Part shown: positions 1 to 64,000 of the stretch, piece after piece
Numbering within the stretch: the stretch's first letter is position 1
Layout of the letters: each line of letters starts with the position of its first letter
Assembly: GCA_025617375.2 (NCBI GenBank)
Contig: JAMYGW020000011.1
Span: 930,001-994,000 of the forward strand
DNA length: 64,000 nucleotides
Direction of reading: 5' to 3'
Source of the DNA: Acarospora socialis
Lineage: Eukaryota; Ascomycota; Lecanoromycetes; Acarosporales; Acarosporaceae
Position numbers and translations under genes: made by a program
Notes under the pieces: generated by a model
The model's input: only the letters and a program-made list of their open reading frames with translations
Database searches by the model: none
What the model was told of the DNA's origin: nothing

Positions 1-3000
1 TTCATGATTTCTTTGAGACTTAACTTCAAAAACTGTGAAATTCCAAACAATTCAGCATCATAGACTTCCATGGTGATTTCTAGATTTCAAGATTGTTAAT
101 GTATAATATCTTTATACATGTAGCAAAGATCTGCACCTAGATTTTCATCTAGTTTTGACTCATCTGTGTACAAAACAGCATTTTTAAACTTGATTTCCTT
201 AGAGAAAAGTGTTTCTAGTCTCTTTAGATGTTCCAAAGTAGCCAGTTTCTTGTCAGATTTGCTGATTTGAATGTCTATGTTTGGTGAAACACTCCAAGGT
301 GCACAGCATAACTCATTTTGAGTTGAAACCTCCAAATTTAGTGTTTCTGGTAGATATTTGCAAATGCTATATAGCACTTTAATCAACTGAGTTGGGTGTT
401 TCTTCTTAATGAGAGAGTTTGAATGTTGATTCCAGTCAAGATAATGATTTTCATCAATATCACATCCAGTTCCAAGTCCTGGTGGGTAGGTGTATGGAGT
501 TCTTTGTCTAATTGGATGATTTTCTGACAAAGTAGCTATTCTTAAAGCATATAGCTCTGTTTTTTGATCAAGTCTAAATCTGGGTGGTAATATAGCTGAT
601 TCTAGCTCCATAGCAGCTGATGATGAAGACCTAAATGCACCTAGAATTTTTCTAGTTGCTGAATTTTGAAGTTTTTGAAACAGCTTTTCAAAATTCTTTT
701 GTTGTTTTCACCATACTGGGCTTCCATAGTCACTTATAGATGTGATGCAGGCTGTGTACAGCTGTTTTCCAGCTGATGTTGATAAACCCCATTCAGAATT
801 CATCAGTCTATGCAGTAAATGCAATGTTCTAGTTGCAGAAGCTATTTTCTTTTGCACATGTGTCTTAAAAGACATTTTAGTGTCAAATCAAACACCTAGC
901 CAGCGTACAACTTTAGAAGGATGTATAACAGTGTTATTTGGTAGTTTTACTGTTGATATAGCTTGATTTCCTTTCTGAAAATGAATGAGTTCTGACTTGC
1001 TGTCATCAAATATAACTGCATTTTCTTCAGCCCATTGAAATGCAGTTTTTGTGACTGATTCTAGTGTTTTGCTGTTGTCTGCAGCTGTTTTTCCTTCCAC
1101 AATAATAGCCACATCATCAATATAGCTTGGTAGCTTTAGTTGAGTGTGTTTATTGTTGATTTTTGTGAATAGAAATCGCATATAGATCAAAAATAGCATT
1201 GATGATATAGGTGATTCTTGTGGAATTCCAGAATTGACACTTTGTGAATGATTTTTTTCACCATCAAAAGCTAAAGCAATTGTTCTATTTGTAAGAAAGC
1301 ATTGCACCCATTTTAGTACAGTTTGTGGTAAATGTAGTCTTTTCATGACTTTTAGCAGTTGATTTAAAGACACATAGTTAAATGCACCCTTAACATCCAA
1401 GAATAAAGCTGTCAAGACTTTGTTGTTATTGATTGCTTGTTGAATGTCATGTGTTAAACACATAGCTGCATCCACAGCTGATCTTTGCTTTCTACCACTC
1501 ATTTGCTCATGATATAGCAAGTCTGTGGTTTCAGCCCAATAGGAAAGTCTTGTTGCCATTATCTTTTCAGATATTTTGCCCAAGCAATTTAGTAGAGTGA
1601 TTGATCTATATGCTTTGGGTATTGAATAGTCTGCTTTGTCTTCTTTTCTTAGAATTGCACCAGTTTCTTGACGCCAGCATACTGAATGATAGCCTTGATT
1701 TATTAAAACTGAATAAACAGTGTGAAATAACTCAGATATAGCTTGATATGCATGTTGAATTATCAAAAAGGACAATTCATCTGGCCCAGGTGCTTTCTTT
1801 GTTGATGAAGTCATAATAGCTTGTTTTATTTCCTTAGAAATAACTGAAAACCATGGTTTTGTGAGACTATTATCACATTCTAGCTCAACTGGACTTGTTT
1901 GAGGTGGTTTTGGAAACATAGCTTCAAGGAACAAGTCACATTTGTCTTTAAATATGAGTCCCACTTTGTTTTCATGCTTTATAGGAGGTGTTTTCTCTAT
2001 TTTTCGTGGTTTAGTGTAATGATATGCTGTAAAAACATCTTTTCCAGCTGCACCTTGCAGAAAAGTAGTCCATGAGGTATGTTTGGCTTTCTGAATTGCG
2101 TGAAAGTATCTATTTCTTGCATTTCTGAATTGATTTCAGTTTTCTTGTGATTTGTGATGTTTTCAGTATCTTCTAAAACCACTCATTTCAGTTCTAAGTA
2201 CTGATAATGATTCAGACCACCATACTTTAGCTTTTGAGCAGAGTTTTCTCTTTGGTATATGCTGATCTGCTGCATTTGCTATCAGATTTCTGAGAGAAAT
2301 AGTCATTTCTTCTAGATTTTGATCTGATAGATGTTGCATTAAGCTTTGAATTTGAACACTGGTTTGTACTGAGTTTATTTGCAGAGTTTCTGCAAATTTA
2401 ACCCAGTCTGCTTTGTCTATATTGTATGATGCACTCAGTGGACTTTCAACCCATTCAGACTCATTTGCAGTTATTTGAAACTGAATAACTTCATGGTCTG
2501 ATCCAGACTCCATGTCTTGATTTACTTGCCAATTTCTGATGAAATTGCAAAGTAAGGGTGTTGCAAAAGTCAAATCAATCACTGATGTGGCATTTCCTGA
2601 GTGATGTGTATAGGTGTTTATGTCTGGTGTATTTAATAGCTCACAGTTGTGAATTTTCAACCACTTTATTAAAGAAGTAGCTCTTATAGAGTTTTCTATT
2701 GATGAATTTCACCATGCATGATGTGCATTAAAATCCCCACAGATAATAGCTCTTTGTGGTAGTTGAATTGCTGTTAAACATCTGTCTATGGTCCATTGAT
2801 CATTGTTGATTTGCTGTGACTTTTCATTGTATATGTTAAGTAACAGTATACTAGAAATTCCATTTGCTGAAATACTGAGTATTTGCAAATCTGAGTCTTT
2901 TGACAAGTCAGGTCTTGGTATACACACTAAATCTTGTTTAGTTTTAGACACAAATGCCATAGTTCTAGGTCTAATATCTAGATTAGATGTGGGTATCAAA

Positions 3001-3179
3001 CTAGTAAAAGATGAATGTGAAATAGTGGTTTTGTTGTCTCTTGCAACCCATGATTCTTGAAGAAGAACTATGTCTGCAGTTTTTGTAGCTGAATTCAGAC
3101 ATGAGTACATGACATTCATAGATCTTGTGCAGTTGTGTTGTAGAATGGTGATTTGTGATGAATTTGTTGTGTTATTCAT
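1..3179 (-). CDS. LINE ORF2: endonuclease / reverse transcriptase / RNase H (partial)
   Basis: This is the LINE polyprotein that nicks target DNA and copies the element RNA by target-primed reverse transcription. The start is taken at ATG 3179-3177, which overlaps the ORF1 stop. The AP-endonuclease domain (about 3150-2480) shows LQHNCTRS, LLQESWV, GDFNAHHAW and SDHEV. The reverse transcriptase (about 1900-880) shows KAPGPDE, TALFLDVKGAFNYVS, GIPQESPISS, the catalytic PSYIDDVAI and RWLGV. The RNase H domain begins with YTDES near 170 and reaches EVYDAEL near 60, then leaves the window. The frame is unbroken over more than 1,000 codons apart from TGA at 2709, 2163, 2136, 888, 708 and 87 and TAA at 96 (lowest coordinate of each codon). 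Conserved glycines in GIPQGS and YTDGS are Glu. Under the standard code this copy is not functional. Confidence 0.87.
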
Positions 3180-4765
3180 GACATTTTCATAGATAGTGGA
3201 TCTGCTGTTGAAGAAATAGGCTGTAGTGCTTTGAAAACACTGCATTCTGCACTATTTGCTTGATGTTTCTCACCACAATTGCTGCATTTATAGACTATAT
3301 GTGCGCAAGTGGTTCCTTTTGACTGTGTGGGACAAAGAAAACAGCCATGTTCTCTAGTATTGTGGTTTCCCGCACAGAATTGACATGTGTCTTGATTTTT
3401 ACATACTTTTTGAGTATGTTCAAACTTTTGACACTTTCTGCATTGATCTGTTGGTTTGCAAGTGTTGTAGACTGCAGTTCTAACTGATGTTTCAGCAATT
3501 ATCAGTCTGTTTCTGAGTGCTTTTTGAGCTTCTTGTTCTGATTTGACTGTCAAGACAATAGATGCATGCTGTTTTTCCTGTCTGGCTTCTTCTGAAGTAA
3601 GTCAGCGTGGTAAAATAGCTAGTTTGATATCTTTGTTGAAGGTTTCTACTTCATCTTTGACTAGTTGCATGTCTTCTTTGCTGTTGAAAATAGCTGTGGG
3701 AATTCCATGTGCTACTATTTTGTACCACTTTTCATCCTTTTTGATTTCTATGAATTCAGATGATGAATTCCAGATTTGTTGATGTTTTAGCAAGTCTTCT
3801 GCTGTGTCTTCACTGGTTGTGAGCACTATACTAGCTTTGGATTGTGAAATAGCAACTGTGGAAACCAGCAAATTGTCTATTTTTGCTGTTTTAAGTGCAT
3901 TGTTGATTTTGTTGCGCATGTCTATGGCATTGATAGTAGTTGTGGGTGTTTTTGACTTTATAACTAGACGTCTTTCTCTGAAAGTAATGGGTTTATCCAC
4001 TACTTTTGACTTTGGTGCTTTTTTTTGAACAGTTGTCCATGAGTTTTGAGCATTTTGGTCTTTGCTGCTTGCAATTGATGCATATGTTGCTGATTTCACT
4101 GTTTTTGTTGATGTTGGCTGTCCAAAGCTGGTTTTGTTTGTCTGTACAAAGTTGATAGGGTTTGTTTTGTTTGTCTGAAAGACAAATGCTGGTTTCTCTG
4201 TGATTTCTGACTTTGTTTTAGACATTGTGTGAAGAATTTTGTCTAGTTTGATGTTGACTTCATCTTTGAAGCTGTCTAGTTGTTGTTGAACATCTAGTTT
4301 CTGATGAAATGTCTCATCTAACTGTTTGAGTGAGTCTAGATTTGCATTTTGTCTTGCTTGATCCAGTGTCTTGATGCTAGTTTCTAGTTCTTGTTGAACT
4401 ATGGGGTTTGTGAATTGCTGAATAGCTTGCTTGAGGTAGTTTCTGGCTTGTTGAAGTAGTTTGTCACCATTTTGACTTTTTGGGTGTAGGTTTGTGCAGT
4501 TTGCATGATGAGTTTCATGCTGATTTGGTTCTTCATCAGAAGAAATAGCTTCTAGCACTGGACTGGCAATGGCTCTTCTCTTTTTAGACTTTAGAATAGT
4601 CTTTTGAGAAGGTTTCATGGTGATTTGTGATCCCAACAGGTCTGGTGAACTCATAAAGAGTTGTGGAAGTGCTGTTTTTGGTGATTTTTGTTGTTTTGTA
4701 GGTGTTTTTGGGTTTTCTAGGTTGAAATCTTGCATGAAGTTGCTGGAATCCAGTGCAAAAGTCAT
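3176..4765 (-). CDS. LINE ORF1: zinc-knuckle nucleic-acid-binding protein
   Basis: This is the Gag-like RNA chaperone of the LINE, expected to coat its RNA. It begins at ATG 4765 (MTFALDSSNF) and runs about 530 codons in one frame to a TGA at 3176-3178. The N-terminal half is Gln/Lys/Thr-rich and probably unstructured or coiled. A central RRM-like stretch follows (around 'RRLVIKSKTPTTT' to 'KLAILPR'). The C-terminus has three Cys/His knuckles: CRKCQKFEHTQKVC (CX2CX4HX4C), CQFCAGNHNTREHGC and CSNCGEKHQANSAEC. One in-frame TGA at 3602-3604 falls in 'PR-x-LTSEEAR', where fungal LINE ORF1 proteins usually have RWL, so a Trp position. The first knuckle has FEH where FGH is usual. The terminal TGA overlaps the ORF2 ATG as ATGA. 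Confidence 0.85.
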
Positions 4766-4852
4766 GATATGAGGTGTTTTTGGGGTCCATCCTGTTCAAA
4801 TCCAAAATCCTATCCAAATCCAGGTCCAGAAGGTCTATGTCTAGCAGTAATT

Positions 4853-4880
4853 ATCTAGTTTTTGAAGGTAAAAACTAGAT
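4853..4880. repeat. Perfect 11-bp inverted repeat in LINE leader
   Basis: The arms ATCTAGTTTTT (4853-4863) and AAAAACTAGAT (4870-4880) are exact reverse complements around a 6-base loop. The repeat lies about 90 bases upstream of the ORF1 start, in the presumed 5' leader of the element, and would fold as a hairpin in the RNA. Its function is unknown; it could be chance in AT-rich DNA. Confidence 0.6.
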
Positions 4881-5480
4881 TTTCCTGAGGTTCTAGATTA
4901 TAGAAGCTTTGGATTCTTATTTCATCTAGAATAGGCTGTACCCAATTGTCTAATCCAGATGTTGCTTAATATCCCAATTCACCTAGAGTAGATAAACTCT
5001 ACAATAGGCTTTTACCAGCTCTACTATAAGCAAGACTATACTATAAGTCACTCAACCACTAGGTCTTGGGGCAGATGCGTCTAGGGCAAGATTTTCACGT
5101 GGAGTCTCATATTTATATCCCAACTACTCAGACAACGTTGTTTGCCAGTCTGAGCTTTTACCAGCAGGTAGGGCTAGAAAATAGCTACCTGCTTATACCC
5201 TTCACTAGGTCTTTGTGAGATGCTTTTAGTGTAGAGTATGTCTTCACTGGTAGGTTCTTTCTGCACACAAAACGCTAATCAATTGACAGAAGAAATGCTC
5301 AAATTCCAGCTAAATTCGTCAAGAAATGGCTATTTTGCGGCTAGTTTTTGCGGAAACTGCGTGCAGTTGCTGGAATTGAGCGATTTGGTGTAATTCAGCC
5401 TGTAACGCTTAGAAATTTGACCTGAAACGCTGGTTTTTGAGCGAAAATAGCTGAAAAGTAGTCGATTTTGTTGATAAACT

Positions 5481-7740
5481 AGCTTGTTTTGATGGTAGAG
5501 CTATGTAAGTATGTTGTATGATGCATGAATTGATGTGGCTTGGTGTGTATAGGCTGGACTTGCTGCGTAGTTGGTGTAAAAGTGGTGTTTTTGGTGTTTT
5601 CTTGGTTGTTTTGGTGTTTTTGGTGTTTTGGTGTGAGTGAGGCTTAGTTGAGGTGTCTGGTGATGCTTGGTGCGCAGAAATTCTGTCAAGCAAGCTAGGA
5701 AAATTAAGCGAAAATTTGCGAACTTCAAAAACTAGATACTAAGGGGTACAACTAAACAGTTCAACAACTTTGTGAGCAATAAAGATATCAAAAAGCAGTA
5801 ATAGTATGAATTTTAGAAGAGATCAAGGTGAAGAAAACTGTTGATTCAGAATTTTTGAAGATGCATTGGTTGTGGTGATGTTGATGTCTGAGATGTTGTT
5901 TTGAGTTTTGGCTGGAGGTATGCGAAAAATTTTCACTGAATGATAATTGAGGTACCCCACCACCAGTATTGATGATGAAGATAAGCTGTTTTGAGGGTTT
6001 ATAGAAGTGAATGAGGCAAAGAATTTGCACTATTCAGAATTTTGATAGCTGCTTTAGTTGTGGTTCTGTGGTTTTGATTTGTGTCTGCTCTTTGATTTGC
6101 GTAGTTTTAACAATAATTTATAAAGTGCATATTTAACACACATTTATCAAAAATCATTGAATATGTGAAGTTGCTGATGCAATTAAAATCTTTTAGTTCA
6201 AGTATTTTTGTATAATTATCAGTGCTTATTGAATCATCTTAATCAGTATTTTAAAAATTAAGATCTATATTTCTTCTCTGAATTTATATTTAGATGAAAA
6301 AGTGTGAATTTATGCTGCTTGTACAAAGAACACAGTCTTTACAGAGATGAAAAATAAAATTTACAGTTTTATCAGAAAAAAAATTAAACAGAAAATTCAT
6401 CAATTTATAACAGTTACAATAGTCATTTATTTCTCTGCAGAACAGACTAAAGAGATTAATTCAGAGAAAAATGTATAAAATGCTTAAACTTAAAAATAAT
6501 ATAACACTGATCCAAAAAAAAATTGATTAAAAGATGAAATTAAGTCACAAAATCACTTTTCAAAAAAATTCTTTAACTTTATCAAAAACTGAGAAAGACA
6601 AAAAGTTCTAAACTGATTTAATTTTGTACAGAATATATAAATTATAATTATTTTCTTTATAAGATTAAGATTTCTGAGATCTCTTCAACTGACTACTTAT
6701 GTAACAAGAAAGTTAAGACTTCTCAATATATACTGTTAGTCTGTGAGAATAGAGAAGATTTATAGCTGCTTATTACTCAAAAAAAAAGAAAAAAAAACTT
6801 TATATAACTACTATCTGTCAAGAAGCTAACTTATAAGACTGTTAAATGAATTGTGTGTGACAATTATTTAAGTCAGTTTCAGTTTATAGTCAGTGTTCTT
6901 TATGACTGAAGATGAGATCACTCATATTTATTTTATTCATTTAACTTTTTACATTGAATTTACTTTTGTACAAAGAATATTATGAGCTTAGATTTTCACT
7001 CTTGTAAGATTTTCTAAGATTTAAACTAAAGAGAAGTTCTACTTAGCACAGCTAGTTCAGTGTAAGAATAATAAGAATAATAATAATGATAAAGTGACAC
7101 AATTTATATTTGTTGATGTCAAAACTAATCTCTGAAGAGTTTATATGCAGAAAAGTCTTTTACTTATAAATTCTCACTTAATTATGCTTACTAATCACTG
7201 ATGTCATAACTGTACTAAAGTATTGTCTGTAATGTTCTGACAGTTTGTTTTTCAGTTATAAATGAGTGAGAATAGACAATACATCAATGAAATTCAATTT
7301 TCTTAAATGCATGCATCATAGTTCTTCAATAAACATTCAGTTTTATCAAATTAATTAACTGTTTAAAGATTTTTTGATGTTCTATTCATTTAGCAAAACA
7401 TATATGAGCAAGATAATGAGTAGTTTAATCACTGGTCTTTTGAGATTAATTAGTATGTTTGTAATAAACACATTTAGTATGTTTTTATATGTTAATTCAG
7501 TACTAAAGTTGATTGAAAAAGATATATCTTGATATTGACTATGTTTTCAACAGTTGATGAAGTAATTTTTATGTCATAAATTTCTTTCAAACACACTAAG
7601 ATGTCATGAATGGTTTTATCTTCATAGTTCATAAAATGAATACAAACACATGTAGAGATGTTTCATTCATCTCTTTTGACTTTACAGAATGATGATGACA
7701 GGAACTTGATGTCTGTCTAGATAGGTGGGGTCTGCAGGCT
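5481..7740. other. AT-rich, CpG-poor, gene-free stretch
   Basis: The composition shifts to long A/T runs with short low-complexity patches, such as a TTGGTGTTTT-like run near 5580-5640 and AATAATAATAATGATAA near 7073-7092. Only scattered short ORFs occur and none resembles a protein I recognise. CpG is almost absent. It is probably decayed repeat DNA next to the LINE, but I see no terminal repeats or coding motifs that would name an element. Confidence 0.6.
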
Positions 7741-7742
7741 AT

Positions 7743-7775
7743 GGGGTATGGGTGTGGGTGTGGGTGTGGGCCCAC
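7743..7775. repeat. GGGTGT short tandem repeat at composition boundary
   Basis: About four copies of a GGGTGT-type unit, ending in GGGCCCAC. They lie where the AT-rich block meets ordinary gene-bearing DNA. The unit does not match the usual ascomycete telomere repeat TTAGGG. Confidence 0.6.
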
Positions 7776-7947
7776 TAAATTATAAGGGCCTCGCCTAATT
7801 ATTTGGACTTAGAAATTTTCAGAAATTTTCGCTTGTCCACTCACTTATGCCCCATACTCTTACATCTAAAGAATACAGAAATTGACGCTTCATGGTTAAT
7901 ACTTCAAGCACAGTTCAGATTTCTCCGGTTCGAAACGTCAGGGACTG

Positions 7948-9313
7948 TCATATGCCCACAGCCTCACGTACTAGAGCCATTGTTTCTTCAGCGCTGGCTT
8001 CTGCCTTGACTGCGCCCTCTGCGGCAACCGCGTCGAGATATTGTCCGGCATCTGCAGTCAGAATCCTTTGATACTCCTCCCGGACTCGAAGCAAGCTGCT
8101 TGAGACACGGTCCGCAACCAATGCCTTGAAGTTCTGCTTGCTCAGAGATTCGAAGTCACGCGCCAAGTCATCGCATGTGGTTCTGCCACCTTCGACATGG
8201 TGCACGATTTCGATTAGATTAGATATACCAGGTCGATTGTGAGGGTCGTAAGAAATGAGAGGCAAGGAGTCTGTAACGGCTAGCTTAATTTTATTAGCTA
8301 TCTCTTCGTGGGTGTCTGTCAAGAGGACCCTCGAACGAGGATCTTGATGCGACTTCGACATTTTCAGCGCCGGGTCCTTGAGAGACATGATTCGCTTCGC
8401 CGGTGCTTTTCGTGTTAGATTAACGTTGACTCAACACTGTGATTGCTTTCTTACATGTCAGTGTCCGGGGCGCGGGAAACACCTTGCCGTAGGCGTGATT
8501 AAAGTTGACGACGCACTCCCTAGCAAACTCCAAATGCTGAACTTGATCGTCTCCCACCGGAACCATTGTAGCCCTGCTGGCCATGAGCAGTCGTGCTAGT
8601 CATTCGGCATTAGCACCTACCGGTGGACCAACACATCTGCCGCTTGCAGAACAGGGTAGGAGAACAGGCCGAGTTTGAGCCTTGCTTTGGCGTCGGTGTC
8701 TAGGAAAGAGGCATCGTCACGCAGCGAAAGCTTGCTCTGTGACAACCACTTTCAGCTACATTGCTCACATCTGGGGCGGAGCACTCATTGACCTTCCATT
8801 GCGTCATACGTGTAAGGTATCCGACGGAGGCAGAACAGGAAAGAATCCACATCAATTCCGTATGGGGTGGCACCTAAGATTCGTCAGACTCATCCCTAAG
8901 CACACAGAATTATACGTTCATACCGCAGACTGGTAGAAGATTGTAGACCGCATGGGGTCTAGGCCAATCGCAAGCATTGTCGCCAGTGTCTCTCGCTTCC
9001 ATGTCCGGAGCTGGTTTGGGTCCGGTCTCGCGGTGAGTGCGTGGAGATCGACGATAGAGTAGATGAGTTTCGTATCGGCAGGTGTGTCATTCTGTAGCTT
9101 GGCCCATCGTCGGAGTGCGCCCAAATAGTTGCCTAGGTGAGGTACACCGGTAGGCTGTATACCCGAGAATATGACCTCATTCTTTGAATTCACCCCTGTA
9201 CTGATCGAACTCTGCTGGCGTCTGGAGCATGGCAGAACAATGCTGGAACAGACATGCACGCGTTGTTGTTGGATACGGCGACGCTGTCGTGCACATTGGC
9301 GAAGTTGTAGCAT
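7948..9313 (-). CDS. MSW1: Mitochondrial tryptophan--tRNA ligase
   Basis: A class I aminoacyl-tRNA synthetase that charges mitochondrial tRNA-Trp. The HIGH-type motif appears as PTGVPHLGNY, followed by GALRRWAK. A later exon gives TMVPVGDDQVQHLEF, the conserved TrpRS core, and the KMSKS loop is present verbatim near 8360. The N-terminus before the core (MLQLRQCARQRRR...) is rich in Arg and Gln and lacks acidic residues, as expected of a mitochondrial presequence. The start is the first in-frame ATG (9313); the longer upstream reading lacks an ATG. At least four introns separate the exons. Good joins are SA|VPPHTELMW, QWK|SKLSL, VLVHR|ATMVP and RTLT|SPAKR. The stop is TGA, showing that the host uses TGA as a terminator. 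The next gene, S10, is also mitochondrial and on the same strand. Confidence 0.93.
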
Positions 9314-9582
9314 GTCTAGCGAATAGAGGGGCGAAATCCACCCTTTAAGAATTGGGGTTTGGCGGGCCCTACAAGCCGCAAATAATATGTTATAGCTCAA
9401 CGATTAACGAAGACTGCCTCGTTAGGAATGAGATACGTATCCTATCTATGTACTGCCCGGATTATCAATGTCACCCAGGAGTAATTGTCAAATTCCGGTG
9501 CCCTGTCCCATCGCAATGCTCTGGACAATGTTCCCATTCAACTCCTTGCGACTGATGCGCACTTTACGGTTTTGGCTGCTAT

Positions 9583-10210
9583 CTACAGCTTACTGAGAGG
9601 CGCATCTGCGGTGTGTCTGAATCTCTCGCCGCTCAACATGTCCATCACCTTCTCCGAAGTATCCAGATTCTTCTTCCGACCGAAGTGAGCCCATTTCGGT
9701 TCCAGTTCTTGCTTGAGGTTCTCAAGACTCACATCCATCGTTTTACCCACTCCTGTGAAGTTTTATCAGTCGCCAGGCCCTTCTTTGAGCCGGACGGGGA
9801 GAGATCTAACCTAGTTTCTCATGTTCATAGATGTTGGCCTTCATACCCACGCCATAGTAAGCGTGCTTCCTCAGGAACGCCAACCAAACCTCCACGACCT
9901 CGCCGTTACCATCTTGTATTTGTATCAAACGGCGCAGGGTGATCCTCTCGAAATTTTCCTGGCTCTTTTTATGCACAAAATTACTTCTTGGTACAGTCCA
10001 TCGTTCTGTGATCCGTGGGAGGGGTATGGGACCTCGGGCGGGTAAATTTAAATAGTACGCAGCGCGAAGCGCAAAGTCTGAGAAGAAATCGACGTTCCGG
10101 ACGTTATAGGACCGCACCTGTAAGTCACATGAAGGGACGCCATATTTTGCAGTCCGTCGCAGAGGTTTGAGGTAAACGGCTTGGACGCTCCGGGGCAATC
10201 GCACATCTTC
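9583..10210 (-). CDS. RSM10: Mitochondrial small-subunit ribosomal protein uS10m (5' end unresolved)
   Basis: Component of the mitochondrial 37S ribosomal subunit. The main exon carries the strongly conserved block RSYNVRNVDFFSDFALRAAY, then LPRITERWTVPRSNF and VHKKSQENFERITLRR, matching fungal Rsm10. An intron follows 'EHEKLG', and the last exon gives VGKTMDVSLENLKQEL through SKL and a TAG stop at 9583-9585. The reading stays open upstream of 'LPRSVQAVYLKPLRR' without an ATG, so at least one 5' exon with the mitochondrial presequence is missing here. A candidate first exon (MALPYFVRSPFDAVKRLK) lies at 10547-10600 minus, followed by a GTGAGC donor, but I could not connect it. PNP1 starts divergently to the right. 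Confidence 0.85.
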
Positions 10211-10997
10211 GTCTTCGCCATCCGCTGTTGCTATTACGTTCCTGCACGCCGTATTAACATACCATGTTGGGGCGGAACCGCGATCTTCGTGCTCACTCTA
10301 GAGATTCTGCCGGTACTGTTGGCGGTGCTTGATCAGGTCTGCACGGTGGTCAGAAAGATCGATTCCACTATATGGACGGACGAAAGGTTACACACAGATC
10401 CGCTAGGTCTCTGCCCGTCTCGTGGTTTCCTTGATGGCTGGTGGACGAAAAGGCTGCTCGGAAGGGACGAGTCCATGCAGGAGAAGTCACCTTGGACCGT
10501 GGTTACTGAGGCAAGACATTGGAGTGCTTTCGGATGAATGGCTCACCTTCAGACGCTTTACTGCGTCGAACGGTGATCGCACAAAGTATGGGAGAGCCAT
10601 CTGTATGCTGCTGGGAGTCGACCGCAAGTCAATCTGAACACTGCAGCACCTTTAGAAGTTTACACATCCAGAGGTCGACACGGTTGATCTTCGAACACTG
10701 CGCGGCTGAGTTTGGTCGTTCTAACAGATAAAGGCCTAGCCCCTCGTTTCAATGTCTATCCAACAATAGAACTTATCGTAAGAATAGGAGATGATTTCCA
10801 CTGAATCTCTTGGGGTCAGATTTCTGGTAGGAGACACCGCCTTTCACCGATTGGCTGGCAGAAAGGTGTAAGTTGGGATAGCCTTGTATGTGTAACATGC
10901 TGAACTTCTACTAAAGGTTGTACATATTCCACATTCCATATTTTCAACTCCCCGCTGCAGACTCCAGTAGGTTTGTCCTTCGGACTCATGAATCATT
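10211..10997. other. Intergenic: probable S10 5' exon(s) and divergent promoter
   Basis: No complete gene is seen. The stretch must hold the 5' exon(s) of the minus-strand S10 gene and the start region of the plus-strand purine nucleoside phosphorylase gene. ORFs of 70-118 codons on the plus strand here have no recognisable motifs. Confidence 0.5.
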
Positions 10998-12232
10998 ATG
11001 GCTCTACCAAACACTTTCGAGCTTGCGTCAGAGACTGCGCGGTATCTGCAAGCTTCACTACCGCTACAAATATGTGAACCCACCATTGCCATCATCTGCG
11101 GCTCTGGCCTCGCAGGTCTCGCCGATGCTGTACAGATTGCACCAAGATCAGAGATGTACTATAGGGATATCCCACACTTCCCCCGGCCCACCGGTATGCC
11201 ACTTAGTCTGTCAAAGGAGGATGAAGGTAGGGGTGTTTAACTGATGAGATCTGCTTCTGTGTAGTGCAAGGCCACACTGGGAAACTTCTCTTTGGCAAGA
11301 TTGGCCTGGAGGGGACACCGGCGGTCTTTATGGTGGGCAGAGCACAGTCAGCCTCTCAATCTGCCCTTGACCTAAACTGCACCTCACCGCCGGCGCCGCA
11401 GCTTCTATGAAGGCCATGGAATGGAACAAATCACTTTCCCCATCCGCGTACTGAAGCTGCTTGGTGTACAGACCATGATTGGTAATCGCCGTTCATCCCT
11501 GATCCGTGACCATAACGGTTCCGTTAATTATGATATCAAGTAACTAACGCGGCTGGGGGCTTGAATGAATCTTACGATGTTGGCGACATTGTCATACTGG
11601 GCGACGTAAGTACCTCACACGCCATCCACGCGATTCTTGACAACCTTTGCAGCATCTATTCCTTGCAGGACTCGCAGGCACCCACCCGTTACGGGGTCCG
11701 AACGAAGACAGCTTTGGCCCTCGCTTTCCCGCCTTGTCAGATGCATACGACCTTGAGCTGCGCAGGTTAGCTCACCAGGTCTGGAAGAGGATGGTGCGGG
11801 ACCAGGCAAGCAGGCAGCTTCACGAAGGGGTCTATGCATTCGTGGGCGGCCCAAGGTACGCGACTAGTCACCAGGCTGGCCATCCGTGTGGCCGCTGACG
11901 GTTAAGTAAGCTATGAAACCAGAGCCGAGTGTCGAATGTTGCAGGCGCTTGGCGCGGACTTGGTGGGCATGTCGACCGTGCCGGAGATAATCGTAGCCCG
12001 CCATTGTGGAATTCGAGTTCTTGCCCTAAGCCTCGTTACTAATAAAGCTGTTCTGGATCCAGGACCTCGAGGCGATGATGTACGACTCGAGGAAGTGAAA
12101 GGAGAGCAACTGAACGAGGTGATTGGAAAAGGGAAGGCTACTCATCAAGAAGTGATCGAGGCCGGGCAGCAAGCAGCTAAAGATATTCAGGTGATAGAGA
12201 TCTCGGACCCCATGGAAACCCTAGCAAGCTGA
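10998..12232 (+). CDS. PNP1: Purine nucleoside phosphorylase
   Basis: Catalyses phosphorolysis of inosine and guanosine to free base and ribose-1-phosphate in cytosolic purine salvage. Family motifs in order: [14 protein letters not shown] (phosphate site), [77 protein letters not shown] and LVTNKA (base-binding Asn). The start is ATG 10998 (MALPNTFEL). Five short introns are placed by these motifs: after FPRPT, within RAHF, within TMIVTN, after VILGD and within GGPSYE. The stop is TGA. The C-terminus ([13 protein letters not shown]) is normal for the family. All key residues visible to me are intact. Confidence 0.94.
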
Positions 12233-12553
12233 CATAATTTATGGAGGCACTGGTGCAGGATGTCATAGACGCTATTTTTCGACCATGAATCGAAGACATA
12301 CGAAGCTCGCCTGAATCTTTCGATCACGCATAGTTTTTGAAGCACATTCGACTACCCATAAAAGCGCTCCGGTGCGCGCGGTACCAGCTCTGGTCGTGTC
12401 GTGGTTAACATTCCTCAACGGACGAGTGATACGTATGTAGGACCTAGAAACCAAGCTGCCAGGAATCGGCACCTAGCGAGGGTGTGGGTAGGCGCAATAG
12501 ACATGGGAGGTGTTCTGAACTACACGGTTCTGCCAGCGCTCACAACTGGGACG
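12233..12553. other. Short convergent intergenic stretch
   Basis: This lies between the 3' ends of PNP1 (+) and FCF2 (-). No ORF, repeat or clear terminator stands out. Confidence 0.5.
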
Positions 12554-13559
12554 TTATGATTTGCCAGATCTGCGTGCCCTAAGCTTCTTGTAATGGGCCT
12601 TCTTGCCACTTGTCTTTGCAACCTGTATATCATTGTACTTGCGTTTTAAGCGACCCGATGTCTTTTCACCTGCCAGCACTTCTTCTGCGATTGTCTTCGT
12701 TCTATCCTTGCGGAGCATTCTCGCACTGTAAAATTCCGTAGGTCCCTCTAATACGGTACCTAGTTGGGAAAACCGAGGAGCTGCTGGCCTGGTGTTCTCT
12801 TTCTTGTAATGTCTCTTGGGGTCAAGGACTGCGCGCAGCTGGATAAGCTGGAGGTCCCTTTTCAGTTCTGGCGTCAGATTGGTCTTTGGTAGATCGAACC
12901 AGTCGGAGCCAGCAGTGGCTTTCGCTTGCTAATGAGACAACGTGTCAGCAGCTATTTAGAGATTGCGAACATGATCGAGTTCAGGGGTAGCCAACGAAAC
13001 TGCCTCAGAGTAACTATGTTCAAGATATACTCTCATGGAAAACAGATTGGTACTCAACACGAGCCCGGTAATTCTGCATCAAGGATAAGATATGGGTTGC
13101 TTTCCTCATAGGCAACACAATGAAGGATTATTTAGGTTGTAAGGGACACCAACTGTACTCTGCTTTTCTTTCGTAACCACAGGATCTTCAACTCTCCTTG
13201 GCCGGGTCAACTGCACTCTATCCTGCCTGTTGACTAGGCGGGTAGAATCAAGATGAGCGATGCCGCCTTTGGAGACAACGTATGGCTCCGAAATAACTCT
13301 GGCTTGAAGCTTAGGAGGTGTGCTGGAAGCAATTAGATCATTTGACAGTATACTCGCATTGATGAGATGCATTTATTTACCGAATTCCTTGTTTGCCTCC
13401 GATATACTTATCTGCCGAGGCTTTTTTGGATGCTATACAAAGAGTGGTTGCTTTGCCTTGAAGACTTCCTATTCTTTCTTCGGCGTCGCTGAGAAGTTGC
13501 TGGATCTGCTCGTTGGAAAGAGCTTCTTGATCAGACAAACAGCCGGAGACGGAATGCAT
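12554..13559 (-). CDS. FCF2: rRNA-processing protein Fcf2
   Basis: A nucleolar protein needed for early 18S pre-rRNA cleavages in the small-subunit processome. The C-terminal exon reads WFDLPKTNLTPELKRDLQLI, then LDPKRHYKKE, then GTVLEGPTEFYSAR, the diagnostic Fcf2 domain. It ends in the basic tail KKAHYKKLRARRSGKS and TAA. The first exon (ATG 13559, MHSVSGCLSDQEALSNEQ) is an acidic/polar helix-prone segment and ends at an ATTCG|GTAAAT donor. A middle exon gives KLQARVISEPYVVSKGG and RPRRVEDPVVTKEKQ, as in fungal homologues. At least two introns. The splice joins of the middle exon are less certain than the C-terminal domain. Confidence 0.88.
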
Positions 13560-13956
13560 TTTGAGAGCTCCCGCTTAGTTGACCGAACAGAAACACGTCC
13601 CTGGACAAAGTAACGGATTTGCTGGGCCTTTGCTTTTCAATGCTGATTGTTCAGAGTCACCAACAATGATCGCCTCACACACGCATTATTGTCTCGAGCT
13701 TGCTGAGATTTCTCATGGCGCTATGTGTGTGCGGAAAAAGCCGGAAGAGAAGAGGATGAGTAAGCTCCTGACTTGTACTGTTTGTTTCAGTAATACCTAA
13801 AGGTACCACTATTACTATTTATCCACCCAATCTGCACGTATTGACTGGCGGAAAAGCTGAAAAGACTTCACAAATCGTGTTTATCGTTCCCTTCCTCAAG
13901 AAAGCAACGAAAGGCATGGGAAGAGAGCTGAGTGAATCGATGAGCTTCTTGAAAGT

Positions 13957-14302
13957 TTAATGCCTTAGCCCTCCACCCCACTCCCCCACTTCTCCCGCTC
14001 CTGCATGCACAATCGCCTTGTCCTCGCCTTGAAGGTTCCTGTAAGCCTCAAAATAATACTTCAGATCGGCCTCCCTTCGAATTGTGACTGCGAGCACATT
14101 CTTGACAACACAAGGTACCTTGCCTTGAAGTTAATCCTGTAGATTTCACGAACATCCATACAGATCATTGTTGCCTCAAGATCCTACAGCATCTTTCTGT
14201 AGGTGAAAGTGAGCAGTGCTGGCTGTAGCCCAAGAGCCAGTTCCAAGTATAAAGGACCACTCTTACCTCCAAGACATAAAACTGGTCGGGTACAAGGAAC
14301 AT
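13957..14302 (-). other. Possible small multi-exon gene, unidentified
   Basis: The minus strand shows protein-like pieces. ATG 14302 opens MFLVPDQFYVLE, which ends at a GTAAGA donor. A second block reads DLEATMICMDVREIYRIN. A last block reads VTIRREADLKYYFEAYRNLQ and ends GEWGGGLRH and TAA at 13957-13959. Composition and codon use look coding, but the second and third blocks are in different frames and I found no confident splice between them. I do not recognise the family. It could be a small conserved fungal protein or chance. Confidence 0.3.
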
Positions 14303-14850
14303 ACTGTATTGGACACATCGGAAGAGAAGGGAGATGTTGGATTGAGTACGTGGACTCGGTCATCCTGTCTCGTCCTAATACTCCTCCCCAAAGCGCAATC
14401 AGTGACGCCGCAAGCCGATTCGCTCATCGAAACGAGAATCAACAACGCGCAAAGTCGGTCGCGGCCTTGCGCCCTACGACCCGAGTAAACAGTCGACCAT
14501 TGAACCAGGTCATCAACATAAATACCTTAGAGCCGGCACGCATCGACCCCTACAGATCTGAGACTCTCCGTCCCGCATTGCGTCTAATCGCGTGGGTCAC
14601 GCACAGAGATCTGCCGCAGCGCATAACCTTTACATACCCTACCTTACAGTACTACGACCTAAACTCCACTTCGCCAGAAGTCGCGCAAACCAATTCCCAC
14701 CATTCCGCTCTCGTCACCGCCTCAAGTGATGCCCTGATCGCGTACAGTTGAAAATTCCGACCGTGTACATGGCACTGTAGACTCGAAAGTCATCGCCTCG
14801 AACGTTGTCGTGGGCGGGAATAGCAAACAGAGAGCGCAAACGCCAGTACC
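14303..14850. other. HAP5 upstream region
   Basis: Probable promoter and leader of HAP5 on the plus strand. Several overlapping ORFs in all frames show no motifs; the 182-codon plus-strand one is judged noise. Confidence 0.45.
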
Positions 14851-16166
14851 ATGGATCCAAATCCGTCTGGCTCCGGGCAGCAACAGCAACGCCAGCAGCC
14901 GGTATATGACATTAGCCATGGCGGACACTACGGTACGTTATGCTTTATACACAGCAGTTTCTTACACCCTCGCGGCACAGCTTCTTGTGTCAATGGACAT
15001 GAAGAATGCTTCTCCGAAATCCATTGAAGGAGGAGAGGGACGAGGCTGACTTCAGTTCCGTCTACAGGCGCAAGTGCAGCAGTATGTACCACCGAGACCC
15101 TTTCGGCAACTCTACCGTCCCATCATGTTTCTGAGTCCACACTAATGACAGCGGTAGCTCTCGGCGGAAGGCTTCGCACCTGTACCGGAGTTATATCAGG
15201 GAACCTGGGCGAACGTAGGTACAGACGGGAAACTTCGTCGGCTACCAATCCATCGAGTACCGAAGCGGATCTCATGCTAACCCGGGTCGCACAGGTCAAT
15301 CAAGGGTTACATGGCAACTACCGTGACATCCTCACTACCTATTGGCATCAGACGATCAGTCATCTCGAAACGGACTCGCATGACTACAAACTCCATCAGC
15401 TACCTCTGGCACGCATCAAAAAGGTCATGAAGGCGGATCCTGAGGTGAAGATGATCTCGGCAGAGGCGCCGATACTGTTCGCGAAGGGTTGCGACATTTT
15501 CATCACCGAGCTGACGATGCGCGCTTGGATACACGCTGAGGAGAATAAACGGCGCACCCTTCAGAGGTCGGACATAGCCTCTGCGTTGGCTAAATCAGAC
15601 ATGTTCGACTTCCTCATCGATATCGTACCAAGGGAAGAAGCTGCGTCACATGCGAAGCGAAACACTGGTCAAACCGGTGGTGTTGGCGGTACTGGCCACG
15701 CTTCCTCGAGCTCGAGCGGTCTTCCTCATCCGCAGAGCACCGTTCAACAGCAGCCACAGCCAGGTCATCCGCAGCAGCCACATCATATTGGCCCGCCAGA
15801 TTACGCAGGTCTCGGGCAACACGCGATGACACAAGAACATGATTATCGGCCACAGCCTGGTATGTATGCTAATCCGGTGCAGCCTGACCCCACGGGCGGG
15901 TACGGACAACCGCAGCAGCAGATGTTCGAGGGGATGTATGGCTATCCGGCTATGCCACCGCAGCAGGTATGTCGGTTCTCGACAAACGCCCCTTAGTATC
16001 TCCCTTGCATCTTTGGAGTGGCTGACACCTCTGTCAGTTATACCAAGTCAGTCAACGAGGGCCGGATCCATCAGCTGGCCAGGACCCAGGACATCACTAT
16101 TCGAGGCATGATGGCGGCGAAGGCGATGCGGATGCTGAGGGCGAGCGAGATTATGAAGTCGGCTAG
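14851..16166 (+). CDS. HAP5: CCAAT-binding factor subunit HAP5 / NF-YC (HapE)
   Basis: A histone-fold subunit of the CCAAT-binding complex, which in fungi controls respiration, iron and redox genes with HAP2 and HAP3. Five exons fit exactly: 14851-14932, 15068-15081, 15158-15214, 15295-15966 and 16038-16166, giving 317 residues. The N-terminus ([13 protein letters not shown]) is Gln-rich. Exon 3 encodes [16 protein letters not shown], the conserved fungal lead-in. The histone fold holds [36 protein letters not shown] and [20 protein letters not shown], all typical of NF-YC. The tail is Gln/Pro/Gly-rich, as in other HapE proteins. Exon 2 is only 14 bases but is required for frame. Confidence 0.95.
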
Positions 16167-16826
16167 CACGCGTAGCCGTTTTCATTCAACATCCCTCAAA
16201 CTGCCAGCTGAAGCTTTCTATGGGTTAATGTCATGGATGTCTTCCGAGCGCACTCGGGTATTGTGAAGGCGCAGATGGGTCAAATACTTCTACTCCTGGA
16301 TGGGGCCCGTTGCGTGGTCTGGTCGCAGTTGACCTTTAGTATATAATTTCCGCCATATGTGCCTTCAAATGAATGTGATGCTTATCTCCTAAGCAATGAC
16401 CCCAGCTTCACTGCCCTACTCACCGCGCACAAATGGCTTGGTGTACAGACTCGCCCCTGCTACATTGTGCGCGCCTACAAGGCTTCTCGCGACTTTATCA
16501 CAGTAAGGTTCTTTTGGGGAGTTGTGCTGTCAAGCCTGTCTGCTGTGATAGCGTTTTTGACAGTGGCAGTAGCTGCATAACCCTTGGTGTTGGGTTGCTC
16601 GAGCCAGGCGATGTTTTTAGAAGGGATATATACTGTATCCCTCTTTGAATAATTAGAAGAATCGGCGAAGGAGATTGAAGGCGCCATCGACCATCAGAAA
16701 TCGTTACGGACTTAGGACTTCATCCCAAACCTAGAAGAAAGCGCCGTGAACTTGTCTGCTTTGGTCGAGGTCTGGACAGTATAAGTGAGCCTGTCGAATG
16801 TGTTAGTGGTGTGTGACCTTGATCGA
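16167..16826. other. Convergent intergenic stretch HAP5 / SEC15
   Basis: Lies between two convergent genes. The small ORFs here have no recognisable content. It presumably holds both 3' UTRs. Confidence 0.5.
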
Positions 16827-19587
16827 TTATGTGGCCTCGTATGAGATGAGTGGAGTGCCATACTTCTCCAGTAGCAGAGGGCCAGTTGTAGCATCCACTC
16901 TTCCGTACTTCTTATTTCTAGTGCCAATATCGTAATACTCATCAGGGTTTTCAGCCTGCATCAACTCTACGGTTTGCTGTAGCTCATCCAAGTTCTTCCG
17001 AAGAATCGGATTTCCGAGCGTGTCGACAAACTCTGTCAAGTAACGGACATCTTTGGCAAGGGCAGAAACACCATTTGGATTGATTTTTTTAACTTCGGGA
17101 TCCAAAGGCAAGGACTGACATCATGATTAGCTTCGCGAAAACAAGCCTGAAAGATGCGTATAAGATTCGTATAAACTGACCAGTATCATAGTTGCTGCAT
17201 GACTGAGGGCGTCAAAGTAGATAAGCTCCTTGATCTCCGTTGGCAGCCCGAGTAAGACCGAGTTCATGATGTTCGACAAGTAGCGCGTCAGAGTCTGCAT
17301 ATAGTTGCTAGGTTCTTTCTCCAGAGTCGGGGCCATCCTGATGAGACTCATTAGCAACAGCAATAGTTGCGCTCCCTAGCGAGTCTCTAAGAGTCTGGAG
17401 AAAAAGCGTACCAATCGTATTCCGCTGTCTCGATGAGGTCATCGATCTTGGAGTTTACTAACTCGAATATCCTATTCTCTGCAGTCTTTTTGTTGTTTCT
17501 GAACTCGGCGGTTGCGTTCAGGACTACCGGACCAGCTGCAGAGCTGGGAGATCTTGCCGCCATCAGTAGGTATTCCAGCTCTTGGCACGCAATCTCGAAA
17601 TGCTCCAAATTGATGAGGATCTGGACGATCTGGCCTAGGTACTGGGAGCTGAGCCGCTCAACAAGAGACATGCAGACCTTCTTGGACAAGAGCTCGTCCA
17701 GGGACTAGACAAAGCTGTTATTAGCACGCGTACTTAATTAACAACTGTTTCAGTGTTAGGCCTGTGTCATACCGTCTTAAGCGTCTCATCAATGATGCCT
17801 GGATGTTGGAAATGATCATCGGAGTAGAAGTAGAACTGGTTCAAAAAATTTCGGATATCAATGCAGCATAGAGGGTACATTTGAGAGAAAGGGAGAACAC
17901 AGGGAAACCTGGCGAGGAGTTAGCTTTCCCCAAGGCTTTTCAAGGGAGTCATTACTTCAACTCTTCACGACTTTTGTCCGGCGTGTACCAGCTGACGTTC
18001 ACCACCTTATCGTACTCCTCCAGGTTGTTGATGGGCATCGGCATATAATCATCCGTCGAAACGATCTGCATACTAGGTTAGACTGAGTGCCTGCAAGAGT
18101 CTTAGTCCTCACGACACACCTCTTGGAAGTCATCGCTGAAACGCCTCCTCAGTAACTCGGAATACTTTTCAAATAGTGTCAACAAGAATGAATCAAGCGC
18201 GGAGACTGGGTAATTCCAGGCCTGGGTTGAAAGCTGTGTCAACGAAGGTCTAACGGCATCGAGCGTGAGGCTTACCTCCATAGTTTGGATGAACAGAGCG
18301 ATAACTCCTTTGATCTTCAAAACCACTTCTGCGTTGTCGACCTCATGCAGAGCGTTCGATATCAGAGTCAATCCTGTTTGACACATTGACTCCCACAACT
18401 CATCCACCTACGGCATTGTCAGATTACAGTATCAAACGTAAGACGAATAACTACATCTCAGACTGTGACTGACCTCGACCGGCGATCGGAGTTCTTGTGC
18501 TTTCTTCATGGTCGCTCTCTCAATGATTGCGAATCCAGCAATGCCCTCCAAAAGACCGCTAAGACTGGCCTCATCTTCGTCCATTAGAGTGATGGTTGTC
18601 GGCAGGAGAAGCTCCTTTTGCCTCCTTCGAGTCGCCGCGTACTCGGCCCGAAACTTGTCATTCTGGCCCAGCGCCTCATGAATATGCAAAGACTCGAACA
18701 AAGGAGTGAAGTTGATCTGCACTTCCTCATTGTCAAGTATATCAAACTCCTCCGTCTCGTCCGACACGAGCTCAACTGCGGAAGTTAGCTTCAGGTCAGC
18801 TAGATGAACCATCTTTTCCGCTCGCTCTTTGAACCTCGTTCTCCTCAGCTCGGTCCGATAGAACGCCACTTCCCCCAGAAACTGCGATGATTCCCGGATC
18901 CGATAGAGCCACGTATTCAGGTCGGTCATGACCGCTTCCGCGATGAGCTTCTGAGTTGTAGGCACGGACTTCTGGATCATCTCCGCAATCTTATACTGCG
19001 GGATCTCCTTGAGATGCACCGTTTGCAACTCATCGAGAGCCCGGAGTGCGGCATAATGATTCTTCTTCCCCAGTAGATCATGGACCTGGTTCGCCAATCT
19101 CAGGACCTCCGAACAATCCCGCAGTGCCCTTGTAGCCTCGTCGATGTTCTGCCGAACTCCGCGCGATTCCACCAGGGCTCTTTTCTGCTGAGCAAGCTTC
19201 TCGGTGCTCGTCTGAATGGACTGACTCAGACCGAGGATCTCAGACGTGAGGCTCACGGTGCCTTCTCGAACCTGGAGCAGCTGATTGACCGAAGTCACAA
19301 ACTCTTGATGGTTTGAGTTGCACACCTCCTCAATCTCAGCTTCCCTATTCGCGGATATGTGCGATAGTGACTGGACAAGCTGCTGCATGCGGTTGCTGCG
19401 GTTCGCGTCTCTCATTGCCGGAATGAGTTGATCGAGATAATCGGTGCTGGAAGAAAGCACGATCTAATCTCCGCATTGTCAATACCAGGATAGCCTTTCT
19501 CAATCGACAGATGGAATGTCTTCGAGTTTGACGCACCTGGCGGGCACCGTATGCGAATTCATCATAAGGTTCCACGATGGCCGGCAT
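16827..19587 (-). CDS. SEC15: Exocyst complex component Sec15
   Basis: An exocyst subunit that links Sec4-type Rab on secretory vesicles to the tethering complex at growth sites. Exon 1 (ATG 19587, MPAIVEPYDEFAYGARQ) joins IVLSSSTDYLDQLIPAMRD across a short intron. A long second exon carries the coiled-coil N-terminal region (LSHISANREAEIEEVCNSN, AQQKRALVESRGVRQNIDEA). It also carries the Sec15 signature INFTPLFESLHIHEALG, followed by FRAEYAATRRRQKELLL and AIIERATMKKAQELRSPVEV. The exon DELWESMCQTGLTLISNAL continues it. Later exons cover the C-terminal helical domain, ending LLEKYGTPLISYEAT before the stop at 16827. About seven or eight exons, near the usual length of roughly 770 residues. 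The middle splice sites were not all fixed. Confidence 0.92.
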
Positions 19588-20847
19588 CTTAAAGAACAAG
19601 AACAGTAAAAAGGGTTATGGTATTAGCCGGGAATGCTACCGATATCTGAACGCGTTAGGTACTAACCCTTCAGAACACAGTCTATCATAACAAAAGCATC
19701 GTAGATTGCTTCAGAGCGATGAACAGCTGCGGATCTTGCCGCTTCATAGGTACCTTCTATACGGTACCTTAGGTAACTGGAGTTGAGCTTACATGCGCTA
19801 GCCTACTTTAGGTACGACCGTACGAGTACGAATTGCACTACCTACCTTAGGTAATAAGTTACCCCAAGGTCCTCGGATTCTCGGGTAAAGCTACCTGGTA
19901 TACTACCTTAGGCGTTCGAAAGCTAAGGTAATCGTTCGCTTCTATTATCTTAGCTCTTATCTTAAGGTACAAATATCTTTCGGAGCTACTGCTTTCTCTT
20001 CAGATTTTCCATCCATCAATGTACGAGATGACGGCGCCGTCCGAGAGCTGTCAGAAATGGTACATACATGCGTTGACGGTCTTGGGGAGATGGGAGCCAT
20101 TTTCATGTGTTGAAGTCAGATCAGGTCACTGTACAGCCCACCACCTTGTTCTGTCTCCTTCGCGTTCGCATAAGCTCAACGTGGTTAGGGCTTCTGTCAC
20201 GATGTAATGATAAAAACGTTGCTACACTAGTCCATATCTGTTGCTTACCAATACCTCCCTTATCTGACATTAACTAAATCAAATTCAATAGACTTGCAAT
20301 GGAGTGAAAGCCGCACCACTACGTCATTGGCCGAAATGCATTGGTGAACCTCGCACAACTCCGAATTGGGAAGAGGGGGTTGGACATTTTCGAAGCTGCC
20401 ACTTCCCAACGCGTAGGTATGCCCTACCTACCTTACTGCTGCAATGACTCGTCCGCCGAGCTCCTCCGGTCTTGTGACCCTCTCGCACCTACCTTCGTCT
20501 CAATCTTCTACTCTCACTCTCACTCTCACTCTCACCCCTCCTCTTCCAGAAAACTACTCATTCTTTTCTTCCAACCTCCCACCTTTTCTCCCTCATATCT
20601 ACACCACCTACCAGCTCTTTGTCTACCTACTTCTCTCGACATCTCCAGCTTGTTGTTTCAACACCCCAGGGAAGGCGGACTTGCTCAACCTCCCAGCAGA
20701 GCTCGTGAACTCTGCGCCCTTCGTTTCAGAATCTCTACCTCTTCACTCACTTACAGCATCTTGTCGACGCGTGCATCGTGCATCTAGCAATCTCAATCAT
20801 TTACATACACTCTCATCTTGTGCACATATTACCAAAAATCTGCAGCA
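19588..20847. promoter_or_regulatory. Divergent SEC15 / MEI2-like upstream region with AAGGT-type repeats
   Basis: Upstream of both SEC15 (-) and the MEI2-like gene (+). Bases 19745-19980 are dense in ACCTTAGGTA-like words and GTACGAGTAC-like palindromes. Bases 20510-20537 hold a CTCACT tandem repeat within a long pyrimidine-rich leader ahead of the MEI2-like start. CT-rich leaders are common before fungal transcription starts. ORFs of about 150-220 codons here lie in that simple sequence and are not credible genes. Confidence 0.55.
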
Positions 20848-23800
20848 ATGGATTTTGATACTCACCATGGTTTCACCAGTAGTCCGCGCACCTCCGACGA
20901 AGCTGAATCCCATCGAGGCACTCCAGACACAAGGCTTACCGCATTCTCTCTGGAGGAGGTGTGCAGTCCTGAGAAATCCGCCGGCGGTGATTCCGTCGGC
21001 CAAGGCGGTCCCCCAGCTTTCACCATCAAGCCCACCTATGCAAAATGCTCTCCTAAGGCTACCGGGAGTTTCAAGACTTATGGTTCCCAAGACCCGTTCG
21101 TGATTGTCCATGGTCCAGTTACTGGCTCGAAGCTAAGCCATGAGGCACCAAAGCTATCTCCCACCGCTTCCAGCTTCACACCTCTGGGTGCGTTTGGAAA
21201 TGATCCTAGCATCTCCCGAACGGGCCCACTTGGCAGCACTCTCTCCGGTGCTTCTGGTGTTAGCTTTCTCAATGCCACCTCCCTGCCGGATGCCACCTCA
21301 GGTGGTAAGCATCTAAAGGACTACTTACAATCGGTAGCGTCTGAAATTACCACGATGGCTCCCATTGGCCAGCGCTCAGCCTCGGGGCCTACTACGCCGG
21401 TTAAGAGCGGCCAACACCAGGTCGACGATGTTTCGGGTGTCGATGTCAACGCGACTAGGTCATTGAAGGTTTCGAACATATCTCGCAAGACGTCCGGTAA
21501 AGAGCTCGCTGACTTCTTCGATGTGAGTTTTATTTCGTCATGGAACCCCGTCGCATCAACTCCATGTTCTAACACTACCGGGATTAGGGGCGCATGTTTC
21601 CTTCACTGAAGGCCCTCGTTCTCATCGACCTGGCTGCTAGTGGCACCATCTATGTTGGCTTCACGGATATTCGCGATTCTCAGAAGGCCTTCCACAAGGC
21701 GAAGAAACTGCGTACTGAGTGGGCGACTCATTACCTGCCATCGAATCAGTTCGATATGAAGCGTAACCCCGGAACTCCTTCTTTTGCGTCTGCCTACGAA
21801 GGACAGGTCATGGTTCGAGCTCATTACGGTGGCCAAACCCATCAATTCAATATTGGCAACATTCGGCAACTTGTCAAGGAGCTCCTCGATAATTATGGCG
21901 ATATCAAGGTCTTTCGTGAACTCGACGCAGCAGAACCACCAATCGTCGAGTTTAATGCTGACTTTTACGACACCGCCGCAGCAGAAGTTGCTGTACTATC
22001 TCTTGATGGATTCAAGATCGGGGTGCGTACAACTTGATTGTTTGAAACGAGCTAATGCCACCATCAGCTGACAATCTACAAGGGCTGTACCCTCGCGATT
22101 GCTCACCATGGGGCTGATGTTATGCGCCTTTCACCTCGCCACATTCCTTCTCAAGATGCTCTACCGCTCCAGCGTCACAGCTCCGGTTTGGGGGGTTCTT
22201 TTGCGCATATGAGTCTCGGGACGCGTCCTGGCTCTTACGACAGTATTCCGCATGATCTTTCAGGAATTCCGGTTTACGCTAGGCCAAGCCCGACTGGTCG
22301 TTCCATGATACCACGCGAGGAGTCTCTTGGCTATTGGGCCTCGCCTCAAGTCGGCTTTATTGGCCATAGCTATCCTCGTCGTGACCTGAAACCACTTCCA
22401 ATCATGTACAGTCCCCGCCACCAAGAGGAAGCCATGGTATCGCTCAGAGCATGGGATGTATTCGGACCAGGCGCTATCGGTCAAGAAAGAGGACAGACGT
22501 ATCAGCCCCAGCTCAGAAACGGTGCCTACTCACCTCAGCGTCGAGGGCCGCCCAGATTCGGAGGCCGTCACACCCATGAGTTCGCTTCTGGTCATCATAA
22601 TGTTGTTGATGTTGAGCGTATCCGTCGAGGCCTCGACGTTCGCACTACAGTGGGTCTTCTTTAACCTCTATTACGTTGCCGAGCCATTTATGATGTGTGC
22701 AGATCATGTTACGAAACATCCCAAACAAGATTGATCAGGTGAGACTTCTTGCCTTTCGAGGAGCTCGATCGATATTTGATTGAACATTATCAGGCTATGC
22801 TGAAAGAAATCGTGGATGAGACAAGTATCGGCAAGTACGATTTCATGTACTTGCGCATTGGTAAGTGGCTTACACTACCCTCATATGAAGCTGGTTAATG
22901 AAATCGGATTCCACAGACTTTGCGAACAACTGCAAGTAAGGCTGAGAAAAACTGAACACCTTGGATACACGGAACGAAGCTGACGATTATAGTGTGGGCT
23001 ACGCGTTCATCAATTTCGAAGACGTGAGTTCAATGAAATTCCAGACTGCGTATGAGACAATGCAGCTGACATTGACAAAGCCATGGTTCATCATCGACGT
23101 GAGTGAAAGGTGTAAAATACCGCTTTCAGGGTTATTAACCTCTCGTACAGTTTGTCAATGCTAGAGCGGGGCTCCGATGGCAAGTCTCCACACAGCCGTG
23201 CAGTGCCAGTAGCTATTTGGCTAACGGCAAAGCAGGAACCGGTTCAATAGTGACAAAGTAGCCGAGGTGTCTTATGCTAGTCAGTCAATCTGGTTGCTGC
23301 AAGAGTTTGCGCTGACACCTCTGTAGCCATTCAAGGGAAGGATTGTCTGGTTCAGAAGTTTCGTAACAGCTCTGTGATGTTGGAGCATCCGTCTTTCCGG
23401 CCGAAGGTATTGTCTCTGAACTCGGATCCATCACTGGTTATGGGAATACGCTGAACAAATTAGATCTTCCACACTGGAACAGGCCCGCTTAGCGGGAAAG
23501 AAGATACCTTCCCGGGCCCCGACAATCCTTCCAAAATGCGGCGAAGCGTGGAGAATGCTGAACATGTTGGTAAGTGCGCCGCTTTCTACGTTGGAGAACA
23601 CCCCGAGAAGCTTGCCAGTATCTGTTAGGTCTTATGTTGACTCTACCATCAGGTCTTTTCGCACCTCGGGCTGGTCAGCACTTTCGAGACGAGCAACGTC
23701 GACGTCGCTCTCAATACGACCGCGGTACCCGTCTGGCAGAGCTCGAGGACGCCTACGAGTACGGCACCCAAGGCTACCACGCCGAAGAGTTCTATCGCCC

Positions 23801-23861
23801 CGTGGCTATTGGCAATCGTCAGCATAGTGGTACGTCTTACGGATACGCAGCGATCTTCTAA
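20848..23861 (+). CDS. MEI2-like RNA-binding protein
   Basis: Related to fission yeast Mei2, the RNA-binding regulator of meiosis, and its filamentous-fungal homologues. The start is ATG 20848 (MDFDTHHGFTSS), and the N-terminus is Ser/Pro/Gly-rich. Two degenerate RRMs follow: 'RSLKVSNISRKTSGKELADF' with 'GTIYVGFTDIRDSQKAFHKA', then 'YGDIKVFRELDA' to 'AVLSLDGFKIG'. The C-terminal Mei2-type RRM reads TTIMLRNIPNKIDQAMLKEI, KYDFMYLRIDFANNCN, VGYAFINFEDPW, NRFNSDKVAEVSYA, TIQGKDCLVQKFRNSSV and ML. That block identifies the family. At least six introns. The 3' end is uncertain: the TAA at 23859 ends one reading, but a protein-like segment (SPLHTFVAPHTPGPRVP, about 23895-23945) suggests another exon. 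It may act in sexual development; that is inference from homologues. Confidence 0.88.
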
Positions 23862-24824
23862 GTGGCTGCCGCATGGGCTCACGTCCAGCCGATCACCTTT
23901 GCACACCTTCGTTGCTCCACATACACCTGGTCCTCGCGTACCGATTTCACCTTACTAAAAGTTGGCTCTGTCCCCACTTTGTTGCTTGCCACATTAAGGT
24001 GAGGCAACGTCTGGTAGTGTATCTGTCCTATTTCCGAAGCCCTTGTGACTGCATTTTTCTTTAGTCCTTTGGGAGGGTTTACATACACCAGCGGCCAGTC
24101 CGAATCCGTTGTCGCCGCCTGTTAACATCCCGGCTTGGCTATGGTATGCTGCTATGCCGCCCGTTGGTGTGTCATTCCCGTCCCCTCGTCTACTGTTGGA
24201 GAAGTTTGAGGCATGGAAAACGACGAAGGTTAGATACGAAGCATTAGTTGGAGGGCGTCAGCCAGTGCTCTGTGCAGCAGTGTGCCGGGGCGATACTTCT
24301 CCTGCGAGTTTACTGATGAGCGCACTTACTTCTTATTATTTGCTGCACTACACAAAAGCGTGCCGCATTTACCTCTCGATCTCCGAGTAGTGCAAAATCA
24401 CAGAGATGGGGCATGGGCACTCGTTAGATTTGCTTAACATAGCTGTACATGTTCCCAACTAGATAGTGTTGGCTTCGCTGGCTTCAAGATAGCTGACTGA
24501 ATAATGGCAATGAGCTACGATTACATATATTGAGATTAATAGTTTCAAAACGATCGAGAATGTGCTGGGCTTTATCTCACGGAAAATTAAAGAACGCAAA
24601 TGTACTAAGAAGTTCTTGGCTTGGAGTATTCCAAGCTGAGGTGTTCGATTACTACGCGAGAAAGCTCTATACTGAGACGAGCAGAACTCCCGTGACTGTC
24701 CCGTGACCTATAGTAAGACCTAATTCCTACATATCAGATGTTGAGGTAGGTTTATTGGGCGTATACGATCCTCCAGTTACTCATAGAGTCATGACTACAT
24801 AACCTTTGGCAGCAACGGCACTGC
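23862..24824. other. Intergenic, possible 3' exon of MEI2-like gene
   Basis: Apart from the protein-like segment near 23895-23945 noted under the MEI2-like gene, nothing recognisable is seen. The second half is more AT-rich and probably holds the RMP1 promoter. Confidence 0.45.
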
Positions 24825-25536
24825 ATGGCTTCTGTACGAGCCGATCAAGCCATGGTGGAACTTCAAGAAGTCACGAAGCTGCTGCAGCTAATATTCCATC
24901 GCAACAAAAACCAGCATCATTCGGCGAAGTGGTGGAAGTGGTTCGCCATGCTGAAGCGATCTCTGCTCAAGCTCTCCCACGAAAAGGCAGAGGCGGTCAA
25001 GGCGAGGGTGACTTACATGTCGGAGTTCCTGATCCCCAGATGTCACCGGTGAGTGCGACACCACCCGACTTGGTGCTCGGGCTCAATTCCGCTGAAGCCA
25101 TGGACCGCGTTGTAGAGCTTTTACGAACCTCGTCGCCGATCAGCAGTTCGCCGCCCTGGGCCTGGTGCTGCTGGCAAACTTGGCTAAAGTCGGCCTCATC
25201 GTCGACGCAATGGCAGGCAAAGGACGCAAAACGCCAGCTAAAGATGCACGGCGTGCTCCCGCGACATTGGAAGGTAGCGAAGATCTCGGAGAGAGCGTTA
25301 TTCGCGGCGATCCGAGAGTTGCTGCCATGTCCGTACAGTCGAAAGCGGCCCGTTACCATCACGCTACAACGGCCGATGGGAATGGTTTCAAGCGTGAGAA
25401 GGATATGATTACCTCAAGCAATGCTCGGAGCATATCGGAGCCAAGAATCAATAGCCCTAGCTCGTCTCCGAGGCCACGGAACAGGAGACGTGGGAAAGTT
25501 AACGCCATTGACGAACTGTTCGACGGGCTTGCATGA
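24825..25536 (+). CDS. RMP1: RNase MRP protein component Rmp1
   Basis: A subunit specific to RNase MRP, the nucleolar ribonucleoprotein that cleaves pre-rRNA at site A3. Exon 1 (ATG 24825, MASVRADQAMVELQEVTKLL) contains LIFHRNKNQHHSAKWWKW followed by FAMLKRSL, the conserved Rmp1 core. The intron starts at CACCG|GTGAGT and ends before AGCTTTTACG. It restores HRAFTNLVADQQFAALGLVL, which continues LLANLAKVGLIVDA. The rest is a basic, Ser/Arg-rich tail ending RRRGKVNAIDELFDGLA with a TGA stop. About 220 residues. LAS21 ends convergently only about 140 bases downstream. Confidence 0.9.
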
Positions 25537-25675
25537 TATTATGTATTCCGTTCCATTCATGCCCGCTTGACGGGTCCAAGAGCCTTTAACAACTCGGCAT
25601 AGGGTGATCCTTAGGAGCCCTCCTCTTGGGTACTCCCAGTCACGATTCAAGTCGGCGCGTATAATTCGTAACCAA

Positions 25676-28600
25676 CTACCTAGACCCTAACCATACAAGC
25701 AGGCTTACACCCGCGACGTTGATACAGAGATGCTGAGCAAGACACCAAGCCATGATATACAGATACTTGGGCGAAAACACGGTCCATATGAACAGATGCG
25801 TTCTTAAAGCCGAGCAAGCGACCATTACGAAAAAAAGACTCGTCACGGCGAAGAGCGTTAGGAGAGTTAGGTGATGGAAGAGGTCCCCTTTCGGATCTCT
25901 TCGATCTCTCTGGAGAAGGAGGATGGTGGTCGCTGATGCCCACCATAACGGCCCCGCCCAGTTGCCGACAAAGGTCAGAATCCCCACAACCAGAACGTTG
26001 TAATCACGGACGCCGTTGTACGCACTGGATAGGTCAATCGAGGAGATGGCATTCGATCCCCCTAACGCAAAGAAAGATGCATACTGGAAGAGCAGGGATG
26101 TCGTTGAGATCTCCGTCGTCGAGAGGTCGAACGATATCAGGAAACGAAGCTGAATCTCAGAAAGGAGAAACAAAGGGATGTTTGCGATACGAGACTGTGT
26201 GACAAGCATTAGAGTGAGCAGGTCATGAAATACTACACCTGCTGGATAATTAGCGCGGTAAGTATGGGAAACGGAAGCAACCTTACCAGAGTCACTGCGT
26301 TTATTGTTAGTTCTATTCTTCCGCAGTTCAAGAGTACCATTGTATCCTAGGGCAAGCCCCAGACCCAGGAAAACAGCCCTCGCTTGAGTCAGTAGTGACG
26401 TGTCTTCCAGCTGTCGTCTCATGGGTATCGGGATATCCTTAAGGAGTTCCGGAGCTTCGGTATTGGTAAATTTTACTTTGAACAGAAACGCAGTCACGCA
26501 CAGGATGATCGAAAGGAGTGTAGCCAGCGAAGGAGTTAGCTGCCGGAGTCCTCGCCGGGAAAGCCTGTATGTCAGGTCCAGAAACGTTGCAGAAACGGCA
26601 ACCCACAGGACGGAATTATGTTCGGGAAGGAATGTCCTTGCAATATCTGGTTCCCCAGCGAACTTCTGGCCTGTTTGGTTCCACCGCCGAAGAAGACGTG
26701 ATATGGCCAGCAGACATCCCCCTAAAACAGTATACTGCAGCATGCCTCGCCTATCATGCCTACTTCTACCCCAGAATAAGCCTATAAAAAGCTGCCAAGC
26801 AACCTGCTCTTGGACTCACCGCTTCAGTAACAACCATGCAAGCCAGCCCGATAAGCACCAGTACCAAAAGTGCTGCTCTTCCTCCACGTAACTACTGGCG
26901 AACATCATGCCCCCATAAGCCAAAGCTAGGGCTATGAAGAGCAAACCGGTCGATCCGGACTCACAAAGCGCTGGCAGCGACGTCGCAGACGCTATTAGTA
27001 CAGCTAGAGCAGCCGCCGTCATGCCCAGCCGGAGGCGGGTGAGGTTGTAATTACTGGCTGTGTGGCTCATCATTTGTTGCGCGTTTCTTAGGAACTAACA
27101 ACCTTAGTTGTCGTAGAAGTTCTCAGAATGACATTGCTTATTTACCTGCATTAAGGAGAGCAGACAATCATCATATGTCTCTAGTCCATTTGCACCACGC
27201 TTGACAAAGCCTACAAGCTCTGCTGCTGATTTCCACTGGCAGCGAAGATTTTCAAGGCTTGAGGACTCCTGAGAGCAATCTTGTACGATAGATTGGTTAT
27301 CGAAGGACATCTCAGGGAAAGTGGCCTTGACAATGCTCAAGATCTGGAACGCATTCCGCACTGTTAACTGGATCTTATCATCTGCCCAAGTTCGTTAGCG
27401 TGAGCAGATGCCCTATCAGAGCTAAATAAGACAGCCTTAACAAACCCTTTCCCCAGAATGCGAGCATGTCCGGGATGAAGACTCCAAGATTGTTCAGAGG
27501 CACTGGGAAACCCAGCAGACCTGCCAAAGTTGGTACTATATCGGACTGTTCGACTACAGTATAATAGCGGTAGTCTTCCGCAACCGCAAGTGGGCAATCC
27601 AGGCCGTGAAATATGGTCTGGAATTTTGGAGACATGAAGACAAGGGCAGGGAAAGTCTCTCCAGGAGCAGAACCGCCATGGTTTCCAGCATCGTTCATCC
27701 CATGATCCCCGCAAAGGACGAAGAGGGTCGACTGCAAATGGTCCTCAGACTCGATGGCTTGGTATATCTGCTTAACAACGTCATCCATTTCCGCCTGCTT
27801 GGGCAGCATGTTGGGACTACATCAGAAGTGAGCAGAAGTAGAAGGGCTAGGTGGTCATGGAAAATTACCTTCCCGGGCCAGCCTTATGACCTATGTGGTC
27901 GAGACCAAGGAAGTGCAGGATCATGGTATTCCAATCGTCCCGTTGCAACTCTTCCGGTAGATGTCTTGTCACATTGTTGTCCACTTCCGTGAAGTCCTGG
28001 CGTCCGACTTCAGCCCTAATCTATCCAGCACATCGGTCTGGACTGACCGAAACAAAGAAGCTGGTTGTGCCATCTGCCCGTGAGAACACGCCGGGGAAGA
28101 GTTTCAGCCACGTATCGTCGCCGTACATGATCAGCCTCCCATCAGGCTTGGCTCTCATCTGCGCTAGCCAGGTGTCTTGTTGTGCAAGACTTGACGTTGT
28201 ATCGGACTCTGCAAAGTTCAAGATGACGTCAAGGAAAGACGGAATAGAGCCTGTTGTCATGGCTTTCACACGCGGCATCGTTATAGTAGGCGACGTAGCA
28301 TGGGCAGTATATGGTATCGCAGCTCCGCCAGCGATTAGACTGCCAAACAGAGTCAGCAGGTGCTTCGGACAACTGGCTCGTTCCCCTATCTCGAACCTTT
28401 GGGTAAACCTGAAACCGGACTTCTCAGAATAGACGAAGTCACTGGGCAGATCAGCATCTTCTGTGCAACCTTTAGTGAGCCACGGTGCTCACCTCCTAAG
28501 CGCGTCGACCACCATGAAAATGATCTTATCGAAAGGAGCTCTGGGTGGAGGACCCAGACCCGGGTCTTCATAACGGGCCAGTCCTGGCAGAAAAGGTTTG

Positions 28601-28719
28601 TAAGGGAAGAATCCCGTCGCGAAGATGACTATAGAGATTGGCACGAGTACATTAGCCAGGCAGAGTAGAAGCAAGAACTTCGAGGTCGGAGAAGGCTTAT
28701 TGCGCCGGAGTTCCACCAT
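25676..28719 (-). CDS. LAS21: GPI ethanolamine phosphate transferase 2
   Basis: An ER membrane enzyme (Gpi7/PIG-G class) that adds ethanolamine phosphate to the second mannose of GPI anchors. The start at ATG 28719 (MVELRRNKPSPTSKF) is followed by a signal-anchor segment, then FDKIIFMVVDALR, the metal-binding start of the alkaline-phosphatase-like lumenal domain. Later blocks are RLIMYGDDTWLKLFPG, the exon with 'LHFLGLDHIG' content near 27870-27925, and STLFVLCGDHGMNDAGNHGG, which supplies more metal ligands. From about 27370 leftward the protein is a series of hydrophobic helices (GLLFIALALAYGGMMFASS; TLLTLFAVTSLFFVMVACSA), the multi-span C-terminal half. It ends VAGVSLLVWLGSR with a stop at 25676. 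Several introns. Length fits the usual 800-plus residues. Confidence 0.92.
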
Positions 28720-29148
28720 TGTTGACGAGATTTCCCGTGCATATAGTGTCTGGGGGGATCCAGAGAAGATACTATGTACTGTGTTTGTTTTACACTGCTT
28801 TAGGGGTGATGCGCCACACCTTAAATTGCTCGCCTTACACGCGGCATCTACCAGGGTCTGTTCAAGCTTCGAGGCGTCTCCCCAGGCCTAACCCCAGCGA
28901 TGCTACAAGGTACTCCGTATGCAGTACCTTACGTTGTAGATGTGAAAGATTATCATGACATCCACCGCTCTATTATGGAGTGTTTAATGTCTACCATCAC
29001 TCGTCACGTATGAGGACTCAGCTCAACAGATGTGCCTTTGCGCCAACAAGTTTCTATGCGACAGCACTTTTGAAGACATGCACTCCTCCTGATCGCCATT
29101 GGAAGATCCCAGATGAACGCCCCCAAAGCAACTTTTGATGAGTGAGGA
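28720..29148. other. LAS21 upstream / LLP downstream spacer
   Basis: A short spacer holding the LAS21 5' leader and the 3' UTR of the next minus-strand gene. It contains GGTACTCCGTATGCAGTACC (about 28911), one of several near-palindromic GTAC words in the window's spacers. Confidence 0.5.
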
Positions 29149-29734
29149 TCACCTCTTCTGCTTTCCAGCAGAACCAGAACCCTTGCGTTTGTTGTAGCTC
29201 GAAAAGACTATGGAAGCCTTCGATTTGCTGCGCCGCTTCTTATGGACCCGGTTAGGGTTATTGGACTTGATGCCAGCAGCGTGTGGTTTACTGTCAAGCG
29301 CCATGGCTATACAACATATTAGCGGAAAGTACTTGGTCAGTTTGTGTTGCCTTGGTATCCGACTAGCTGAAGTTATAGCTAGTCATTGTGCGTATATTCG
29401 GTATGTTGATTTGTGAGTGGCATGGATTGGACAGCTCCTGGAACTAACCTTCATGCGCTGCCTCAACTGCCTCCTTTTCCTTGTCCTTCGCCTTTGGGTG
29501 GATGGTGTCTTGTCCGTCAGCATTGATGACAATGAGAGTCACAGAATCGATGGACCTACCTTCACCGATCTCCATCTCTGCGTCTTCCGTGACTTTGGGT
29601 GCAGCCCTACCCGCGAGCTCCAAGAGCTTTCTCGACAGCCGCTCCGTCCTGGCAGTCTCTACCGGACTGAAGACTTTCGATCGTAGTTTTGCTCTATTGG
29701 ACTTCTTTGTGCTCGATCGTAGACCCTTGGCCAT
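29149..29734 (-). CDS. LLP-like nucleolar protein (DUF2423, YBL028C family)
   Basis: A small, very basic protein. It begins MAKGLRSSTKKSNRAKLRSK, followed by VFSPVETARTERLSRKLLEL, the N-terminal signature of the DUF2423/LLP family. Family members localise to the nucleolus and are linked to ribosome biogenesis. One intron: exon 1 ends in EAAHE with a G|GTTAGT donor. Exon 2 gives AMALDSKPHAAGIKSNNPNR, then VHKKRRSKSKASIVFSSYNK and RKGSGSAGKQKR, ending at a TGA (29149-29151). The Lys/Arg-rich C-terminus fits nuclear and nucleolar targeting. The exact molecular role is not known to me. Confidence 0.85.
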
Positions 29735-30167
29735 TGTTGATAGTCTGAAGATGTGCGGAGAGCGGGCCTACGTGCGATCGCTCACCTTTGTCGACTACTG
29801 TAATTGGAATTGCTGCAAGCTTGGCCAGGCGTCTAGGGATGAGTCTGGTAAGGATCTATGACGGTGACTGACGCTGTGTTACTCTATGGGTTTCCCTGAC
29901 CGAGCACGAGTAACACTTGTTGTCTGTTAGGTGCAAAGATCGTAGTCTGCACTTTTGCGTCACTGATAGGTAGGTTGGCGACTACTCCGTACCTACGCTT
30001 ACATGTAATCAGTACCTAATCACCTAGATCATCACATTCACGTCCTCGATTTGCGCCTTCATTCTCAGTGTGCTACCTCATGTCTGGTTTAATGCATCAT
30101 TCTCAGCAAGCCTTCTCTGATCGTGCCTTTTCACCGTGATCTCCAAAGGCCGGGCGTTGCTCGAAAT
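29735..30167. promoter_or_regulatory. Divergent LLP / SIZ promoter region
   Basis: About 430 bases separate two genes transcribed away from each other, so both promoters must lie here. Words such as CTACTCCGTACCTAC (about 29981-29995) recur elsewhere in the window's spacers. No TATA box is clear. Confidence 0.5.
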
Positions 30168-32234
30168 ATGGCGTCCAGCGGACAGCCATTAGATCCCCAT
30201 GTCGTGGTAGCAAGAGTCAAAACCCTCATTAATGCCCATTTGAAGAATGTGTTGAAAGCAGAAAGTCTCCCAGTCTCGGGCGTCAAGAGTGCGATGCAAA
30301 GTCGTATCATAGCTCGTAAGTTCTGGAACTCGCTCTGCCGCTCGCACTGCTCGCCGCAACAGTTACTTCGCACTCGCCTGCCAAATCAAACAGTGACTGA
30401 TCACTAGTTGTTGTTTTACAGATATCGAAAATTACGCACGAACAGGGAACGTCGACGGGTTCAACCGTGTGAAGAACCTGGTGTATAGCCCAGACGGTGT
30501 CTTGTCACCCATGGCTCCTCGCACCGGGCATAACAGCCTGACCAAGCCTTCAACCCCGACTTCATATTCGACAGTTAACGGGTTAGGGCGGCCGCCAGGG
30601 TCTGCCCATGGAGGCATGGCCCCTCATGCCTATGTCCCAGGTAGGATCAAGGAGTTACTGGTTCATTCAGAGGTGCACTTTGCTGAGAGATATCAAGTCC
30701 GTCTTGTTTTCAAAGATAGTCCGTTCTACTCCATAATAGAGCCGCTGACACCGATCATTGAATGTAAAGGTGAGTTAACCCACCGAGTATGACGAATTCG
30801 CTGAAGATGGCCGATTTTCCAGAGCGAGATACTACCCGAGATAGTGTGGACTGCAAAGTCGTCTTCTCACCTGCCGTAGCAGACAGGCTTCAGAGAGATC
30901 CGACGACCCGAGTGATGATATACTGCGCTGCAGATATAGGACTTTCCCCTTACACCAAGGCCGACATAGCCTTTCCGCATCAGGTCGAGATCAAGGTTAA
31001 CCTGGACGAGATCAAAGCGAATCTCAGAGGACTAAAGAACAAGCCCGGCTCAACAAGACCAGCAGACATAACCAATCTTGTACGGAAACGTGCGAACTAC
31101 GAGAACTCGGTCGTGATGACATATGCATTGACTCACAAAGTAAGCTATAGTTGTTCAGCTATCGGCAGTGCTTGATTTTAAGGTATCACTGTGAAATAGT
31201 CTTCAATGGCTATTCTAATTTTGCCTGGGATCTTCCAGCTACCTTCCTTTGCTCTTCGATAGCTAATTTGATTGGGTAGAAATTTTATCTGGTTGTCAAT
31301 CTTGTCAAGCAACATCCAGTGGAGGAGCTGGCTGCTAAATTGAGATCGGGCAAAAGGATTTCCAAAGCGCAAGTCATCAGCGAAAGTATGCGCGTACGGG
31401 CGTATTGCTGCTAGGAAAACTTCGAAACTGACTTGACGCACAGTGATAAGCAAAGCACAAGACGCTGATATCGTTGCTACTTCTACTGTCATGTCGTTGA
31501 AATGCCCACTGTCAACTTTACGTATCCAGATGCCTTGTCGATCTACCGTCTGCACCCACAATCAGTGCTTCGACGCCTCTTCCTTCCTCCAGCTACAAGA
31601 GCAAGCCCCGACCTGGACCTGTCCTGTGTGCAATAAAATCATCGTGTTCGAAGCGCTCGAAGTCGACGAGTACGTGCCTGTACCTGTGATTTAGCAGCAT
31701 TGAGCTGACCTATGCAGGTATGTGGATAACATCTTGAAGTCAACCGGCACTGCTGTGGAGCAAGTCATCATTGAACCAAACGGGAAGTGGGTTGTGAATT
31801 CGAAAGCGGACACCTCGCCCAAACCGAACGGCGCAAGCTCCGGCACTGATGAGGATGAAGATCTCGTCGAGATCAAGGACATGCGTGTGGCGTCATTGAA
31901 GGAGGAAGCTCCTCACACCCCCCATGTTATGTCACGAACGCCGCCTTCATCGTCTCGAGAACCATCCATCGCTTCCGGAAGCATGCGGTCTTCCAACAAT
32001 AAGCGACCGATCAGTCAGGTCATAGACCTTACCTTCAGCGATGATGACGACGATGAGCCTCCCAGAGCAGCTAAGCGGCAGCATTCCAACACTGGCTTGC
32101 ATGGCGCTATGGATGGTGGAAGTAGGTACGGTTACGCGCCAGCAATCGCGAGGCCGAATGCGGCCAGTCCACGTGTGAACAGACACTCGTCTCTGAGCAC
32201 ACTCGACTCGGCGTATCAGTATCGAGATCTTTGA
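30168..32234 (+). CDS. SIZ1: SUMO E3 ligase of the SIZ/PIAS family
   Basis: Promotes SUMO transfer from Ubc9 to nuclear substrates. The start is ATG 30168 (MASSGQPLDPHVVVARVK), opening a SAP-like DNA-binding region (LINAHLKNVLKAESLPVSG, KSAMQSRIIAHIENY). A PINIT domain follows (IKELLVHSEVHFAERYQVRL; VEIKVNLDEIKANLRGLKNK). The SP-RING has MSLKCPLSTLRIQMPCRSTV, CTHNQCFDASSFLQLQEQAP and TWTCPVCNK, with the Cys/His ligands intact. The C-terminal tail is Ser/Pro-rich. It includes QVIDLTFSDDDDDE, a SUMO-interacting-motif-like hydrophobic/acidic patch. Joins ALTHK|FYLVVNLVKQHPVEELA and QVISE|MISKAQDADIV are supported by GT-AG sites. About six exons; the stop is TGA at 32232. Confidence 0.92.
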
Positions 32235-32786
32235 GTTGACCTATGATAGCGGAAATACCTCAACATAGACGGAGTCTCTTGCTTGGCTGGGAAGGTAGTC
32301 TCCGCCATCACGGCTGCTGGTGTAAGGCATTCCTGGGCTCCATCGATATCTACTCTGGGAAAATCTGGTATTAGGGTTTCAGATGGCGCGATTCAGCGGT
32401 GATGATACCATTGCAAGGCGTGGGGCGGATGTGTTGATTGGCTAGAGGTCGGCTTGGCTGGGCTCTATACCTAGTCACAGCTCTGAAAGCTGTCTATATG
32501 CCAGTGCTTGAAGCTTAAGCTCTACATCTCAACGACACGTTGGATCTCTGATTATCCAATGCTCCTCCGGAAAAATCTACATAGTTCCTCAATACCTCGT
32601 AATCACGTAGCGGAAGCCTTCGGCCCTGGAGATCTTAGTACTCTTTAGGCCCTTGCACACCACCGTAGGTAGTGCGGAACTACGGCTAGGCCCTCGTTTG
32701 TTATAAGGTCTATAACAGACATCGAAACGGTTGGGCAACGCGTAAGGTAAGCGCACGTCACCAGGACGGCCGCAGCCTGATCTTCA
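32235..32786. other. SIZ1 - TRS33 spacer
   Basis: Head-to-tail spacer with no recognisable gene or repeat. Confidence 0.5.
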
Positions 32787-33601
32787 ATGTCATTCGAGAC
32801 GCCTTTGCCGCCGTATAATGCCTCGGATCCCCACGCGACTTTCCTGAACGCCAGCTGCCTCGACTTCCTGCTCATCGAGCTCGTGCCCATGGCCTACCGG
32901 CTGGCGGCCGAGCTGGCCGACTCCGACGACAAACCGGACGACGAGGAACGCAACGACGTGGCGTACAGGCGGTTGGAGACGCTCGGGTACCGTGTCGGGC
33001 AAGGGCTCGTGGAGAGGTGAGGTCGATCTTGTTGGACGGGGGCGCACGGCGGTGAGGATTGGGGCCGCTGAAGTTATGGGCTGAAGGGCGCCATGGGAGA
33101 TACGCAATGGGCTTACGTCGCGGCGATTTCTTGGACAGATTCTCGAGAGACCGTCCACGCTTCACGGACACGTTGGACGTGATCAAATTCCTATGCAAGG
33201 ATCTATGGACCTTGGTGTTCCGAAAGCAGATTGATAATTTGAAGACGAACCATCGGGTGCGGACCGCCCCTCCGTGTTCGGTTTCCAGCGCAGGTTACGC
33301 TGACTGAGGAGTGAAGGGGGTCTACGTCCTTACCGACAATCTCTTCCAACCTTTTCGGCGCATGAGCACGGAAGCTGGGGGCCCAGCCGTCTCGCGGGCG
33401 CGACCGGTAGGACCTCTCCCCCATTCTTGGCGTTCATGTGCAAAAGGTACAAGGCTGATGAGGGAATAGTTCTTGTGGTTTCCCTGCGGGTTGATACGAG
33501 GTGCATTGGCTAACATGAACGTCAATGCCACCGTACACGCCGAGACGTTGGAGCTTCCGGGTGCGACGTTCCAGATAAAGACTATAACCACCAAGCCTTA
33601 A
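32787..33601 (+). CDS. TRS33: TRAPP complex subunit Trs33 (TRAPPC6)
   Basis: A small core subunit of the TRAPP tethering and Rab exchange complexes on the ER-Golgi route. ATG 32787 opens MSFETPLPPYNASDPHATFL. Family blocks are LETLGYRVGQGLVERFSRDR, FLCKDLWTLVFRKQIDNLKT and NHRGVYVLTDNLFQPFRRMS. The last exon reads FLWFPCGLIRGALANMNVNA and TVHAETLELPGATFQIKT, ending TKP and TAA. Three introns: after ER (GTGAGG), after NHR (GTGCGG) and after RARP (GTAGGA). All give family-like joins. Length about 195 residues, normal. Confidence 0.93.
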
Positions 33602-34019
33602 GCGAGAGAAGCAGGGGCTACATGTTGCAGTCTACTCTATTTAGCGGCATTAGGAGGCGTTTATGGCATTCTCATACGAGCGTTGAACGGTTATCATACC
33701 GCAATAGTCACTTCGCTGTGGATCTCAAATTTGTAAGGAGTTATTGAGCTGTCGTTGAGTTGAGCTGCATAAGTTCACATTTTTTCTTTGACGATGTTGA
33801 GTCAAGCTAACGCAACAGCTGTCTCGACGATGTGTTTTGGCTTTAGTTGTTGGTCAATGCCAAGTTCATGTGTTGTCACAGCCTAGCTATAACTCGTTAT
33901 CTATCAGCCCAGGCACCGGAACGCTAATTAACTACGCACTACCTTACTTACAAGTACAAGGGCAGACATGAGCAGGCTGAGGAAAGAGTGCTTCAGAAAG
34001 CACGGAGAGGAAGAGGAGC
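33602..34019. other. Convergent spacer TRS33 / MDH
   Basis: Between two convergent genes. AT content is slightly raised, and no ORF or repeat stands out. Confidence 0.5.
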
Positions 34020-35401
34020 TTACTTTGCTGGAGGATTCTTCACGAATTCTACGCCCTTCTCAATGTTGCCTTTAAGCCCTTTGGTACAAGCCTCGAGCAG
34101 TTTCTTCTCATAGTCATTGAGATGCGGTAGTGGATTTTGAGCCTTCTCAGCACCGGATGGCTAAATACGATCGTAAGCTACTTGCAGAGCAAGATGGAGG
34201 ATCTTTTGAAAAACATACCCCGAGCTCGACGGGTACGGAGAAGTAGTCGACATCTGTCTCCTTAGCGATAGCGTCACCGCCGGAGACGCCCGGGAGGTAG
34301 ATATAGGTCGGCTCTACGATGCCCTTCTCCCCTTTGACAGCCTTTATGACTTTCTCGGCAAACCTACCGCAAGTCAGCTGTCTTCACAGGCCCAATGTTC
34401 GTTCTTGTGCAATGTACCGGTAGCCCGCATACGCCATCGAAAGGGTTGCGGAGCCAGCTCCATCCTTGGCTTTTACAACTTCATCTCCGCCAAATTGTAC
34501 GCCTACATGCTCCATCAGTATCAATCAAAGTGTCTCGCGCTTGGTGCTTACGGTTCACCAAGGCGTCAAGCTTGTCCTCCGGGATCTTGACCGGTGGCTT
34601 GGCCTGACTAAAGAGTGGTACAATCGTCTCTCCAGAATGACCGCCAATAACAGGAATCACGGTCTTCGTTGGGTCCCGCTCGCCAGTTATGTCCTGGACG
34701 AAGGTCTCCGCTCGGACTACATCCAACGTTGTCACACCGAAGAGGCGCTTGGGATCAAAGACACCGGCACCCTTGAGAACCTCGGCAGCAATAGGGACAG
34801 TGGAGTTGACCGGGTTGGAGATAATGAGAACGAACGCTTTGGGGGAGAACTCGGCAATGCCCTTCGCGAGGTCTCGGACGATACCGGCGTTGATCTTAAA
34901 CAAATCATCGCGAGTCATACCAGGCTTGCCTTTTTGCAACGTCAGCAGACTTTCCTCGTCGCAGCGGAAAGGAGAGCAATACGAGGAATCCCAGCTGGGA
35001 TGACAACGACGTCAGCGCCGCTTAGGGCGTGCTTCAAGCCATCATCTTTTGGCAGAAAGCCGGTGACTCTCTATATCCTCTCCATCAGTCCGCCATCTCC
35101 GTCGGGTTCTCAAAGTGGAAGCATACAGCTACTGAGGAGATATGGGAAAGATCTGCCGTCACACCGGGGGTGTTGACGACATCGTACAGGGAGAGTTCGT
35201 CAATCAGAGGGCTGGCCTTCAGGAGGAGAGACAGCGGCTTCGGACAAGCCGTCAGCCACCACAATAATCGAAGAGAGACAGTCTCGGCAGTAGCTTACCT
35301 GGCCGATGCCACCAGATGCACCAAGAACAACTGGAACGCGAGTCAGAGATTGGCTATCGGCTGGGTGGATGTCAGAACTAGCCCGTACCTGCTTTAACCA
35401 T
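34020..35401 (-). CDS. Malate dehydrogenase, cytosolic type
   Basis: Interconverts malate and oxaloacetate with NAD(H). Exon 1 is tiny (MVKA, ATG 35401), joining [11 protein letters not shown], the Rossmann dinucleotide site. Then come [58 protein letters not shown] and [19 protein letters not shown] with the catalytic His. A C-terminal exon gives [20 protein letters not shown] and ends VKNPPAK, TAA. No presequence precedes the Rossmann fold and the C-terminus is not an SKL-type signal. The MVKA start matches the cytosolic isoform of moulds rather than the mitochondrial one. About five introns, around 330 residues. Confidence 0.92.
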
Positions 35402-36010
35402 GTTTCTCAAGATGCTATCTATCTGAGAAGTTCGACCGATTGATGATGCACTTCTTATCTATTGTAGCAAAAACCTGCTGCTGTGAAGAGTAAGTGAGAT
35501 GAATGTTTGTTGTGGAAGTGGCTTGAGCGAAGGAGGTTTGGGCTTCAGAAATCCGCGCGATGGTGTGATGTTTTGGCGGGGTAGGAATTCGGCGGCTGGA
35601 ACTGTAACTTTACAACGTGGGGGCACCCTCGGAACGGACGCATGGCGAAAGGCGGACATCACCCCAATATGCAACCTGTCCGAAATTTGGAAACCTCCAG
35701 CATTTTATTCGAATCTTTACGGTCACTACATGCCAGCACTGATAGTCAAGATGCAGACTATCAAAACCCTGCAGGCTGCACTTCCGTCACACACGGAGCC
35801 TAGCTCAGCGATTGAGTCGCATCCGAGTCCCTACCAGTACTCAGATTACCCAGGTCATGGCGGATGGAAGAGGTCTCCCTAAGCTGAAAGTCTGCTTTTC
35901 ATGCGAGATGAGTTGAGATAGGACTTTGGGTATATCTTGCTCTTTTTGAAGCTACAGATACGACAGCTATTGCGACCCTCGTGCTCCTTCGCAGCCAAAT
36001 GACCCAACAT
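35402..36010. other. MDH upstream region
   Basis: Promoter and leader of the malate dehydrogenase gene, plus the eL28 3' region. A 127-codon plus-strand ORF (35499-35882) has no motifs and lies over the presumed leader; not called. Confidence 0.5.
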
Positions 36011-36711
36011 TTATGATGACTCCTTCTCCGCAGCTTTCCTGGCCTTGACCCCACGTGGTTTCTTCTCTGGGACATCCTTCTTCGCTTGTTGGGATTGGCG
36101 GATAGCACTGGCACGAGCGACAGCCTCTGCCCGGAGATCTGGCCGGTAGCCCTGCTTGGCTGTGTGGTTGACGATGCCCTTATAGACCCTAGACACCTTG
36201 TCAATCCAGTATCCATCGTGCAATGGTGTCGAGCGATCTGGAGCCTACTTCGGTCCTGACTTGTTCGATCCCCAGGTTACTTCGTTCTTGTTTGCTGTCG
36301 GTCTGTTGTGATGCTTCGTTTTCTTGGTGATCATCGTGACGCCACCGCCTTGCTTGGGCTGGATGCCAACAGCCTGTGCATCGACCATCAGTGTCAGCCT
36401 CGCAACCTCTTGTGTCGTCCAACCCCACTACCATCAGCGTATCTTACCTTCTCGTTGAGAAAACCGGCATGCTGTGGGACTGTCAAGCTTCTATCTTTTC
36501 TAAGACTGGTCTGGAGTACACACCTTCCTTGAGTGCATATTCGTCACATTGAGAGGGTCTCGTGAGAATTGAACTCCGCCGCCGCTCCTCCGCTTGACGA
36601 GGTAGGAGTTGTTGGCGCCTAGTGCGGATAAGACTGATGGCGATTGTGAACAATCAGAACGTGGTACTCACGGGTGATTTCCCAGATCAGGTCAGAAGAA
36701 ACGTTCGACAT
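36011..36711 (-). CDS. RPL28: 60S ribosomal protein eL28
   Basis: Large-subunit cytosolic ribosomal protein, L28e family. ATG 36711 opens MSNVSSDLIWEITR, then NNSYLVKRRSGGGVQFSRDP, LNVTNMHSRKHAGFLNEKAV and TKKTKHHNRPTANKNEVTW. The last exon reads VYKGIVNHTAKQGYRPDLRA, EAVARASAIRQSQQAKKD, PRGVKARKAA and ESS. The 5' half is cut by several short introns; the third exon is only about 24 bases. A final intron of about 70 bases (GTAGGC donor, TCTAG acceptor) is needed to skip an in-frame TAG. High intron number near the start is typical of fungal ribosomal protein genes. Length about 150 residues. Confidence 0.9.
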
Positions 36712-37008
36712 CTTGGTAGACTCTGAGAGATATCTTAGATTGACCTGGTTGTTCAAATCGTTTGTGGGTTTTAACCCCCACGCTTGCGCTTCTCTCGCTT
36801 GTTCCCGTAGACGCTAGTCTTCCCCTTCGGTCTCCGACAAGTAAAACGCTGCGTCCGCATCAGCCTCATCATTGCATCGTGGATCACTTCGTTACCAACC
36901 CACATCAAGACATATCTTGTCAAACACGCTTCACACGGCTAAACATCACTCCCCATTCTACGCAAGTGACTCCTGCCGAGAGAGGGTCCGAAGTAAAAGT
37001 CCGGCAAC
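36712..37008. promoter_or_regulatory. Divergent eL28 / DUF2015 promoter
   Basis: Under 300 bases separate the two start codons, so the promoters are shared or abutting. The plus-strand side is CT-rich, as in many fungal leaders. Confidence 0.5.
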
Positions 37009-37435
37009 ATGGCCTACATCCTTTACTCCTTCTCTTTCTTCTTCCTCGTCATAGCCACCAGTAAGCTTGATTCAGTGTTTCTCACCTATCCCACGCATGT
37101 ACTCAACCGTCCTAGTCCTCTACCTCACCCGTAGCCGATGGCTTCACCTGCTCCCAGTCCCTGACTACCTCTACCAACGACTTCCATACTCCTTTGCCGG
37201 CGACATTGAGTCCGGCTTCACGTCGGCCGACTTCGACCTCTCCATGAACGTCGTGGGTGGAGACTCGCGTGCAGGCCTCGATCAACAGGGAAAGAAGGAA
37301 ATTCAAAGAATCATGCAGGCGAGGAAAGTGGGCTTTGACGAAGCCAGAAGGATGTACACAGAGCGGAAGTTTGCGAAGAACAACATCGGTCCGGACGGAA
37401 GGCCGAGGGATCCCAAGTTTGTCTCGTTTTCTTGA
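37009..37435 (+). CDS. DUF2015 family membrane-anchored protein
   Basis: A small fungal protein of unknown function. ATG 37009 opens MAYILYSFSFFFLVIATI, a hydrophobic N-terminal segment that is either a signal anchor or a membrane helix. One intron (GCCACCA|GTAAGC to CTAG|TCCTC) joins it to LYLTRSRWLHLLPVPDYLYQ. The conserved DUF2015 block follows: GDSRAGLDQQGKKEIQRIMQ, ARKVGFDEARRMYTERKF and GPDGRPRDPKFVSFS, then TGA. About 126 residues. The family is widespread in Pezizomycotina; I know of no assigned function. Confidence 0.85.
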
Positions 37436-37985
37436 CGTTATGCGGCGAAGGTAAAGGCTCCATCAACGTGTCCATATGGTTATACCGGGTACGGAAGTTG
37501 ATCACCCCGGGTGCTGGCGTCCTTTCCTTATGATGTTGTTTCTTGTGGCACCTTTAAGGCATCGGTTTTTGGGACTCAGGTCAAGAACTCTCTTTGCTTA
37601 GCGTATTTGTACTTCTAGCGGGCGTTGTCATGGCTAGGATACAGGCGGACAGAAGAGCTTCCATCTTAACTGCAAGCGTATCTATTTCGACTACACTCAA
37701 AATTCACCGTTTGGCTACATTGCCCACAACAAAAGCGTCGACTTCAGCTCCTATCTATACAACCCGCATTCGCGAGGGATTGCAGGACTCAACTCCGGGA
37801 CCCGACCCTGGAACCCGAGCCCTATTGACCATCCAACTAAGCACAAAGCATGGTTGATGGGGTATCTTTAGTAACACCAAACCGTCGGTTTCTTACCCTG
37901 ATAAGCCTGTAACTCGGCAGTGGGTTGATTCTCCTTCCATTTTGAGCAGTTTGAACATTGATTTGAACGACCGCTCGTCTGCCGC
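37436..37985. other. Convergent spacer DUF2015 / SF3B4
   Basis: No recognisable gene. It presumably holds both 3' UTRs. Confidence 0.5.
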
Positions 37986-39152
37986 TCATCTAGGCCTTCC
38001 GTAGCCTTGCTGTTGGAAGCCAGGCGGCAACCCAGGAGGTGGTCCGAAGCCAGGTGGAGCAAACGCTGGCGGCGGTGCTCCCATAACTGGTGGAGGCACA
38101 CCCTGTGGAGGAAAGCCAGGTTGCTGGGGTTGGTTGAAGCCGGGCGGGAGGAATCCTTGAGGCCCTCCGTATCCAGCCTGCGATGGTGGTGGCCGTGCCG
38201 GCAAACCTGAGGGAGGTGCTGGAAGAGGTTGGGGCGGTGGGGCCGGACGCTGCTGTGGTAGTGGAACCGACTGGTAGGGACCATTCGTGACACTAGGTCG
38301 TCCTGGCGCAAACATCGCAGGGCCGGTTGGGACACCATTCATTGCTCGACCGACGTCTCCATCGATCATCGCTGCAGGAGCACTTGGTGCTGCCGCACCG
38401 AAAGCTCCTAAAGGAAGCGGCTGGCCTTGCGGCTGGACGTTGTGCTTCCGCGCTTGAGCAGCAAGCATCCTCTCAGCTTGATCGCCATGCCGCTCGCCCT
38501 TGCCATCTTTCTTATAAGCGTACTGCACCGATATCTCCTTGTTCATAAGGTATTGGCCGTTCATGTTCGCGATAGCTTCATCTGAGGCCTCAAAATTGGA
38601 AAAGGAAACGAAGCCGTAGCCCTTAGACAGGTTGGCATCATCACGAGCAATCTAAACAAATATCACCATGCTATCCAAAATGAATCGTGAGGTAATTCAT
38701 ACCTTCGGAAGCGACACGAGACCGCCGAAGCGACTGAACGTATCGTAAAGCGTTTGTTCCGATACCATAGGATCCAAATTGCCGATAAACAATTCTGCCC
38801 CAACCTCAACCGTCTTCTGCTTGTCCGCCGAAGCTTTGTTGACCCGTATCGGCTTTCCATACAACCGTACTTGGTTCATGATTCTTGCCGCATACTCTGC
38901 GTCCTCCTCACTGATGAACTCGACGAAGCCATATCCCTGGTGCGTCTGGGTGACTCGATCTTTGGGGAGATGCACGTTGACTATCCTTCCCGCTTGTAAC
39001 ATGAGCTCCCATACCAGGCTATCTGTGACTCTTTCGTCGAGATTGCCAATGTAAACCGTAGCCTCTTTGTCCTGTTCCCTGAAGTCTCTTAGCATTTATG
39101 ATGGGGGACCTGCCATGAAGCAGGGAGCTTACCAATGCCTTGCGCCGGACAT
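37986..39152 (-). CDS. Splicing factor 3B subunit 4 (Hsh49/SAP49)
   Basis: U2 snRNP SF3b component that binds pre-mRNA upstream of the branch site. ATG 39152 opens MSGARHW, and a short intron joins [19 protein letters not shown], the first RRM (RNP1 as [16 protein letters not shown]). The second RRM starts [20 protein letters not shown], continues across an intron as [20 protein letters not shown] and ends [20 protein letters not shown]. The C-terminal third is Pro/Gly/Gln-rich (repeated PPP, PPGF and PQG), the expected low-complexity tail, ending QQQGYGRPR. Two introns, length about 350 residues, all normal for the family. Confidence 0.94.
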
Positions 39153-40171
39153 GTTGAAGGACCCTTCAAAGTTTGAAGCTGAGGTCGGTAACTTAGAGTG
39201 GAACAGAGATTGAACGTCTGGATTCCGGTATGGGTATGTTTGTCGCGCTGGATGCGACGGAAGAAGCCGGCGGCGGTAGCGGAATTTGGTTCTCGAAGCT
39301 CTGCGGACGACAATACAGTACCTTCGTACTCTACATCTATAGCATCACCAGCGCTATCCAGACAGTTGATTGTTTGTTGATCTCGTCCCCAAGAACACCT
39401 GAAAGGTACTCCAGTTCACATATCTTCAACAATGCTACAGCTATCAGAAGAATCCAAGGTTTGTTCAAGGCACCCGTGTGACGGACGAGCTACACTTACT
39501 ATTCCCAAGGAGCGAATCACCAAGATCATCGACATCTCACGAGTGGCGATACATTAGTATGGCATATACCTTGATTATTGCCAATTGCATGGCTGATGGA
39601 CAGTAGTGGCTATCTGCCTCTAATAATCTATCTGGGTATGCTCACCTCGAATCCCGCAGCACGGCGGTATGCTCATGCTTTACAGGCTACACTTGCAGCG
39701 AGCCAAGACCGCCGTTCATCAGGTAGGGGCATCACAGATAGTGATTCTCAGATTTGGGCTTGGGGGGAACTGATGGTGGACAGACTGTTCTCTCCGCTCG
39801 CATGAGCGAGGTATCAGCCCAGAGATAAACCTCGCCCGACACTGGTGCAAAACAAGACGATGAGTGCGTGTAGCATGGTGAGATCGAGGGCTTTGTGTGA
39901 AAGCGGTGGATACGCCTTGCGGGAAGGAACTCATGTGCAATACTTGTATTAATCATTCCATGGCTCATGAGTCGGGGAGTTATCCTGACAAGCTCTTGGT
40001 CCATCTTGACACAATTCAGCTCCTTTCGTGTACACTATTATCAGTAGATTGAAGACGAGTTAAGTTAAATGTTCGTATGACCGTAGGTGGACTATTACCT
40101 CGCCATTGCGGGAACCACCCGAACCCTACCCGAGCTCGCAAGAAGCCAAACCTTCCTCAGTTCTTCGGTCC
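39153..40171. promoter_or_regulatory. Divergent SF3B4 / carrier upstream region
   Basis: About 1 kb between divergent genes. Small ORFs only; none has motifs or homologue-like composition. Confidence 0.5.
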
Positions 40172-41251
40172 ATGAGTACACACAATGCATTGCCGCCATG
40201 GCTCGTCGAAACGATAGCCGGCTTCACAGCTGGCGTTGTATCCACTCTTACAGTGCACCCTCTTGATGTCGTCAAGACTCGCCTGCAAGGTGACATATGC
40301 CCCCACGATCGCAAATCTGCCCGCGCGACGCTGACATCGCGTCAATCCAACAACAGTCGACCGAGCCTCCTCCTCTCAGCTTGGAAGTTCATTTCGCATA
40401 GCCCGTGACATCGTCCGAAATGAAGGCAACATACGAGCCCTTTATCGCGGCCTCTCACCCAACATCGTTGGCAACTCGGTCAGCTGGGCACTTTACTTCG
40501 CCTGGTACGGCACGATCAAAGATGGCCTCTACGCCTACCATGGGTCTCAGAGAGACCTATCGTCACTCGATTACTTCATTGCGTCTGGTGTATCTGGTAC
40601 GGCTTTTCTGCGTAGCCATCACTCCGTCACGTCGGGCTGTTGACTCACAATGCATGTCTAACAGGGGTCCTGACCGCTGTGTTGACGAACCCAATCTGGG
40701 TGATCAAAACCCGCATGCTCTCCACTTCGTCCCGGCACCCGGGCGCCTACACCTCCATCCTCGACGGCACGCGCCAGATCTTCCGGTCCGAAGGTCTATC
40801 GGGCTTTTACCGCGGCCTCGTCCCTTCGCTCTTCGGCGTCTCCCACGGGGCGCTGCAGTTCATGGCGTACGAGCGGCTTAAACGATATCGTGGCATCGGC
40901 GGGTACGGAGGAGGAGAATTGTCGGGAGTGCCTGCTGAGAAGAGAGAATTAAGCAACACGGACTACCTGCTGTTAAGCGCGTTGGCTAAGATCTTCGCCG
41001 GTGCCTCCACCTACCCGTACCAGGTAGTTCGCGCCCGCCTGCAGACGTACGAGGCCGAGGCCACGTACACGGGTATGCAGGACGTGGTGCACCAGGTCTG
41101 GAAGCGGGAAGGCCCGTGGGGTTTCTACAAAGGCTTAGGGCCTAACATCGTCCGGGTCCTGCCAAGCACTTGTGTCACCTTCCTCGTCTACGAGAACACA
41201 CGGTACTACCTGCCTCGTCTGTTCGGGGGCCCCGGACGATCAAAGGATTAG
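40172..41251 (+). CDS. FLX1: Mitochondrial FAD/folate-type carrier (FLX1-like)
   Basis: An inner-membrane SLC25 carrier; the best match by eye is yeast Flx1, which supports mitochondrial FAD supply. Exons 40172-40289, 40358-40597 and 40665-41251 give 314 residues. There are three carrier repeats: PLDVVKTRLQ near residue 35, then NPIWVIKTRML, then YPYQVVRARLQ. They carry the usual PX[DE]XX[KR]X[RK] signatures, degenerate in the last two as in folate/FAD carriers. LYRGLSPNIVGNSVSWALYF and FYKGLGPNIVRVLPSTCVTF also fit. The N-terminal readings upstream lack an ATG, so MSTHNALPPW is the start. Substrate is inferred from family, not proven. Confidence 0.88.
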
Positions 41252-42031
41252 GGAAGAACAGCTCGCTGAGCGCGTTGGACGACAGGCTCGGTGGGGTTGT
41301 GGGTGATACGGATGCGTGGCCCTGGGTGTGGCGCACCCCATGGGCACCGTGTGCGTGTCGGCAACCAGCACGCGGTCCGCTTAAAATCGTGGTTGGTGGG
41401 TTCGTCTTGGTCGTTCCTAAGCTCTGCGCCGAACCTATGATGGCACCTCTTCCATGACCAATTATGCCTTGAGGTGACTCGATACTGCAATCGGCTGCTC
41501 GATGCAGGGTCCGACGCCACATCTCGCATGGGACAGTCATGACGTCGTCCCGGAGATCTGATGTTGAATGGGTGGTATGCATATGCCGGGTTGGGTGTTG
41601 CCAGATTCCCGTCGACAATCCCATGTAGCATACAGTCCTATGTAAAGCACGCGGTGCAGCATCGCCATGTGGACGGAATTGCAGGGAATACACCAGATAA
41701 GCGAAGTGGCGACCGAGAGAACACGGCCGTGAAAACATAACCCCAAAGGAGAAGGGTAATCATCCACCATGTACACGCCTGTAGCCCTTAGAAGCGACCA
41801 CTGAATCAGTCGCACAATGGATCCATCCTGCGCAGATCGAAGACCCGCTAAATCCTGATCAACCGGCGCCCTTGATTACCAATCCATGTAAAGCCCATTC
41901 CGTTGTCCTTCGCCGACGCTCCAGACCGTCAATTTAGAAACAAATATCACCCTTTGTCACTGTGGCCCGCTTATGACGCCGGCCAAGGAATGCACACCAC
42001 AGGCATGTCAGCACGAATTCACAGCAGCCTT
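41252..42031. other. Convergent spacer carrier / AZF1-like
   Basis: Holds 3' UTRs of two convergent genes. A 187-codon minus-strand ORF (41175-41738) overlaps the end of the carrier gene, has skewed His/Arg/Thr content and no motif; not called. Confidence 0.5.
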
Positions 42032-43551
42032 TCAGAGTATCTTGCGGTCGGTGATGGTAAAGTCCTGGTCGTCATTACTATAGCTGCTCGCACTGCTGTC
42101 GATATCGACAGTTGGTACATCTAGATCGGAGACGTCGGGCGGTGCGTCGACCATTGATGAATCCGAGCTTCCACTCCGCTCAGAGCGCTCCTGCTTAACG
42201 CCGTTGCCGGTGCCGTTGCCAGCCTTCGCGATGGCGGATATGCGTCGATCTTTGCCGCGGCCCTTGATCCCCTTGTTCGAGTTCTTGTAAAGGGTCGCAA
42301 AGTACTCCCACAGCTCCTTGTCTTGAGCGGTGACGGGGTCCCCTTCGCGCATGGAGGCGAACCGGAGTGTCAGGTTTCGGAGGGACTCTGCGTGAAACTT
42401 GTTCTGATGTGACTGCGACGGCACATTTCAGCATCAATTGAACACGACCTCGCACCAACTGACCAACCGCGGGGGATCGTACCTTGAGGTTTCCGAGCTG
42501 GGTGAAGCGCTTCCCGCACCCCTCAAGCTTGCAGAGGAAAGGTTTCGCCTGCTCGTGCACGATCTTGTGCGCCCGTACATTTCCACGTTGAGCGAAACGC
42601 TTGCCACAGCTTTCGCACGAGTACGGTCTTTCGCCGGTGTGGCGACGTTCATGCGTCTGCGTTGGCGTTCAGTAAAGCTGTTTGCCAGGATTGTCCTGCT
42701 TCGAAGGATGGCTGATTTTACCTTTAGATTGCCAAGTTGAGAAAAGCGTTGACCGCAGGAGGGTTCTTTACAAACCTAAGATTCATTTAAGTTAGTTATG
42801 CCCTCTTCCGACACTATGACGTGAAACCTTGTCGGGCTATCGTCGGTTGGTAAGGACCCACAAATGGTTTGTCTCCTGTGTGCGCACGCATATGAATTTC
42901 CAAGTGCGTCTTCTGGAAGAAGCTCTTTGCGCACGTCGGCAGGTGGCACTGGTACCTCTTCCTCGCTTTGGGGTCATGACTTGCCGCACTACCCACATGC
43001 GTGTTTCCGTGCTGCGTGGTTTGAAAGCCAGGCGGATCTGAACAAACCGTTTGATGCTGCTGCTGCTGCTGCTGTGGTAAGTAATTTCTCGGTCTCGATT
43101 TGGTCTGGATGGCTCTCATCAGACTATCTACGTCTGTCGCAAAATCCACATCCTCGGTGGTCGGCGGACGCCTGGAGGGTACTAAGGTGGTTGTGGTGCT
43201 GAACATGCCGTTTGAGCGTCGCGTTAAGCCGTCTTCGAGTTTCACCGAAAGCCGCTGGTTGATTGAGGACGTGGCGTTGCGCGCTTGACCCACCTGTGGC
43301 GGCTGGTAAGACGCCCGAGTAACGGAGGATAACATTGGCATCTGGTTTTGCAGCAACACGGCGTTGTAGCCAGGATCTGCGAAGAGATTGCTGGACGGTA
43401 GGTTGCCGAATGGGTAGCCGTTTGATGGCAAGGATACCGGATAACCCAGCTCATGTTCAGGGAACAACGACATGGTAAGGTCCAGATTCGGCGTCATCAG
43501 ACTTTGAGAAGTCACCAAAGAAGTCGGTGGCATCTGCCGAGTGTACGCCAT
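42032..43551 (-). CDS. C2H2 zinc-finger transcription factor, AZF1-like
   Basis: A sequence-specific regulator resembling yeast Azf1, which responds to glucose and cell-wall state. The N-terminal half is Ser/Pro/Gln-rich with a polyglutamine run ([11 protein letters not shown]). Four C2H2 fingers follow: [60 protein letters not shown] and [20 protein letters not shown], with TGE/TGD linkers. After the fingers come [13 protein letters not shown] and [20 protein letters not shown], closely matching the post-finger block of Azf1. The tail is acidic/Ser-rich, ending at 42032. The start is uncertain: the first ATG in frame is 43551, but the frame is open to about 43700, so an upstream exon is possible. 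Introns lie near 42775-42840, 42660-42720 and 42420-42480. Confidence 0.88.
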
Positions 43552-46500
43552 TGCGCTTGGTTTGTCGATTGCACGCTGACGGGCCAACTCAGAATCTGAT
43601 GGCTGCCAGTTGGGGACAGGTGATGGTGAACCGGTAATGTCGGTGAGATGAGAACGAAAATCTTCAGACCCGGACAACAGCTTGCAGGTGAAGTCTGACA
43701 CAAAGCTTCAGTTCGACCTCAACGATGCCCGCTCGCCGAAATGAAGGGATGTACTCCGAGTCAGCTGACGGCTGATGGGAGGACGATATGGAGGAGATTG
43801 CATGAGCGATCACCGACGAGGTCACCTTTTTCGATGGTCCTATGGGAACAACTGCAGCGTAGTGAGCAATGCGCAGCTCTTGGTAGGCCAGGATATAGCG
43901 ATCCCCCGGAATTACTCCCAGAGTCAACATTCAATTGTGGACCAACAGAGTAAGATGGTTCATACAGTAATAAGTATAACGATTTGCTCAAGAAGATGAC
44001 GTTGGCGCTCAAATACAGATAGCAACGAATTGATGACGGTCTGTAGGAAACAGAGCGACGGAGATTTAGAGAGTATTATGATGAGTGATATATGGCATAA
44101 GAGCAGATGAAGCAAATGAGACGATGCGTATCGGTCCCGGTAAGGACCAGAAGTACAGGAATGTACTTCGTTCATATAGACGCTACCAGACGAGGTCACT
44201 GCTCGAATGTGGGTGGGCAGGGCATGGATGGTGGTAAGCATCTTTCACGGCGGGACAAGCGCCAATCACGCTTCCCATCGATGGTGCCTGCCTTCCGTTG
44301 AAGGGAAAGTCGATGGTGCAAGATGCGGTCGGTGGGTGGTGCAGAGATCTGAGGTTCGGTTCTTCCGGCCGACCGCTGCTCTGCTGAATCAGACACGGAC
44401 TGGAGAAGGGAAGAAAAAAGCCCCCATTGATCGGTTCATTAAAGATGGGACGGAGAAACAGAGGCTGCCGTGCAGCGCAGTGCAGTGCAGTGCAGGTTAC
44501 GGAGCTGTCGCACAGCAGTGCCGCATCCACCTCTGAGAAGCGGGATGATGTACTTCAAGAAGGAATCATCAAGCGCTGTCGAGAAGGGGCTGCACTGTGG
44601 CTGTTGCTCGTACCAGGCAGGCCGAGTCAGATTGGAGTTGGGAATTTAGGTGGGGGTATTTCAAATTACCACTATCTTTGTCATGTACGACATAGTTAAG
44701 GTAAGGAAGGTGATGTGAGATGATGAGAGGATGTTAGCAGGGGAGAAGGGAGAGGTCAGAGTACCTCAAGGCGGTTAGCTCGTGGAATACCTAGGTAGTC
44801 AAGTAATCAAAATAATAAAGATAGTGAGAAACGAGCAGGGGCAGGGGCAGGGGCAGGGGCAGGGGCAGGGCCAAGGTGAAGGTGATGGTGATGTTGATGG
44901 CGATGATGGTGAGGGTGGTGGTGGGTGGTGGTGGTGGTGATGATGATCATAGTTAAGGTGTTGATGTTGGTTGATCAGCAGTGAGGGGCCGATCTGTAAA
45001 TGGCCGGAGAAGGGCCATATATGGTACATGAGATTTCATTCCTTATCACATCTCCCTCCAGGTGGATTTTCGTGAAGTAAGTACTCCGTATAAAAGGTAA
45101 TCTACCACTTTCGTACGTACTTAGTCATGATATACCTCCGTACGTCGATTGCTGAATGGGATCGGATGGTTTGACAACGTGTTTCCCCACGGACTCCCCA
45201 CGGACATGTAATCTTACACACTTGTGACTACCTTACCCACCGAACTCATCCTCTCTCCTGTCTACTCGCAGTCTTACCCTAAAAGTATGTATAGCCTCGG
45301 ACACAACATAACGTCATTACCCGTCCTGCTGTGTCTCGTTATTTGTAGGTAGATTCCTTAAAGATACATCTTGCGCTGTCTTGAATAACTACCTGGTAGT
45401 AAGGTACCACACTCCTGAATCGAAATGGTACAAGCTTGTCCAGGCTAGGAGATGTTAAGCGCCGTCCAGTGATCCTGCCTCGCACATGTTCGGCGTGGCC
45501 CGGCAAGGGAAACACTCTTCAGGTAAAGGCAAGACACTGTGGTGGTGGTTGTTGTTGTCCGTTAGCATTTGACATTGACTTTTGCCGTATACACGTATGG
45601 CAGCCGCGTGTGATTCGGTTCGCCCTAAAGCCGATGGACTCGGGAAATACCTGGGACATGCCAACTGAGATCCTGCCTACGAGTACGAGTATATGTGAAG
45701 GCTACCTATCTTAACCGAACTCGTATGTTGTATCGGCTGGTAACTGTACAGAGTAACAGTTCATACTCCTGAGATGCGATGATGCCGTCATGAGGGCCGC
45801 CTTTGCGACCATAGGCATGCCACCGGACCAGGTCGCGAGTGAGCGAACGAAAGGAAGCACATCATGGTTCTTCGTACGGAGCGACTCCTGAATCCAAGAC
45901 CCATTGCTGGAGTCCACACCCGTTCCGAGACAAAGGACCAATGGGCCATGGAGGTGGGCCCTTTTTAGCGACATCATCGACGCCGTCACGGTTGCACTGT
46001 CTTCGCATCCGGAGTGCTTCCTTCATGCACGTGGCACATGGGGATGCATGTGCGGTGCAGCCTTCGGCGGCCACGGTCACGTTGATAGGGCACTCTCCGA
46101 CGCCATCACGGAGACGAGGCTGGTGAATGATGCGGCACGGCCTTCCCTCACACCTTGAACCAGGGAGAAAGAGGGCTGGGAACGTTTTTCACTCGACCGC
46201 GGGCCCCTTCGGTTCGTTACCTTTAGGCATTATTGATGCTGACATACTCGCGGGCCGGCCGTACGACCAATAGGATCAGTAGCCCTACTAGCGTCCAGCC
46301 CGCCGACCCGACCGTCTGGTACGCGGCAAGGTAGTGCAATTAGGTAGAGGAGGCTTGGGTGGGGTGGCCTTGTCAGATAAAGGTAGACACAGATAGAGCG
46401 TGGATGGATGAGATACCTGAGTGTACGGATTACCCAAGAAGGGAACGGGCGATTTGAGTTGCATTCGCCTCACCGAAACCAAAGAGGAAACAAGGTAACT

Positions 46501-47180
46501 AGATCGATATGAACCCGCCTTGGAATCGGATGTGCTAAGGGGATACTCAACCTGGGCGCGGGACGGCGACGACTCCTTCCTCCCGTGTTCTACTTTGTCT
46601 GAAGGTAGTTTAGGTTCTACTGAGAGTGCAACAGATGGGTCTCCCGCCTATTTGCTGCCGCATCCTTACCCGCTATCGGAGATTTTCCGACAGACTTCGG
46701 TGCATCGCTCTGCTCACCGCCGAATCTGCAAACGGGGCAGAACCGCCGGGAGATCGGATCCACGGCTAGGCGCCGAAGTCGATCCAGCATTGATGGCTTG
46801 CTCGGTGCATCCAAAATCGCGCGATGAGAGCGTTGTTAATGAAAAAGTACACGACGTCCTCCTAAGCGAACAAATCCAGAGATTCTTTTTACGCTTTCCC
46901 CCAAAGTCACGCAGCCACTTGTAACGACACTCCACGACAGTTAAGTGACAAAAAGCGATTCTCCAGTAGCGCCAGTCCTTGCCAATCTTGACCCTCTCTA
47001 TTTCGCTATCCGTGGTAGGGTTTGTATCTGTGAGGAGCGAATCGAGTCAGTCACAGTAGTCACTAAGGGGACGGGTAGCACGACGCTGACGCGGCTGAGG
47101 TCATCTCAACTTGCAGCGTCGTGGCGCTTGCACCACTTGAGCCCCGTACACTTAGACTCGGCGTGGCCCGTCGGCAACCT
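43552..47180. promoter_or_regulatory. Long gene-free region upstream of AZF1-like gene
   Basis: About 3.6 kb with no convincing coding region on either strand. It contains several simple repeats, annotated separately. It also has words such as GTTAAGGTAAGGAAGGT (44694), AGTACTCCGTATAAAAGG (45080) and ACGAGTACGAGTA (45680). The AZF1-like gene is transcribed away from it, so much of it may be promoter or a long leader. That would suit a regulatory gene, but this is inference. Confidence 0.5.
44836..44946. repeat. Compound microsatellite: (GCAGGG)n then GGT/GAT-rich
   Basis: About six copies of a GCAGGG unit (44836-44872) followed by a GGT/GAT/GTG-rich trinucleotide-like stretch to 44946. It lies in the gene-free region upstream of the AZF1-like gene. 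Confidence 0.8.
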
Positions 47181-47228
47181 GGCTAAATGCATTGGAAAGC
47201 AAAGGGAGTTCGGAAGAGGGTTAGAGGA

Positions 47229-49661
47229 TTTACTGACCGCCAAATGCGCGCACGCATGTCACCACTGCCGGTTGCGAACAGACCGCCGATGGGGCTTGGG
47301 GCAACAGAAATGACTGAGACAGTAACCTGATCAGCCGTTCTTCCTACCATGCGAGAAACATACCACCGAGGAATGGCAAAGGAGACGGTCCCAAGTCAAA
47401 ACAAGAAATGACGTACCGGAGTTCTTGTGGCCCTGGAGCATCAGTTGTGTGTTACCGGATTGCGGGTCCCAGAACTGGACCCCACGGTCTTTTGAGCCAC
47501 TCATAACCCAAGCCCCGTCCGGTGTGAGAGCCACACTGAGAACGAAATCCTAACCCGAGGGCCTTAGCGTGAGCGCCGGTGGCTAAGTAAATTCGAGCAG
47601 GAATCACCTTGTGCCCCTCAAAAGTCCTGACGCACTTCCCACCCTTTGGCCCTGGGCCGGGCAACATGCCTTTCGGTGGAGGCAACTCCCACATCTTGAT
47701 GGTCTTGTCGAGACTGCCGCTGACGAGATCTCTGCCGTTTGGCGCAAATGCCACGGAGTAGACACTGTCCCTGTGCCCCTCGATTCCATCCAGCCGTTCG
47801 ACGAGGTAGCCGCTCCGCGTCTCCCACACTCGGACACTCTTATCAAGTGAACCGGCCGCTACGAATTGTCCGTCCGGTGAGATGGCCACCGTGGTGACAC
47901 CGTCTTCGATGCTGAGGATCAGTGTTTGCTGACCAGACTCAATATCCCACATACGAACGGTGCGGTCGCCGCTACCAGAAGCGATGTGTCGACCGTTGCG
48001 TGCGAAATCTAAAGAGTAAATGTCCTGCTCGTGTCCGGAGAAGGTGTGCTTGATGGTGCGAGTTGGTATATCCCAGACCTTGACGGGAATGTCAGCGAGT
48101 GGGACTTTATCCAGTAGTGTATATGCTGATCGCCATCGTCATGCGAGGTATGGCGGTGCTTACTCTGATGAGCTTATCCTCCGCTCCAGTGGCTAAATAC
48201 CTCCCGTCAGGACTGAAACAGACACTTCGGATGTAGAGATCTCCATCCTTGTCCACCGTATCGTCTTGAAGGTAAGATACCTGAGTGCCAGTGATCACAT
48301 CAAAGATTTGCGCGGACCGGTTACACCCGGTCGCCACGTACTTTCCGTCATGGCTAAATCGGACGCAACAAACCACACTCTCGTGAGGAAGATTATGAAC
48401 CAATTCGACATCAAGAACCCGCTGAACGCGAGGGTTGAAGACTGCAAACCAGTCCGGTCCTTCTCTCTTCTGGTCGGGGCGCATCCGATCCGGATCAAGG
48501 TCAGCCAGAGCATTGCCAACGTCGCGTAACTGCTGCGCCGGAGGAGGTGGAGTTGGACGCGCGACTTGGGGAGATGCTCTCGGGTCCGGATAAGGAGGTT
48601 GGGTGGTTTGTTGGGGCGTAGCCGGGCCCGGAATCCCTCTGGCGTTACGACCCTTTCCGGGACCAGGTGATACCGTTTGTGGCGGAGCCTGTACATAGCC
48701 TGTATATCAACACCGTATCAGCGTCTCACCCCTGTATGCGACCTCCAATGGAATACGAGGATGGGAGCACCGCAATCCGATTGAGGTCTGCGTTTGCGTA
48801 TCATGGAAAGCTTCAAGCAGTGAAAGACGGGATCAGCGTACCATTGACGGCAGCCGGCTGCGGGTAGCCTGGAAACGAAGGCTGTTGGAGCTGAGGTGGT
48901 CCCTGTGACTGCGGCCCTGGTGGCGGTTGTGGCATCTGATGCGACTGAGGAGGCTGCGGAGGTTGTTCTTGCGGTGTGGCTAACCCAGGACCACCTTGCC
49001 CGCCCGGGTTGGCCATGATACCACCGAACAGGTTGCTCGGTCCGTGCCCGATCGAAGGAGGAGGCGGTTGTGACGGTCCCGGATGTTGGGGGGGGCCACT
49101 GAGGTGAGCAGACAGCGGAGGGCCTCCGCGAGCTTCGAGCTCTCGGTGGAGCCGGGCAATATCTTCGTCGTACCTGAGTTGACAGTATGTCAGCAAGCCA
49201 TATACGCATCTCCCATGATGACTGAGCCAGAAGTTGGTCATGCTCATGATATACTTACTTTTGCTTGATAGCGATCTGAGTCTGTTCCAGCTGGTAGACC
49301 TTCTGTCTCACCATGTCCATCTCTTGCATCTGGGCATTAACTGACAACACATTTCCGTTAGTTTTCAGGTCTCTTTTGTAACCTTTCGCTTCCTTGCACT
49401 TGTACATTTACAAACTTGAGGTCAGACGCCCCCGCTGCTGCATGGGATATGCTGCAAAGATCCATGTAACGTGCTCCTGTTCAATGACAGGCGTCGATTG
49501 CATAAGAAACACACAGTATCAAGGGTGAGATCAAACATACTCTGATGCTCATACTCGCCCGTGCGGTTATGCTGGTTATCGAACTCCGCTCGCACCTGAT
49601 CCAACAATTCCGTCAAGCGACTGTTTGGTGCAGACACCATCCCACGGTGAGAGTTATACAT
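47229..49661 (-). CDS. TUP1: TUP1/RCO-1 (RcoA) WD40 global corepressor
   Basis: Corepressor that works with Ssn6/Cyc8 in carbon, development and stress control. ATG 49661 opens [20 protein letters not shown], then [20 protein letters not shown], the N-terminal tetramerisation and Ssn6-binding helix. It continues as [19 protein letters not shown] and [15 protein letters not shown] long Pro/Gln/Gly-rich linker follows. The WD40 propeller starts near [20 protein letters not shown] and shows clear blades, including [67 protein letters not shown] and [17 protein letters not shown]. The last exon has [17 protein letters not shown]. The exact C-terminal codons are unsure: a stop follows if the exon runs on past 47250, or a short further exon exists. 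About seven exons. Confidence 0.93.
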
Positions 49662-50213
49662 CGTGACGAGCTGTTACGGATCCTTGAAGCGTTCGCTGGG
49701 ACGGTGACGAGGTAGTACGCGATCAATCCGGGCTATTGCCAACGAGTACGCAATCACCCTCGATCAGAAAAGCGACTACTGCCACGAGGATGTTGTCAGT
49801 TTCTTATGATTGATGCCCCTTGTTCGAAAAAGTCGGTGTGACGGAGCGGCCGCTCGGTGGAGGTTGGTCGGTTTCGAGTAGAGTCTTGATCGGATGTCGC
49901 TGGTCCCAGCGTCGAAATCGAGGTACGGATCGCACGCGTAGATAAAGAAAATGAAACAAGTTGCGGAAGCGCAGCCTTTTCCGCCGGTTCTGTAGACGCA
50001 CGGTGATCGGGGATGGAGCTGAAGATCGACGTGTCGCGAAGGAAAGCTTTCGCACAGTGCGTAGCGAACGGGAGATAGATTCAGAGTTAAGGTGAGGGAA
50101 GGCAAGGGAAAGTTGGGTACCTTAAGGCTGTAATGATTGAGATGGAGATGGAGATTGGGGCTGGGAAGGAAAAGGGAAGGGAAGGGTGGTGTGGGATGCC
50201 TGCTTTGGTGTGA

Positions 50214-50257
<44 letters not shown>

Positions 50258-51719
50258 GGTACGGATTACCCTGGTACATAGTACTTCGTAGTCCGTACGG
50301 AGTACTGGAGTACCTACCTTACCTTACCTTACAACAGAAGTATGAAAACGCGGTACCCACAGAGTTTCAAGGCAAGGTATTCGTAGGTAAAGTAGTAGTA
50401 CATCAGACAATCGTCGACCTACATACTACAGTACTCTTACACTGGATTCTGGGGAGGCAAATATAAAGATGTTCGGATTTTTCAGCCACAATTGAGGACG
50501 GCGATACCTTACCTTAGCTTTCCTTATCTTACCTAGTCACCACACCCTCCTGAGCATCAACCCCACATTGACACTCGCTTCACGCTAGTTAAAGCGTAGC
50601 GACCGAAGAGCCTCACTAGCGCTCCACATTCTACACACCTGGGGTATCTACCTTTTAGGTACGCAAGCATCTCATGAACAGCAATCAGTAATAGGACTAT
50701 GATCACGAGCCTTGAATCATATATCGATCAACATCAAACCATATAGCCATCTGATTTACAGGTCTACCTTCATACATTTCCAAATGTTGCTCTGCACTCT
50801 ATGGGAAGGTCACTGGGCACATCTGACCGGTGATTGTAACCATGTCACACGCCATGTTGATTGAAAGCAAGGGAATGAACAAGCTCTGCTGGGACTTGAA
50901 CTTTATTCACCGGTGCGAGTTCTCGTCAAGGTCCTTCACTCACTCTTTTCAAGTATATGTGAGAGTTTCGTAGGAGTTCACGGTTCCGGATACATGCATT
51001 AGTTGAGGCTCTGTTTGAGAGCATCGATCCAAGACCCGAGCCCTACGTACGAGTACCTTGCCTTACCTGGTCGGGTACTCTACCCTGTAAGGATTCATGA
51101 TCTCCCATGGCAAGTAGACCCATATCTGAATGATTGGATGACATGGCTATCTCCTCGGCACGTTCACCATCCGAATAACGGCGATTGTTTCCACGAGGCT
51201 CGCTCAGGGTCTGAGACATATTAGTAAGGTAAGCCACAAGGTTAACTTAAGGTACATGTACTCGTACATGTGAGCTGCACGTCAGTAACCGGGCCCTAAC
51301 GTATTTATTACAGTACTCGTACAGTATGGCCGAATAGTTGACATTGTGCTTCAACCGGCCTTGCAGCCCTGATTGACTGAGATGTGAGAAAAATGACCTC
51401 TAATTGAGGGGACTCCCAAAATTACCTTACCTTATCTTACCTTACCATGCCTTACGTACCTCAGGTACCTATACCTACGCCAACAAAAATTCTACCCAAT
51501 TCACCCGACTGAGGTGCTCGACCTTCACTCATCGTAAGGTCAACCTGGCTTGTTCCCCTCTCTCACCTTTCCTTCTTGCCGTCCCTTCTCCCATCCCAAT
51601 CCACCCCCCAACTGCATCCAATTGAGCATAGCAACCAAAGGCCAAGTTCTACGACCGCTCACGTCCCCTCAGTTACTCGTCTCGTAGCCCTATCTGAACT
51701 AGCTTGCAACCGCCGCACC
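49662..51719. promoter_or_regulatory. Divergent TUP1 / ERG3 upstream region
   Basis: About 2 kb between divergent genes. It has a long CT microsatellite (50218-50252). Clusters of ACCTT/AAGGT pentamers occur at 50310-50335, 50505-50535 and 51421-51470. GTAC palindromes include AGTACTTCGTAGTCCGTACG (about 50280) and TGTACTCGTACATG (about 51258). The side next to ERG3 is CT-rich. I see no gene; ORFs here are simple-sequence artefacts. Confidence 0.55.
50218..50252. repeat. (CT)n microsatellite
   Basis: An uninterrupted run of about 17 CT dinucleotides in the TUP1 leader/promoter region; on the TUP1 sense strand it reads as GA. Confidence 0.95.
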
Positions 51720-52881
51720 ATGGACATCGTTCTTGAGGTCTTTGACACTTTTCTGTTCGATCGTCTGTACGCCACATTGTTGCCCGCATCTGGGGCGGCC
51801 GCTTCGTCCCCTTCGCTCAAGGATGGCGCAGCGAGCACCACCTTCTCCAGCATGCGTGAAATGCCGACAGCGTACCACGCGGCGAGCCAATACTTGCAAT
51901 TGGCACCCTCTCAATGGGCCCACATGAGCTCCTGGTCTCGCGACAACATTTACAGACAGGCATTGACTCTCTATCTCATAACTTGGTGCGCCGTTTCCCC
52001 ATCCGGTCAAGGAGCACCACTGACAATTCCTAGGATCTTCGGCTTCGTCGTCTACTTCATCTGCGCATCTCTCTCATACCTCTTCGTCTTCGACCACGCC
52101 ACATTCTCCCATCCGAAGTACCTCAAGAACCAGGTCCGCCTCGAAATCCGACAGACCATGATCGCTCTGCCAGTCATGGCCATCTTCACCGTCCCTTTCT
52201 TCCTCGCCGAAGTGCGTGGCTACGGTAAACTCTACGACTCCCCATCCGACGAACCGTTTCACCTGTACAACTACCTGCAATTCCCGCTCTTCCTCGTCTT
52301 CACGGATTTCTGCGTCTATTGGATCCACCGGGGCCTGCATCACCCCACCCTCTACAAGAAGCTCCACAAGCCGCATCACAAATGGATCATGCCGACACCG
52401 TTCGCGAGCCACGCCTTCCATCCGTTGGACGGTTACTTGCAGAGTGTGCCCTATCACATCTTCCCCTTCATCTTCCCTCTCCACAAGTTCGCCTACATCG
52501 CCCTTTTCGCCTTCATCAACATTTGGACCGTGTTGATCCGTGAGTCCCCAGCCCACCTCTCAAGCTCGTTGACTGACGGTCAAACCTACAGACGACGGTG
52601 AATACGTCGCCGATTCGCCCATCATCAACGGCGCCGCCTGCCACACCATGCACCACCTGTACTTCAACTACAACTACGGCCAATTCACAACTTTATGGGA
52701 CCGGCTCGGCGGGTCGTACCGCAAGCCTAACGAGGAGCTCTTCCGCCGCGAGACGAAGATGGGCAAGCAGGAGTGGGAGAGGCAGGCCAAGGAGATGGAG
52801 AGGGTGGTGCAGCAAGTCGAGGGCGACGACGACAGGAGCTATGGCGTCGAGGCGCGGAGGATACAGAAGAAGGTCCTGTAG
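51720..52881 (+). CDS. ERG3: C-5 sterol desaturase
   Basis: An ER enzyme that introduces the C5-C6 double bond in late ergosterol synthesis, using iron and cytochrome b5. Exons 51720-52539 and 52592-52881 give 369 residues; the join TVLI|HDGEYVADSP is clean. Hydrophobic helices include FVVYFICASLSYLFVFD and IALPVMAIFTVPFFLA. The three histidine boxes of the fatty-acid hydroxylase superfamily are present: HRGLHH, HKPHHKW and HTMHHLYFNYNYGQ. The C-terminus is a charged helix (RETKMGKQEWERQAKEMERV). Everything expected is intact. Sterol genes in fungi are often under SREBP or Upc2-type control, but I saw no site I would call. Confidence 0.95.
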
Positions 52882-53662
52882 ATGTGCCGTGGGCGGCCGC
52901 TCTGCTTCGTTGCATATTGGACGGTTCTTTGGAGGGTTGCTTGATAACATTAGCGGGTAGAATTGGGCTCACGGGGTCTTGTGATAGTTTGGGTGCTTCA
53001 GAGGCGAACTAGATATGGGCGTCAGCGTCTAGATAGTTGGAAATCATGTTAGGTAACTGAGAACTGGTTTCGAACGTGGCGTCAATTCCCCAATAGTTCC
53101 CGGAGGACTGGGGGAATTCGATCTAGTACGTATGATTTCCATCCAAGACTGCGAGAGAGTAGACCGCTGAATGGGAGAGAAACACAACCTCCCTGGTCTT
53201 ATGGCATCAACCGTCAGAAATCTCTGTCAGCCTACATAAATGTGTATTACCTGTGGTGTAGATTGATTGTGCTGGGTACACAAAGCATAGTACTTGCCGC
53301 TCATTGTTCGGACTTTGCCCCTGTCACGGAAGAACGACCCATCAAGTCCTCAATACAGTGGACTCGAGAACGAGACCAGATCTAATCCCAGGTGATCAAG
53401 TCTACTGAAACCGAGCGGTTAGGAACCCACAGAGTAGAGTACAGTATAACACACTCGCGTTCGTGTCCTTCTGTCTCTTCCCCCTCTCCCTATTCAGAAC
53501 AAATCACTAACAAGCCTTCCACGTCCGAGCTATTTTTGATCTCAGACGGGAACATGGCGTCCACAACGATGCAGAACTCACCTCACAGACCTGATCGCAG
53601 CGGACGCTTTCCGGCATTATCACAGACACGGACCGGAGACAGAGACGGCTGAAAAAAAGCTC
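52882..53662. other. Convergent spacer ERG3 / CBP80
   Basis: Between two convergent genes. No ORF with motifs; it presumably holds both 3' UTRs. Confidence 0.5.
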
Positions 53663-56415
53663 TCACAACACATCTCCATCGGTCCCGTTCGTTGCCTCCT
53701 GTTCCGGGCCCGGACCCGACGACGACGATGACGGCAGCACGGCCTCATTGATAAAGGCTTCCTCGACCGCAAACTTCCTCCTAAAGACGCGCAACCACCT
53801 CTCGCCCCAGCCTCTCAACAAGGCCTCCTCCTCTGAACCGCCGTCTCCGTTCTCGATCATCTCGTCCTGACTGCCCTGTGCGATGCCGAGCAAAGCATCC
53901 TCGATGACCTTGAACAGCTCGGCCTGCTCTGCCCGCTCCTTCTCCAACGTCTCGTCCAGCATCTTGACCTGCGGCTCTGGCAGGCCGGCCTGGTTCCTGG
54001 CGCCGACGATCTGCCGGACGCGGTTCGTGACCTTGAAGACGGTCGTCGAGACCATCTCGTAGATATGCGAGTAGATCAAGACCTGGCCGCCGTCCGCGTG
54101 GTCGATGAGGACCCATTCGATGACCGACATGGGCGTGAGGATGGTGTAATTGAGGAGCTTGTCGATGATGTTGACCCCGATGCCCGGTTGCTCTTTCCAG
54201 TAGTCCATGACCGACGTGATGATCTGGCGCCGCGCACCGCTGGACTGGGGACCAATAGCTAGGAGACGCTCCTTGCAGCGCTCGATGCAAGAGAGGACGT
54301 GCGAGAGGGATTTCGAACCGATAAAACAGATGGCGGTCACGTAGGCGTCGGTGGAAGGGATGAGGTCGTCCTCAACACCAAGCGAAGCGGCCTCTTCTTG
54401 GATTTGCGTAATAAGGGGTTGGATCTCGTCCTCCGAAGCCTTCTTCCGGATCAATGCCATGATCTCCCGACCTTGCGCCGCGTATGGCGTATCTGTTATA
54501 TCGTGAGCCTCCTTAAGCTTACAGAAGACTGGAGCTACTCACGATCGTCGTTGTACTTAAAGTCAGGAGTATCCTTCTCTTTAGCCTCTGGTATCAACGG
54601 CTGATAGGGTTCTGGCAATGTCCCGCGTATCCGCTGAGCAAAGCTGAGGCGGATCTCTTTATCTAGAGCGCCGATCATGAAAGCTTTCTTCGGATGAACC
54701 AAGGGTAACTCCACATCGTCGATCCTTCTCTCCTCTTAGTGTCTATCCTCACAATCCAGTGCGTGTGACTCACCATTCAGTCCATTTCCAAGTAAAACCA
54801 AAGTTACTCAGATGGTGTGAGAACCAGTCCATGAATCTGTACTCCAACTCGAGATCCATAGCATCAACATTTCTGTAAAGATAGCGGATTGCTCGGCCAA
54901 GACTCGGTGCGATAGCTGCCGGGGCGATTTTGCAAGCTTCGGTGAGTACGGAGTGATAATACACCAGCTTGTGTTCAGGCAAAGGGAGTTGGAACAGCTG
55001 GAAGAAGACGGCATCCACCGCCACATCCTCGGGCTTCCACGTCGGCCTGTCGCCCGCCATTTCTCGTAGGCGGTCAAAGGGTGTCGCTCGTTTGATGAAA
55101 GTATTTGGGGAGAAATAACAGTCGACGTCAATCAAAAATTTGGCGGTAGCATTGCGGTTATAGTCTAGAATGTTGATTGTATCGACGAGTGAGTCGCGAA
55201 GCAGCGAAGATGCTACGTCGGACGTCGACGGGACGGTCTCGACGTCTTGGTCTGCGTAGACGGAGAAGTATATTTCCGGAAACATTGCTCTCGGACCTGG
55301 AACAACAGGCTGTGGGACTGTAATGGTCGGAAAGGCGTGCTTCGTGACGTTAGTATATGGGTCTACTCCGTCTGCCTCATTTGACCCCTTCCAAGGACGA
55401 GGAATACACGAAACCTCCCAAGCACGACCGGCTTCGGCTTGTAGCTGCTTCTGCAGAAGACTGATGACGCTCTCGGGCTCTCGAGGTTTTACCTCCCCAA
55501 CCCCCGGATAAGGATCAACAAGTGCTTCTAGAGCATGTGGCGTGGATGCAATGACATCGGTCTTGTCCAAGAGTGCAAGCGCCTGCTCCTCGAAGCCACT
55601 CGCTGGTGAAGCCATCACATAAGGTAGTGTGAGCAAGATTATCTTGACAATTTCCAGGCCCAACCCCTGGAGCGGAAGATATCAGTTTTGTCCGTTCAAA
55701 TTGAAACACACCGATCCTTACATCTTCGGATGATGCGGTCTGGAGGTCCACAGCCCTTGAGAAAAGCTCTTCGAGGACCGTGAACACTCCATCCCCTTCG
55801 AACAAACCTTGGAGACACCCCATGAATCTGAGGACCAGTTTGACCTCCCTCCAAGACCCACTCTCGAGGTATCTCTGCACTGCATCTCCTGCACGCTTAA
55901 GGATATTTTCGGTAAGCTCGTGCTTTTGCGGATTGACAAGCAGAACGATTGCGGCTACGAATGGGATTTTAAAAGGTTGCTCCACAATGCTAATACAGGT
56001 TAGCACATGCAGAAGTCAGGAACGATTGGGGACTTACAGCTGCAATGTAAGATCTATGAAGCTGTTCTTCAACTCTTCATCCTCATAATTCTCAACCACA
56101 GTCTTCGCGATACTACTGATCTCATCCTCCGTCCGTTTCAGTGGCTGTCCGGCAGTTAGCGCCAACAATCACATCTCCCCAGAACTTATCTCACGGATTC
56201 TGCAATTGTCAAGACTTGCTTCCGGACTTTAACGGCTAACGGCTCTTCATATCTTCTCCGTTGCGGTCGACGGTCGTACTCATCATCATCTAGGCCATCG
56301 TTAGTACCGCGCGAAAGCTGCACGGCTGAGCCGGACAGGATTCACCTCTATAACGGCGCTTTCGATTGTTGTAACCAGCACGTCCTCCACCGCCTCGTCG
56401 CTCATAATCTGCCAT
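53663..56415 (-). CDS. STO1: Nuclear cap-binding complex large subunit CBP80
   Basis: The MIF4G-domain subunit that, with CBP20, binds the m7G cap of nuclear transcripts for splicing and export. ATG 56415 opens MADYERRGGGGRAGYNNRK, an Arg/Gly-rich N-terminus with nuclear-signal character. Exons give VEQPFKIPFVAAIVLLVNPQ, AVQRYLESGSWREVKLVLRF and MGCLQGLFEGDGVFTVLEEL (first MIF4G repeat). Then come ALLDKTDVIASTPHALEALV and YFSPNTFIKRATPFDRLREM. The C-terminal repeat has KSLSHVLSCIERCKERLLAI and LLNYTILTPMSVIEWVLIDH. The end is acidic and Ser-rich (PSSSSSGPGPEQEATNGTDG). About six exons, roughly 840 residues, as expected. Confidence 0.93.
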
Positions 56416-57318
56416 GAAGTTCGCCCTACGATTTGAGGCTTCAATTGGACAATGTTGCGTTGTAAACAGGGTTCGCCAGCACCGGGGAGTGAGCTCGATT
56501 GCTAGTGTCAAGCGTGCTTCGTCTCTGTACCTATTCTACCTAAGTGCTACATAGATCACGTGATATATCTATTTGGACATCTGCAACTTTGATCAGATGT
56601 TCTTGGGAAAGGGTGTAAAATCCCGACCTAGGCAGTATTGACCTTTGTCGAGTTGATGGGCCTTTCTGACTTATTGAGGATAGCACCATGCCTTACCGTT
56701 TAGCTAGGTCTGCAGCTTCATGTTGAATTGCGCTCAGATGTACGAATTAGTTTAGGCCAACATAATGAAGCTTTCATCGTTGCGTGAAATCTAGAAATCT
56801 GCGCACAACTCCACTGGCCGACACATCAGCCGCATATGCACTCCACCCAGGGACGAAATAGGGTCGAGTTGTGTGATTGAAGCGCTCAAGTCGCCTACCC
56901 AAGCAGAGAAAGCAATGCCGGGGTGGCTACAAGAACAGTAATCGAACTATCGATTGAATCACTCAACTCCTCAGCCGTAAAGTTCCCCGTGCCAGTGCTT
57001 CCCCAGACGGGCCCCACATGCCTGCCAACCTTTCCATTCTCCTTCCGACCCGCAGGAGAGCTGCCATCCAGCACGGACTGTCTGTTCCATTTTCCTTAGC
57101 TTTTCACGATGAGACAGGTTTCCAAGGCACCGCCTTCGAATAGCAGTCGAATGCTGCTACCATGTTCGCACAAGGAGAAAGATGCGCATCTATCGCTGTT
57201 TCTGACAGGGAAAAGGGCGAGAAGCGAAGGAAAGTCTGGAGGTGACGGAGCTCCCAACGGACGACAGACTAGACAGCTAACAACGTTCAGTTTCGTTACG
57301 CAGGTTCGTGATCGTCTC
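56416..57318. other. CBP80 upstream / GSK-3 downstream spacer
   Basis: Holds the CBP80 promoter on its left and the GSK-3 3' UTR on its right. No gene or repeat recognised. Confidence 0.5.
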
Positions 57319-58761
57319 TCAATCAAGTCGTGCCATCATCTCGTCTTTGGTCATGGGGACAAAGTTGTCAACGTCCAAGCCGCGAGCTGCAAGAGCCTTA
57401 CGTGCATGATGCGGGACCAGCCTCGCGTTGAGGTGGGGCGCAATCGAGAGCTCTGCGCGACTTGTGAGCAGTGTACTTTAGCAGACTGGAAGCAAAACTG
57501 ACCGTGGCGAGAGAAATCGAAAAGATTTGGCATCTCCTTCGACGCGCCGTTGGCATGGCGGGAATCCGGAAAACGGGTACTGGGGTCCCTCAGCTCATCG
57601 AAGAACGGGTGACACATCGCTTCGACCGCCGAGAGCCTTTGCGTGGGTGTGTACTCGAGTAGCGCCGAGATCAGATCGATCGCCTCGGGGGACGCTTTGC
57701 GGAAAACCTGGCGCGAATCAGCTCGGCAATGACCAGTCTCCAATGCCACGACTTACCTTATTGAAAGGGTGCGGCTTGATCTGCGGGAACTTGTGCTCCA
57801 TGTAATTCGGATTCATGGTACGGATCTGATCTCTGGTGGGTGTACCGAGCACTTTGATGATTTCCACTAGTTGATCAATGCCAGATTCTCCGGGGAACAG
57901 AGGTTGACCGAGCATCAGCTCCGCCATCACGCATCCGGTAGACCAGACATCTTGTCCCACCAAGTCAGTAAATCAAGTTCGAGCTCCGATTGAGGTTGTG
58001 GAGCTCACCAATCTTGGTTGTGTAATTAGTTGCGCCAAAGATCAGCTCAGGCGCCCGGTAGTAACGGGAGCAGATGTACGACACGTTCGGCTCATTCTCG
58101 ACCAAAATCTTCGCGCTTCCGAAATCGCACAACTTCAGCACCCCGCTGCTCGGGTCAAGCAAGAGGTTTTGAGGCTTGATGTCACGATGGCAGATGCCCT
58201 GCGAGTGGATATACGCCAGGGAGCGGAAGAGCTGGTAGATGTATAGCTTGACTTCGAGGATCGGCATGGTCGTCTTCATCTTATTGAAGTAACGAGAAGC
58301 GCGGTAAACGGTCTCAGGAACGAATTCGAGCACGAGATTGAGATACACTTCGTCCTTCTATGGATATCTCAGGCGTCAGTACACAGGATCAAAAACCTGG
58401 TCGAACGGCTTTGAGAATACGCACCCTCTCTCCGTTGGAGTAGTAAAAGGCTTTAAGCTCGACAATGTTGGGGTGTCTAACGATACGCATAATTTGCAGC
58501 TCGCGGTTCTACAACCGGTCAGGTTAGGAACTTGCATTGAACTTGGGCTCATGCTCGTACCTTGAAGCGTTTGTCCTGGAGAACCCTCTTGATGGCAGCG
58601 TCTTCGCCGTTAGGTGCAAGCTTGGTTTGGAACACCACTCCGAATGAGCCATTGCCGACAATCTTGCATTGGGTGTATTGCATGTCTTTCGTTTCACCGG
58701 TCAAACCATCTTGGACCTTCTCACGGATCACCTCTGCATCGACAGTCAGCTTGACCGCCAT
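57319..58761 (-). CDS. Glycogen synthase kinase 3 (GSK-3 / Skp1-type)
   Basis: A Ser/Thr kinase of the GSK-3 family acting in growth, development and stress signalling. ATG 58761 opens [20 protein letters not shown]. Kinase landmarks: [15 protein letters not shown] (glycine loop), [13 protein letters not shown] (ATP Lys), [30 protein letters not shown] (catalytic loop), KLCDFGSAK, and [17 protein letters not shown] with the activating Tyr. Further blocks are [20 protein letters not shown] and [20 protein letters not shown]. The last exon gives [20 protein letters not shown] and ends KDEMMARLD with TGA. About five introns, near 390 residues. All catalytic residues are present. The CCTTCAA-type repeat lies just upstream in the leader. 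Confidence 0.95.
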
Positions 58762-58964
58762 GGATGTAGGGCACTCCCCAAGATTCACTCACCCCCCATG
58801 CGCAAGCTGGAGAACGCGGCGGGGCGATTCTGCGACATTGTTGAGAAGCCTGACACGTGTCTTCTAAGGGGTATGGTTGCTATCGAGAGTATGGAGGACT
58901 GGCGTTGAGGAGCTGGTGACGAGACACGGTTGCGGTCGTGGTGAAGTCCGTCTTGGGCGGTTGT

Positions 58965-59022
58965 TGAAGGTTGAGGGTCGAAGGTTGAAGGTTGAAGGTG
59001 AGGAAGTGGAAGGTTGAAGGTG
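58965..59022. repeat. GAAGGTT-type heptamer repeat in GSK-3 leader
   Basis: Six or so imperfect GAAGGTT/GAGGGTC units. On the GSK-3 sense strand it reads as CCTTCAA, a pyrimidine-rich leader about 200-260 bases before the start codon. Confidence 0.75.
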
Positions 59023-59760
59023 GAAGCGCGAGGAGGGGTGGAGGAAGTGAGGTCGTCGAGCGAGGTCGAGCTAGGGTGCGGTCAGGTGTCACGACGACTG
59101 AGCGTGATCGAAGCTAGGGCCAGAGTCGCGGCAGCGCAGCGCAACGGCGTGTTACCAAGGACCAGAAGAGATGATGCCTCCAAATTGTGTTTCCGTTCGT
59201 GATTCTTTTCAATGCTACAGTCGCCGATGCTGCAGAGGCTGATTACCAACAGAGAGACGGGTGACCGGTGGCCGACGGAGGATTCGGCGTGTATGATGTG
59301 CCCGAAGGTCGTATGATCAGGACCGCAGCAGTGAATCTTCTCGTGCCCCCGTAGGCGGCTCTGTTCAGGCACAGGACGTTGAGTTGTGGCAGAGAACCGC
59401 AGGTTCGACTGGTTCTTTGACGGACAATCAAGTTCCGCTGGTGGCAGGCAGATTGTGCAGTCACGTTTCTCACGATAGCTTGGTGGTCTTGGTTCCTCGA
59501 CTTATGGCAGGAGAAGTTCTTTCCTACCTTGAGTTTGTTGACGTTTGGATTGCTGAAGCGAAAGGATGAAGTAAGGTAGGTAAGTTAAGGTAGGCAAGGC
59601 CCGAGAGAGTGGATCAGTACGAGTAAGGTACTTTCGTACCAAACAATGACGGCGCACGGTTAGAGACGAGGGAGCGGCCAGCAGCTAAGGAACAAGAGGG
59701 GGATTTCGCTTTGGTGGGGACAAGCCACAAAGGTCCAAGGTCGCCCACAAGCACAAGCAG

Positions 59761-59761
59761 A

Positions 59762-59796
<35 letters not shown>

Positions 59797-59800
59797 AAGC
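59761..59800. repeat. (GAGCAC)n hexamer repeat
   Basis: Six copies of a GAGCAC-type hexamer in the gene-free region. It creates artefactual Leu/Val and Ala/Arg repeat ORFs. Confidence 0.9.
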
Positions 59801-60538
59801 TCTCAAGCTCACAACACTTTTATGTATAAGGGTTCCGCTCTGTAGAGGAGAGTAGTACGAGTGCTGTGCGATTGTTTGATCGAGTCCAGTGGTAGTGGTG
59901 TGTGCGTTCCGTGTGTGCGTCTTGGAGCGTGGCCAGCGGTCGAATTCCACAGCGAAACCCGGTTGTAGGGACTACCAGATTTAGGAAGGCGGAGAGGGGC
60001 ATACAGCGTAAGAATGGGTGATGGAGAATAGGTGCGTTAAAAATCAAGAGAGAGGGAAGATGGGAGAGGAGACAGACAGAGCGCCCAGACAGGCTACGGT
60101 CGTCCAGTTTGGGGCTTAGTATAAAATAGTCAGGTATATAAGGTACTCGTACAGTACCGAGTCGGTAGGTGTGTGTATACCTTAACTACCTACCTAGTAC
60201 TCGACGGTGGTTTTGTGGTTGCTTTGACCTTTACCTTACCTTACTGTCTCCACTGAGGGCTGGCAACTTGTCTGCTGGCCTGGATACGAGTACGAGTCGG
60301 GGGAAGACCAGTAAACCCGTAGGCCGTTACTCAACTGACTACCTTACCTTATGCTAACTGTTTTGGTAGAAGTCCCGCTGCTTTAGCGCCGAGAGCGTTT
60401 AGAGGCGTGTGTGTCGGGATTGAGAAGAATTATTATTATTGCTCATGTGAGCACCCAGAATCTGATCTAGGCTTAGTCTGCAAGGCTCCACGGCATAACA
60501 ATATCAGGTATTATGAAAATGGCCAGTCAGAATCTTCG

Positions 60539-60577
60539 GTGATCGTGACCGTGATCCTGATCGTGATCGTGATCCTG
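60539..60577. repeat. GTGATC/CTGATC short tandem repeat
   Basis: About six imperfect hexamers of the GTGATC type within the gene-free region upstream of GSK-3. Confidence 0.8.
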
Positions 60578-63236
60578 AAAATAACGAGCTTACATCTTGG
60601 TCCACACTCTGTGTATGAACCCAATTGGGTTCTGTTGTTGGCTGTTTTGTGGTGACTGAGATCTACAATACGGTATCTCCAGAGGACTGTAGTGTCAAGC
60701 CCTGAAGATAATTCAGGTCAGATGCCAGTTGCAAGTTTATATCTGTGACATGGTAAGGTCAGGAACTGATGTTACTGGAACAGGTCCCAATTGCGTGTGT
60801 CTGCTGAGTGACATTGGGATAGTTTTCTGACTTCCAGGTTGAATCGGCCTGGCTGACAGCGAGTGATGCGAGAAGGGCACAAACTCTTTGAACCATGATC
60901 GCCTTGCATACCGAAAATAATACTCAAGTCTATCTAGGTAGATTATTGGTAATCGACTGCACTTCCAGGTCATCGTCACAGATGCTCTTAAAAGTTTGAC
61001 CCCACAGCGCAACATTCGTTGCCAATTGACCCTCCAGCCATGATTCTTTCGAGCCTTCTCGTCCCTTCTGCTATTGGCATCGAGGACATTGATGTACGTT
61101 CCAAAATGATTTCATGTACAGATGCAACGTGTAAATTGCCTGCTTCATGCAATATATCAAAGTCGTATGGGAAAACAACCATGTGTAAGGATCCCGAAGA
61201 GAACTAAAGCTAAGGACGTTCGTAGCTTGAGGGGCGAGAGGCATAAGGTAAGGTATCATCGTGTCCTCGTGCATCAGTTTGCCGCCGAATAAGGTAGCGT
61301 CATATCCACATTGACCGTCATAAAGCGCCGAGGACGCGGTTACTTGACACCTGACAGGCTTTTGAACTCTGGGGGCTTTCCTACATCGATCATGATTGTT
61401 ACCTTATTTGGTTCGCAAGGTACAGGGTAACTGATGGTGCTGCCTCGCAGCGGCTACCTCAATTCTCCAGATCACAAAAGATATACAAATCAAAATATGA
61501 TATATCTGCTGTACCTAGTATGTACGCTACACATTAGACTAATCCAAACCGTAAGGTATGCATGTAAATTGTATGGCGCTGGCAGATCGATAATCAGTAC
61601 GAGTACCACCGTACGGGATCTCTTCTCGAGTTCCTGTACCTGTACTTTGTAGAGTTCATGTATGAGCATCCATGCCGTTGGATTTGCCCTCGTGACGATT
61701 CATCTTTGACCCATGCTTCGCTAATGTTAATCCTTGCTCCACATGTGATCGCTGCTTTCTCACTTCATCATCACGGCCCGCAGAGGTTCATGCTGCTCGA
61801 TGAGTACCTAGTCCTTATTGATGATGATGAGGTAGACAAAGCTGCAACTGTTGTGCCTCGTCTCCTTAGACTTTCGTCTGACGAGTGCACACTAAGGTAC
61901 AGCAAAGTGACACCTGCCTTAGGGAGGTGATACTGCAATGCTTGACCGTGACGATGGGAGATGGAGAGAATGATGGTGGGGCCAGTCCGGTTTAGGGTAC
62001 ATGCACGTCTGCAACTAACATACCTTACCTACACCTGTGCTGCTTTCCGCTACATGCCAAGAGACCGGTTTCCCAAAGGCACGCCCGTCTCTACATACCT
62101 TACGTAGGTACAGTACGGTACTCGTACTACGGTAATAGTTGGCGCAGCTAAGATATGACGACAGCCGAGCGAGTCTCCCAGGTTAGAGGTCCCGACCATT
62201 CTCAGGGCAATCGGTACATGGCATACCCCTCTGCAAGAAGGCGGATGCCGTCCGTAGTCCCGTGCGAGGGACTTTGGGATGGGACAGACAACGCAACACG
62301 GCAGTGCAATTTGACAGAAAGCTTGGTCGCCAACACAAGGTAGAAACAATGGACACGGCGTGCCCATACCCAACAATAATAATGAATCCTAAGGGGTGCT
62401 TTGATAAGCTACTTGCAGTATGCTATATCAGCACTCCCTCTCATCAGTCGCTATACCGAGGGATGTGGGGAAGGGCTTGAAATGGCCAACAGGCCGTGTG
62501 TCATCAAGCCCAAATGTATTCGGGTCATTGTTAATGCTTGCGCTTTCGACCTGCCGCATCTTTCGCCATACCTTACCGGATGCGCTGTCCGCCTACTCGC
62601 ATGAGATGATGGATTGCAGATGGCACGTGCGTAGTGACAATCAACACGGAGCTGTTAAGGTACCTTACTCACTCGTACTGCATCTCCGAGTCCTGCACGA
62701 TGCCTCGCTAATCGCGGCACCGGTTGGGTATAATTCCTGCCGGTGGTCATCCCTTGAAACAGAGTGCTGGATTACAGCAAAGTATCACGTCTCCCAGCTG
62801 CTCGTGGAAGTTACTTAATAATCGACCAAGCGGCGCGTCTGAACAATTCGCCAAGATATCTAGATACCGATCTTCAATTAGATTCCGAGGAGGCGTTTTG
62901 TACGAACAGCTAATACTCTGAGGTTTTGTACAATTGGTCCAGGTCCAGCTGCTAAGCCCGTCAGACCGGTAGACATGTGCCAGAAACGCCCTTCTGGCAG
63001 GCCATGCAAAGATCTTGATGGATATGGGAGAGAAGGGCAGCACCCAAGACAGTTGATCGGTCCAGTCACTTGCAGACAGTCGTGTGGGAGTTCCCGATTG
63101 GCCACGGTGTGGAAAGCAAAGGACGATCGGAGTGAACTTTGTAATAAGACAAGGGAGAAAGACGATGTTCTCGAACATATCTCGAGGTCGGCAGAGGAGT
63201 GATGATTCGAGGTCAGGAAGGTGGCCGCCCGTGAAA

Positions 63237-64000
63237 TTAAAAGGGAGGGGGAGGGGCAGTCGAGCCTGCCGCTTTCTCCTGTTGCTCCATGAGGTCTTCA
63301 CCGGCAGCTTCAATGGAGACGGCTAAGCCGACCTTGGCTTGCTGCTGTTGATTGAATGATACAGTCAGCAACTTGTCCAACAAACTCCATGGAAGTAACG
63401 TAAAGGTTATTCATTGTTTGCAATGGGAACATCGTTTAACATACCTTAAATTGATCCAGCTCCCCTGCAAAAGTTAACTGCACGGGCGGTGCAACTCTCT
63501 TCTCTAACAGGCAGCTCAGTCGACCGGAGCTGTCGATCTGAGCCCTAAATGTGGAGGCTCGAAAATCATACTTTGCTCCCAGCGTCGTTGTGCCTTCCTT
63601 CCGCATCCCGGATCCCATCAATCCACCTCGACCACCCACACCAGGAGCGAATTGCAGATTCAACTCTACACCTGCCTCGACCTTGTCAGTCAACCTTCGC
63701 CAATATGATGTGCTTATTGTCCCTTGCGCCTGCATTTGGGCGCTCGCGATCCAGTCGCCCCCTTTGTATTTTGCGTAATATGATATTGCAGTGTCGGGAC
63801 CGGTGTTGACAGCAGCTCGCTGCCAGATCGCCTCGAGTCCAACCGCCAGGCTTGGCGTCACGGATTGAAGATAGCTTCCGATGAAGATACCGGTCAATCC
63901 GCCCTCGAGTATCGATGGATTTATGGACTTGATGGATGCGGTGAAGTCTTTTCCAGTATAGTCGTTGTCAACCTGAAGCATAGCCTGACCCGGTCCCGGA
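63237..64000 (-). CDS. TOM40: TOM40, mitochondrial outer-membrane translocase channel (C-terminal part)
   Basis: Beta-barrel pore of the TOM complex, the entry gate for nuclear-encoded mitochondrial proteins. Only the C-terminal half lies in the window; the gene continues past the right edge. The reading enters as [20 protein letters not shown], then [40 protein letters not shown] and [20 protein letters not shown]. These are the alternating beta strands of the porin-3 fold typical of fungal Tom40. An intron follows ELDQFK, and the last exon gives [20 protein letters not shown], then [16 protein letters not shown] and TAA at 63237-63239. Nothing abnormal is seen in the visible part. Confidence 0.94.

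Follow-up and report, generated by a model that had tools for sequence, protein, structure and literature searches.

A 64,000-nucleotide stretch of the Acarospora socialis genome (hereafter, the window) begins with a LINE whose two reading frames are interrupted by eight in-frame stop codons, seven of them TGA. The question raised by this locus is whether UGA is decoded as tryptophan in the element or in the organism it came from, or whether a biased mutational process has placed TGA where tryptophan codons used to be. We consider it very probable that the TGA codons are the product of a C-to-T mutator acting at CpG and CpC, and not of an altered genetic code.

Architecture of the element

The LINE lies on the minus strand, is cut off at base 1 of the window and comprises the following features:

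1..3179, minus strand: ORF2, with endonuclease and reverse transcriptase; six TGA and one TAA inside
3176..3179, minus strand: ATGA, in which the TGA stop of ORF1 overlaps the ATG start of ORF2, a stop-restart arrangement seen in the sequence and frames
3179..4765, minus strand: ORF1, Gag-like by position; one internal TGA at 3604-3602, frame otherwise open
4766..6000, minus strand: presumed 5' region of the LINE, with milder depletion than in the ORFs

ORF1 runs from an ATG at 4765 to a TGA at 3178-3176 and ORF2 from an ATG at 3179 past the window edge; each holds a single frame throughout, as the preliminary description had stated. Read through its stops, ORF2 matched the Pfam families PF14529 (E = 3.4e-22) and PF03372 (E = 4e-9), so that an APE-like endonuclease domain is present, and PF00078 (E = 5.4e-28), the LINE-type reverse transcriptase. 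It also matched TRAS1 in the endonuclease and both L1 ORF2p and R2 in the reverse transcriptase. Judged by these two ORF2 domains, the element is a two-ORF APE-type LINE (non-LTR retrotransposon). A C-terminal RNase H is possible in ORF2, going by a motif and without a Pfam match. ORF1 had no Pfam family above its cut-off; its C-terminal part is Cys/His-rich, with zinc knuckles only by the look of the sequence. AUGA and UAAUG overlaps of the two ORFs have been described for two-ORF LINEs (PMC5972666), and SART1-like elements share with the present one both the stop/start overlap and the endonuclease and reverse transcriptase domains; the overlap is, however, UAAUG in SART1 (PMC5972666) and AUGA here, where reinitiation may occur.

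Within the window the LINE and its flank each occur once as far as could be found, no direct repeat family was detected, and blastn at E 1e-3 gave no match among LINE, flank and the rest of the window; the sole repeat is a weak 35-nt inverted pair (74%) in 4833-5757. Neither a tRNA nor an Rfam family reaching its gathering score was found in the window. When relatives were sought in IMG/VR, a single pattern match came up, which yielded no relative. A degenerate reverse transcriptase motif hit one IMG/VR contig and eight GTDB contigs, in which tblastn with ORF2 produced two rows only (E = 0.22 and 0.30), both from one locus; a second reverse transcriptase motif hit no IMG/VR contig, and tblastn against plasmids gave no match.

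In-frame stops and tryptophan positions

Translation of the minus strand recovered all of the premature stops reported previously:

3602..3604, minus strand: TGA in ORF1, context PR-x-LTS
2709..2711, minus strand: TGA in the endonuclease, context HHAW-x-NSS; Trp in TRAS1
2163..2165, minus strand: TGA, context RRY-x-KHH; Trp column uncertain
2136..2138, minus strand: TGA, context QEN-x-NQF
888..890, minus strand: TGA, context WLGV-x-FD
708..710, minus strand: TGA, context SPVW-x-KQQ
96..98, minus strand: TAA, which alone among these stops is at odds with a CpC change at TGG
87..89, minus strand: TGA, context QS-x-NL

The absence of TAG and the single TAA among these stops were likewise borne out, as was the figure of about two dozen remaining TGG codons (23 within the two ORFs and one upstream of the ORF1 ATG). 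One further TGA, missing from the earlier list, is the terminal stop of ORF1 at 3178-3176. As to the claim that at least six of the TGAs stand at tryptophan positions, alignment with the TRAS1 endonuclease (PDB 1wdu) places a Trp at 2709; the column at 2163 is uncertain; the five other sites are probable Trp columns going by LINE motifs. Six of the seven TGAs are thus probably at Trp positions, five by motif and one through a solved homologue. Change was also found at a residue other than Trp, in the PQG motif of the reverse transcriptase, where the Gly of L1 and R2 is Glu in the present LINE.

With codons treated as independent and the two CGA codons left out, at least seven TGA among eight stops has p = 5e-5 if C-to-T change is uniform across all single steps by which TGG, CAA and CAG become stops, and p = 2e-11 if CpA is preferred tenfold.

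Mutation context at synonymous sites

At third codon positions of the LINE, C was kept over T in 158 of 280 cases before A, 62 of 159 before T, 15 of 125 before C and 2 of 146 before G, and G was kept over A in 57 of 142 cases after T, 68 of 326 after A, 3 of 69 after G and 1 of 234 after C. In the composition of its synonymous sites, the LINE hence shows C-to-T loss on both strands in the order CpG >> CpC > CpT > CpA. The preliminary description had offered a biased G-to-A process as one reading; the bias is supported, but it is better described as C-to-T change that affects CpG and CpC in either strand, since C before C or G and G after G or C are both depleted at the third position. Across codon boundaries, CC, in which the target C is synonymous, occurred 15 times against 48.9 in synonymous shuffles (z -6.2), while GG, in which the target G is at the first codon position, was little depleted (34 against 41.3, z -1.8), and this polarity fits a C-to-T mutator.

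The only codons of the LINE that a CpC or CpG change can turn into a stop are TGG, of which 23 remain, and CGA, of which 2 remain. The context odds, measured on the same LINE that bears the stops, predict a TGA share of 0.70, and 7 of 8 were observed (p = 0.45). Among Trp codons, TGA was found in 5 of 11 when A follows and in 2 of 19 otherwise (p = 0.07). A preference for TpCpC was considered and is not claimed: third-position C before C was kept in 1 of 42 cases when T precedes it and in 13 of 55 when A does (p = 0.003), yet a preceding C gave 0 of 15 and a preceding G 1 of 13, so that only ApCpC stands out as less hit.

The flank and the host genes

Two features beyond the LINE bear on the argument:

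6081..7600, no strand assigned: AT-rich stretch, about 25% GC, nearly without CC, GG and CG by dinucleotide counts against shuffles
7948..9403, minus strand: host tryptophanyl-tRNA synthetase (TrpRS), bacterial/mitochondrial type; the span covers the two ORFs that were recognised, with introns that read as short, and a TGA at 7950-7948 closes the last of them

Between 6081 and 7600, CC, GG and CG were counted 3 times against 66 expected (the minimum among 2000 shuffles was 47), and the GC dinucleotide was normal (22 against 22.3); this stretch carries the signature of the adjacent LINE close to saturation. In 4796-6000, observed/expected values were 0.42 for CpG, 0.83 for CC and 1.04 for GG. 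Depletion is not strong in every bin of the LINE, those starting at 1501, 1751 and 4501-5501 standing at 0.6 or more; bins of the TE island go down to 0, against at least 0.75 in all host 500-bp bins.

Judged by reading, the brevity of the introns and the genes present would suit a fungal host, perhaps a basidiomycete. The host ORFs (26 ORFs, 5955 codons) had kept fractions of 0.48-0.69 across all eight context classes, still with a shallow CpC bias: C was kept at 0.485 before C against 0.69 before A, and G at 0.484 after G against 0.68 after T. At their codon boundaries CC was 0.86 of shuffles (z -4.9) and CpG 1.02, that is, without loss. Given this shallow bias, the CpC effect may in part extend to the whole genome.

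Proposed origin of the TGA codons

We propose that C is changed to T on both strands of the host's repeats, foremost at CpG and to a lesser degree at CpC, while CpT and CpA mostly escape. The LINE family would long have been under this mutator, so that hardly any CpG and only a minority of CpC would be left at its synonymous sites, its proteins being maintained by selection. Tryptophan is the only amino acid whose single codon, TGG, must retain GG, and a copy freed from selection would therefore gain nearly all of its stops as TGG-to-TGA changes. The seven TGAs would then be marks of decay on the present copy; that they follow the context of the mutator is seen in the composition. The Gly-to-Glu replacement in the PQG motif is what a change at GG would be expected to give. 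The mutation is probably directed at repeats and driven by an enzyme, the likely agent being a RIP- or MIP-like mechanism in which DNA methylation would be followed by deamination. One stop speaks against this account, the TAA at 96, which requires another route.

Alternative explanations

The stops as read are G-to-A changes of the sense strand, which is A-rich (0.392) and G-poor (0.155), as would be expected if change had been confined to that strand, for example by cDNA deamination or reverse transcriptase error. This is nevertheless unlikely: the hierarchy of contexts is the same for sense-strand C as for G, and 6081-7600, which has no blastn similarity to the LINE, lacks CC and GG alike.

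Classical RIP prefers CpA, depletes CpA and TpG and raises TpA. In Neurospora and other Pezizomycotina it acts, as here, by C-to-T change on both strands of repeats, and the AT-rich element with its C:G-to-T:A bias on both strands agrees with it. The TpA/ApT index, 1.02 in 4796-6000 and 0.89 in 6001-7700, is at or above the published cut-off of 0.89 (PMC3828140), but in the LINE it is 0.70, on the non-RIP side, and (CpA+TpG)/(ApC+GpT), with values of 1.54 for the LINE and 1.25 and 1.29 for the two flanks, lies everywhere outside the RIP range set by the cut-off of 1.03 (PMC3828140). CpA, the preferred target in classical RIP, is the least hit context in the present LINE (kept at 0.56, and TpG at 0.40). 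The earlier remark that CpA-directed RIP fits poorly is thus confirmed, and we regard RIP of this type as a very unlikely source of the stops.

Decoding of UGA as Trp, in a code like NCBI table 4, would agree with the probable Trp position of six of the seven TGAs, the absence of TAG and the otherwise intact frames. Were TGA synonymous with TGG, however, it should dominate in the way that NGA dominates over NGG elsewhere in the LINE (66 to 3); instead, TGG outnumbers TGA by 23 to 7 (p = 2e-13 when compared with G at synonymous sites that likewise follow a G; p = 7e-26 against the synonymous expectation, with codons treated as independent). UGA also ends ORF1, within the ATGA overlap with ORF2, and among the four ORF ends checked TGA is the stop in two, those of the neighbouring TrpRS of the host and of a MIF4G-domain ORF, and the change in the PQG motif falls on a residue other than Trp. 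The reading of UGA as Trp put forward in the preliminary description is therefore unsupported and, in our judgement, extremely improbable, although a recent reassignment limited to this one element retains a slight probability. A-to-I editing of the mRNA, which is found in some fungi and would restore UGA to UGG and hence Trp, has no other point in its favour and is most improbable here, as known fungal editing favours UAG and would leave the TAA and the PQG change unexplained.

Comparison with known mutators

The CpG/CpC mutator that we prefer resembles several described processes in part. In Rhizoctonia solani AG8, C<->T SNPs occur genome-wide once per 214 bp at CpC, 370 at CpG, 422 at CpA and 491 at CpT (PMC4014442, Table 2), which is partly like the context of the LINE; in repetitive DNA the distances are 301 for CpC, 490 for CpA, 539 for CpT and 583 for CpG, so that CpG comes last (PMC4014442). 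The SNPs in question distinguish nuclei and fall in genes as well as in repeats, with distances unnormalised for dinucleotide abundance (PMC4014442), unlike the strong footprint of the present TE island beside host bins at 0.75 or above. The same paper names TGA as the primary nonsense product under CpG-biased mutation (PMC4014442). RIP-like mutation of the CpG type in Basidiomycota, with TpCpG in Microbotryum, likewise has CpG as its first target, on both strands and in repeats (PMC4352252, PMC5381629); CpC is a clear additional target in the present LINE, whereas the TE signatures named in PMC4352252 are CpA, CpT and CpG. Repeats of Stagonospora nodorum are also depleted in CpC, CpG and GpG (PMC2621366). 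A survey of 1,239 fungi arrives at a CpA preference common to RIP-like defences (PMC12543289), which runs against a CpG/CpC mutator. A CpC-led RIP signature, or CpG with CpC as the leading TE signature, did not appear in the parts of the RIP literature compared and may still be published. The reading of the TGAs is independent of the host-ORF bias, the R. solani repeat data, the CpC depletion in S. nodorum, the CpA survey and TpCpC.

On balance, we lean towards a fungal defence that acts on CpG and CpC, spares CpA and is strong enough to have stripped 1.5 kb of nearly all CC, GG and CG, with the LINE family surviving by means of synonymous sites free of targets and its Trp codons left as nearly the only route to nonsense. 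An arms race is suggested, in which the element can rid its synonymous sites of target dinucleotides, whereas its TGG codons have to stay. The apparent variant genetic code is thereby discarded as a false lead, and a general trap becomes visible: wherever a hypermutator acts on CpC or CpG rather than CpA, TGA at Trp sites of decaying genes will mimic recoding. A RIP-like mechanism of CpC specificity would also escape the common RIP indices, which are built on CpA. The point of interest at this locus is the context of the mutator, CpG plus CpC.

Structure of the LINE and its in-frame stops

The window opens with a two-ORF non-LTR retrotransposon (LINE), which lies on the minus strand and takes up the initial 4.8 kb. 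From sequence and frames, its ORFs are as follows:

4765 to 3178-3176, minus strand: ORF1, from ATG to TGA
3179 to beyond the window edge, minus strand: ORF2, starting with ATG

ORF2 carries APE-like endonuclease and reverse transcriptase (RT) domains and matches TRAS1, L1 ORF2p and R2. Its start ATG overlaps the TGA of ORF1 in the ATGA at 3176-3179, an arrangement which suggests that ORF2 would be translated by stop-restart; AUGA and UAAUG overlaps of this kind are known from other systems (PMC5972666). Translation confirmed every in-frame stop of the preliminary description, namely seven TGA (3602 in ORF1, 2709, 2163, 2136, 888, 708 and 87), one TAA (96) and zero TAG. The TGA at 2709 aligns with a tryptophan (Trp) of TRAS1; the remaining TGA sites would be Trp positions judging by common LINE motifs, the one at 2163 with less certainty.

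Mutation context in the LINE and in host ORFs

CpG, CC and GG dinucleotides in the LINE were at 0.07, 0.59 and 0.86 of expectation, respectively, and CpA and TpG were above it. Third codon positions were chosen to part mutation from coding demand. At these, C was retained over T in 158/280 cases before A, 62/159 before T, 15/125 before C and 2/146 before G, and G was retained over A in 57/142 after T, 68/326 after A, 3/69 after G and 1/234 after C. The order of loss was identical on both strands: CpG, then CpC, CpT and CpA.

Were the 5' C of CC the target, the change would be silent in a CC spanning a codon boundary, and in a boundary-spanning GG would fall on the first codon position and mostly alter the amino acid. 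Compared with synonymous shuffles, boundary CC was depleted (15 vs 48.9) and boundary GG barely so (34 vs 41.3), as predicted by mutation plus purifying selection on the LINE proteins. The proteins encoded at 1-4765 contain 2.3% Gly, 3.7% Pro, 3.3% Arg and 8.8% Lys (6.8, 7.3, 7.5 and 3.4% in host ORFs), which is expected if the mutator shapes protein sequence too. AGA accounts for 45 of the 53 Arg codons.

The host set comprised 26 ORFs (5955 codons in all), each read from stop to stop and no shorter than 150 aa; some of these take in non-coding ends. All eight of its third-position retention values lay within 0.48-0.69, with C lowest before C (0.485) and highest before A (0.69), and G lowest after G (0.484) and highest after T (0.68). 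At host codon boundaries CC was at 0.86 of shuffles (z -4.9) and CG at 1.02. These values indicate that host genes have a shallow bias at CpC but have not lost CpG, and that the strong effect is in the LINE; a weak CpC effect may thus reach the genes at 8000-64000 as well.

Origin of the TGA bias

In the LINE ORFs, CpC and CpG changes can yield stops solely from TGG (to TGA; 23 codons remaining) and CGA (2 remaining), CpA changes could do so from 83 CAA, 19 CAG and 23 TGG (to TAG), and zero codons could become stops through CpT changes. Computed without the two CGA codons, the TGA share predicted from synonymous-site odds was 0.70, compatible with the observed 7/8 (p = 0.45); the predictions for uniform C-to-T change (0.18; p = 5e-5) and for CpA favoured tenfold (0.02; p = 2e-11) were far lower. 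The bias is therefore best explained by CpG/CpC-directed C-to-T change, whose enzyme, timing and repeat-dependence we infer, acting on a LINE family that selection had emptied of most other targets. There was a hint that TGA is more frequent before A (5/11 Trp-type codons when the next base was A, 2/19 otherwise; p = 0.07).

Classical RIP prefers CpA, whereas CpA is least lost in the LINE. Transposable element signatures named in one survey are CpA, CpT and CpG (PMC4352252), that of Microbotryum is TpCpG (PMC5381629), and RIP-like defences have CpA preference in common according to the conclusion of a survey covering 1,239 fungi (PMC12543289). Repeats of Stagonospora nodorum show CpC and GpG depletion alongside dominant CpA mutation (PMC2621366). 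The closest precedent for CpC targeting among these is Rhizoctonia solani AG8, in Table 2 of which study C<->T SNPs, not normalised for abundance, are most frequent at CpC and next at CpG genome-wide, and in repeats at CpC first and CpG last (PMC4014442); the LINE context comes from the composition of one copy.

Decoding of UGA as tryptophan, the other reading raised in the preliminary description, was not supported. It would place TGG:TGA near the NGG:NGA ratio of 3:66 (AGG+GGG+CGG vs AGA+GGA+CGA in the LINE, our reference for synonymous expectation), but the ratio found was 23:7 (Fisher p = 2e-13), and selection has therefore favoured TGG over TGA through the history of the family. UGA also serves as the end of ORF1 itself, within the overlap with ORF2. 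TGA closes the adjoining host tryptophanyl-tRNA synthetase (TrpRS) ORF one residue beyond a match that extends to position 332 in a solved TrpRS chain of 337 residues, and another ORF, presumably NCBP1, downstream of its MIF4G_like_2 domain; two further host ORF ends examined were both TAG and may not be the true ends of their genes. Moreover, a non-Trp site was altered too: the Gly of the RT PQG motif, present in L1 and R2, is Glu in the LINE, presumably via a change at GG. The TrpRS gene, of bacterial/mitochondrial type, adjoins the LINE at 7948-9403; its place beside a Trp-codon anomaly looks suggestive, but is most likely a coincidence.

Flanking DNA

The 1.5 kb at 6081-7600 (approximately 25% GC) contain 3 CC+GG+CG against 66 expected (minimum among 2000 shuffles, 47) and 22 GC dinucleotides against 22.3 expected, and we interpret this stretch as a repeat older than the LINE copy, where the C-to-T process proposed for the LINE has run to completion. 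None of the host 500-bp bins starting past 8000 fell under 0.75. Within the LINE island the depletion was patchy, with bins starting at 1501, 1751 and 4501-5501 at 0.6 or above, and CpG in 4796-6000 was at 0.42. Loss of CpG, CC and GG was milder in the presumed LINE 5' region (4766-6000) than in the ORFs, so that either the effect is uneven along the LINE or this region is of other origin. The same region holds a small imperfect tandem repeat at 5583-5634 (unit TGGTGTTTT, approximately 5.7 copies).
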